This document shows positions 1 to 34,943 of a stretch of 34,943 nucleotides of DNA, one piece after another. The translations under genes and the position numbers were made by a program. Position 1 is the stretch's first letter. Each line of letters opens with the position of its first letter. The notes beneath the pieces were generated by a model. The model searched no databases and was not told the DNA's origin. It saw only the letters and a program-made list of their open reading frames with translations. The stretch is from Pseudomonadota bacterium (GTDB lineage Bacteria; Pseudomonadota; Alphaproteobacteria; Micropepsales; Micropepsaceae), in the NCBI GenBank assembly GCA_018242085.1, contig JAFECO010000689.1, positions 1 to 34,943 on the forward strand, written 5' to 3'.

Positions 1-965
1 TCCATCCCCTCCGTCACGCGGCGGGCTTCGCACAAGACCGCGCCCTTGCGCATCAAGGCGGTGGAATTGAGGGGATCGAGCGCCAGCACCTTGTCCAGCG
101 CCATCACGGCTTCGGCAAAGCGCTGGGTGATCTGGAACACCGCGCCGCGCTCCTGCCAGACATCCAATGCGTCGGCGCCAGGGGGGATGTCGCCCAACAG
201 CTTGATGGTTTCCAGAAGGGCGGCGCGCTGCTCCAGGGCGGGCGCATCGCCTGGCACGATTTCGAGCGCGGTGTCATAGCTCTCCAGCGCCTCTTCAAAA
301 CGCTGCAAGCCCATCTGGGCGCGGCCCCGCCCGATCCACGCGCCGGCCTGGCGCGGCGCCAGCGCCACCACCTTGTCGAAGCTGGCGAGCGCGTCGGCGA
401 AACGGCCCAGCGCCTGCAACGCGGTGCCGCGATTGAGCCAGGCATGCATATGGCCCGGCACCAGAGCGATGGCCCGGTCGTAACTGGCGATGGCGTCGGT
501 CAGTTTTCCCCATTGCTGCAACGCCACGCCGCGATTGACCCAGGCTTCCACTTGCGCCGGCGCCAACGCCAGAAGCCGGTCGAAGTCCGTCACGGCTTCC
601 GCCGGACGGTTCATCTGGGTCAGCAGCAAGGCGCGGTTGTAAAGCGCGTCCGGCAGATCCGGCTTCAGCGCCAAAGCGCGGCCGAACAGGATCAGGGCGT
701 CTTCGCCTCGGCCGCTGGCCGCCAGCAAGGCGCCCTTGAGGGCCAAGGATTCGCTCGCCTCCGGATTGATCGCCAGCGCCGCCGCGACCGATGCCAGCGC
801 ATCGCCATGGCGCTGCTGCTGGAACTGAACCAGAGCCAGGAGATGCTGGAGCTGGAAATTCGGCGGCACCTGGGCGAGCACCTGCCGGTAAAGCCCTTCG
901 GCTTCCGCCAGCCGGCCGGCCTGATGCAATGATTGGGCCTCTTGGAGCAGGGTCTGCAAGGTCAT
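1..965 (-). CDS. Tetratricopeptide (TPR) repeat protein, C-terminus beyond the window
   Basis: The reverse strand reads from ATG at 965 without a stop to the left edge, giving about 321 residues. It starts MTLQTLLQEAQSLHQAGRLA and continues in tandem 34-residue helical repeats with the TPR pattern, for example AWVNRGVALQQWGKLTDAI and AWLNRGTALQALGRFADAL, usually ending in ALxP. TPR arrays are protein-binding scaffolds, so no enzyme activity can be assigned. There is no signal peptide or membrane segment in the visible part. No strong ribosome binding site precedes the ATG. A C-terminal catalytic domain such as a glycosyltransferase or sulfotransferase could follow outside the window. The gene is divergent from the DUF427 gene at 1071. 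Confidence 0.85.
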   Translation of the reverse strand, partial: MTLQTLLQEAQSLHQAGRLAEAEGLYRQVLAQVPPNFQLQHLLALVQFQQQRHGDALASVAAALAINPEASESLALKGALLAASGRGEDALILFGRALALKPDLPDALYNRALLLTQMNRPAEAVTDFDRLLALAPAQVEAWVNRGVALQQWGKLTDAIASYDRAIALVPGHMHAWLNRGTALQALGRFADALASFDKVVALAPRQAGAWIGRGRAQMGLQRFEEALESYDTALEIVPGDAPALEQRAALLETIKLLGDIPPGADALDVWQERGAVFQITQRFAEAVMALDKVLALDPLNSTALMRKGAVLCEARRVTEGM

Positions 966-1070
966 GGCGCGTCACGCTAATGCAGCCGGGCATAAAGTAA
1001 AATCGCCGCGTGCCTTGACCGGGCAAGGTCCCGTCTCCATCTCGGATTCTCCCATCACCGGAGGCGAGGC

Positions 1071-1463
1071 ATGGGCGGCAAGCCAGTGAAAATTCCAGTG
1101 AAAATTCCCGGGCCCGACCATCCCATCACCATCATGCCCGCGCCCGGCCGGGCCATCGTCAAGCTGGGCGGACGGGTGATCGCCGATAGCAGGAACGCGC
1201 TGATCCTGCAGGAAGCCTCTTACCCAGGGGTCAAATATGTCCCCCGCCGCGACGTGGACATGTCGCTTTTGGAGCGGACCGATCATCACACCTATTGCCC
1301 CTATAAGGGCGATTGCAGCTATTACAGCATCCCCATCGGTGGCGAGCGGTCGCTGAATGCGGTATGGACCTATGAGAACCCCTATGCCGCCGTGGCGGCG
1401 ATAAAAGAATATCTGGCCTTTTATCCCGACCGCGTCGATTCCATCGAAGAGACCGCCGGATAG
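1071..1463 (+). CDS. DUF427 domain protein
   Basis: This 130-residue protein matches the DUF427 family (also called NTP_transf_9). It has the family pattern: an N-terminal strand region (RAIVKLGGRVIADS), the segment YPGVKYVPRRDVD at about residues 61-73, then the TYCPYKGDCSYYS motif near residues 84-96 and a C-terminal AVWTYENPY. The biochemical role of DUF427 proteins is not established; they are small single-domain cytosolic proteins. The ATG at 1071 follows a good ribosome binding site (GGAGGCGAGG). The AraC-type regulator starts 20 bp after its stop, so the two are probably co-transcribed. Confidence 0.9.
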   Translation: MGGKPVKIPVKIPGPDHPITIMPAPGRAIVKLGGRVIADSRNALILQEASYPGVKYVPRRDVDMSLLERTDHHTYCPYKGDCSYYSIPIGGERSLNAVWTYENPYAAVAAIKEYLAFYPDRVDSIEETAG

Positions 1464-1483
1464 CCCGTCAGAGAGCCCTTCGC

Positions 1484-2314
1484 GTGTCCGATTTTTCGGT
1501 TCAGACCTTGCTCAATACCGCCACCGTCACGGTGCGCGATGTCTGTTGCGCCGGGCATTGCCGTCATCAGAGCGCGGAGGAATGCGCAGGCGCCACGGAG
1601 CTGGTGTTTCCCTATCGCGGCGTCTATGCCCGGCATCTGGGCCGCGATCAGGCCATCGCCGAAGCCAACCAGGTCCTGTTCTTCAATGCCGGCGAATCCT
1701 ATCGCGTCAGTCATCCGGTGATGGGGGGCGACGCCTCCCTGTCGCTCTTTATCAGCAAGCCGGTGCTGCGCGAGCTGGCGCCCAAGCCGCTCTTGCGCGA
1801 AGGCAATCGCCTGGCATTCCGCCGCCAGCGCCTTCGCATCGATCCGCGCACCCAGGCGCTGGTGGCGCTGCTGCGGCATGGCCTGCGCCAGGGCATCGCT
1901 CAGCCCCTGGAAGCGGAAAGCGTGGCCTTGACCCTGGTGCAGCGGGCGCTGGGCCCGCGCACCAGCCATGCCAGCGATGCCGGCATCGCGCCGCAGCGGC
2001 TGGCCGACCGGGTGAAGCTGGTTCTGGCGTCCGATCTGTCCCGCCGCTGGACCTTGGGCGAGATCGCGGCCGAAGTGGGCGGCTCGCCGGTCTATCTCAC
2101 CCAGATCTTCCGCAAGGTGGAAGGCATTCCGCTTTATCGCTACCAGCTCAGGCTCAGGCTGGCGCGGGCTCTGGAGCTTTTGCCGCAATATGACGATCTG
2201 ACGGCGCTGGGCCTGGAGCTGGGTTTCTCCGGCCACAGCCATTTCAGCGCCGCCTTCCGCGAGGCCTATGGCCGCTCGCCGTCGGAGTTCCGACAGGCGG
2301 CGATGGCGCACTAG
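1484..2314 (+). CDS. AraC/XylS-family transcriptional regulator
   Basis: A 276-residue protein with a GTG start. The N-terminal half (about 1-165) fits a cupin-like ligand-sensing domain of the AraC type (LVFPYRGVYARHLG, VLFFNAGESYRVSHP). The C-terminal 100 residues carry the two helix-turn-helix motifs: WTLGEIAAEVGGSPVYLTQI near residues 189-208 and LGLELGFSGHSHFSAAFRE, followed by the diagnostic YGRSPSEFR. It should bind DNA directly; the inducer and targets are unknown. It lies 20 bp after the DUF427 gene and upstream of the Cys-rich protein/hydrolase pair, which could be its target. An inverted repeat at 2345-2374 follows it. Confidence 0.92.
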   Translation: MSDFSVQTLLNTATVTVRDVCCAGHCRHQSAEECAGATELVFPYRGVYARHLGRDQAIAEANQVLFFNAGESYRVSHPVMGGDASLSLFISKPVLRELAPKPLLREGNRLAFRRQRLRIDPRTQALVALLRHGLRQGIAQPLEAESVALTLVQRALGPRTSHASDAGIAPQRLADRVKLVLASDLSRRWTLGEIAAEVGGSPVYLTQIFRKVEGIPLYRYQLRLRLARALELLPQYDDLTALGLELGFSGHSHFSAAFREAYGRSPSEFRQAAMAH

Positions 2315-2344
2315 CGTCCAACTTCCACGGGAATTGAGTTTTGC

Positions 2345-2374
2345 TGTCATGGCCCGCAAATGCGGGCCATGACA
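2345..2374. repeat. Perfect 14-bp inverted repeat, REP-like or bidirectional terminator
   Basis: Positions 2345-2358 and 2361-2374 are exact reverse complements around a 2-base centre (AA); the arm is TGTCATGGCCCGCA. It lies 30 bp after the AraC gene stop, flanked by TTTTG on the left and AAAATG on the right. Short CATGGCC-type palindromes are common as dispersed intergenic elements in alphaproteobacteria. It could be such an element or end transcription, most plausibly on the minus strand, where the stem is followed by GCAAAA rather than a clean T-run. No second copy was seen in this window. Confidence 0.6.
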
Positions 2375-2492
2375 AAATGTAGAGCGTCTGCAACTAAGTC
2401 CAGACCGCAGATCGCTAAAGATCCTGATAGCGACGCCTCCCCCGAAAATGGTCCTTCGCGTCATCGAGAGATGGACAAGAAAGGACGAAGTC

Positions 2493-2645
2493 ATGGACGA
2501 GAAAAGTTGCGCCGCTTGCGATTGCAAGCTGGACGAGACCGCCATCACGGTCACGATCGGCGGTCATGTGGTGGAAGTCTGCTGCGAGGAATGCGCGCAG
2601 AGTTTGCGCGAGGCAAAGGCCTCCGCCTTGCGGACGGAGGGCTGA
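2493..2645 (+). CDS. Small Cys-rich putative metal-binding protein (50 aa)
   Basis: A 50-residue protein read from ATG 2493, preceded by AAAGGACGAAGTC, a plausible ribosome binding site. It has two cysteine clusters: C6-x2-C9-x-C11 and C30-C31-x2-C34 with His25 between them, as in small zinc-ribbon, TRASH or YHS-type metal-binding modules. No named family can be assigned with certainty. An upstream in-frame ATG at 2448 would add 15 basic residues, but the Cys-rich core fits the shorter form. Its TGA at 2643-2645 is two bases from the GTG of the alpha/beta hydrolase, suggesting translational coupling. A role as metallochaperone or redox-sensing partner is only a guess. Confidence 0.75.
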   Translation: MDEKSCAACDCKLDETAITVTIGGHVVEVCCEECAQSLREAKASALRTEG

Positions 2646-2647
2646 TC

Positions 2648-3490
2648 GTGACCCTCAAGACCGTTCAAACACCGTCGGGCAAGATTGCCTATGCGGAAGA
2701 AGGCAAAGGCCCCGTCGCGCTGTTCGTGCACGGCGTTCTGCTGAACAACCATCTGTGGCGCCACCAGCTGGCGCATCTGTCGGACATAAGGCGCTGCATC
2801 GCGCCCGATCTTCTGGCCCATGGTGCCACCGAGATGACGCCGGGCGGCGATGTTTCCGTCACCGCGAATGCGCAAATGCTGCTGCAATTCCTGGACGCGC
2901 TGAAAATCGACAAGGTCGATCTGGTGGGCAATGACAGCGGCGGCGGCATCGCGCAGATCTTTGCCGCCACCCATCCGGACCGGGTGCGCAGTTTGACCCT
3001 GACCAATTGCGATGCGCAGGACAATTGGCCGCCGGAAGCCTTCAAGCCGTTTCTGGCGATGGCGGCGGCGGGCGGGCTGTCCGGCGCGCTGAACGCCATG
3101 CTGGTGGACAAGAGCCTCTATCGTTCGCCGGATGCATTGGGGCCGGCCTATGAAGATGCTGGCAAGGTGAGCGATGCGGATATCGAGACCTATCTGCGGC
3201 CGCTGGTGAAGAGCGAGCAGCGGCTCTCGGATTTTCAGCGCTTTCTGGCGGCGTTCGACAACAAGCACACCCTCGCCATCGAAGGCGGCCTGGAAGCACT
3301 GAAGGCGCCGGCCCTGATCGTGTGGGGCGCCGACGATATCTATTTCGGCGTCCAGTGGGGCCGCTGGCTGGCCGAGACTCTGCCGGGCACCCGGCGGCTG
3401 GTGGAATTGACGGGCGCGCGGATCTTCTTTCCCGAAGAACGCTGGGCCGAATTCAATCGCGAATTGCGGAGTTTCTGGGAAGGCGAGTAA
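2648..3490 (+). CDS. Alpha/beta-hydrolase fold protein with Asp-type nucleophile elbow
   Basis: A 280-residue alpha/beta hydrolase read from GTG 2648, two bases after the stop of the Cys-rich gene; a longer reading from 2360 would overlap that gene and is unlikely. HG at 28-29 fits the oxyanion-hole strand. The elbow GNDSGGG (94-100) puts Asp96 at the nucleophile position, as in haloalkane dehalogenases and epoxide hydrolases rather than serine esterases. WGADD (226-230) is the usual site of the second acid. The C-terminal segment where catalytic His is expected reads GARIFFPEERW (256-266) and has no His, so activity is uncertain. There is no signal peptide; it is probably cytosolic. The substrate is unknown. 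Confidence 0.9.
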   Translation: MTLKTVQTPSGKIAYAEEGKGPVALFVHGVLLNNHLWRHQLAHLSDIRRCIAPDLLAHGATEMTPGGDVSVTANAQMLLQFLDALKIDKVDLVGNDSGGGIAQIFAATHPDRVRSLTLTNCDAQDNWPPEAFKPFLAMAAAGGLSGALNAMLVDKSLYRSPDALGPAYEDAGKVSDADIETYLRPLVKSEQRLSDFQRFLAAFDNKHTLAIEGGLEALKAPALIVWGADDIYFGVQWGRWLAETLPGTRRLVELTGARIFFPEERWAEFNRELRSFWEGE

Positions 3491-3496
3491 CCGGCG

Positions 3497-3531
3497 GCGG
3501 GCACGTGTTCCGATATGGAACAGGTGCCCGC
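3497..3531 (+). terminator. Strong hairpin after the hydrolase gene
   Basis: The arms 3497-3511 and 3517-3531 pair over 15 positions with one mismatch (arm GCGGGCACGTGTTCC), with the 5-base loop GATAT. It starts six bases after the hydrolase stop. There is no T-run, so it is a terminator-like or mRNA-stabilising structure rather than a textbook intrinsic terminator. Confidence 0.5.
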
Positions 3532-3613
3532 TCCAGGCTCGGCGCTCGATGGCATGGTTCGTGAAGCTGCTCCTGCCGGGAATTCACGTCCAAAAGGGAC
3601 GCCGGGAGCAGCA

Positions 3614-4648
3614 ATGCCGAACAGGGCCGCACATTTCCTGACCTCCGCACTGGTCACCGCGGCCATTATTGGCGCGCCGATGATGGCGCAAGCCGGCGGG
3701 GTGCCCCAGATGGGGACATATGGCGGCGGCATGGGCCATGTGCCGTCCCCCTCGACCTGTGGACCGGCCGGCCATCCCGGCCGCCCCTCCGGCGGCACCA
3801 ATATCCGGATCTACAAGCCGACCACGATCGAGAACAATATCAACGTCTACAAGCCGGTGACGATCAACAAATCCATCGATGTGACCAACAACATCGACAA
3901 TTCCAAGACCATCAACGTCACCAAGAATATCGACAATTCGAAAACCATCGATAATTCCAAGAATATCAACATCAACAAAAGCATCGTCATCAACAAGGGC
4001 GGCGACAATATCTCGGTCAGCGCCGAGGCTTCGGCGATGGCCAGCGCCAGCGCGGCGGCCAATGCCGCGAGCTTTGCCGGTGCCAGCGCGATCGTGATCG
4101 GCGGCGGCGGCTGGGCGCCGGAAGCGCCGGCGGCGTTCGCGGGCGGCGATATCGGCACCTTGAATGTGGAAACCGCGCCCGCCCGGGCCCGATGCACCAT
4201 CCAAGAGGCCACCATCGTCAAGACCATCCATGCGGTCTGCGTGTCGGCGGAGGGCCATGAATTTCCCGCGTCCCACATGCTGGGCGATACCTGGATCAAT
4301 GGCGGTTATGAAGGCGAAGTGGTGCGCTGCATTCCCGGTTCGCATTTGAAAATCATGATCGGCAAGGTGGTCCAGTCCAGCGAAGGCCTGGCGGCGGGCG
4401 CCTCCAGCGGCCAGGTGCTGGAATGCGGTCCGCATGAGGCGCTGCGCCACTACAAGGACGGGTTGGTAAAATGCGCGCCGGCGGTTCCGGTGGTGGACTG
4501 CACCGAACGTACGAACCTGCGCAAATATGGCACCGCGGACCTGTTCTTCTCGTACCGCGCGGAAGTCTGCCTGGAAACCCAGGAGGAATATTCCGCTTTT
4601 TCCGCGGTGGATAAACCATGGAAAGGCATGCAAAGCCGGGCCCGTTGA
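3614..4648 (+). CDS. Secreted Asn-rich repeat protein with Cys-rich C-terminal domain, function unknown
   Basis: A 344-residue protein read from ATG 3614, chosen because GGGAG lies seven bases upstream and a clean Sec signal peptide follows (MPNRAAHFLT...MMAQA, cleavage near residue 27). Residues 63-132 are an unusual low-complexity tract of short Ile/Val-punctuated Asn/Lys/Thr units (NIDNSKTINV, NIDNSKTID, NSKNININKS), which could form a beta-solenoid or fibre. Then come an Ala/Ser-rich linker (135-160), a Gly-rich turn, and a globular-looking domain from about 190 with seven cysteines (194, 209, 239, 271, 287, 296, 319) that could form disulfides. No enzyme motif is seen. I do not recognise a named family. 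Its place just before the EPS operon suggests a cell-surface or matrix role, but a terminator-like hairpin separates them. Confidence 0.8.
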   Translation: MPNRAAHFLTSALVTAAIIGAPMMAQAGGVPQMGTYGGGMGHVPSPSTCGPAGHPGRPSGGTNIRIYKPTTIENNINVYKPVTINKSIDVTNNIDNSKTINVTKNIDNSKTIDNSKNININKSIVINKGGDNISVSAEASAMASASAAANAASFAGASAIVIGGGGWAPEAPAAFAGGDIGTLNVETAPARARCTIQEATIVKTIHAVCVSAEGHEFPASHMLGDTWINGGYEGEVVRCIPGSHLKIMIGKVVQSSEGLAAGASSGQVLECGPHEALRHYKDGLVKCAPAVPVVDCTERTNLRKYGTADLFFSYRAEVCLETQEEYSAFSAVDKPWKGMQSRAR

Positions 4649-4982
4649 GCTAAGTCCGCCCTCGAAAGGGGCTGTGGCGCCTTCCCCGCCGGGAAGGCTG
4701 TCCGGGGCCGTTTTTCTGGCTGGGTTACCTGCGATTAACTGTCACGATACCGATACCTATTCTTGGCCAAGTTCTGCGACAGCCTTCAGGAAATATTATA
4801 GCATCATACGTTGTAATCCTGGGGCCGGAGCCGCCTGTCGGTTGCCGGTTGGAGTTCGCGTTGGGCAAGGCAGCCCGTGCCAGTTTGGGCAGATTTGACG
4901 ATCGTCTGCTTTTGACACGTAACGACTTGGTACGGGCCTTGCTTTGGGTTTGGGAATTGAGCTTCAAACGAGGGGCATCGCA
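4649..4982 (+). promoter_or_regulatory. 334-bp intergenic region before the EPS operon
   Basis: No convincing gene lies here. It begins with a probable terminator (4679-4715). Further on is the 10-bp perfect palindrome GACGATCGTC at 4897-4906, immediately followed by a -35-like TTGACA at 4912-4917; I see no convincing -10 hexamer at the normal spacing. GAGGGG lies just before the ATG at 4983. The region is where the promoter and control sites of the downstream EPS run would be expected. The palindrome next to the -35-like element is a candidate operator. Confidence 0.45.
4679..4715 (+). terminator. Candidate terminator of the Asn-rich protein gene
   Basis: The 8-bp perfect stem GCCTTCCC/GGGAAGGC (4679-4686 and 4691-4698) has a 4-base loop. 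A run of five T follows at about 4711-4715, somewhat far from the stem. It lies 30 bp after the stop at 4648. Confidence 0.5.
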
Positions 4983-5609
4983 ATGAATTGTCTTAAACTC
5001 ACACATGTTGCAGCGGCTTTGCTGCTGCTGTCGCCGATCGCGGCACAGGCGCAGAACAGTGCCGCCGCTCCCGCTTCGTCCGCTTCGGCGGCTGTCGCTT
5101 CCGATTACCTGATCGGGCCTGGCGACGAACTGCAGGTCTTTGTCTGGAAAAATCCGGACTTGTCCGTGACCCTGCCGGTCCGTCCGGATGGCAAGATCTC
5201 CACCCCGCTGGTGGCCGACATCCAGGCCCAGGGCAAGACCCCGACCGCGCTGGCGGCTGATCTGCGCACCGCGCTTGGCAAATATGTCCAGGATCCGGTG
5301 GTCACCGTTCTGGTCCGCACCGTCGCCACCGCGACCGGCAGCGCCGCGTCCATCCGGGTCATCGGCGCCGCCGCGACCCCGAAATCGGTGCCGTATCGCG
5401 CCGGCATGACGGTTCTGGACGTGATGATCGATGTGGGTGGTCTCAACACCTATGCGGCGGGCAACGACGCCCAGATCATCCGTACGCAGAATGGCGTGAG
5501 CCGCGGCATTCCGGTTCATCTGGCCGACCTGATGAAGTCGGGCGACCTGAAAGCCAATGTTCAGCTGATGCCGGGCGATGTTGTCCGCATTCCGGAGCGT
5601 TGGTTCTGA
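4983..5609 (+). CDS. Polysaccharide export protein, Wza/GumB-like (XrtA-system type)
   Basis: A 208-residue periplasmic/outer-membrane export protein. The start at ATG 4983 gives an N-terminal signal sequence (MNCLKLTHVAAALLLLSPIA, cleavage near AQA at residue 23). Residues 41-115 form the Poly_export domain (DYLIGPGDELQVFVWKNPDL, then VRPDGKISTPLVADIQAQGKT). Residues 122-208 hold an SLBB-type domain (IRVIGAA...MTVLDVMIDVGGLNTYAAGN) ending MPGDVVRIPERWF. Family members form part of the outer-membrane channel for EPS. There is no Cys at the signal cleavage site, so it is not an obvious lipoprotein, unlike many homologues. It heads the EPS operon, and a strong hairpin follows its stop. Confidence 0.93.
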   Translation: MNCLKLTHVAAALLLLSPIAAQAQNSAAAPASSASAAVASDYLIGPGDELQVFVWKNPDLSVTLPVRPDGKISTPLVADIQAQGKTPTALAADLRTALGKYVQDPVVTVLVRTVATATGSAASIRVIGAAATPKSVPYRAGMTVLDVMIDVGGLNTYAAGNDAQIIRTQNGVSRGIPVHLADLMKSGDLKANVQLMPGDVVRIPERWF

Positions 5610-5616
5610 TGCGTTA

Positions 5617-5646
5617 ATCCGGCCCCGCCCGGCGGCGGGGCCGGAT
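5617..5646 (+). repeat. Perfect 13-bp GC-rich hairpin between export and chain-length genes
   Basis: The arms ATCCGGCCCCGCC (5617-5629) and its exact complement (5634-5646) flank the loop CGGC. It starts seven bases after the export gene stop and ends 63 bases before the next ATG. No T-run follows. It could attenuate transcription or stabilise the upstream message, giving more export protein than chain-length protein. Confidence 0.6.
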
Positions 5647-5709
5647 GTCTAGCTTTGCGTACGCAGCCCGGCGGTCTGATGGGCGCTTTCAAACTGAACG
5701 AACAGGAAC

Positions 5710-7161
5710 ATGGTCGGTACCGTACTCAGTCTGCTCTACGACGAAATGGTTCGCATCTGGTGCTATCGCTGGACGGCCATCATCACCGCGATCGTTCTGT
5801 TCGTGGCAGGCGCCGCCTATATCGTGCGGCTGCCCGACAATTACGATGCCTGGGCGCAGATCTATGTTCCGCGCCAGACGTCGCTCTCCGCTGCCGCGGC
5901 CAATGTTTCCTTGGGCGCCGAATATGGCGGCACCTATGTGGTGCAGAAGACCCTGCTCAACGACCAGAATCTGGGCAAGGTTGCCGAACAGTTGAATCCG
6001 ACTCTGTCGCGCCTCGACCCGGCCCAGCGCCAGGCCGCGATCCTGTCCTTGCGCAACAAAATCGAAGTGGTTCCCGATGCCGGCGACGGCTTCACTGAAT
6101 TCCACTATACCGCCACCAATCCGGTGAAGGCCTATAATGTGGTGCGGCTGCTCCTGGCCCAGTTCGTGTCGAGCACCCAGGATCGCGCCCAGCGCGATTT
6201 CAGCCAGGCCGATGTCTTTCTGGATTCGCAGATCGCGATCTATCAGCGCAAGCTGAATGAATCGCAAGGAAAGATCGCCGCGTTCCATGCCCGTTACGGC
6301 GACAGCGCCGCTCTGGCGACGGATACCGCCGAAGAGGCCGATGCCGCCAACGATGTCGAGAATGCACGCGCCGCCTATACCGCCGCTTTGGCGCGCGATG
6401 GCGGCTCGGATTCGCCGGTGCAGGGCCAGATCGCAGCGCTGGAAGACCGCATCGCGGCTCTGCGCCTGCAATATACCGACCAGTATCCCGACGTGATCGC
6501 GGCCCGCCAGCAGCTGACGCAGCTGCAGCAGCGCGCGGCCTCACAGGCCAACAGGGCCGGCGGCAATTCCGCCGTCGCCGCCGCGCGCGGACAATTGGCC
6601 GCCGCGCAGGCGCGGCTGCGCCGGGCCCGGTTCCGGCCCAGCCTGCCGCCGCAGATCGCGGCGCAGGAAGCCGATCTCAAGCGCACCGACGACATGCTGC
6701 GCAACGCCTATCAGGAGCTTCTGGCCCGCCGCGAGGCCGCTCAGATGTCCCTGGCGGTCTATGGCGCGAACAATTCGGCGAAGTTCCAGGTCACCAACCA
6801 GCCGACCATTCCGGCCACGCCTTCAGGCCCCAACCGTCCGTTGCTGCTGCTGCTCGCGGTGGTTGCGGCGATCGCGGGCGGCATCGGCGCGGCCTATCTG
6901 CGCGGCGCCATTACTGGCGTCTTCGTGGCGCCCAGGGAACTGGAGGAAGCCTTTCAGCTGCCGGTCATAGGAACGATTTCCTGGGAGCAGACCTGGCACA
7001 CGGGCGAGGTTGTTCAAGGTTCGCGTCATGTTGCTGTGTTCGTAACGTTCGGAATTATCCTTTTGGTTGCCACGGTTCTGATATCGGTTTCCACGTCGCC
7101 ATGGCTTCAGGCAATTTTCCATCAATATTCGACAACCTTGTTTCAGGGTTTTGTGAAATAA
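5710..7161 (+). CDS. EPS chain-length determinant, Wzz/GumC-like (XrtA-system type)
   Basis: A 483-residue inner-membrane polysaccharide co-polymerase. TM1 lies at about 18-38. A periplasmic region follows, with the family segment DAWAQIYVPRQTSL and long heptad-rich helices at about 155-345 (QAQARL, QQLTQLQQRAA). The conserved proline-rich motif before TM2 is present (PTIPATPSGPNRPLLLLLAV, about 363-382). TM2 is at about 376-396 and another hydrophobic segment lies near 443-462. No Walker motif is present, so the kinase function is carried by the separate downstream gene. It should set polymer length and work with the export protein and kinase. The arrangement resembles the XrtA-associated chain-length family. 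Confidence 0.92.
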   Translation: MVGTVLSLLYDEMVRIWCYRWTAIITAIVLFVAGAAYIVRLPDNYDAWAQIYVPRQTSLSAAAANVSLGAEYGGTYVVQKTLLNDQNLGKVAEQLNPTLSRLDPAQRQAAILSLRNKIEVVPDAGDGFTEFHYTATNPVKAYNVVRLLLAQFVSSTQDRAQRDFSQADVFLDSQIAIYQRKLNESQGKIAAFHARYGDSAALATDTAEEADAANDVENARAAYTAALARDGGSDSPVQGQIAALEDRIAALRLQYTDQYPDVIAARQQLTQLQQRAASQANRAGGNSAVAAARGQLAAAQARLRRARFRPSLPPQIAAQEADLKRTDDMLRNAYQELLARREAAQMSLAVYGANNSAKFQVTNQPTIPATPSGPNRPLLLLLAVVAAIAGGIGAAYLRGAITGVFVAPRELEEAFQLPVIGTISWEQTWHTGEVVQGSRHVAVFVTFGIILLVATVLISVSTSPWLQAIFHQYSTTLFQGFVK

Positions 7162-7177
7162 CAGGCGGCAATTGGCG

Positions 7178-8020
7178 ATGGGTCAGATGAGCAAAGTTCC
7201 CTTTACAGGCAAGGTTTTTCCCGCCGACATTTCTGTAGACGACGACACCGTCCTGGTGCCGGCCAATACCGTGTCGAATCTGGATAAGGTCGAGGAACGG
7301 GGTGGGGTGGTGAAGCGGGTCGGCTCGGTCGTCACCCCGCATTTCGACGAATCCCGTACCCGCGAGGATTTCCGCGTCGTCAAGCGCCACATCCTGTCGC
7401 GCATCGACAATGCGCCCGCGGACAAGGCCAAGGATCCGCGCACCATCCTGATCACCAGCGCCAGCCCCCGGGAAGGCAAGACCACCGTCACCCTGGGCCT
7501 GGCGATGAGCTTCATCTTCGAGCGGGACTACAGCGTCATCCTGATCGACGCTGACATGCGTTCGCCGGAATTGTCCCGCCGCATGGGCCTTTCGGGCGAA
7601 TTGGGCTTGCTGGACTTCCTGGAGAATGAGGAAATCGGGATCGAGGACATCGTCTATCCCACCAGCGTCAAGGGCGTGTATGCCGTGCCGGCGGGCCTGC
7701 CCAGGATCACCGCGCCCGAACTGATCACCAGCGAGCGGATGACGCAGCTGCTGAAGGCTTTCCATGACGGCTCCCAGAAGCGGATCGTGATCATCGATTC
7801 CGGCTCGGTCCTGGCCTGCAGCGAGACCATCTCGCTGGCCGGCTATGCCGGCCAGATCATGTTTGTTGCCGCCAAGGGACAGACCCGCCGGAAAGACATT
7901 GACGAAGGGTTGGGTATCCTCCACCGCCAGGCCGGACCGATTGACGAATCCCGGGTTGCTATGGTCTTCAATAAGACTGATCATTCCAGGTCGCCGGTCC
8001 GATATTCCAGGAATTCGTGA
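7178..8020 (+). CDS. Tyrosine autokinase-like (BY-kinase/CpsD type) ATPase of the EPS system
   Basis: A 280-residue cytosolic P-loop ATPase. Walker A is SASPREGKTT (94-103) and the BY-kinase Walker A' is ILIDADMRSPELS (121-133); a DSGSVLACSETI segment stands at the usual DSPP position. FRVVKRHIL (65-73) matches the region before the P-loop in XrtA-associated autokinases. Only one Tyr (VRYSRNS) is near the C-terminus, so a tyrosine cluster for autophosphorylation is missing. ATG 7178 follows AGGCGG; TTG 7172 and ATG 7187 are alternatives. It presumably couples phosphorylation to chain-length control through the preceding membrane protein. Its TGA overlaps a possible GTG start of the next gene. 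Confidence 0.9.
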   Translation: MGQMSKVPFTGKVFPADISVDDDTVLVPANTVSNLDKVEERGGVVKRVGSVVTPHFDESRTREDFRVVKRHILSRIDNAPADKAKDPRTILITSASPREGKTTVTLGLAMSFIFERDYSVILIDADMRSPELSRRMGLSGELGLLDFLENEEIGIEDIVYPTSVKGVYAVPAGLPRITAPELITSERMTQLLKAFHDGSQKRIVIIDSGSVLACSETISLAGYAGQIMFVAAKGQTRRKDIDEGLGILHRQAGPIDESRVAMVFNKTDHSRSPVRYSRNS

Positions 8021-8049
8021 ATCGGCGTCACTTTTGGTGGCGAGGGGAT

Positions 8050-9573
8050 ATGCAGTCTTTGGGTTTTCGGGCCAGCCGCGCTGGTAAATTCGCGGGCGGC
8101 TGCGTTTTTCTGCTTGCCATGGCATCGACCGGCGCCTCCGCGCAGAGCGTCTTTTCGGGCATCCTGGAACGGCCGCCTGCTGGCGCCCCCGCCCCCCTGA
8201 TCGATACCCGCGATTTCTCGATTTCCCCGCTGGTAGGCCTGCAGGAGACCTTTACCGACAACGCGCTTTTGACCTCGACCGACAAGAAGGCCGACTTCAT
8301 CACCCGCCCGATGGTGGGCGCGGAAGTCAGTGTCCATGGCCCCTTCACCGCCAGCCTGATCGGGCATGCCTATTATGACGCCTATGCCAGCCAGAGCCAG
8401 CTCAGCGGCTTCTCCGGCGATGCGCGGGGTACCGCCAATTATGACGTGGTCCCTGAATTCCTGTCGATCGACGCCGATGCGATGCTGATGAACGCCAGCG
8501 TCTCGACTTTCGGCACCCCCGCGATCAACCGGGTGGGAGCCGCCAACCAGATCACCATCGCCACCTACGATGTCGGTCCGCACCTGACGACCACCCTGGA
8601 CGATTTCGCCGATGTCGATGTGCTGGGCCGCTTCGCCCAGGTCTTTTTCGACAATCCCAATGCCAGCAGCGCCGGCCTGCCCAACAATGCCGCGATCCTG
8701 GCGGGTGCCGCCGCGATCGATACCGGCGAGCGCTACCGCGGCTATGAGCTGGTCACCAATGCCCAGGTCGAGCGGGACGATCACAATTTCGAAGCCTATA
8801 ATATCCAGCAGTCCCTCTATGTTCAGATCTTCCCAGAGATCCGCCTGATCGGGCGCGGCGGCTATGATAATGTGACACAACCGGGCATCGTGAATATTCA
8901 CGACTCTGCGTGGAGCGGTGGCGCCGAATATATCTTAGGCGTCAATCCGGGTGGCGAGAACTCCACAATATCCGTCGAATATGGTGCGCGGTTCGGCCAC
9001 GCCGCCTGGAGAGGCGATCTGCATCTGCAGATTTCCCAGGAATTCTATGCCGAAGGCCATTACTTCGAAGCCATCCAGCCGAACCAGCTTCAGATCAACA
9101 CGGCGTTCAACACGTCCACCATTGCCGCGATCCAGCTGCCGCCCCAGCTCAGCACCACCCAGTTCCTGATCAACGGTAACATCGACAACCAGACCGCGTT
9201 GAACAAGCAAGGTGATCTGTCGTTGGTCTATGCCTGGGAAACCCAGAGCATCGGTCTGCGGGGAACCTGGAACGACCGCATGCTGCTGCCGTCCAACAAC
9301 CACGACCGTTCGCTGGTATCCAGTGTCGATTATCAGCGCAGCATCGCCCCGGATCTCGCCTTCGCCGCGGGCATCGACTACTACCACACCTTCGCCAATC
9401 CCTTCTTCGGCGCCAGCGAATCCTATGGCGGCAGGGCCGGTCTTCAGTACGACATCAATTCCACGATGCGGGCGGCGGCAGGCTATGCCTATCAGCGCCA
9501 GGTCCAGCTTTTCACCAACGGCCAGAGCATCACGGAAAACGTCCTGTACGCGGCGATCACCAGGCGATTCTGA
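8050..9573 (+). CDS. Outer-membrane beta-barrel protein of the EPS system (XrtA-associated type)
   Basis: About 507 residues from ATG 8050, which leaves a good signal peptide (MQSLGFRASRAGKF...ASTGASAQ). A GTG at 8017 overlapping the kinase stop would add 11 residues and is an alternative. The mature part alternates polar and hydrophobic residues in many short strands separated by Asp/Asn/Gly-rich loops, as in outer-membrane barrels. It ends LYAAITRRF with C-terminal Phe, the usual barrel insertion signal. Size and place between the kinase and the deacetylase match the XrtA-linked barrel family. It may be the outer-membrane conduit or a partner of the short export protein. Confidence 0.85.
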   Translation: MQSLGFRASRAGKFAGGCVFLLAMASTGASAQSVFSGILERPPAGAPAPLIDTRDFSISPLVGLQETFTDNALLTSTDKKADFITRPMVGAEVSVHGPFTASLIGHAYYDAYASQSQLSGFSGDARGTANYDVVPEFLSIDADAMLMNASVSTFGTPAINRVGAANQITIATYDVGPHLTTTLDDFADVDVLGRFAQVFFDNPNASSAGLPNNAAILAGAAAIDTGERYRGYELVTNAQVERDDHNFEAYNIQQSLYVQIFPEIRLIGRGGYDNVTQPGIVNIHDSAWSGGAEYILGVNPGGENSTISVEYGARFGHAAWRGDLHLQISQEFYAEGHYFEAIQPNQLQINTAFNTSTIAAIQLPPQLSTTQFLINGNIDNQTALNKQGDLSLVYAWETQSIGLRGTWNDRMLLPSNNHDRSLVSSVDYQRSIAPDLAFAAGIDYYHTFANPFFGASESYGGRAGLQYDINSTMRAAAGYAYQRQVQLFTNGQSITENVLYAAITRRF

Positions 9574-9585
9574 CACGCGGTGACC

Positions 9586-10485
9586 ATGGAGCAGGGACCG
9601 GAAATATCTTCCATCGTGAACGGCCTGTCCGTGGACGTGGAAGACTATTATCAGGTCCAAGCCCTGGAGAAGGCTTATACGCGCGCCCATTGGGACAGCT
9701 ATCCCTCGCGCGTCGACCGCAACACCAGAGCCATTCTGGACATCTTCGCCGCGTCGAAGGTGAAGGGCACCTTCTTCACCCTGGGCTGGATCGCCGAGCG
9801 CAATCCCGCCACCATCCGCGCGATCGTGGAGGGCGGTCATGAGCTGGCCAGTCACGGCTATTGCCATTTCCGCGTCGATTCCCAGACGCCGGAGGAATTC
9901 CGCGCCGATATCCGCCGCACCAAAAAGATCCTGGAAGATATCGGCGGCGTGGAGGTGCGCGGCTATCGCGCCGCCACCTTCAGCGTGGGCGCCGCCACGC
10001 CCTGGGCCTGGCCGGTGCTGGAAGAGGAGGGCTATCGCTATTCCTCCAGCATCTATCCGGTGGCGCGGGATAATTATTCCAATCCGGATGCGCCGCGCGC
10101 GGTCTATAAGCCCGCGGGTGTGAAGAATCTGATTGAAGTGCCCATCGCCACGGTCAGAGTCGGATCGAAAAATTATCCGGCCGGCGGCGGCGGCTATTTC
10201 CGTCTTTTGCCCTATGCCGTGTCGCGGGCTGCGCTTCGCCGGATCAATCGCCGCGACCGCCTGCCGGCGGTGTTCTACATTCATCCGTGGGAAGTCGATC
10301 CGGATCAGCCGCGCCCAGGTGGCGTGTCGGCGAAATCGCGCCTGCGCCATTACACCAATCTGGCCAAGACCGGCGAACGGCTTGGCCGGCTGACCCGCGA
10401 TTTCCGCTGGGATCGGATGGATTCCATTTTTCTCAATGGGTCCTCGGAGCGGGCACCGACCCAGACCCGCAATGCTGCTGCCTGA
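9586..10485 (+). CDS. Polysaccharide deacetylase (NodB/CE4-like, XrtA-associated type)
   Basis: A 299-residue protein with a carbohydrate esterase 4 fold. It starts with NGLSVDVEDYYQV, typical of the XrtA-linked deacetylases. Asp20 of VDVED and His90/His94 of SHGYCH form the expected metal site. TPEEFRADIRRTK, RGYRAATFSVG (125-135) and a C-terminal VFYIHPWEVD carry further family motifs. It would remove N-acetyl groups from sugar residues of the polymer. No signal peptide is seen, consistent with action on cytosolic or membrane-linked intermediates. ATG 9586 is chosen; GTG 9580 would add two residues. Its last 14 bases overlap the start of the FemAB-like gene. Confidence 0.93.
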   Translation: MEQGPEISSIVNGLSVDVEDYYQVQALEKAYTRAHWDSYPSRVDRNTRAILDIFAASKVKGTFFTLGWIAERNPATIRAIVEGGHELASHGYCHFRVDSQTPEEFRADIRRTKKILEDIGGVEVRGYRAATFSVGAATPWAWPVLEEEGYRYSSSIYPVARDNYSNPDAPRAVYKPAGVKNLIEVPIATVRVGSKNYPAGGGGYFRLLPYAVSRAALRRINRRDRLPAVFYIHPWEVDPDQPRPGGVSAKSRLRHYTNLAKTGERLGRLTRDFRWDRMDSIFLNGSSERAPTQTRNAAA

Positions 10486-11497
10486 TACCAGCGCGGCTTC
10501 GGCCGAATGGGACGCGTTTGTCGCCTCCCGCCCGGATGCCACTTTCTTCCAGCTGTCGGGCTGGCGCGAGGTGGTCAAGCGCAGCTTCGGCCATGCCTGT
10601 CCCTATGTGATTTCGCGCGACGGCACGGGCGGCATCGATGCGGTTCTGCCGCTGACGGAAATCGACAGCCGGCTGTTCGGGCGTTTTCTGATCGGCAATG
10701 GTTTCACGGTGGGGGGCGGGCCGCTGTCCGCGAGCGCGGCGGGGTTGACGGCGGTTCTGGAAGAGGCTGCCCGGCTTGGCCGCCACCGCAAGGTCGGCTA
10801 TGTCGAACTTCGCGATTGCCCGGCGGCGGGCCCTGGTTGGCAGGCGAAAGGTGATCTCTATGCCGGCTTCGAAGGACCGATCGCCGCCACGGAAGCCGAC
10901 AATCTCAAGCAGATTCCCCGAAAGCAGCGCGCCGTGGTCCGCAAGGCCCTGGAGCAGGGCTTCACCATTTCGATCGAGCGCAGCATCCAGCCATTCTTCG
11001 ATCTCTATGCCCGCACTTTGCGCGATCACGGCACGCCCATCCTGCCGCGACGCTTCTATGAAAACCTGCTCACCATATTCGGCGAGTCTTGCGAGATCCT
11101 CACCGTCCGCAAGGACGGCGTGCCCACCGCCAGCGTGATGAGCTTCTTTTTCCGCGACAAGGTGCTTCCCTATTATACCGGCAGCCTGGTGGAAGCCCGT
11201 CGCAGCGGCGCCAACGACATGATGTATTGGGCGCTGATGCGCCGGGCGGTGGAACGGGGCGCCACCATCTTCGATTTCGGCCGAAGCAAGATAGGCACCG
11301 GCCCTTACAGCTTCAAAAGCAATTGGGGCTTCGAACCCCGCCCGATCACGCACCAATATCTGCTTCTGGGACGCGATACGCTGCCCAATCTCAATCCCAC
11401 CAATCCGCGCTATGCCAAGATCATCGCGGCCTGGCAGCGGCTGCCGATCCCGGTGGCCAACGCGATTTCGCCTTTCATCAGCCGCAGCTTGGCGTAG
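10472..11497 (+). CDS. FemAB-like GNAT-fold protein (XrtA-associated type)
   Basis: A 341-residue protein made of tandem GNAT-like halves, as in the FemAB family of aminoacyl/acyl transferases. SEWDAFVASRPDATFFQLSG-like N-terminal residues and the C-terminal ATIFDFGRSKIGTGPYSFK segment with NWGFEPRPI are typical of the XrtA-linked subgroup. In Gram-positive bacteria FemAB proteins add amino acids to peptidoglycan; in EPS loci the substrate is unknown, but transfer of an acyl or aminoacyl group to a sugar is a reasonable guess. ATG 10472 overlaps the deacetylase end by 14 bp, suggesting coupling; an ATG at 10436 would give a larger overlap. Confidence 0.9.
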   Translation: MLLPDTSAASAEWDAFVASRPDATFFQLSGWREVVKRSFGHACPYVISRDGTGGIDAVLPLTEIDSRLFGRFLIGNGFTVGGGPLSASAAGLTAVLEEAARLGRHRKVGYVELRDCPAAGPGWQAKGDLYAGFEGPIAATEADNLKQIPRKQRAVVRKALEQGFTISIERSIQPFFDLYARTLRDHGTPILPRRFYENLLTIFGESCEILTVRKDGVPTASVMSFFFRDKVLPYYTGSLVEARRSGANDMMYWALMRRAVERGATIFDFGRSKIGTGPYSFKSNWGFEPRPITHQYLLLGRDTLPNLNPTNPRYAKIIAAWQRLPIPVANAISPFISRSLA

Positions 11498-11502
11498 TCG
11501 CC

Positions 11503-12723
11503 GTGGCCAATCTTCTTTTCCTCACCCAGCGCATCCCCTATCCCGCCAATAAGGGCGAGAAGATCAGAGTGCTGCAGCTGCTTCAGCATTTGCGCAAATC
11601 CCACGACATTCATCTGGGCTGCCTGGTGGACGATCCCCTTGACGTGCAGCATATTTCCACCGTTCGGGCGATGTGCGCCAGCTCTCATTTCGCCGAGATC
11701 GACCGGAGTTATGCCAAGATCGCGTCTCTGCGGGGCCTTCTGACGGGCGAAGCTCTCAGCGTTGTGTTCTATCGCGACCGGGGACTGCAAAACTGGGTTC
11801 GCGATGTGGTGCGGACCATCAAACCGGACATTATCGTAGTCTGCTCGTCCAATATGGCGCCCTATATCCTGGACTTGCCCGAAACGCGTTCGGCCATCCG
11901 CCTGATCGACCTGATCGATGTCGATTCCGAGAAATGGCGTTCCTATGCGGAGGTGGCGTCCTTTCCCATGCGCCAAGTCTATCGGCGCGAATGGCGGCGG
12001 GTGGCGGAACTGGAAGCCCGCATCGTGCGCGAATGCGACTGGTCCACCTTCGTGTCCGAAGCCGAAGCCGATGTCTTCCGCAAGGAGCAGGTGCGTTATT
12101 CCGACCGTATCCGGGCGGTCAGCAACGGCGTCGATCTGGACTATTTCGATCCGGCTCATGCGTTCGAGCCGCCCTATCCCCTGGACAAGCCGAATTTCGT
12201 TTTCACCGGCACCATGGATTATCCGCCCAATGTCGATGCCGTGGTCTGGTTTTCCCAGGAGATATTGCCCCTGATCCGCCAGACCATGCCCGCGGCGCAG
12301 TTTCACATCGTGGGCGCCAGCCCCTCGCCGAAAGTGCGGGCGCTGACGTCGATCGGCGGTGTCTTCGTCACCGGCCGGGTGGCGGATGTCCGTGCCTATG
12401 TCGCCCATGCCGATGCCTCGGTGGCGCCGATGCGCATCGCCCGCGGCATTCAGAACAAGGTGCTGGAAGCGATGGCGATGGGCCGCCCCACCGTGGTGAC
12501 CAGCGATGCGCTGGAGGGCATCCATGCGAAGCCGGGGCAAGAATTGCTGCTGGCCGATACGGCCGCGGATTTCGCGCATGCCTGCCTGTCGGCGGCCGGA
12601 CTGTCCGGCGAGAGCCTGGGCGCCGCCGCCCGCCGGCGCGTGGAACAGGATTACGCCTGGCCGGCGCTCCTGGAGCAATTCGACCGGCTTCTTAACCAAG
12701 GTAAAGCGGCCCCGGTGCTATGA
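11503..12723 (+). CDS. Glycosyltransferase, XrtA-associated GT4-like family
   Basis: A 406-residue protein from GTG 11503, five bases after the FemAB stop. The N-terminus (VANLLFLTQRIPYPANKGEK) and LIDLIDVDSEKWRSYA in the middle are hallmarks of the XrtA-linked GT family. The C-terminal half has the GT-B donor fold: FVFTGTMDYPPNVDAVVWF, FHIVGASPSP and the conserved ARGIQNKVLEAMAMGRPTVV acid-containing motif. It should be cytosolic or peripheral and add a sugar from a nucleotide donor to the lipid-linked intermediate; the sugar cannot be predicted. The gene sits exactly where some related loci carry the exosortase gene nearby. Confidence 0.92.
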   Translation: MANLLFLTQRIPYPANKGEKIRVLQLLQHLRKSHDIHLGCLVDDPLDVQHISTVRAMCASSHFAEIDRSYAKIASLRGLLTGEALSVVFYRDRGLQNWVRDVVRTIKPDIIVVCSSNMAPYILDLPETRSAIRLIDLIDVDSEKWRSYAEVASFPMRQVYRREWRRVAELEARIVRECDWSTFVSEAEADVFRKEQVRYSDRIRAVSNGVDLDYFDPAHAFEPPYPLDKPNFVFTGTMDYPPNVDAVVWFSQEILPLIRQTMPAAQFHIVGASPSPKVRALTSIGGVFVTGRVADVRAYVAHADASVAPMRIARGIQNKVLEAMAMGRPTVVTSDALEGIHAKPGQELLLADTAADFAHACLSAAGLSGESLGAAARRRVEQDYAWPALLEQFDRLLNQGKAAPVL

Positions 12724-12767
12724 CAGCTTCATTGCACAAGGCGGAAGAGGGAGGGGTTCACTGAATC

Positions 12768-13934
12768 ATGCGAATTCTCTTCCATCATCGCATCGCTTCG
12801 CGCGACGGCCAGTCCGTCCATCTGGAAGAATTGATGAAGGCGCTGAAAACCTTGGGTCACGAGGTGATCCTGGTGGGACCGGCTGCGTTCGCCGAGACCA
12901 AATTCGGCGGCTCCAATTCCGCCGTGGACCGCATCAAGCAGCTGATTCCCGCCTGGCTCTATGAGCCGCTGGAGATCCTCTACAATCTGAAAGCCTACCG
13001 GCGGCTGCGCGCGGCCGTGCTGAAATATCGGCCCGACATCATCTATGAGCGCTTCAGCCTCTATCTGTTCGCCGGTGTCTGGGCGCGCAAGCGTCTGGGC
13101 CTGCCCTTGATCCTGGAAGTCAATTCGCCCTTGTTTGAAGAACGGGCGAAGAATGACGGACTGCGCCTGCACCGGATCGGGCGCTGGGCGCAAGGCTATA
13201 TCTGGCGCAATGTCGATCACGCCTTTCCCGTCACCGGTGTTCTGGCCAAGACCGTGGAAGGCTATGGCGTTCCCGCATCGCGCATCACCGTGGTGCCCAA
13301 TGGCGTGGATCCCGCCCGTTTCCAGGCGGTACCCAAGACCGGCATGCCTGCGGGACCGGACGGCAAGCCGGTGATCGTGCTGGGCTTCACCGGCTTCATC
13401 CGCGACTGGAACGCGGTGCATCGGCTGATCGATTTCGCTGCTTTGCATCGCGATGCGTATGATATCCGGGTGTTGGTGGTGGGCGATGGGCCGGCGCGCG
13501 CTTCGCTGGAAGAACATGCCCGCAACAAAGGCATTCCCGACCGGCTTACCATTACCGGCATTGTGGGCCGCGAAGATGTCACCCGCCATGTGACCTCGTT
13601 CGACATCGCCGTGCTGCCGGATGTCACGCCTTATTCATCGCCACTCAAGCTGTTCGAATATCTGCAGCTGGGCTCGGCCATCGTCGCGCCCGACATGGAA
13701 AATATCCGCGAGATCCTCACCGAGGGTCATGACGCGCTGCTGTTCGCCAAGGATCCGGGGGCGCTGGAAGCGGTGCTGCTCAAGCTCTGCGCCGACCCGG
13801 CGCTTCGCGCGCGTCTGGGTGCGGCCGCCAAGGAGACGATCGCGCGCAAATCCCTCACCTGGGTCAACAGCGCCGAACGGGTTGTGGCGGTGGCAAAGCG
13901 GCTTGTAGCGTCTGCCGGCAGGAAGGACGCGTAA
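12768..13934 (+). CDS. Glycosyltransferase family 4 protein
   Basis: A 388-residue GT-B glycosyltransferase. The ATG follows a strong purine-rich site (GAGGGAGGGG, about 11 bases upstream). The acceptor domain starts MRILFHHRIASRDGQSVHLE. The hinge has TVVPNGVDPARF (about 184-195) and the donor domain has VLVVGDGPAR, VLPDVTPYSSPLKLFEYLQL and the acid of LKLFEYL typical of GT4. It would add one sugar of the repeat unit at the cytosolic face. It is four bases from the amidotransferase start, so the two are translationally linked. Confidence 0.92.
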   Translation: MRILFHHRIASRDGQSVHLEELMKALKTLGHEVILVGPAAFAETKFGGSNSAVDRIKQLIPAWLYEPLEILYNLKAYRRLRAAVLKYRPDIIYERFSLYLFAGVWARKRLGLPLILEVNSPLFEERAKNDGLRLHRIGRWAQGYIWRNVDHAFPVTGVLAKTVEGYGVPASRITVVPNGVDPARFQAVPKTGMPAGPDGKPVIVLGFTGFIRDWNAVHRLIDFAALHRDAYDIRVLVVGDGPARASLEEHARNKGIPDRLTITGIVGREDVTRHVTSFDIAVLPDVTPYSSPLKLFEYLQLGSAIVAPDMENIREILTEGHDALLFAKDPGALEAVLLKLCADPALRARLGAAAKETIARKSLTWVNSAERVVAVAKRLVASAGRKDA

Positions 13935-13937
13935 GCC

Positions 13938-15836
13938 ATGTGCGGCCTGACGGGACTGTTCGATTGCCAGGGCATGCGCTCCTTCGACCCGGCCTTGATC
14001 CAGGCCATGACGGATGCGGTGGCCCATCGCGGCCCGGACGGGGAAGGCATTTTTAACGAGCCCGGCATCGCGCTGGGGCACCGGCGCCTGGCTTTCATCG
14101 ACCTGGCGGGCGGCATCCAGCCCATGCAGACCGTGGATGGCGCGCTCACCATCGTCTTCAATGGCGAGATCTATAATTTCCCGGACTTGATGGCGGCGCT
14201 GAAGGCCGAAGGCGCGCAGTTCCAGACCCGCAGCGATACAGAGGTATTGCTGCATGGCTGGCGGCACTGGGGCACGGGGCTGTTCGCCCGATTGCGCGGC
14301 ATGTTCGCCTTTGCGCTATGGGATGCGCCGCAGCAGAGTTTGGTGTTGGTGCGGGACCGCTTCGGCAAGAAGCCGATGCATTATGCGGAGCTTCCCGGCG
14401 GCCAGCTGGTGTTCGGCTCGGAAATCAAATCCCTGCTGAAGGCGCCGGGCCTGGACCGGAGCCTGGATCCCATCGCGGTGGAGGATTTCTTCACCTATGG
14501 CTATGTGCCCGATCCCAAGACCATCTATGCCGCGATCCGCAAATTGCCGGCGGCGCATGCCTTGATCGTGCGCCGGGGCCAGTCGCCGGAGCTGATGCGC
14601 TATTGGAATCTGCTGGACCAGGTGCATGCCAGGACCATGCCGGAGCATCCCAAAAAGGCGATGGTCGATGTCTTGCGCCATGCGGTGAAGCTGCGTCTGA
14701 TTTCCGATGTGGAAGTGGGCGCGCTCCTGTCCGGCGGCGTGGATTCCAGCGCCGTGGTGTCGCTGATGGCGGGATTGCAGGACGCGCCCGTCAGCACCTT
14801 CTCCATCGGCTTCGAGGAGCGCGATTACGACGAAAGCGATTATGCCAAGGCGGTGTCGGACCGCTATGGCACCAGTCATCACACCCGCATCGTCGATCCG
14901 GGCGATTTCAGCCTGTTGCCGCGCCTGCCGGGCATTTATGACGAGCCGTTCGGCGATATCTCGGCTTTGCCCACTTTCGCGGTCTGCAAGCTGGCGCGCC
15001 AGACGGTGAAGGCGGCGCTCACCGGCGACGGAGGCGACGAAATTCTCGGCGGGTATCGCCGCTATGCCTTTTTCGCCGCGCAGATGCGGGCGCGGGGCTG
15101 GATTCCGGACAGCGTGCGCGGGCCGCTATTTTCGTTCCTGGCCGATATCTATCCCCATGGCGCGCGCCTGCCGCGCATGCTGCGGGCCAAGACCACCTTC
15201 AGGGAATTGTCGCTGAGCCCCGCCGATGCCTATCTGCGCATGGTGTCGGCATTGCCGCCGGAAATCCGCATCCAGCTTCTCTCCCGCGATTTCCGCAACA
15301 GCCTGGGCGGTTACGATTCCGGCGATGTGATGCGCCGGCATTTCAACATCGATGCGCCGCTCGATATGCTGCAGCGGGCGCAATATACCGACATCATGAC
15401 CTACCTGCCGGGCGACATCCTGACCAAGGTGGACCGGGCCAGCATGGCCAATTCGCTGGAATTGCGCGCGCCGTTCCTGGATCAGGAATTGTCGGACTGG
15501 GCTTTCTCGCTGCCCGACGAACTGAAGCTGCAGCGCGGCGCGGGTGGAAAGGCGATTTTGAAGCAGGCGATGGAAGACTTTTTGCCCCACGATCTGCTCT
15601 ACCGCTCCAAGAAAGGCTTCACCGTGCCGGTGGCGGAATGGTTCCGCGGACCGCTTAGCGGTCAGGTTCGCGCCCTGGCGGACGGCGCGCGGTTGAAGCA
15701 AAGCGGTCTCTTCGATGCCAAAGCGATCGCGGCGATGGCGGATGCGCATATCGCGGGCCGCCGCGATTTCTCCAAGCCGCTCTGGCTGTTATGGGTGTTC
15801 GCCAGCTTTCTCGACCATGCGGCCGAGGCGCACTAA
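13938..15836 (+). CDS. Asparagine-synthase-type amidotransferase (XrtA-associated amidotransferase 1)
   Basis: A 632-residue two-domain enzyme. Cys2 of MCGLTGLF is the N-terminal glutaminase nucleophile, followed by RGPDG (31-35), VFNGEIYN (73-80) and the RSDTEVLL stretch. The synthetase domain has the ATP pyrophosphatase loop SGGVDSS (265-271), GDGGDEILGGY and TYLPGDILTKVDRASM. In EPS loci these proteins probably amidate a sugar carboxylate or a precursor instead of making free asparagine; that role is inferred from context. It is the last gene of the long plus-strand run starting at 4983. Length is normal and all key motifs are intact. Confidence 0.93.
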   Translation: MCGLTGLFDCQGMRSFDPALIQAMTDAVAHRGPDGEGIFNEPGIALGHRRLAFIDLAGGIQPMQTVDGALTIVFNGEIYNFPDLMAALKAEGAQFQTRSDTEVLLHGWRHWGTGLFARLRGMFAFALWDAPQQSLVLVRDRFGKKPMHYAELPGGQLVFGSEIKSLLKAPGLDRSLDPIAVEDFFTYGYVPDPKTIYAAIRKLPAAHALIVRRGQSPELMRYWNLLDQVHARTMPEHPKKAMVDVLRHAVKLRLISDVEVGALLSGGVDSSAVVSLMAGLQDAPVSTFSIGFEERDYDESDYAKAVSDRYGTSHHTRIVDPGDFSLLPRLPGIYDEPFGDISALPTFAVCKLARQTVKAALTGDGGDEILGGYRRYAFFAAQMRARGWIPDSVRGPLFSFLADIYPHGARLPRMLRAKTTFRELSLSPADAYLRMVSALPPEIRIQLLSRDFRNSLGGYDSGDVMRRHFNIDAPLDMLQRAQYTDIMTYLPGDILTKVDRASMANSLELRAPFLDQELSDWAFSLPDELKLQRGAGGKAILKQAMEDFLPHDLLYRSKKGFTVPVAEWFRGPLSGQVRALADGARLKQSGLFDAKAIAAMADAHIAGRRDFSKPLWLLWVFASFLDHAAEAH

Positions 15837-15837
15837 A

Positions 15838-15860
15838 GCGCGATCCGGAAAAGTGTGGTC
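15838..15860. repeat. Fragment resembling a dispersed alphaproteobacterial intergenic repeat
   Basis: The segment GCGCGATCCGGAAAAGTG directly after the amidotransferase stop resembles, from memory, a short repeat often found between genes in Rhizobiales-type genomes. No second copy was noticed in this window, so this rests on recall and needs a genome-wide search. Confidence 0.3.
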
Positions 15861-15892
15861 GCTAGCGGCAGCGTAGTGCGAAGATCGCGAAT

Positions 15893-16084
15893 TCAGATCA
15901 GTTGAAAGGCGGCGTGGAACGCGCCCCAGCCCGCCACGGCCAGCGCGGCCCAGATCATCATGCAATAACCGACGGGTAGTCTGCGGCCCCGATCGGCCGC
16001 GTCGTCTTCGATCACAGCGTTGCGGCCGGCAGACCGGGCTGCCGGAAACTGGACGATTTTGCTTTCAGCCGCGCTCGGTCGCAC
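15893..16084 (-). CDS. Small single-pass membrane protein (63 aa), hypothetical
   Basis: A 63-residue frame read from GTG 16084, preceded at good spacing by AGGCGG. Residues 1-37 are polar and mildly basic (KIVQFPAAR, VIEDDAADRGRRLP). Residues 38-63 form one hydrophobic segment (VGYCMMIWAALAVAGWGAFH...) that runs to the C-terminus, so it is probably a tail-anchored or single-span inner-membrane protein. It lies 91 bp downstream of the minus-strand glycosyltransferase and may share its transcript. I do not recognise a family. Support comes from the ribosome binding site and a coherent protein profile; it could still be a chance frame. Confidence 0.55.
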   Translation of the reverse strand: MRPSAAESKIVQFPAARSAGRNAVIEDDAADRGRRLPVGYCMMIWAALAVAGWGAFHAAFQLI

Positions 16085-16175
16085 GTGATGTCCGCCTCTG
16101 TCCTGGGATCGTAGGTTCGGATTCCAGATCTGCGAGTATGAGTAACGGGCGCTTGGTTAACAAACGATTATGGCG

Positions 16176-17429
16176 TTACGCGGGCGTGAATTCGCGTTTG
16201 GTGAGAACATCGTAAGCTGCCGTCACAATGGCGGGATTGAAACGATCTTCGTATCCGTATCGCGCCGCAGCAAGAAACAATGCCTTGTTCGCGCGCGCAG
16301 TATCGTCCCAGCTGAATTGTTCCGCATACGCCCTGACGGCGGCGCGACCCGGTGCTTTTTCGCGCAATGCACGGATGGCCTGCGCCAAAGCGGGTGGGGA
16401 CCGTTCTTCCACCAGGGCGCCCAGCTTGGGATCGGTGACGACTTCGGGCGTGCCGTTCACATTTGTTGCGACCACGGGCGTGCCGGAAGCCATCGCTTCC
16501 AGAAGAACATTCGCCCAGCCTTCGCGCGACGAAGCCAGCACGAAAATGTCGGCGGCGCGATAGGCGTCCACCAGCGCGTCATGCGCGATCTCGCCCAGAA
16601 AGCGGACGCGGGAGGCAACGCCTTTCTCTGCGGCGATGCGTTCCAGTTCGGCGCGCATGGGGCCGGAGCCCGCGATCATCAATGTCATGTCCGGCAATTC
16701 GGTGAGCGCCGCGATGATCAGTTCGTGACCCTTGCGCGGGATCAGGCTGCCCACGGACAGCAAAGTGAATCCATCAAGCCCCAGCTTGGCGCGCGCAGCC
16801 GCGCGGTCGCCGGGCGAGAAGCGTTTCAGGTCCACGCCATTGCGCAACGTCACCACCCGCGATGCCGGCTCGCCCAGCCCCACCAGCTTTTGCCGCAGAT
16901 CCTCGCAGACCGTGATCATGCCGCTGGCTTGACGGCTGGCCCATTGGATCTGCGCGCGCTCCGGCGCCGATTGCGGGATCAGCGTGAGATCGGTGCCGCG
17001 TCCGGTGATCAGAAGCGGAATATTCAAATCCCGGGCAAGCCGCGCCGCCGCCACGCCGTCGGGATAAAAATAATGCGCATCGATCAGGTCGAATTTCGGA
17101 ACGCCCGCGCGCGCCATCCCGTCCAGGGCGCGCCGGGCCGCTCTGTAGAGGAACGCGGGGGTGAAACGGCTACCCACTTTGGGGATGACCGGATAGCGGG
17201 GATGGTAGATCGTCAAGCCGTGCCGGGTCTCCTGCCGGGGAACCGCCGCAAATTGCGCATAGCGTCCGAAAGCAGGGTTCCGTGACGGAAACCATGGGAC
17301 CGGCGCCAGGACCGTCGCGTCGATCCCGCCCTGTGCCAAAGTGTGACGCAAGCGATTTTCCACGAAAACGCCGTGGTTGGGCTGCGCCTGGTTGGGGTAG
17401 AGGGTCGAAAAGACCAGAACGCGCAGCAA
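16176..17429 (-). CDS. Glycosyltransferase family 4 protein
   Basis: A 417-residue GT-B enzyme read from TTG 17429, preceded by GGGAGAG. The N-terminus LRVLVFSTLYPNQAQPNHGV and VLAPVPWFPSRNPAFGRYA are typical of a GT4 group often found in XrtA-type EPS loci. IDAHYFYPDGVAAA and ITGRGTDLTLIP follow; the donor domain has LLSVGSLIPRKGHELII, MIAGSGPMRAELE and the conserved SSREGWANVLLEAMASGTPV motif. It should transfer a sugar during repeat-unit assembly. It is divergent from the sugar-phosphate transferase gene, with 267 bp between them that must hold both promoters. Confidence 0.92.
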   Translation of the reverse strand: MLRVLVFSTLYPNQAQPNHGVFVENRLRHTLAQGGIDATVLAPVPWFPSRNPAFGRYAQFAAVPRQETRHGLTIYHPRYPVIPKVGSRFTPAFLYRAARRALDGMARAGVPKFDLIDAHYFYPDGVAAARLARDLNIPLLITGRGTDLTLIPQSAPERAQIQWASRQASGMITVCEDLRQKLVGLGEPASRVVTLRNGVDLKRFSPGDRAAARAKLGLDGFTLLSVGSLIPRKGHELIIAALTELPDMTLMIAGSGPMRAELERIAAEKGVASRVRFLGEIAHDALVDAYRAADIFVLASSREGWANVLLEAMASGTPVVATNVNGTPEVVTDPKLGALVEERSPPALAQAIRALREKAPGRAAVRAYAEQFSWDDTARANKALFLAAARYGYEDRFNPAIVTAAYDVLTKREFTPA

Positions 17430-17696
17430 ATTTCTCTCCCTGTGGCGGGCAGCAGTTTGGCAGGCGAATTGCTAAGGGCCTCTGAAGCCCCGGCGGGGAA
17501 CTTTCCCCCTCGAAAAAGCTTCTGGGAGTTTATGCCGGGACAACTATTTTTTCTTCAAAATCGGTGGTTAATGTCCCGAAACGGCGCGTATTCGGGCGCG
17601 GCAGCCCTGGCATATGAGTTGCAGCGTCTTCATGCGGTTGACCGGCTTTAGGGCCGGAAAATCCGTGAAACATGAAACGCATGGGTTTGGGGTCCA
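17430..17696. promoter_or_regulatory. Divergent intergenic region between glycosyltransferase and sugar-phosphate transferase
   Basis: This 267-bp region separates two outward-facing EPS genes and must contain promoters for both. A small GGGGA/TCCCC inverted repeat lies near 17498-17511. I cannot place convincing -35/-10 pairs. No coding potential was recognised. Confidence 0.4.
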
Positions 17697-19121
17697 GTGA
17701 GGCTTTTTGGTCATTATGTAGCGGCGCCTTCCGTGGTGCTCGCCGGCCTTGACGGAGGCCTGTTTCTGGCCGGCCTGCGGCTCCTCGGCCTCGAGCAGCA
17801 TTGCTCCATCTGCTATTTCAACAGCCTGGTGTCGCTGAACCTGGTCAAGGCGACGACCTTGGCCTGCATCTTCGTGCTCTTGTGCGCGTCGATGGGCATC
17901 TACAATGCCGATGCGCTGCGCAGCTTCCGCACCTTCCTCAAGCGCTTCGCCATCGCCTGGCAGGTGGTCTTCGTTATCGCCGTGGGGTTTTTCGCCATCA
18001 GCAAGATCGCGCTGGGGGTGCCGTTCGGCTGGTTCGTGGGCATTCTCTCCCTCGCCATCAGCCTGTTCATGGCGCTGCTGCTGTGCCTGCGCTTTGTCTT
18101 CCATATCTATTATCGCAGCTCCTTCCTGAAGAAGCGGGTTCTGGTGCTGGGCCAGGGCGCGACCGCCGATGCCGTCATCGCCTATATGGATGGCCCCGGC
18201 CGCAACCATCTCAAGCATGTGCGCACGGTCGATAGCTGCAGGGCGGTCGAGAACCGGGTCTGGACCACCGAGGGCAATCTGGCGGTGGGCGAGCCTTCCG
18301 CGCATGCGGCGACCCCGCTCCTGCAGATCGCCCAGCAGATGCGGGTCGATGAAATCATCGTCGCCGTGGACGACAAGCGCGGGTTGGCGGTGTGGGATCT
18401 TCTGGAATGCCGCCTCAACGGCATCGATGTGGTCGAATATCTGAATTTCTGGGAGCGGGAATTCGCCCAGATCGATGTTTCCAATGTCGGCCCCGGCACG
18501 CTCGCCTTCACCAGCGGCTTTCAGCTCAATCGCCGTCGCCGCGTCTTGAAGCGCGTGGGCGATTTCACCGTCAGCCTGGCCTTCCTGGCGGCGGTGCTGC
18601 CGATCACGCTTCTGGTCGCCATCGCGATCAAGCTGGAGAGCAGGGGACCGGTCTTTTATCGCCAGGAGCGCGTGGGACTGAACGGGCGCATCTTCCGCGT
18701 CTGGAAATTCCGCAGCATGCGCCAGGATGCCGAAAAGGACGGCGTGCCGCGCTGGGCGACCGCCAAGGACAATCGCGTCACCAAGGTCGGCCGCTTCATC
18801 CGCGCCACCCGGATCGACGAGATCCCCCAGATCATCAATGTTCTGCAGGGCGACATGAGCTTCATCGGGCCGCGCCCCGAACGGCCCTATTTCGTTCAGC
18901 AGCTGCGCCGCGAATTGCCCTATTACGATCTTCGTCATCGCGTGAAGCCGGGCATCACCGGCTGGGCGCAAGTCAATTACCGCTATGGCGAGTCGATCGA
19001 GGATGCGCGGCAGAAGCTGGCTTTCGATCTCTATTATGTGAAGAACAACGATTTTTTCCTCGACCTGACGATCCTGGTTCAGACCGTGCGGGTGGTTTTG
19101 TTCGCACACGGCGCGCAATAA
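17697..19121 (+). CDS. Initiating sugar-phosphate transferase (polyprenyl-phosphate type, XrtA-system EpsB-like)
   Basis: A 474-residue membrane protein from GTG 17697; the start MRLFGHYV matches the family N-terminus. Residues 10-140 hold several hydrophobic segments, then a Rossmann-like middle domain (KRVLVLGQGATADAVI, 146-161). Residues 281-468 are the bacterial sugar transferase domain: KRVGDF, GPVFYRQERVGLNGRIFRVWKFRSM, TRIDEIPQIINVLQGDMSFI, GPRPERPYF and the C-terminal GITGWAQVNYRYG. It would load the first sugar-1-phosphate onto undecaprenyl phosphate at the inner membrane and so start repeat-unit synthesis. A GT4 gene follows 51 bp downstream on the same strand. Confidence 0.93.
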   Translation: MRLFGHYVAAPSVVLAGLDGGLFLAGLRLLGLEQHCSICYFNSLVSLNLVKATTLACIFVLLCASMGIYNADALRSFRTFLKRFAIAWQVVFVIAVGFFAISKIALGVPFGWFVGILSLAISLFMALLLCLRFVFHIYYRSSFLKKRVLVLGQGATADAVIAYMDGPGRNHLKHVRTVDSCRAVENRVWTTEGNLAVGEPSAHAATPLLQIAQQMRVDEIIVAVDDKRGLAVWDLLECRLNGIDVVEYLNFWEREFAQIDVSNVGPGTLAFTSGFQLNRRRRVLKRVGDFTVSLAFLAAVLPITLLVAIAIKLESRGPVFYRQERVGLNGRIFRVWKFRSMRQDAEKDGVPRWATAKDNRVTKVGRFIRATRIDEIPQIINVLQGDMSFIGPRPERPYFVQQLRRELPYYDLRHRVKPGITGWAQVNYRYGESIEDARQKLAFDLYYVKNNDFFLDLTILVQTVRVVLFAHGAQ

Positions 19122-19172
19122 TGCAGAGATGATTCTGGGCCATCCGGCGCCAGACAGAAACCGGGCTCAGAC

Positions 19173-20270
19173 GTGACGCGCGCGCTCAACATTCTTCACG
19201 TCTTCCCGTCCTTCAAGATCGGGGGCGCCCAGGTCCGCTTCACCCAGCTGGCCAAGGGATTCGGTCCCGAATTTTCGCACACCGTGATCGCGCTGGACGG
19301 CGCCTATACCGCCGCCCAGTTTCTGGCCTCCGGCATCCGCGTCACGCTGGGCGGGCAGCCGGACACGAAGGGATCGCTTCCCAAGCGCCTGGGCCATTAT
19401 CGCCACGAGATTGGCGCGCGCGCCCCGGACCTCCTGATGACGTATAATTGGGGCTCGATCGAATGGGCGATGGCCAATGCCTTTGGCCGCGTGCCCCATA
19501 TCCATATGGAAGACGGTTTCGGTCCCGAAGAAGCGCAGCGCCAATTCCGCCGCCGCGTCTGGACCCGCCGGCTGGCGCTCCGGCACAGCCAGCTGATCGT
19601 GCCGTCATTGGCGCTTCAGGATCTGGCTCTCAATGTATGGCGATTGAACCGGGCCCATGTGCATTACATTCCCAATGGCCTGGCGCCCCTGGACCGCTAT
19701 TCCACCCGGATCGAGGATCTGGGGCTCAATCTGCCGCAAGGCCTGCCGCGCATCGCCTGGGCGGGCGCGGTCCGGCGGGAAAAGAACGTGATCCGGCTGC
19801 TCCGCGCTTTCGCGCCGCTGAAAAGCGAAGCGGTGCTGCTGGTGATCGGTGACGGGCCAGAACTGGACGCGGTGTTGCGGGAAGCCGAGGCGCTCTCGCT
19901 GGGATCGTCCATCCGCTTTCTGGGCCGGCGCGAGGATGTCCGCGACATTCTCATGCAATGCGATCTGATGGCGCTGTCCAGCGACACCGAGCAGATGCCG
20001 CTGGCCGTGCTGGAAGCAATGGATGCGGGGCTGCCCATCGCCTCCACGGATGTGGGCGATGTCCGCCAGATGGTGTCCGGCGCCAACCAGCCCTATCTGG
20101 TCCATCTGTCGGACCGGGAATTGGGCGCTGCCATGCGGGCGCTGGTGATCGGAACCGCGGCGCGCAAGACGGTGGGCGCGGCCAACAGGGAACGCCTGCG
20201 CAAGAATTATCTGGCGGACGACATGATCGCCGCGCACAAGGCGCTTATGCTGGAAACGGCCGGCAAATAG
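19173..20270 (+). CDS. Glycosyltransferase family 4 protein
   Basis: A 365-residue GT-B glycosyltransferase from GTG 19173. The N-terminal acceptor domain has LNILHVFPSFKIGGAQVRF, with the GGAQ loop seen in many GT4 enzymes. The hinge has VHYIPNGLAPLDRY. The donor domain has IAWAGAVRREKNVIRLLRAF, LLVIGDGPELDAVLREAE and the SSDTEQMPLAVLEAMDAGLPI acidic motif. It would extend the lipid-linked intermediate. It shares a transcript with the initiating transferase and converges on the acyl-ligase fusion, whose stop is 42 bp away; no clear terminator was seen between them. Confidence 0.92.
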   Translation: MTRALNILHVFPSFKIGGAQVRFTQLAKGFGPEFSHTVIALDGAYTAAQFLASGIRVTLGGQPDTKGSLPKRLGHYRHEIGARAPDLLMTYNWGSIEWAMANAFGRVPHIHMEDGFGPEEAQRQFRRRVWTRRLALRHSQLIVPSLALQDLALNVWRLNRAHVHYIPNGLAPLDRYSTRIEDLGLNLPQGLPRIAWAGAVRREKNVIRLLRAFAPLKSEAVLLVIGDGPELDAVLREAEALSLGSSIRFLGRREDVRDILMQCDLMALSSDTEQMPLAVLEAMDAGLPIASTDVGDVRQMVSGANQPYLVHLSDRELGAAMRALVIGTAARKTVGAANRERLRKNYLADDMIAAHKALMLETAGK

Positions 20271-20312
20271 GATTGGCCGCTCAAGGGCGGTGCTTCTAAC
20301 CGGACGAATTGC

Positions 20313-23159
20313 CTATCCGAAAACGTCGGCGGTTTGCCGGTTGCTGCCCCGCATCGAGCGGAACGTCCGGACCATGGCTTCATAAAGCGCCCACACCGTC
20401 AGGCTGCCCGCGAACCCAATGATGATCCCCAGCGGGCCGCCATTGATGTGCAGCCACCGGTAAGCCACCACATCGAAGGGCCAATGGAACAGATAGATAA
20501 AGAGCGTGGATTTGGCGATCGTGACGATGGGCGCGGCGATGACGCGCGGAAGCGGGACGGGCGGCATCCACAATAGAAGAAGCGTGCCCAGGCCCAGCCA
20601 ATAGGGCGCATGGTGCTGCAGCAGGTAATCGCCGCTCATGCCATCGATGGTGGTCAGTGCGCCCATGCAGCCGAACAGGATAGCCAGCGTGATCACCCGT
20701 TGCAGCTGGCTCTTGGCGCTGAACACCAACCAGCCCAGCGCGAACTGCCAGAGGAAGAATTGCGGCAGATGGCCGAACATCATGATGGGCGCGTGCACGG
20801 TCAGCACCATGATGTAATGCAGCAGGAAGGTTCCCGCCGTCAGCACCAGCCCGAACGCATAGCGATGTTTTTCGCCGAACGGAGCGACGCCCGGAATGAA
20901 GGCCAGGGCGCCCATGAAAAGAAGAATCTGGAACAGGACCTGCACGAACCAGGCGCCTTCCCACCATAGCGGCGACTCGGGCTCCAGGAAATTGTCGTAG
21001 AAGAAAATCGTGCTCCAGTGAAAGATGCCGTCGCCGACAAAGAACATCAGCAGCATCAGCATGGTCGGGATCACGACTTTCATCATGGTTCCGAAGATCG
21101 ACCGGCGCACCTGGCCGGGGTCGCCGTTCCAGGCGAATCGGGCAAAGCTCAACCCCGACAGCACGAAGAGGAGGCTGGGGCCGCCGGCGACGCTGGAATA
21201 ACGATTGTGCAGCGCCACGACGCCAAAAATGGCGGCGGCGCGCAACAGAACGTCCGGTGCGATGGTGGTGCTGGAGGAATTGGATCTTGGAATCTGTTCT
21301 AGCTCGGCGATCGACATATTTTCCCAGTTTTCGGGAATGCGGCCGATGAAATCTTCCAGCGCGGTGGAGACATCGACATAGGACAGGGAATCGCCGCCCA
21401 GGGACGAGAAGGATTTCTGCTCATCGACATATTTGAGATTGAAGGCGGAGGCGAAAATGTCGGCCACACTGGCGGAGGTGCGGCGGCGCATGCCCAGGAA
21501 TTCCAAGGCCCGGCCAGCCAGATCGGGTTTTCCCCCGGCCGGCAGGTCCAAAGCGGCGCGGGGGCGCTCCAGAACCGTGTCGTAGAGCTGGTCGCCATAT
21601 TCCGAAACCAGGCGCCTCCGGTCGATCTTGGAATTGGCGTTGAGAGGAAGAGTGTCGCGGTGGACGATCTGGTAGGGCAGCATGTAGCCCGGCAGTTCGC
21701 GACGGCAATGGCCAAGCAATCCGTCGCGGTCCAAAGCGCCATTGCCCTGGGTGGTGACGAAGGCGATCACGACCTGGCCCAGATCGGCATGCTTGACGCC
21801 GACCACGGCGGCCGTGTTCACCAGCCCGCTGGCATAGAGAACATCTTCGATCTCGGTGGGGCTGACGCGATAGCCGCTGGTCTTGATCAGATCGTCCTGG
21901 CGGCCGACGTAATAAAGCCGTCCCCCTTCGTCAGTGGTGACGATATCGCCGGACCAGACGCCGATCTCCGGCTGCGACCCCGGTGCCGCGGTTTGTGCGG
22001 GCGCCGGCCGGAAGACCTGAGCGGTGCGCTCCGGATCGTTCCAATAGCCCATCGCCACGGTGTCGCCGGTCTGCACCAGTTCGCCCTGCTCATTCGGGCC
22101 GCACAGCGTGCCATCGGCCCGCACGACATGGATCTTCGCCACCGAGATCGCCCGGCCCATGGAATTGGGATAGCGGTCCACTTCGCGGGGCGGAAGAAAA
22201 GTCGAGCGCAAGGTTTCGGTCTGGCCGTACATCAGGAAGATGCGGGCCTCCGGCGCCAGGCAGCGCAGCGACCGCGTGGCGCTTTCCGGCATGCGCCCGC
22301 CCGCGGCGGCGATGTAGCGCAAATGCTCGCGAATCTCCAAAGGCCAGTCCAGCGCCGTCAGCGCCACCAGGGCGGTCGGCACACCGGCAAGGCCGGTGAT
22401 GCGCTCTTCCAGCATCAGCTTCATCAAGGCCTGCGGTGTCACGTAATTGTGAAGCACGCCCGTGGCGCCGGCGTAAAAGCCGTTGAACAGCTGATCGAGC
22501 CCGAAGCCGAAGCTGTAATGGGGAAGATGCAGGATCCGGTCATCCGGATTGAGGCCCAGATATTCCGAGACGCATTGTGCCCGCGCGACGAAATTCTTGT
22601 GCGACAGCATCACGCCCTTGGGCTCGCCCGTCGAACCGGACGTGTAAAGGATGCCCACCATGTCGGTATCGGCGCCGCGCGGCCAGGTGGGCGCCTTGTC
22701 CAAGCCCGTCTCCAGAAACCGGTGCAGCGACTGGCTGGGCGCGCCCTTGGTTTGAGGCGGGGGCTCTTCGTCTTCGATGGAAATGATCCGCTGCAGCGAG
22801 GGGCAACCGGCCAGCGCCTCTTCCAGTTCGGGAATCCGGGCGCGGGAAGTGACGAGGAGCTTGATGCCGCAATTCTTGACCAGATGTGCGACCTGGGCGG
22901 GCCGCAAGGCGGGATTGATGGGCACGAAGACCGCATCGGCCGCCGCCGCACCCATGATCGCGACCGCTGCTTCCGGGCGCTTCTCAAGGAAAATGCCGAC
23001 CCGCTCGCCGGCACCGATCCCCGCCCGGCGCAAGGCATAGGCGAAGCGGCGCGCATCGGCGGCGAGCGTGGAATAAAGAACGGTCTCTTTCTGAAAGATC
23101 AACGCGGGCTTGCCGGGATACTGCGCCGCCGCACGAAAGAGGAGATCGTCGAGGGTCAT
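20313..23159 (-). CDS. Three-module fusion: AMP-forming acyl ligase, carrier domain, acyltransferase-3 membrane domain
   Basis: A 948-residue protein from ATG 23159 (TTG 23165 would add two residues). Residues 1-525 are an ANL-superfamily adenylating enzyme: YTSGSTGEPKG (172-182), YGQTE (311-315), GDIV (404-407), GYRVSPTEIE (429-438) and NSKIDRR with catalytic Lys511. Residues 560-625 are a carrier domain with Ser591 in LGGDSLS as phosphopantetheine site. Residues 635-935 are a multi-helix acyltransferase-3 domain with ALHNRYSSVAGGPSLLFVLS near its start. The ligase part resembles the XrtA-associated acyl-CoA ligase family. The chain would activate an acid, hold it as a thioester and pass it across or at the inner membrane to a glycan. 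The acyl substrate is unknown. Confidence 0.92.
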   Translation of the reverse strand: MTLDDLLFRAAAQYPGKPALIFQKETVLYSTLAADARRFAYALRRAGIGAGERVGIFLEKRPEAAVAIMGAAAADAVFVPINPALRPAQVAHLVKNCGIKLLVTSRARIPELEEALAGCPSLQRIISIEDEEPPPQTKGAPSQSLHRFLETGLDKAPTWPRGADTDMVGILYTSGSTGEPKGVMLSHKNFVARAQCVSEYLGLNPDDRILHLPHYSFGFGLDQLFNGFYAGATGVLHNYVTPQALMKLMLEERITGLAGVPTALVALTALDWPLEIREHLRYIAAAGGRMPESATRSLRCLAPEARIFLMYGQTETLRSTFLPPREVDRYPNSMGRAISVAKIHVVRADGTLCGPNEQGELVQTGDTVAMGYWNDPERTAQVFRPAPAQTAAPGSQPEIGVWSGDIVTTDEGGRLYYVGRQDDLIKTSGYRVSPTEIEDVLYASGLVNTAAVVGVKHADLGQVVIAFVTTQGNGALDRDGLLGHCRRELPGYMLPYQIVHRDTLPLNANSKIDRRRLVSEYGDQLYDTVLERPRAALDLPAGGKPDLAGRALEFLGMRRRTSASVADIFASAFNLKYVDEQKSFSSLGGDSLSYVDVSTALEDFIGRIPENWENMSIAELEQIPRSNSSSTTIAPDVLLRAAAIFGVVALHNRYSSVAGGPSLLFVLSGLSFARFAWNGDPGQVRRSIFGTMMKVVIPTMLMLLMFFVGDGIFHWSTIFFYDNFLEPESPLWWEGAWFVQVLFQILLFMGALAFIPGVAPFGEKHRYAFGLVLTAGTFLLHYIMVLTVHAPIMMFGHLPQFFLWQFALGWLVFSAKSQLQRVITLAILFGCMGALTTIDGMSGDYLLQHHAPYWLGLGTLLLLWMPPVPLPRVIAAPIVTIAKSTLFIYLFHWPFDVVAYRWLHINGGPLGIIIGFAGSLTVWALYEAMVRTFRSMRGSNRQTADVFG

Positions 23160-23452
23160 CCGCAAGTCATCCCAGGCATATGGCTACAATTCGCGTCTGC
23201 AAGTCCAACCCGGTCACCTGGGACATTCCCGAGATAGGGGCGGATTGGTGATCCCTTAAGGCCGCCATTCCATCGCCTATTCTCGGGCCAAACTCATTGA
23301 TAATCTGGAAAAGCCGTTCGGCTGGTTAACGGTCGCAGTTAATGCTTCGGGAGGAAATGTGCGACCAGGCCATTTTTCCGGGCGTCATACTAAACCGGGG
23401 CCGTCCGGCCCGCCACGGCTTTCCCGGGCCGGGTGCGGCCGGAAATAGCCGG
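23160..23452 (-). promoter_or_regulatory. 293-bp intergenic region upstream of the ligase fusion
   Basis: No gene is evident. Near 23396-23450, just after the SGNH gene stop, lie GC-rich inverted segments such as GGGCC-GTCC-GGCCC, which may weakly terminate the upstream operon. The remainder is long enough for a separate promoter for the ligase fusion, so that gene may be transcribed independently of the FkbH/MBOAT block. Confidence 0.35.
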
Positions 23453-24469
23453 TCATTCCGCCCGCGAGATGCCCTGCGGGGCATACAGTTCCAGCCGGTC
23501 GGCATAAAGCCGGGTGATTTCCTCCTGCGTGCGGCCCGAAAGCACGATCCCGAAAGACGGCTCATGATTCTGGATTGCGGCGGCGATCCGGTCGGACACG
23601 GCCGGCTGATAATGCGAGCCGTCATACGTCAATTTGGGATCGGACGTGACCTGGGACGGGATGGAGAAGTCATACATCTCGTCGAATTGGGCAGAGGTCT
23701 TTTGCAAGGCTTGCAGATAGAAGGGCAAAAGCCCCATTTCCTTGAATTGCGCGATCTTGTCGGCCGCCACCGGCGTGGCATAGGCCACCAGATGCGCCTT
23801 GGGAAAAATCTCCCGGAATTTGGCATATTGCCCCACGCTGTTCAGGCTCATATGCCATTTCTGTCCCGGCTTCAGCGTCATGTGCAGCACCGGCATGGTG
23901 CCGGCATCGGCACGGATCTGGCCGGTCAAGTCCTTGCCGAAATAGCGCGCCTTCGGCGATTGATCGAACAAGGTCTTGATCGACCAGGTGGCGACATCCC
24001 AGGAGAAATAATAATCCCAGAAATGAGGCGTTCTGTTCCGGAGAACATCCGGCGGCACATTGTTCGCGTCCGCCTGATCGATGAAATCGAAATCGTCCAC
24101 GCCGACCACGACCAGGTCCGGCTCCCGTTTGGCATTGTGCTTGATGTATTGCGCATAAGCGATCAACTCGCGGGGCGAGCCGTTTTCGAACGAGATCATG
24201 AAGCAGCTATGCCCCTTGATCGCATGCTCGCTCATCAAGCCCACGCGAGAGGCGCCGAATATGTAACAGTCATAATCGCGATCGCTGGCGGAAAACCGCG
24301 CCAGGCGCGCGATCCGTTCGTCCCAGGAGAAATTGCGGGGTTGAAGTTTGTTGCCGCCGAAGAACCACAAGGGATCGACCAGATAGTTCAAGAGCCCGAT
24401 GCCGCCCAGAACTGCCGCCACCAGAAGCGTCAGGGCCGTCAGATAAAGACTTGTCTTGTCCTTCGCCAC
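23453..24469 (-). CDS. SGNH-hydrolase-like membrane-anchored protein, MBOAT partner
   Basis: A 338-residue protein read from GTG 24469, ten bases after the MBOAT stop. Residues 8-30 form one N-terminal membrane anchor and the rest is probably periplasmic. FGASRVG (71-77) gives a Ser74 in the block I position of SGNH enzymes, GVDDFDF follows, and YDGSHYQPAVSDRI contains Asp283 and His286 spaced like the catalytic D-x2-H pair. MBOAT proteins of the AlgI/DltB class often work with such periplasmic partners (AlgJ/AlgX, DltD) that complete acyl transfer to a polymer. Similarity to a named member is low, so the assignment rests on topology, motif and neighbour. Confidence 0.8.
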   Translation of the reverse strand: MAKDKTSLYLTALTLLVAAVLGGIGLLNYLVDPLWFFGGNKLQPRNFSWDERIARLARFSASDRDYDCYIFGASRVGLMSEHAIKGHSCFMISFENGSPRELIAYAQYIKHNAKREPDLVVVGVDDFDFIDQADANNVPPDVLRNRTPHFWDYYFSWDVATWSIKTLFDQSPKARYFGKDLTGQIRADAGTMPVLHMTLKPGQKWHMSLNSVGQYAKFREIFPKAHLVAYATPVAADKIAQFKEMGLLPFYLQALQKTSAQFDEMYDFSIPSQVTSDPKLTYDGSHYQPAVSDRIAAAIQNHEPSFGIVLSGRTQEEITRLYADRLELYAPQGISRAE

Positions 24470-24479
24470 GGCGCGCCCG

Positions 24480-26033
24480 TCAGAATTGGAAATAAAGGAA
24501 TTCGGAATGCTGCGACAGGCTGGCGATCGCCAGCCCCGCGGCCAGTCCCATGGACACCGCCCATTTCAGGTCCGGCATCCATTCCAGAAGGCGATAACGG
24601 TTGGCCGCGATCTGGCCCAGCGCGGCGGGGAATTTGGCCATGATCTGCTGGGTATTGGGCAGGAACCAGGCCATTCCGAAGAAGGCCGCGATCCGCAAGA
24701 TGCTTTGCGATTCCGATCCGAAATTATATTCCCATCCGGAGAACGCGCCGCCGGCGTGCAGCCCGATCATGCCCGCAAGAAGCGCAGTCGCGTCGCCCAC
24801 CGTCCCGGCGCGGAAAAATACCTGCGCCACCAGCGCGGCAAGATAGGTCAAAAGCACTTGCATGATCACGGTGGCGGCCAGCGCGAGCCGGTTTTCCGGG
24901 TCCTGCCGCATCCGCGCTGGCGCGAAAATGCGCCAGGCGTGATTGACGATCAGATAGAGGCCGTGCAGCAGGCCGAATATGAGAAAGGTCAATCCCGCGC
25001 CGTGCCAGACGCCTGCCAGCACGATGGTGATGAGGGTGGGGATGGCGATCATGGTGACAAAGCCGCCCACCGTCTTGCTGTCGCGGGCGAGAATCGGCGC
25101 CCCGCGCGCGATGCGTCGGCGGGTGACCCAGAGCGCCATGGGATTGTAGAGATAGAGCGTGAGGTAGCGTGTCAAGGTCATATGCCAGCGCTGCCAGAAA
25201 TCGATGATGTTGCGGGCCTTGTAGGGCGAGTTGAAGTTCAAGGGGAAGCGGACGTTGAACATGTAAGCCAATCCGATCGCCATGTCGGAATAGCCGGAAA
25301 AATCGAAATAGATTTGAAGGGAAAAAGACAGCGCCGTCAGCCAGGCGGGGATGAGCCCCAGTGTGCCGGGCGTGTCGAAGCCGGCGCCGGACACCTGGCT
25401 CAAGGAATCGGCGATTAGAACCTTCTTGGCCAGCCCGATGATGAAAATGGTAAGGCCGACCGCCATGTTGCGGCGGCTGAACTGGTAGGTTTCGCTTTTG
25501 ACGAATTGGGGCATGATCTCCCGGTGATGGAGGATCGGCCCCGCGATCAGGTGCGGGAAGAAAGTGACGAACAGGCAGTAATCGAGAAGGCCGCGTTCCT
25601 TGGCCATGCCCTGGCGGCAATCGACCAGATATCCGATCTGGGTGAAGGTGTAAAAGGAGATGCCCAGCGGCAGGATGACGGGGTTGAGCTTCAGGCTGGT
25701 CACGCCGATGGAGTCCAGAAATCCCATCAAGGCGAAAAGATATTTGTAATAGACCAGGACCGCGAGGTTGGCGGTGATGCCGAGCGCCAGGATCGCGCTC
25801 TGGTGCAAATCGAATCCCTCATTGCGGGTGATCCAATGGCTGATCGAATAGTTGAAGGCGATCGAGCCCATCAGGATGAGCACGAAAGGCGGATTCCACC
25901 AGGCATAAAAAATCAGCGAGCTGACGACGAGCGAAAGTTCGGCGGCGCGGTGGTTAATCCGGCCCAGCAGGTAATAGGCCAGCAGCGCCAGCGGCATGAA
26001 GACGAAAATGAAAATGTAGGAGTTGAAGAGCAA
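24480..26033 (-). CDS. MBOAT-family O-acyltransferase, AlgI/DltB-like
   Basis: A 517-residue polytopic membrane protein. The start is taken as TTG 26033, because this gives the canonical AlgI-type N-terminus MLFNSYIFIFVFMPLALLAY and GGTAGG lies upstream; a TTG at 26066 would add 11 unusual residues. Family motifs include FYAWWNPPF, the VTFFPHLIAGPILHHREIMPQF segment, SGYSDMAIGLAYMF, FWQRWHMTLTRYL (His284) and VLAGVWHGAGLTF, where His344 is the likely catalytic histidine. These proteins move an acyl group across the inner membrane to a periplasmic acceptor. It is preceded by a free acyl carrier protein and followed by an SGNH-like protein, which points to ACP-supplied acyl groups. Confidence 0.94.
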   Translation of the reverse strand: MLFNSYIFIFVFMPLALLAYYLLGRINHRAAELSLVVSSLIFYAWWNPPFVLILMGSIAFNYSISHWITRNEGFDLHQSAILALGITANLAVLVYYKYLFALMGFLDSIGVTSLKLNPVILPLGISFYTFTQIGYLVDCRQGMAKERGLLDYCLFVTFFPHLIAGPILHHREIMPQFVKSETYQFSRRNMAVGLTIFIIGLAKKVLIADSLSQVSGAGFDTPGTLGLIPAWLTALSFSLQIYFDFSGYSDMAIGLAYMFNVRFPLNFNSPYKARNIIDFWQRWHMTLTRYLTLYLYNPMALWVTRRRIARGAPILARDSKTVGGFVTMIAIPTLITIVLAGVWHGAGLTFLIFGLLHGLYLIVNHAWRIFAPARMRQDPENRLALAATVIMQVLLTYLAALVAQVFFRAGTVGDATALLAGMIGLHAGGAFSGWEYNFGSESQSILRIAAFFGMAWFLPNTQQIMAKFPAALGQIAANRYRLLEWMPDLKWAVSMGLAAGLAIASLSQHSEFLYFQF

Positions 26034-26103
26034 GGCGCCTACCCATCCCCATGCGGAAAGCCGCAAGCGGCTTTTCCGGTCCCCGCCGGACGGTTTGCCA
26101 TCC

Positions 26104-26349
26104 TTAAGCCCCCTTCTTCTTCCGGATGAGAGCGACGAAGTCGCCGATTTCCTTCAGCGACTCGATTTCCGCCGTCCGGAACTTGACGCCGAAGCGCATC
26201 TCCGTCGCCACGACGATGGCGATATTCTTGAAGGAATCCCAACCCGCAAAATCGCCGGCAACGCTGCTGGGCGTAAGGATGATCGTGTCGTCGTCCAGCG
26301 CTTCGCGGACGACTTCCGTTATTCCCTCCATGATTTCAAGATCGGTCAC
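26104..26349 (-). CDS. Acyl carrier protein
   Basis: An 81-residue four-helix carrier protein from GTG 26349, two bases after the FkbH stop, so the two are probably coupled. The phosphopantetheine site is Ser39 in GWDSFKNI; the replacement of the usual DSL by DSF is seen in specialised, non-fatty-acid carriers. Acidic helix I and helix II flank it (EVVREALDDD, IAIVVATEMRFGVKF), and the tail is Lys-rich (IRKKKGA). It is most likely the carrier loaded by the neighbouring FkbH-like protein and used by the MBOAT enzyme. It needs a phosphopantetheinyl transferase from elsewhere. Confidence 0.93.
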   Translation of the reverse strand: MTDLEIMEGITEVVREALDDDTIILTPSSVAGDFAGWDSFKNIAIVVATEMRFGVKFRTAEIESLKEIGDFVALIRKKKGA

Positions 26350-26351
26350 GA

Positions 26352-28244
26352 TTAATTTTCCCCAATTTTAATGTGCGTATCCACTGGTATGTACGTCTCG
26401 ACCGGAAGACGCCAGAAGCTGCCACCAGCATCATTGGCGCCGTCTTGTTCGAAGCCCAGCTTCGCATAGTGATCGCGGACAAGACCGTTCTTTTCCGTGG
26501 GACGGAATTCGCCGACCAGGGCGCGATAGCCTCGCTTCGATGCTTCCCCTACGAGAAGATTCAAAGTCGCCTGCTCGACCTGCCGGCCCAGAACGCGGCA
26601 GCTCATCAGCCAGGTGTCGATCATCAGCTCGCCAGGACGCGAGGATGGCTTGGCGATGACGACGGCGATCATGCCGTTATCGCCATATTTGTCGGTCAGG
26701 CGGATCTGGAAGGTGACGGTATCCTTGTCGGCCATCGCCGCTTCGACATCACGCTCGGCATAACGCCGGGTGGTGAGGTTGAACTGGTTGGTCTTGTTGA
26801 TCAGCTGGGTGATGCGCGCCTGACCGACGGAGTCGAAAGGCGTGACCCGCATCTCCATTTCCAGGCTTTTCAGATAGGCGGGAAGGTCGGCAGTGGCCTG
26901 GCGGGCAAATTCACGTTCCGCATTGGCCTGGTATTGACCGGCGCGGGAGAAATCCTCCCCCGTCATCCGCACGCTTTCGAAATATCCCCCATCGGCGATG
27001 CATTTCGCGTAGAAGGCCGCGTCTTCGGGCAGCTCCGGCACCGCCACCATGGGCAGTTCGCGGCGCACCAGATTGCGTTCGAACGGATTGTCGTCGGCGA
27101 ACACCAGGGCATCCAGCCCGATATTGATCTCAGCCGCGATGGCCCGAAGATTGGTGGCCTTGTCGGACCAGTTGGCGATGAAGGCGGCGAAAGACGAACG
27201 CTTCAGCACCATGTCCGGATGGCGGGCGAACGGCGTCAGCGCGATTGTCTCGTCATTCTTGGAACAGACCGCCAGGATGATGCCGCGCTCCGACAGGCGC
27301 TGGGCATAGTCCTGGAAGGCGATGAAGGCTTCACCTTCGGAGCTGCCCTGGCCCAGAACGATGCCTTCAATGCCGTCATCGCCGATCACCCCGCCCCACA
27401 GCGTATTGTCCAGGTCCAGCACCAGGCATTTGTAGGAGCGGCCGCGCTGGGCCGCGACGATGCGGGCCACCAGATCGCCATAAAGGGGCGCCATGGGCGG
27501 GGCGATCTCGATTTTCGCCCGGTGCCACAAGACGGGATCGTGCCAATTGCCGAGGCCATCCTCCATCGCGCGCGTATCGAGCGCCAGGATGTCCACGCCA
27601 GCCTCGTCGGCGCGCTCGCGGATGCGCTGATTGATGCGCCGGGTCATTGCTTGCGGCGAGCCGGGCAGGCGATGTTCGTTGCTGCCCAGAAGCGCCGGAA
27701 ACAGCGGCAGGATAGTCTGTTGGATGATGGGGCAGGCGAAGTCCTGGCGGGCCATGTTCCAGACATGGGCGCAATGATCGGCCGCATCTTCGACCGCGCG
27801 GTCCGAAGCGGCGGCATCGCGGCCGGCATTGGCTTTACCCAGCGCATGGCGGGCGTCGAAAGCGAAAAGAATCGCGTTGGGCTTGAAGGCGTGAAGCGCC
27901 GAAGCTGGATCCATCAGATCCTGCAGATATTGGCCAAAGGGGTTGGTATAGATTTCGGCCCACATCCCGCGGCGCATGAACGCCACCCGGATGGCGGGAA
28001 TGAGATGGGAGACCATCGACGAGCCCAGGATCGCCAGGCGCACCGCCGGCAATGCCAAACCGGTGGGAGCATGTTCGCCGAAATTCTTCCGGGCCAGCTT
28101 GTCCAGACGCTCGGTGCGCAGGAAATCCATCCGGCAATTCGCCAGGGAAACGAAACGATCCCATCCCGCCGCGCCGCCCAGCGCGCGAACCTCATCGCTC
28201 CATTGCGGGTTTTCCGGAAGCCACCAAAGATCCGATACTGACAT
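26352..28244 (-). CDS. FkbH-like HAD-superfamily (HAD-IIIC) protein
   Basis: A 630-residue protein from ATG 28244. Residues 60-265 form the N-terminal SGNH-like region of FkbH proteins (AILGSSMVSHLIPAIR, 71-86). Residues 270-420 are the HAD domain: LDLDNTLWGGVIGDDG (276-291) holds the catalytic Asp pair, then CSKND (327-331) and FADDNPFERN (382-391). The C-terminal 150 residues have a GNAT-like fold (INKTNQFNLTTRRY, DKYGDNGMIAVV, MSCRVLGRQVE). Characterised FkbH proteins take glycerate from 1,3-bisphosphoglycerate and load it onto an ACP. With an ACP two bases downstream, glyceryl-ACP or a related hydroxyacyl-ACP is the best guess for its product. Confidence 0.92.
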   Translation of the reverse strand: MSVSDLWWLPENPQWSDEVRALGGAAGWDRFVSLANCRMDFLRTERLDKLARKNFGEHAPTGLALPAVRLAILGSSMVSHLIPAIRVAFMRRGMWAEIYTNPFGQYLQDLMDPASALHAFKPNAILFAFDARHALGKANAGRDAAASDRAVEDAADHCAHVWNMARQDFACPIIQQTILPLFPALLGSNEHRLPGSPQAMTRRINQRIRERADEAGVDILALDTRAMEDGLGNWHDPVLWHRAKIEIAPPMAPLYGDLVARIVAAQRGRSYKCLVLDLDNTLWGGVIGDDGIEGIVLGQGSSEGEAFIAFQDYAQRLSERGIILAVCSKNDETIALTPFARHPDMVLKRSSFAAFIANWSDKATNLRAIAAEINIGLDALVFADDNPFERNLVRRELPMVAVPELPEDAAFYAKCIADGGYFESVRMTGEDFSRAGQYQANAEREFARQATADLPAYLKSLEMEMRVTPFDSVGQARITQLINKTNQFNLTTRRYAERDVEAAMADKDTVTFQIRLTDKYGDNGMIAVVIAKPSSRPGELMIDTWLMSCRVLGRQVEQATLNLLVGEASKRGYRALVGEFRPTEKNGLVRDHYAKLGFEQDGANDAGGSFWRLPVETYIPVDTHIKIGEN

Positions 28245-28388
28245 CAAAAATCCAACTCAAAGAAAACCGAAAAACATTTTGCCTGACCGCCTGCCGCACA
28301 TGGCAGACGATCACACACGGCAGGACTGGCGTTCGACAGATTGCGGCTTGCCCGTTTTGGCGCGAGCATCACGGCGCAGCTCCATCGC

Positions 28389-29705
28389 TCAGGGGCGGTG
28401 CGCGGTCTCTCCCCCGCGTTCGCTCCAGGTCCGCCGCATGGCTGCGTCGATCGGCATCACGAAGCCGGCGTTCAGCTCCGACATGCGTGAGATCCCCACC
28501 AGCGACATGTTGCGCTTCAACTCCTCGGCCATCAGGGCGATGGCGCGCGCGACCCCGCCCGTGCCCCCGATGCTGGCGGCATAGAGGAAGGGACGTCCCA
28601 CAAAAACGAAATCCGCGCCCAGCGCCAGCGCCTTGATCACGTCGGTGCCCCGGCGCACGCCGCCATCCAGCATCACCGGCAAGTCGGGGATCGCGGCCTT
28701 GATCGCGGGTAGCACATGCAGCGGCGCCACGGCACCGTCGAGCTGGCGGCCGCCATGGTTGGAGATGATCACGCCATCCACTCCGCATTCGCGCGCCTGT
28801 GCCGCATCGGCGGCGCAGAGAATGCCTTTGAGCACCAGCTTGCCCTTCCACAGGCTGCGCACCAGATGGATTTCCGGCCAGCCCATGCGGTCGACGGCGC
28901 CGCCGCCCCTTATATCGGCCCGGGCCAGCACCGAGGGGCCGCGCACGGCGCGATAATTTTCAAGATGCGGCAGCCCGCGGCGCAGCACCGTTTGCGCCGC
29001 CGTGCCGATCAGCCAGGAGGGATGGCTGATGCCGTCCCACAGGATTCGGGGCGTAAGCTTGAGCGGCACATTGAAGCCGTTCTGCTTGTCCACCTCCCGG
29101 TTTCCCGGAACCGGAACATCGGCGGTGATGACCAGGGTCTTGAAGCCGGCGGCCGAGACGCGTTCCAGCAGGCGCCGGATCTGATCGGGATGGCCGGGCA
29201 GATAGGCCTGGAACCAGGTGCCCGGCGCCGCGCGCTGAACCTCTTCCATGGCCGTGAAGGAAGCGCCACTCAGCACCATGGGGATATTCGCGGCTTTCGC
29301 GGCTTCGGCCATCGCCACATCGCCGCGATAGGCGAAGAGCGCGGCGGCGCCCATCGGCGCGATGCCGAAGGGCGCCGCATGATTTTCGCCGAACAGGGTG
29401 CATTTGGGATCGCGATGAATGGCGCTGGTGAGCACGCGCGTGACCAGCGCATAATCCTTGAAGCTGTCCCGGTTCTGCCGGATCGAGGCATCGGTTTCGG
29501 TGCCGCTGGCGGCATAGCCGTACAACATGCGCGGAAGTTTTTTGCGCGCGGCCGCTTCGAAATCATCCAAGCAAAGATATTTGTTCAGGTGTTCGGCGAT
29601 GCGGATCCTGGAATCGGCTTTGGCGCTTGCGGCAGTGCTGGAATCGCGGCTGACGGCGGCCGCCTCGTTCCGCTGCCAGCCGGCGGCCGATTGCGTATCC
29701 GTCAT
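28389..29705 (-). CDS. FMN-dependent alpha-hydroxy-acid oxidase/dehydrogenase
   Basis: A 438-residue TIM-barrel flavoenzyme of the lactate oxidase/glycolate oxidase family. ATG 29705 follows GAGGGCGGGGAACGAG, a good ribosome binding site; 66 bases upstream another frame start would add improbable residues. Conserved features are YGYAASGTETDASIRQNR (62-79), PMGAAALFAYRGD, WFQAYLP (164-170), LVITADVPVPGNRE, the KGI Lys293, and SNHGGRQLD with catalytic His317 and Arg320; DGGVRRGTDVIKALALGA and GRPFLY close the phosphate site. It oxidises a 2-hydroxy acid to the 2-oxo acid. The first 30 residues are a low-complexity extension. As first gene of the block it may supply or modify the acyl precursor, or be metabolically separate. 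Confidence 0.93.
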   Translation of the reverse strand: MTDTQSAAGWQRNEAAAVSRDSSTAASAKADSRIRIAEHLNKYLCLDDFEAAARKKLPRMLYGYAASGTETDASIRQNRDSFKDYALVTRVLTSAIHRDPKCTLFGENHAAPFGIAPMGAAALFAYRGDVAMAEAAKAANIPMVLSGASFTAMEEVQRAAPGTWFQAYLPGHPDQIRRLLERVSAAGFKTLVITADVPVPGNREVDKQNGFNVPLKLTPRILWDGISHPSWLIGTAAQTVLRRGLPHLENYRAVRGPSVLARADIRGGGAVDRMGWPEIHLVRSLWKGKLVLKGILCAADAAQARECGVDGVIISNHGGRQLDGAVAPLHVLPAIKAAIPDLPVMLDGGVRRGTDVIKALALGADFVFVGRPFLYAASIGGTGGVARAIALMAEELKRNMSLVGISRMSELNAGFVMPIDAAMRRTWSERGGETAHRP

Positions 29706-29936
29706 CTCGTTCCCCGCCCTCAATGAAGCCGTAGTGCAACATGCGGCCGGCTCGCTCCGCCTGACTGGCAACCCGTCCGGGCAGCCTTTCCGGCTTATAC
29801 AGTGCCGCCTGCGTCCATTGCGCGAACCTTAGCGTGGATTGGTTAAATTGGGTGACGGTTTTGGCGGCATTTTTGCGGTACATCCAAGACATGCCGATAG
29901 CGTCCGGAATCGCGCGGGATATGGGCCATCTTTCCC

Positions 29937-29949
29937 GATAATGATTATC
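29937..29949. promoter_or_regulatory. GATAAT-G-ATTATC inverted repeat, possible Fur-type operator
   Basis: A perfect 6-bp inverted repeat around one base, resembling a part of the classic Fur box. It lies about 230 bp upstream of the hydroxy-acid oxidase start and 27 bp downstream of the sequence end of the PIG-L gene. A/T-rich sequence follows it (AGAAAAAATTG). A chance match in this otherwise GC-rich DNA is possible; the distance to the nearest start is large. Confidence 0.3.
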
Positions 29950-29975
29950 AGAAAAAATTGCAGAAGGCGCTGATT

Positions 29976-30884
29976 TCAGGACGTCTGAAGCAGGCCCAAC
30001 CGGTTCAGCGCGCGCCCGGCCGCACGGCGCCAACCCGCGCCATCCATGCGCCACATGAAAGTTTCATAGGCCAGAGGCCCCGGATGCGGCGGCTCCAGAA
30101 AATCGTAAAGCGGCGCCGTCCGGAACCGTTCCGCGTCCAGCGGAAATTCGGTCAAGGTGCGATATTGGGTCCGGTAGCATTGAAGCATGCGCTGCTTGCG
30201 ATCCTGTTCGCCGGCATCGAAGGCGATTGTCGTCACCGGCCCCGCGCCCGGGACCGCGAGAAAACCGCCATAGACCATTCGCCCACCCGCCAGATGGTAG
30301 CTGGTCATCTCCACCGGCAGCGGCGCTTCGAATCCGTCTTCGCGCAGCAGGAAGCAAGCGGCGTGAACCGCCAGCGCCGTGGCATCGTGATCCGGATGTC
30401 CGCCTTCATAAGGATGGGTCACCACATAGCGGAATTTTTTCGCGCGCATGATGTCCATCAGACGGGAAACGATGCGGGGGATATGGGCGACCGCCTGCTG
30501 GTCGGAAACTCCCAACCGCGACACCGGCACGTCGCTGCGGCCGATCAAGGCCAGCGCGGCTTCGGTTTCCTCGACCCGCGCCTGCCGGTAGGCATCGTTG
30601 CCGTCAAAACCGGCGGAGCGGGCTGCCGCCCCGTCCTTCGGCGCGCCATCGGTCACGATCACGATGCGGGCATCCGCCAGGCGGGACAGCAATCCGCCCG
30701 CGCCCAATGCCTCATCGTCGGGATGGGCGACGACAAGAAGGGTGGGCTGCAGGGGCAGATCATCCAGCGCCCGGCCTGGACCGGCGCCCGTCATGCGGCT
30801 TTTGCGCCCGCCATAGAGCCGGTCGTAAGCGGCCTGATCCCAGCGCTGCCAGGCGCGCCGGATCGCCAGGGTCAGGGCCGACAT
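29976..30884 (-). CDS. PIG-L family (LmbE-like) N-acetylglucosamine deacetylase-type protein
   Basis: A 302-residue cytosolic metallohydrolase. LLVVAHPDDEALGAGG (49-64) contains the diagnostic AHPDDE metal-binding motif, and THPYEGGHPDHDATA (156-170) provides the second His and the catalytic region. A conserved Tyr/His stretch (TSYHLAGGRMVYGGF) follows. PIG-L enzymes remove acetyl groups from GlcNAc-containing glycolipids or small thiols. Next to glycosyltransferases, a role in deacetylating a sugar of the glycan is likely, giving a free amine for further substitution. It is divergent from the GT2 gene at 31078, so the 193 bp between them should hold two promoters. Confidence 0.92.
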   Translation of the reverse strand: MSALTLAIRRAWQRWDQAAYDRLYGGRKSRMTGAGPGRALDDLPLQPTLLVVAHPDDEALGAGGLLSRLADARIVIVTDGAPKDGAAARSAGFDGNDAYRQARVEETEAALALIGRSDVPVSRLGVSDQQAVAHIPRIVSRLMDIMRAKKFRYVVTHPYEGGHPDHDATALAVHAACFLLREDGFEAPLPVEMTSYHLAGGRMVYGGFLAVPGAGPVTTIAFDAGEQDRKQRMLQCYRTQYRTLTEFPLDAERFRTAPLYDFLEPPHPGPLAYETFMWRMDGAGWRRAAGRALNRLGLLQTS

Positions 30885-31077
30885 TCAAGTCCCATTCGGC
30901 GCGATGACATGGTCGATTTTTCCTGCATGGACGGCCTTATATTTCACCCATAAAGCCCGCGGACCGTAATGTCTCAAAACTAAGTTAACCCGTTGGATTC
31001 TAGACTATATGGCAGGCCCGCGCGCATCCGGGCTATTAGAGCATACGCGACCATCTGGTACGAAACGGTTTACGCAA
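30885..31077. promoter_or_regulatory. Divergent promoter region between PIG-L and GT2 genes
   Basis: This 193-bp region is more A/T-rich than its neighbours (CCTTATATTTCACCCATAAAG near 30936). It separates two outward-facing genes. I cannot assign a definite promoter pair or operator. Confidence 0.4.
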
Positions 31078-32028
31078 ATGATGTCGGTAATCTTCTCGAG
31101 CCATAATGGCGGAGCGGTGCTCCCGAAAATGCTCGAGAGCCTGACGCGCGCCGAGGCGCCGGTTGGGGGCTGGAAACTCATCGCCATAGACAATGCCAGC
31201 ACGGACGATACCCGGTCCATCCTGGAGTCTTACCGGGACGGCCTGCCGCTAACGATCCTCAGCGAACCGGTACCCAGCAAGAACCGGAGCCTCAATCGCG
31301 GCCTGGAAATCGTGGAAGGCGATTTCTATGTCTTTTGCGATGACGATGTGATCGTCCAGGAGGACTGGCTGGTGAAGTGGCGCGCTGCCGCCGACGATCA
31401 CCCGGAGTTCGAATTGTTCGCCGGATCCACCGTGCCCCATTGGCCGTCCGATGCGCCCAAATTGCGCATGAAGGATATGGTAATCAGTATCGCCTTCGGC
31501 ACCAATGAGCAGCAAAAAGGCGGGCCCTGCGACTCGCGCTGCATGTTCGGAACCAACATGGCAATCCGCGCTTTGGTGTTTGGGACCGGCGTACGTTTCA
31601 ACGAGAATATCGGTCCCAACGGCTCCTTGGCCTATCCCATGGGCAGCGAAACCGAGTTTGCGCTTCGCTTGGCGGCGCTGGGCTACAAATGCTGGTTCGC
31701 GGACGATGCACGAGTGCGCCACATCATCCGCCCCAAGCAGATGCAGATCCCGGCCATTCTTCTTCGGGGATATCGTTGGGGCAGGGGTCAGGCCCATATG
31801 CGCGAGGAGCATCATTATTCCCCCAGCCGGCTCAGCCGGAAAAATCACCTGCGCTGGGCGCTGTATCCGCTGCTGATGCCATTCTTCGATCCGGACGAGG
31901 CCTGGGCCCGGCAATGGGAGTGGGTGGCCGATCAGGGCTATGAGGATGGCTGGCGCGAATGTCGAGGCCTGGCGCCGAAATGGCTGCAAAAACAAGGGCC
32001 GCGCCTGGCCCGCCGCTTCCGGCGCTAG
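31078..32028 (+). CDS. Family 2 glycosyltransferase
   Basis: A 316-residue GT-A fold protein read from ATG 31078; an in-frame ATG at 31009 would add 23 residues, but the family N-terminus MMSVIFSSHNGGAVLP fits 31078. Neither site has a strong ribosome binding site. The nucleotide-binding part has IAIDNASTDDT (36-46), and FCDDDVIVQEDW (87-98) contains the metal-binding DxD. GTNMAIRALVF and SETEFALRLAALGYKCWFADDA give the acceptor and catalytic region. A basic tail follows (RRFRR). No membrane segment is obvious. It converges on the phosphonate cassette and is likely involved in surface glycan assembly. Confidence 0.9.
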   Translation: MMSVIFSSHNGGAVLPKMLESLTRAEAPVGGWKLIAIDNASTDDTRSILESYRDGLPLTILSEPVPSKNRSLNRGLEIVEGDFYVFCDDDVIVQEDWLVKWRAAADDHPEFELFAGSTVPHWPSDAPKLRMKDMVISIAFGTNEQQKGGPCDSRCMFGTNMAIRALVFGTGVRFNENIGPNGSLAYPMGSETEFALRLAALGYKCWFADDARVRHIIRPKQMQIPAILLRGYRWGRGQAHMREEHHYSPSRLSRKNHLRWALYPLLMPFFDPDEAWARQWEWVADQGYEDGWRECRGLAPKWLQKQGPRLARRFRR

Positions 32029-32114
32029 GATTGCGGCACTCTGAAGACAGGCGGGCGGCCGTTTAAAAAGCGGGGCCGGCTTTTCCCGCTGTTGGTGATG
32101 GGATTCTATACTCT

Positions 32115-32134
32115 GGGCGCCTTTTGTGGCGCCC
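32115..32134. terminator. Hairpin between convergent genes
   Basis: The 7-bp perfect stem GGGCGCC/GGCGCCC (32115-32121 and 32128-32134) with loop TTTTGT lies between the convergent GT2 and transaminase-fusion genes. There is no T-run on either side. Its placement fits a bidirectional transcription end. Confidence 0.45.
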
Positions 32135-32194
32135 GGTTCGACAGCCGGCCGAAAATTTTCTCATTCGCTCCGTCGGCTACGATCTGGCAGATGA

Positions 32195-33517
32195 TCAGTC
32201 GGTAATCGAGATCCTGGAATAAATGTCGCCCTGAGCGGCTCTTCCAAGATGCCCTTCGCCAAGGTGGCAGACAACGGCGGTGCCGGAGGCGGCCGCGCGA
32301 GATCTATAGAGGATCACATTCTCGTCGTTCGCCGAGAGTGTGCCGCGCACGAAAGTGCAAAGAAGTGGCTGCTCCCCAACAGGCCGGATTATACGATCTG
32401 CATATTTGCGGCAGAAAAACTCCTTACCGATCCGGACCGATTCACGAACTTCCTCATGGCGGTCCAGCGCGCCATCAAGAGAATAAATCGTGTGGTAGGG
32501 GCCGGTCATTCCGCGGGCCAGATGTGTTCTCAAACTGAGGTAAAATGAGGTTTCAGCATTTTGTGGCTGGTCATTGAATGCAATGAATGAAGCTCCGGTC
32601 AGGCCGAACAATCCTTTGCAGGAGCTATAGGCAATGACATCGGCCAGATCGTGATCATCTTCCAGGCCGATGCTGCCGGTGGCATCGGCCATGAATCTTG
32701 CTCCCAGACGGTCCGCAAGCCTGCGCATGGCACGGATATCGTTCCGCAACCCCACGCTTGTTTCCGTGTAGACCGTCAGCAGCCAGTCGTAATGGCCGCT
32801 GGCCTGATCTGTATCGCCCACCTGTACCACATCGACATGCGTAACCTGGGAGTTCAGGCGGCAAGCCGCTGCCAGCCGATCGGCGTAGTATCCCGTCGTC
32901 ACGACAAGCACACGGCCGGCGACAAAATTACGGATCGCTATCTCGAGCGCCAAGCTTGCGGAACCCTGCAGGCGCGCGATCTGTGAATGGCCGCTCATAG
33001 CCTTCAGGCGGGTCAGTACGCGGTCTTCGGTCGACTGGTACTGGCGGTCATCGCGCCCGAAGCAAGGATCTAGCCTTTCAAGGTTTTCGGGAAGCAGGCT
33101 CCCAGGCCCAGCCGTAAAGATAGCCTTCCGATTTTTAACGCTCACCATCGCGCCGAGAGAGCGAATACGCATCTCCGAGCTGCTTACCCCTTCGGTGCGG
33201 GGAACTGTAATCAGCTTTGCCTTCGTAATGATGTTACTGTTGTCGCTGCCGTGGAAGAGTGCATCGATCCGATGCCGTACCAGAATGTCGTCGGTTATCG
33301 CCCATGGCACTTCTACCACTTCATCGACATATTTGATGGATTCCAGAACTTCCTTCCGATGCGCGAAGGACAACTCCGGTTGATAGCCCTTGCGCTTGAA
33401 GACTTCCTCGTCGGACGTAAGGCCGACCACCACGGTGCCGATTTCCTTCGCTTTCTTGAGCAGGCGAATGTGACCATGATGAATAATGGTCGCGGACATA
33501 TCTACCATGACGCGCAT
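32195..33517 (-). CDS. Fusion of HxGH cytidylyltransferase and 2-aminoethylphosphonate transaminase-like domains
   Basis: A 440-residue protein from ATG 33517, preceded by CCGGAG at good spacing. Residues 1-125 are a nucleotidyltransferase of the cytidylyltransferase superfamily: MRVMVDMSATIIHHGH with HHGH at 13-16, LTSDEEVFKRKGY, and RTEGVSSS (107-114), the ISTT-like phosphate loop. Residues 130-440 are a fold type I PLP enzyme like 2-AEP:pyruvate transaminase (PhnW): FTAGPG (134-139), ADATGSIG with Asp278, and SSCKGLFG with Lys301 for PLP. With PEP mutase and phosphonopyruvate decarboxylase directly upstream, it should aminate phosphonoacetaldehyde to 2-AEP and couple it to CMP. CMP-AEP would then be a donor for polymer decoration. 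The specificity of each domain is inferred. Confidence 0.9.
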   Translation of the reverse strand: MRVMVDMSATIIHHGHIRLLKKAKEIGTVVVGLTSDEEVFKRKGYQPELSFAHRKEVLESIKYVDEVVEVPWAITDDILVRHRIDALFHGSDNSNIITKAKLITVPRTEGVSSSEMRIRSLGAMVSVKNRKAIFTAGPGSLLPENLERLDPCFGRDDRQYQSTEDRVLTRLKAMSGHSQIARLQGSASLALEIAIRNFVAGRVLVVTTGYYADRLAAACRLNSQVTHVDVVQVGDTDQASGHYDWLLTVYTETSVGLRNDIRAMRRLADRLGARFMADATGSIGLEDDHDLADVIAYSSCKGLFGLTGASFIAFNDQPQNAETSFYLSLRTHLARGMTGPYHTIYSLDGALDRHEEVRESVRIGKEFFCRKYADRIIRPVGEQPLLCTFVRGTLSANDENVILYRSRAAASGTAVVCHLGEGHLGRAAQGDIYSRISITD

Positions 33518-33545
33518 AACAATGACTCCGGATGAGGGGCCGATA

Positions 33546-34682
33546 TCAGCGCATCTCGCCCAGCGAAGCCATGAAATCGACCTTGGCTTCGGCAGGCGTG
33601 CGTTTTGGGCGGCCCAAATTGTCTCTCGCGCCCGTTCGGGCGCATATTTCTACAAAGCTCGAATTCTGCGATGCGGCTGCATCACGAATGGCTGCGTCGA
33701 TCTCGCTGGCGTCGCTCGCTTTGCGAACCGATCCATAGCCACAAGCGCGGGCAATCGATAGCATGTCGATGTCAAAACCTTTTGTAGGCTGACCCCCGAC
33801 AGAGTCGTGCGCGCCGTTGTTGATTACGGCATGAATGAGATTGGGAATGGCGGCGGCGGTAGTCGACCCGCCCATATGCATGATGAATGCACCATCTCCA
33901 TCAATGCAGATGACTTTCCGCTCGGGTCGGGCCAGGGCGAGCCCGCAAGCGATTTGGAGTGCGTGCCCCATGGCGCCGACCGTCAGGAAATCGTGCCCCG
34001 GTTCGCGGCCCCTTGCCAGGCGAATCTCGTAGAGCTCGCGGGAGGTCTTACCCGTGGTCCCGACCACAATGACGTCTTCAGGAAGCGCATCGACCAGCGC
34101 TTTGAGAACGTCTTCCCGCGTCATTCGATATCGCGACGCCGCTGCCGGATTCTTGGCAGCGGCGAATGTATCTTTGCGCACCACAAGTGCCACCGGCCGA
34201 GATTCGTTTCTCATTCTAGCCAGCAGCGCGATCACCCGCGCCTCAGGATTTTCGGTTTTTGCACCCAAGATTTCGTAAGGGATATCAAGACAATCAAGCA
34301 TCGGACCGGTTATGCGGCCCTGTTTGACATGCTGGGGCTCGTCCTTGAGTTGAATGCCGTCCACCAATTCGCCGCGCCAGCCGATCATCATCAACACGGG
34401 GATTCCATAGACTTCCGGATCCATCAACGACGTCAGCGGATTGACGGCATTGCCCAGGCCAGAATTCTGCAGATAAACGCATCCGGCATTTCCCGTACCC
34501 AGATAATAACCGGCTGCGAGAGCGATCGCAGAACCTTCGTTGGCGGCGATGACATTTCGCTCGGCCGGTATGGATCGGGAGACTTCGGCGCAAAAGGACT
34601 GGAGCAGGGAGTCGGGCACGCCGGCGAAGAAACGGATACCTTCGCGATCGAGAAAAGAGAGGAAGGTGTCGGCGGCAATCAT
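33546..34682 (-). CDS. ppd: Phosphonopyruvate decarboxylase
   Basis: A 378-residue thiamine diphosphate enzyme that converts phosphonopyruvate to phosphonoacetaldehyde, the irreversible step that pulls phosphonate synthesis forward. ANEGSA with Glu49 is the ThDP-activating glutamate. WRGELVDGIQLKDEPQH (102-118) is a typical Ppd stretch. The ThDP/Mg motif runs from GDGAFIMHMGG (262-272) to VINNGAHDSVGGQPT (286-300). Length is normal for a full-length single-chain Ppd. Its ATG is one base after the TGA of the upstream PEP mutase gene, so they are coupled. The transaminase fusion follows 28 bp downstream. Confidence 0.95.
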   Translation of the reverse strand: MIAADTFLSFLDREGIRFFAGVPDSLLQSFCAEVSRSIPAERNVIAANEGSAIALAAGYYLGTGNAGCVYLQNSGLGNAVNPLTSLMDPEVYGIPVLMMIGWRGELVDGIQLKDEPQHVKQGRITGPMLDCLDIPYEILGAKTENPEARVIALLARMRNESRPVALVVRKDTFAAAKNPAAASRYRMTREDVLKALVDALPEDVIVVGTTGKTSRELYEIRLARGREPGHDFLTVGAMGHALQIACGLALARPERKVICIDGDGAFIMHMGGSTTAAAIPNLIHAVINNGAHDSVGGQPTKGFDIDMLSIARACGYGSVRKASDASEIDAAIRDAAASQNSSFVEICARTGARDNLGRPKRTPAEAKVDFMASLGEMR

Positions 34683-34683
34683 A

Positions 34684-34943
34684 TCAAACCGTTCCGGGAA
34701 TAAGATTGAGTATCTCGTTTACCGGCATGCATTTGGCGTCGACCTCGAGGCATCGGCCATTCTCCAGAATGGTCCGTGCGGTGTTAAGCATGGCCGGATA
34801 GGAAGAGCGTAACATTTGGTTGGCGTAAATCACCACATTGACGCCGTGCGCTTCGAGCTCCTTCTCATAAACTGAGTTAAAGCTGGTCGGCACCACGACC
34901 AGAAGGGCGTCGTTGTTCACGGCGCGAAACTTGTCGCAGAATT
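34684..34943 (-). CDS. pepM: Phosphoenolpyruvate phosphomutase, C-terminus only
   Basis: About 86 residues are visible; the rest lies beyond the right edge. The tail reads FCDKFRAVNNDALLVVVPTS, then NVVIYANQMLRSSYPAMLNTA and EILNLIPG, which is characteristic of the C-terminal part of PepM. PepM rearranges PEP into phosphonopyruvate, forming the C-P bond that starts nearly all known phosphonate biosynthesis. The catalytic loop (EDK-x7-NS type) is outside the window and cannot be checked, nor can a possible N-terminal nucleotidyltransferase fusion. The stop is one base from the ppd start. This gene and ppd make a phosphonate pathway assignment firm. Confidence 0.93.
   Translation of the reverse strand, partial: FCDKFRAVNNDALLVVVPTSFNSVYEKELEAHGVNVVIYANQMLRSSYPAMLNTARTILENGRCLEVDAKCMPVNEILNLIPGTV

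Follow-up and report, generated by a model that had tools for sequence, protein, structure and literature searches.

What is made by a protein that joins a cytidylyltransferase to a transaminase in a single chain and is encoded directly behind phosphonate genes? The question is raised by one end of the window, the whole stretch of DNA analyzed here, which is an entire contig of 34,943 bases from a 2.83-Mb assembly with 709 contigs. The presumed donor when bacterial surfaces are decorated with phosphonate is CMP-activated 2-aminoethylphosphonate (AEP), and we consider it probable that the fusion protein is a bifunctional enzyme leading from phosphonoacetaldehyde through AEP to CMP-AEP in a phosphonate-tailoring pathway.

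A one-chain enzyme for these steps has a precedent. In PMC6697681, Tde1415 of Treponema denticola (PntC-AEPT; PDB 6PD1/6PD2) makes CMP-AEP and transaminates AEP; its N-terminal domain is LicC-like (PF12804), and the two AEP cytidylyltransferases characterised are both LicC-like. A preliminary description of this locus had stated that PntC-type enzymes are LicC-like and sometimes fused to a transaminase, in agreement with this account. PMC6697681 puts fusions of PF01467 to PepM at 23.6% and, in the parts covered, contains no mention of PF01467 fused to a transaminase. No title or abstract opening on a PF01467-AEPT fusion stood among the matches listed by full-text searches of open-library papers (supplements excluded), and term look-ups in PMC8931226, PMC9381506 and PMC12723261 returned nothing on one. 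As far as these searches go, the fusion family is undescribed within the literature covered.

Architecture of the fusion protein

The fusion gene occupies positions 32195 to 33517 on the minus strand as a single open frame of 440 amino acids, and its reading as an N-terminal HxGH cytidylyltransferase followed by a C-terminal pyridoxal phosphate (PLP) transaminase, a proposed CMP-AEP synthase, draws on Pfam and NCBIfam matches and on a second member of the family. The cytidylyltransferase domain (residues 1-121, PF01467; 33155 to 33517, minus strand) is supported by Pfam, a structure model and Foldseek, and its sequence includes an HHGH motif at residues 13-16 (33470 to 33481, minus strand) and an RTEGVSSS motif at residues 107-114 (33176 to 33199, minus strand). 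The transaminase domain is short (about residues 132-440; 32198 to 33124, minus strand) and is recognized by NCBIfam, by PDB sequence match, by alignment and by the same end in the second member. It contains both Asp278 and Lys301; the latter (32615 to 32617, minus strand) is the expected PLP-binding lysine by alignment with 21 AEP-transaminase and 5 BhcA-like rows and with 1m32. The presence of HHGH, RTEGVSSS and Lys301 in one chain confirms what the preliminary description had observed.

The pattern HxGH...RTxG[IV]S[ST] occurs at the observed spacing in 0 of 20,000 shuffles of the fusion protein. Pfam matches PF01467 to residues 11-94 at 52.9 bits (cut-off 21), and no other Pfam family reaches E 0.001 on the protein, the transaminase half being unmatched. 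The top NCBIfam model is TIGR03301 (PhnW-AepZ), with 68.4 bits over residues 155-365 and a cut-off of 360.8, followed by the glycerol-3-phosphate cytidylyltransferase model TIGR01518, with 61 bits and a cut-off of 165.4.

A second member and the distribution of the family

The fusion family is real and rare. A second full-length member of 435 amino acids (L113:3495-4802) is found in G1010, one of 303 genomes of another class. It is 49-50% identical to the window protein (50% over residues 2-424, E 4.2e-135), with identical domain order and the same short C-terminal end, and its Pfam match is again PF01467 alone; in both members the best NCBIfam match of the C-terminal domain is an AEP transaminase model. 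The fusion of an HxGH-type cytidylyltransferase to a PLP transaminase, as originally proposed, is thus borne out by the PF01467 match and by a second protein of the same architecture. The two members share 76 of 125 residues in the N-terminal domain (60% over 124 columns). Because 30 of the 36 residues at 276-311, around Asp278 and Lys301, are identical, as against 135 of 305 across the transaminase domain, the PLP site is probably constrained; such conservation is as expected of a working PLP site and argues for constraint.

An assembly chimera, or the frameshifted remnant of two genes, might be suspected in one contig of a 709-contig assembly, and the window protein has 306 residues counted from its TxGP motif where the AEP transaminase of L092 has 359. 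The G1010 member shares both the domain order and the short C-terminus, which makes a chance fusion or frameshift very unlikely, and with this second member lying in another class the explanation was set aside as having almost no probability.

Searches with the full protein covered 61 related genomes, including its own and 36 others of the genus (E 1e-3), two overlapping draws of 385 and 318 genomes of the class (E 1e-15), 398 genomes of the phylum (E 1e-15), 78 (E 1e-20) and 48 (E 1e-15) genomes of two other classes, and the 303 genomes of the further class that holds G1010 (E 1e-13). Besides the window protein itself, the G1010 fusion is the only full-length relative in these genome searches, which score the best few first-look candidates per genome and could let weak extra copies escape. 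Three further genomes of the G1010 genus are without the fusion (1 of 4 positive, E 1e-13). None of the 42 matching records in a plasmid collection, and none of the 14 in a phage collection, covers 80% of the query, and three scans of viral contigs led to one and the same contig, which matched in the N-terminal domain only. A genome contig collection returned only a decayed N-terminal fragment. This fragment, in a Paracoccaceae MAG (L003:2244-2548), is a frame-broken remnant of a cytidylyltransferase from the group to which the window domain belongs, with 51% identity in the best segment (residues 1-101).

Gene neighborhoods of the two fusions

In the window the operon runs pepM-ppd-fusion. 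The ppd gene (33546 to 34682, minus strand), 28 bases upstream of the fusion, encodes a phosphonopyruvate decarboxylase of 378 amino acids that scores 452.2 bits with TIGR03297, over the equivalog cut-off of 312.5. One base ahead of the ppd start lies the stop codon of pepM, whose 3' end (34684 to 34941, minus strand) is cut by the contig edge; just the last 84 positions of the PEP mutase model TIGR02320 (200-283 of 284; 96.1 bits) are within the contig, with the EDKxxxxxNS region outside, and the missing start could carry a cytidylyltransferase of its own. The other PF13714 protein of the source genome (contig C576) reaches only 45.8 bits with TIGR02320. Because Ppd scores over its cut-off and the end of a PEP mutase is present, phosphonoacetaldehyde should be at hand. 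Ppd is uncommon company in this class, being present at E 1e-35 in 42 of 372 genomes, its own included. The three operon pieces have a G+C content of 53 to 58%, against 62% for bases 1-31000, and this lower value fits acquisition from elsewhere.

Beyond the operon, the contig is taken up by an exopolysaccharide locus. Among 14 window proteins scanned with Pfam, a subset of the open reading frames, are Wzz-like, polysaccharide deacetylase (with DUF3473), FemAB-like, asparagine synthase, sugar transferase, MBOAT, AMP-ligase with acyltransferase, FkbH-type, GT2 glycosyltransferase and PIG-L deacetylase proteins; a CDP-alcohol or LicD-type transferase domain, a potential user of CMP-AEP, is found in none of the 14. 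Within the locus, positions 20313 to 29771 hold AMP-ligase plus acyltransferase, MBOAT, FkbH-type and FMN-dependent dehydrogenase genes, which suggests further decoration of the polymer.

In G1010 the order is pepM-fusion-ppd, the fusion starting 9 bases after a PEP-mutase-like gene and ending 42 bases before a Ppd-like gene. Both fusion loci (2 of 2, a small number) therefore share a gene run with pepM-type and ppd-type genes, in two different orders, and the phosphonate context of the fusion holds: in the window it is in one run with pepM and ppd, and in the distant genome G1010 with genes resembling the two. The surroundings in G1010 include NeuB-family, cytidylyltransferase and UDP-GlcNAc 2-epimerase genes, together with genes that by eye are glycosyltransferase-like. 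The PEP-mutase-like protein (L112:17258-18484, 408 amino acids) scores 70.5 bits with PF13714 (cut-off 31.5) and 86.3 bits with TIGR02320 (cut-off 319.6), and the Ppd-like neighbor scores 184.6 bits with TIGR03297, under the cut-off. In alignment the PEP-mutase-like protein has ESKRFPKVNS in place of EDKxxxxxNS, DVDMLYN where four compared PepMs show DTGG, DNGG, DSGG or DTGYG; its C-terminal part is also longer. Its chemistry is perhaps altered, and the second locus, with both its PepM-like and Ppd-like proteins divergent, may make something else.

The divergence of these two partners also favors an alternative for the fusion as a whole: the transaminase domain would act on another aldehyde or keto compound or be structural, and the N-terminal domain would activate a different phosphate or phosphonate, such as glycerol-3-phosphate, phosphoethanolamine or the product of the altered G1010 enzyme. 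With the window Ppd over its cut-off and a PEP mutase end beside it, we regard this alternative as unlikely, although not negligibly so; further evidence on it comes from each of the two domains.

The N-terminal cytidylyltransferase domain

By its score over the cut-off and its HxGH and RTEG motifs, the N-terminal domain belongs to the HxGH superfamily PF01467. Profile searches assign it neither to the LicC family, since PF12804 (NTP_transf_3) is not matched and PF01467 alone is, nor to the glycerol-3-phosphate cytidylyltransferases (GCT), with 61 of the 165.4 bits of TIGR01518. Its nearest relatives are the domain of the G1010 fusion (60%), a viral contig protein (56%), and proteins of genomes G142 (54%) and G077 (57%), the last three values being from blastp. 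Two trees, with 19 and 20 rows, recover this group at a support of 91/89 and 90/88, short of full. The GCT clade is separate from it at 100/99 in both trees. A clade of Fom1 and three PepM-fused domains (100/99 and 99/99) likewise excludes the window domain.

The domain had been called Fom1-like, a label that the trees do not sustain: because the Fom1 and PepM-fused rows group without it, membership in their clade was dropped, and what is still allowed is a sister position, since constraining both fusion domains to group with the Fom1-type rows gives p-AU 0.072, above the 5% rejection level.

The structure model of this domain is good, with pLDDT of at least 90 in 10 of its first 12 ten-residue blocks. 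Foldseek gives TM-scores (by target) of 0.83 for 1coz and 0.81 for 2b7l, both GCT, 0.76 for 5x3d (Fom1) and 0.74 for 4zcp, a choline-phosphate cytidylyltransferase; by E-value Fom1 comes first. The domain is like TagD/GCT (1COZ, 2B7L) and ethanolamine-phosphate cytidylyltransferase (3ELB) in fold and motifs, whereas GCT differs in forming its own clade and in a TIGR01518 cut-off that the window domain does not reach. Sequence and fold of the domain do not reveal its substrate. A group within the glycerol-phosphate/ethanolamine-phosphate superfamily appears to be the source of its recruitment.

Two relatives stand in other company. The G077 protein (L024:433-1887; the same gene is L027:8484-9938) has a CDP-alcohol phosphotransferase (PF01066, 37.7 bits) fused ahead of the cytidylyltransferase and is a candidate one-chain enzyme for activation and transfer of an alcohol phosphate, and in G142 the relative lies two genes from a protein that by eye is CDP-glycerol phosphotransferase-like. 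In both of these genomes, the ones tested, a search for PEP mutase gives no match at E 1e-5, and the group is therefore not restricted to phosphonate pathways; this favors the reading in which the window domain activates another phosphate. The viral relative (L026:9395-9751, an IMG/VR contig) is a stand-alone cytidylyltransferase among genes that by eye include radical-SAM-like ones. A scan of viral contigs with GCT sequences found 240 relatives, of which 80 were kept and used as alignment rows only; the alignment for folding, A6, contained 20 of those 80 together with L026.

The C-terminal transaminase domain

The best PDB sequence match of the C-terminal domain is the AEP transaminase 7e7g (E 1e-9), followed by other class V transaminases; the Treponema fusion 6pd1 matches at E 0.0018. 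All three AEP transaminase models stay under their cut-offs, with 68.4 of 360.8 bits for TIGR03301, 42 of 400.8 for TIGR02326 and 37.6 of 296 for NF010006. The TIGR03301 score was rejected as proof of an AEP transaminase, for five other class V transaminases score higher, at 105.9 to 163.1 bits.

The tree of this domain has 29 rows: the two fusions, 21 AEP transaminases, 5 BhcA-like proteins and one Ruminococcus protein. Seventeen of the 21 come from Ppd neighborhoods and were named by similarity and place, the others being L005, L012, L023 and L114. NCBIfam was applied to five of the 21, and each of these passes at least one AEP transaminase cut-off. For the four of the five BhcA-like rows scanned, the best model is BhcA, under its cut-off. 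A search of viral contigs for more AEP transaminases gained one. The two fusion domains pair at 100/100 and side with the AEP transaminases rather than the BhcA-like proteins (91/76, not strong), outside the 21 rows; their branch measures 7.69 changes per column and comes with a long-branch warning.

At least 20 of the 21 AEP-transaminase rows agree in 83 columns, of which the window domain keeps 34 and the G1010 domain 31, with 27 kept by both; counted on the 17 rows, the window domain keeps 36 of 94. Lys301 and Asp278 align with residues held by all 21 rows, and Glu252-Thr253 are also kept. Both members have lost the RFTPP arginine. A C-terminal arginine column held by 21 of 21 rows, corresponding to the substrate arginine that we take to be Arg340 of PhnW, aligns to glycine or a gap in the fusion. 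An arginine six residues from the end, R435, is present in both members and, judged by eye, may replace it.

Structure prediction adds little for this half, which was modeled poorly twice (273 of 440 residues under pLDDT 50 in the first model, a mean pLDDT of 48.7 in the second); Foldseek ranked 7e7g first for the second model, to which little weight is given. The earlier assignment as an AEP transaminase stands in part: the PLP lysine and aspartate are kept and NCBIfam ranks an AEP model first, but the domain lies outside the 21 rows on a long branch with 34 of 83 columns. PhnW/AepZ (1M32, 7E7G) supplies both the closest PDB sequence and the top NCBIfam model for the domain, which differs from it in being divergent and shorter. 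On alignment and tree it is best described as a long-branched subfamily near but outside the known AEP transaminases, and it appears to have been recruited from their vicinity. The branch length and the lost columns favor a different substrate or a structural role for this domain; against that, the PLP lysine, the aspartate and their surroundings are its best-kept part.

Other phosphonate clusters of the class

The window domains were compared with all 41 other Ppd neighborhoods of the class. Within the stretches available, several ending at contig ends, none of the 41 contains a cytidylyltransferase-transaminase fusion. The three Ppds nearest to that of the window (50, 48 and 42%) follow PepMs with a PF01467-like domain on the N-terminus and precede alcohol-dehydrogenase-like genes; Pfam assigns PF01467 and PF13714 to the one PepM scanned and Fe-ADH to the two dehydrogenases scanned, the third dehydrogenase being labeled by eye. 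These cassettes look like Fom1-kind hydroxyethylphosphonate cassettes. The pepM end in the window is also nearest to the three PF01467-PepM fusions (E 8e-23 for L062, then 2e-21 and 1e-17), with L101 at 9e-11.

These neighbors, together with the first rank of Fom1 by Foldseek E-value, are what would speak for an N-terminal domain that makes CMP-hydroxyethylphosphonate, as in the cassettes with the nearest PepM and Ppd. The domain is outside the Fom1 clade, though a sister position is not strongly barred; no reductase gene is seen beside the fusion, and a transaminase is fused instead. We judge a hydroxyethylphosphonate product improbable.

In the remaining loci a PepM of about 550-590 amino acids with a separate transaminase is common, and the 41 loci yielded 17 transaminase open reading frames. 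A search for ExKxxxxxNS, blind to PepMs that deviate elsewhere in the motif, recovered a PepM from 31 of the 41 loci, and every one of these has EDK. In the window's own genus (genome G031), L101 holds a cluster of a PepM that is PEP_mutase plus NTP_transf_3 by Pfam, the LicC-like type, with Ppd and a separate transaminase-like gene. It shares with the window the clustering of pepM and ppd with a transaminase-like gene, and is unlike it in that the LicC-like domain is on PepM and the transaminase, labeled by similarity, is separate; this same-genus relative seems to have the LicC-like route instead.

Proposed function and relation to known systems

For CMP-AEP synthesis, the reading preferred here, PepM would supply phosphonopyruvate and Ppd would decarboxylate it to phosphonoacetaldehyde, which the C-terminal PLP domain would aminate to AEP. 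The N-terminal HxGH cytidylyltransferase would then join AEP and CTP to give CMP-AEP and pyrophosphate, and CMP-AEP would serve as donor for decorating a surface polysaccharide or lipid. We infer both substrates of the fusion from context only, and likewise the sequence in which the steps follow and the role of CMP-AEP in decorating a surface glycan.

Tde1415, as described in PMC6697681, is like the window fusion a single chain with an N-terminal cytidylyltransferase and a C-terminal transaminase in a phosphonate gene context; its cytidylyltransferase is of the PF12804 LicC-like family, in contrast to the PF01467 HxGH type of the window. Fom1 and the PF01467-PepM fusions share with the window an HxGH PF01467 domain in a phosphonate pathway, but Fom1 is fused to PepM, acts on hydroxyethylphosphonate and falls in a separate clade, whereas the window fusion carries a transaminase. 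By tree and profile score, the fusion does not belong to PntC, to the Fom1 clade or to the curated AEP transaminase families.

Because its cytidylyltransferase and transaminase appear to be recruited from other groups, the fusion would be convergent with PntC-AEPT, and it probably represents a second design of single-chain CMP-AEP synthase. The single-chain, non-homologous route first suggested for this locus accordingly keeps its fusion, its context and its non-LicC domain, loses "Fom1-like" and retains "AEP transaminase" in weakened form. The fuller claim, of a second and independently evolved bifunctional CMP-AEP synthase built from an HxGH, non-PntC family and a transaminase subfamily that is new, and encoded in one case beside an ESK PEP-mutase-like partner that motif-filtered surveys would miss, we favor by a small measure. 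If it is true, the PF01467-transaminase fusion is a second solution to the same two steps from another protein family, and more gene clusters become readable as AEP decoration. It would show, too, that inventories built on Pfam and EDKxxxxxNS can miss members, because Pfam leaves the transaminase half of both fusions unmatched and the G1010 PEP-mutase-like protein lacks the motif.

Another joining of such domains is seen on a Ruminococcus albus plasmid (L108:3896-6272), where a cytidylyltransferase and, by eye, an oxidoreductase-like domain are fused, adjoin a class V transaminase and lie between LicD genes; this locus perhaps encodes another activated amino-alcohol pathway.
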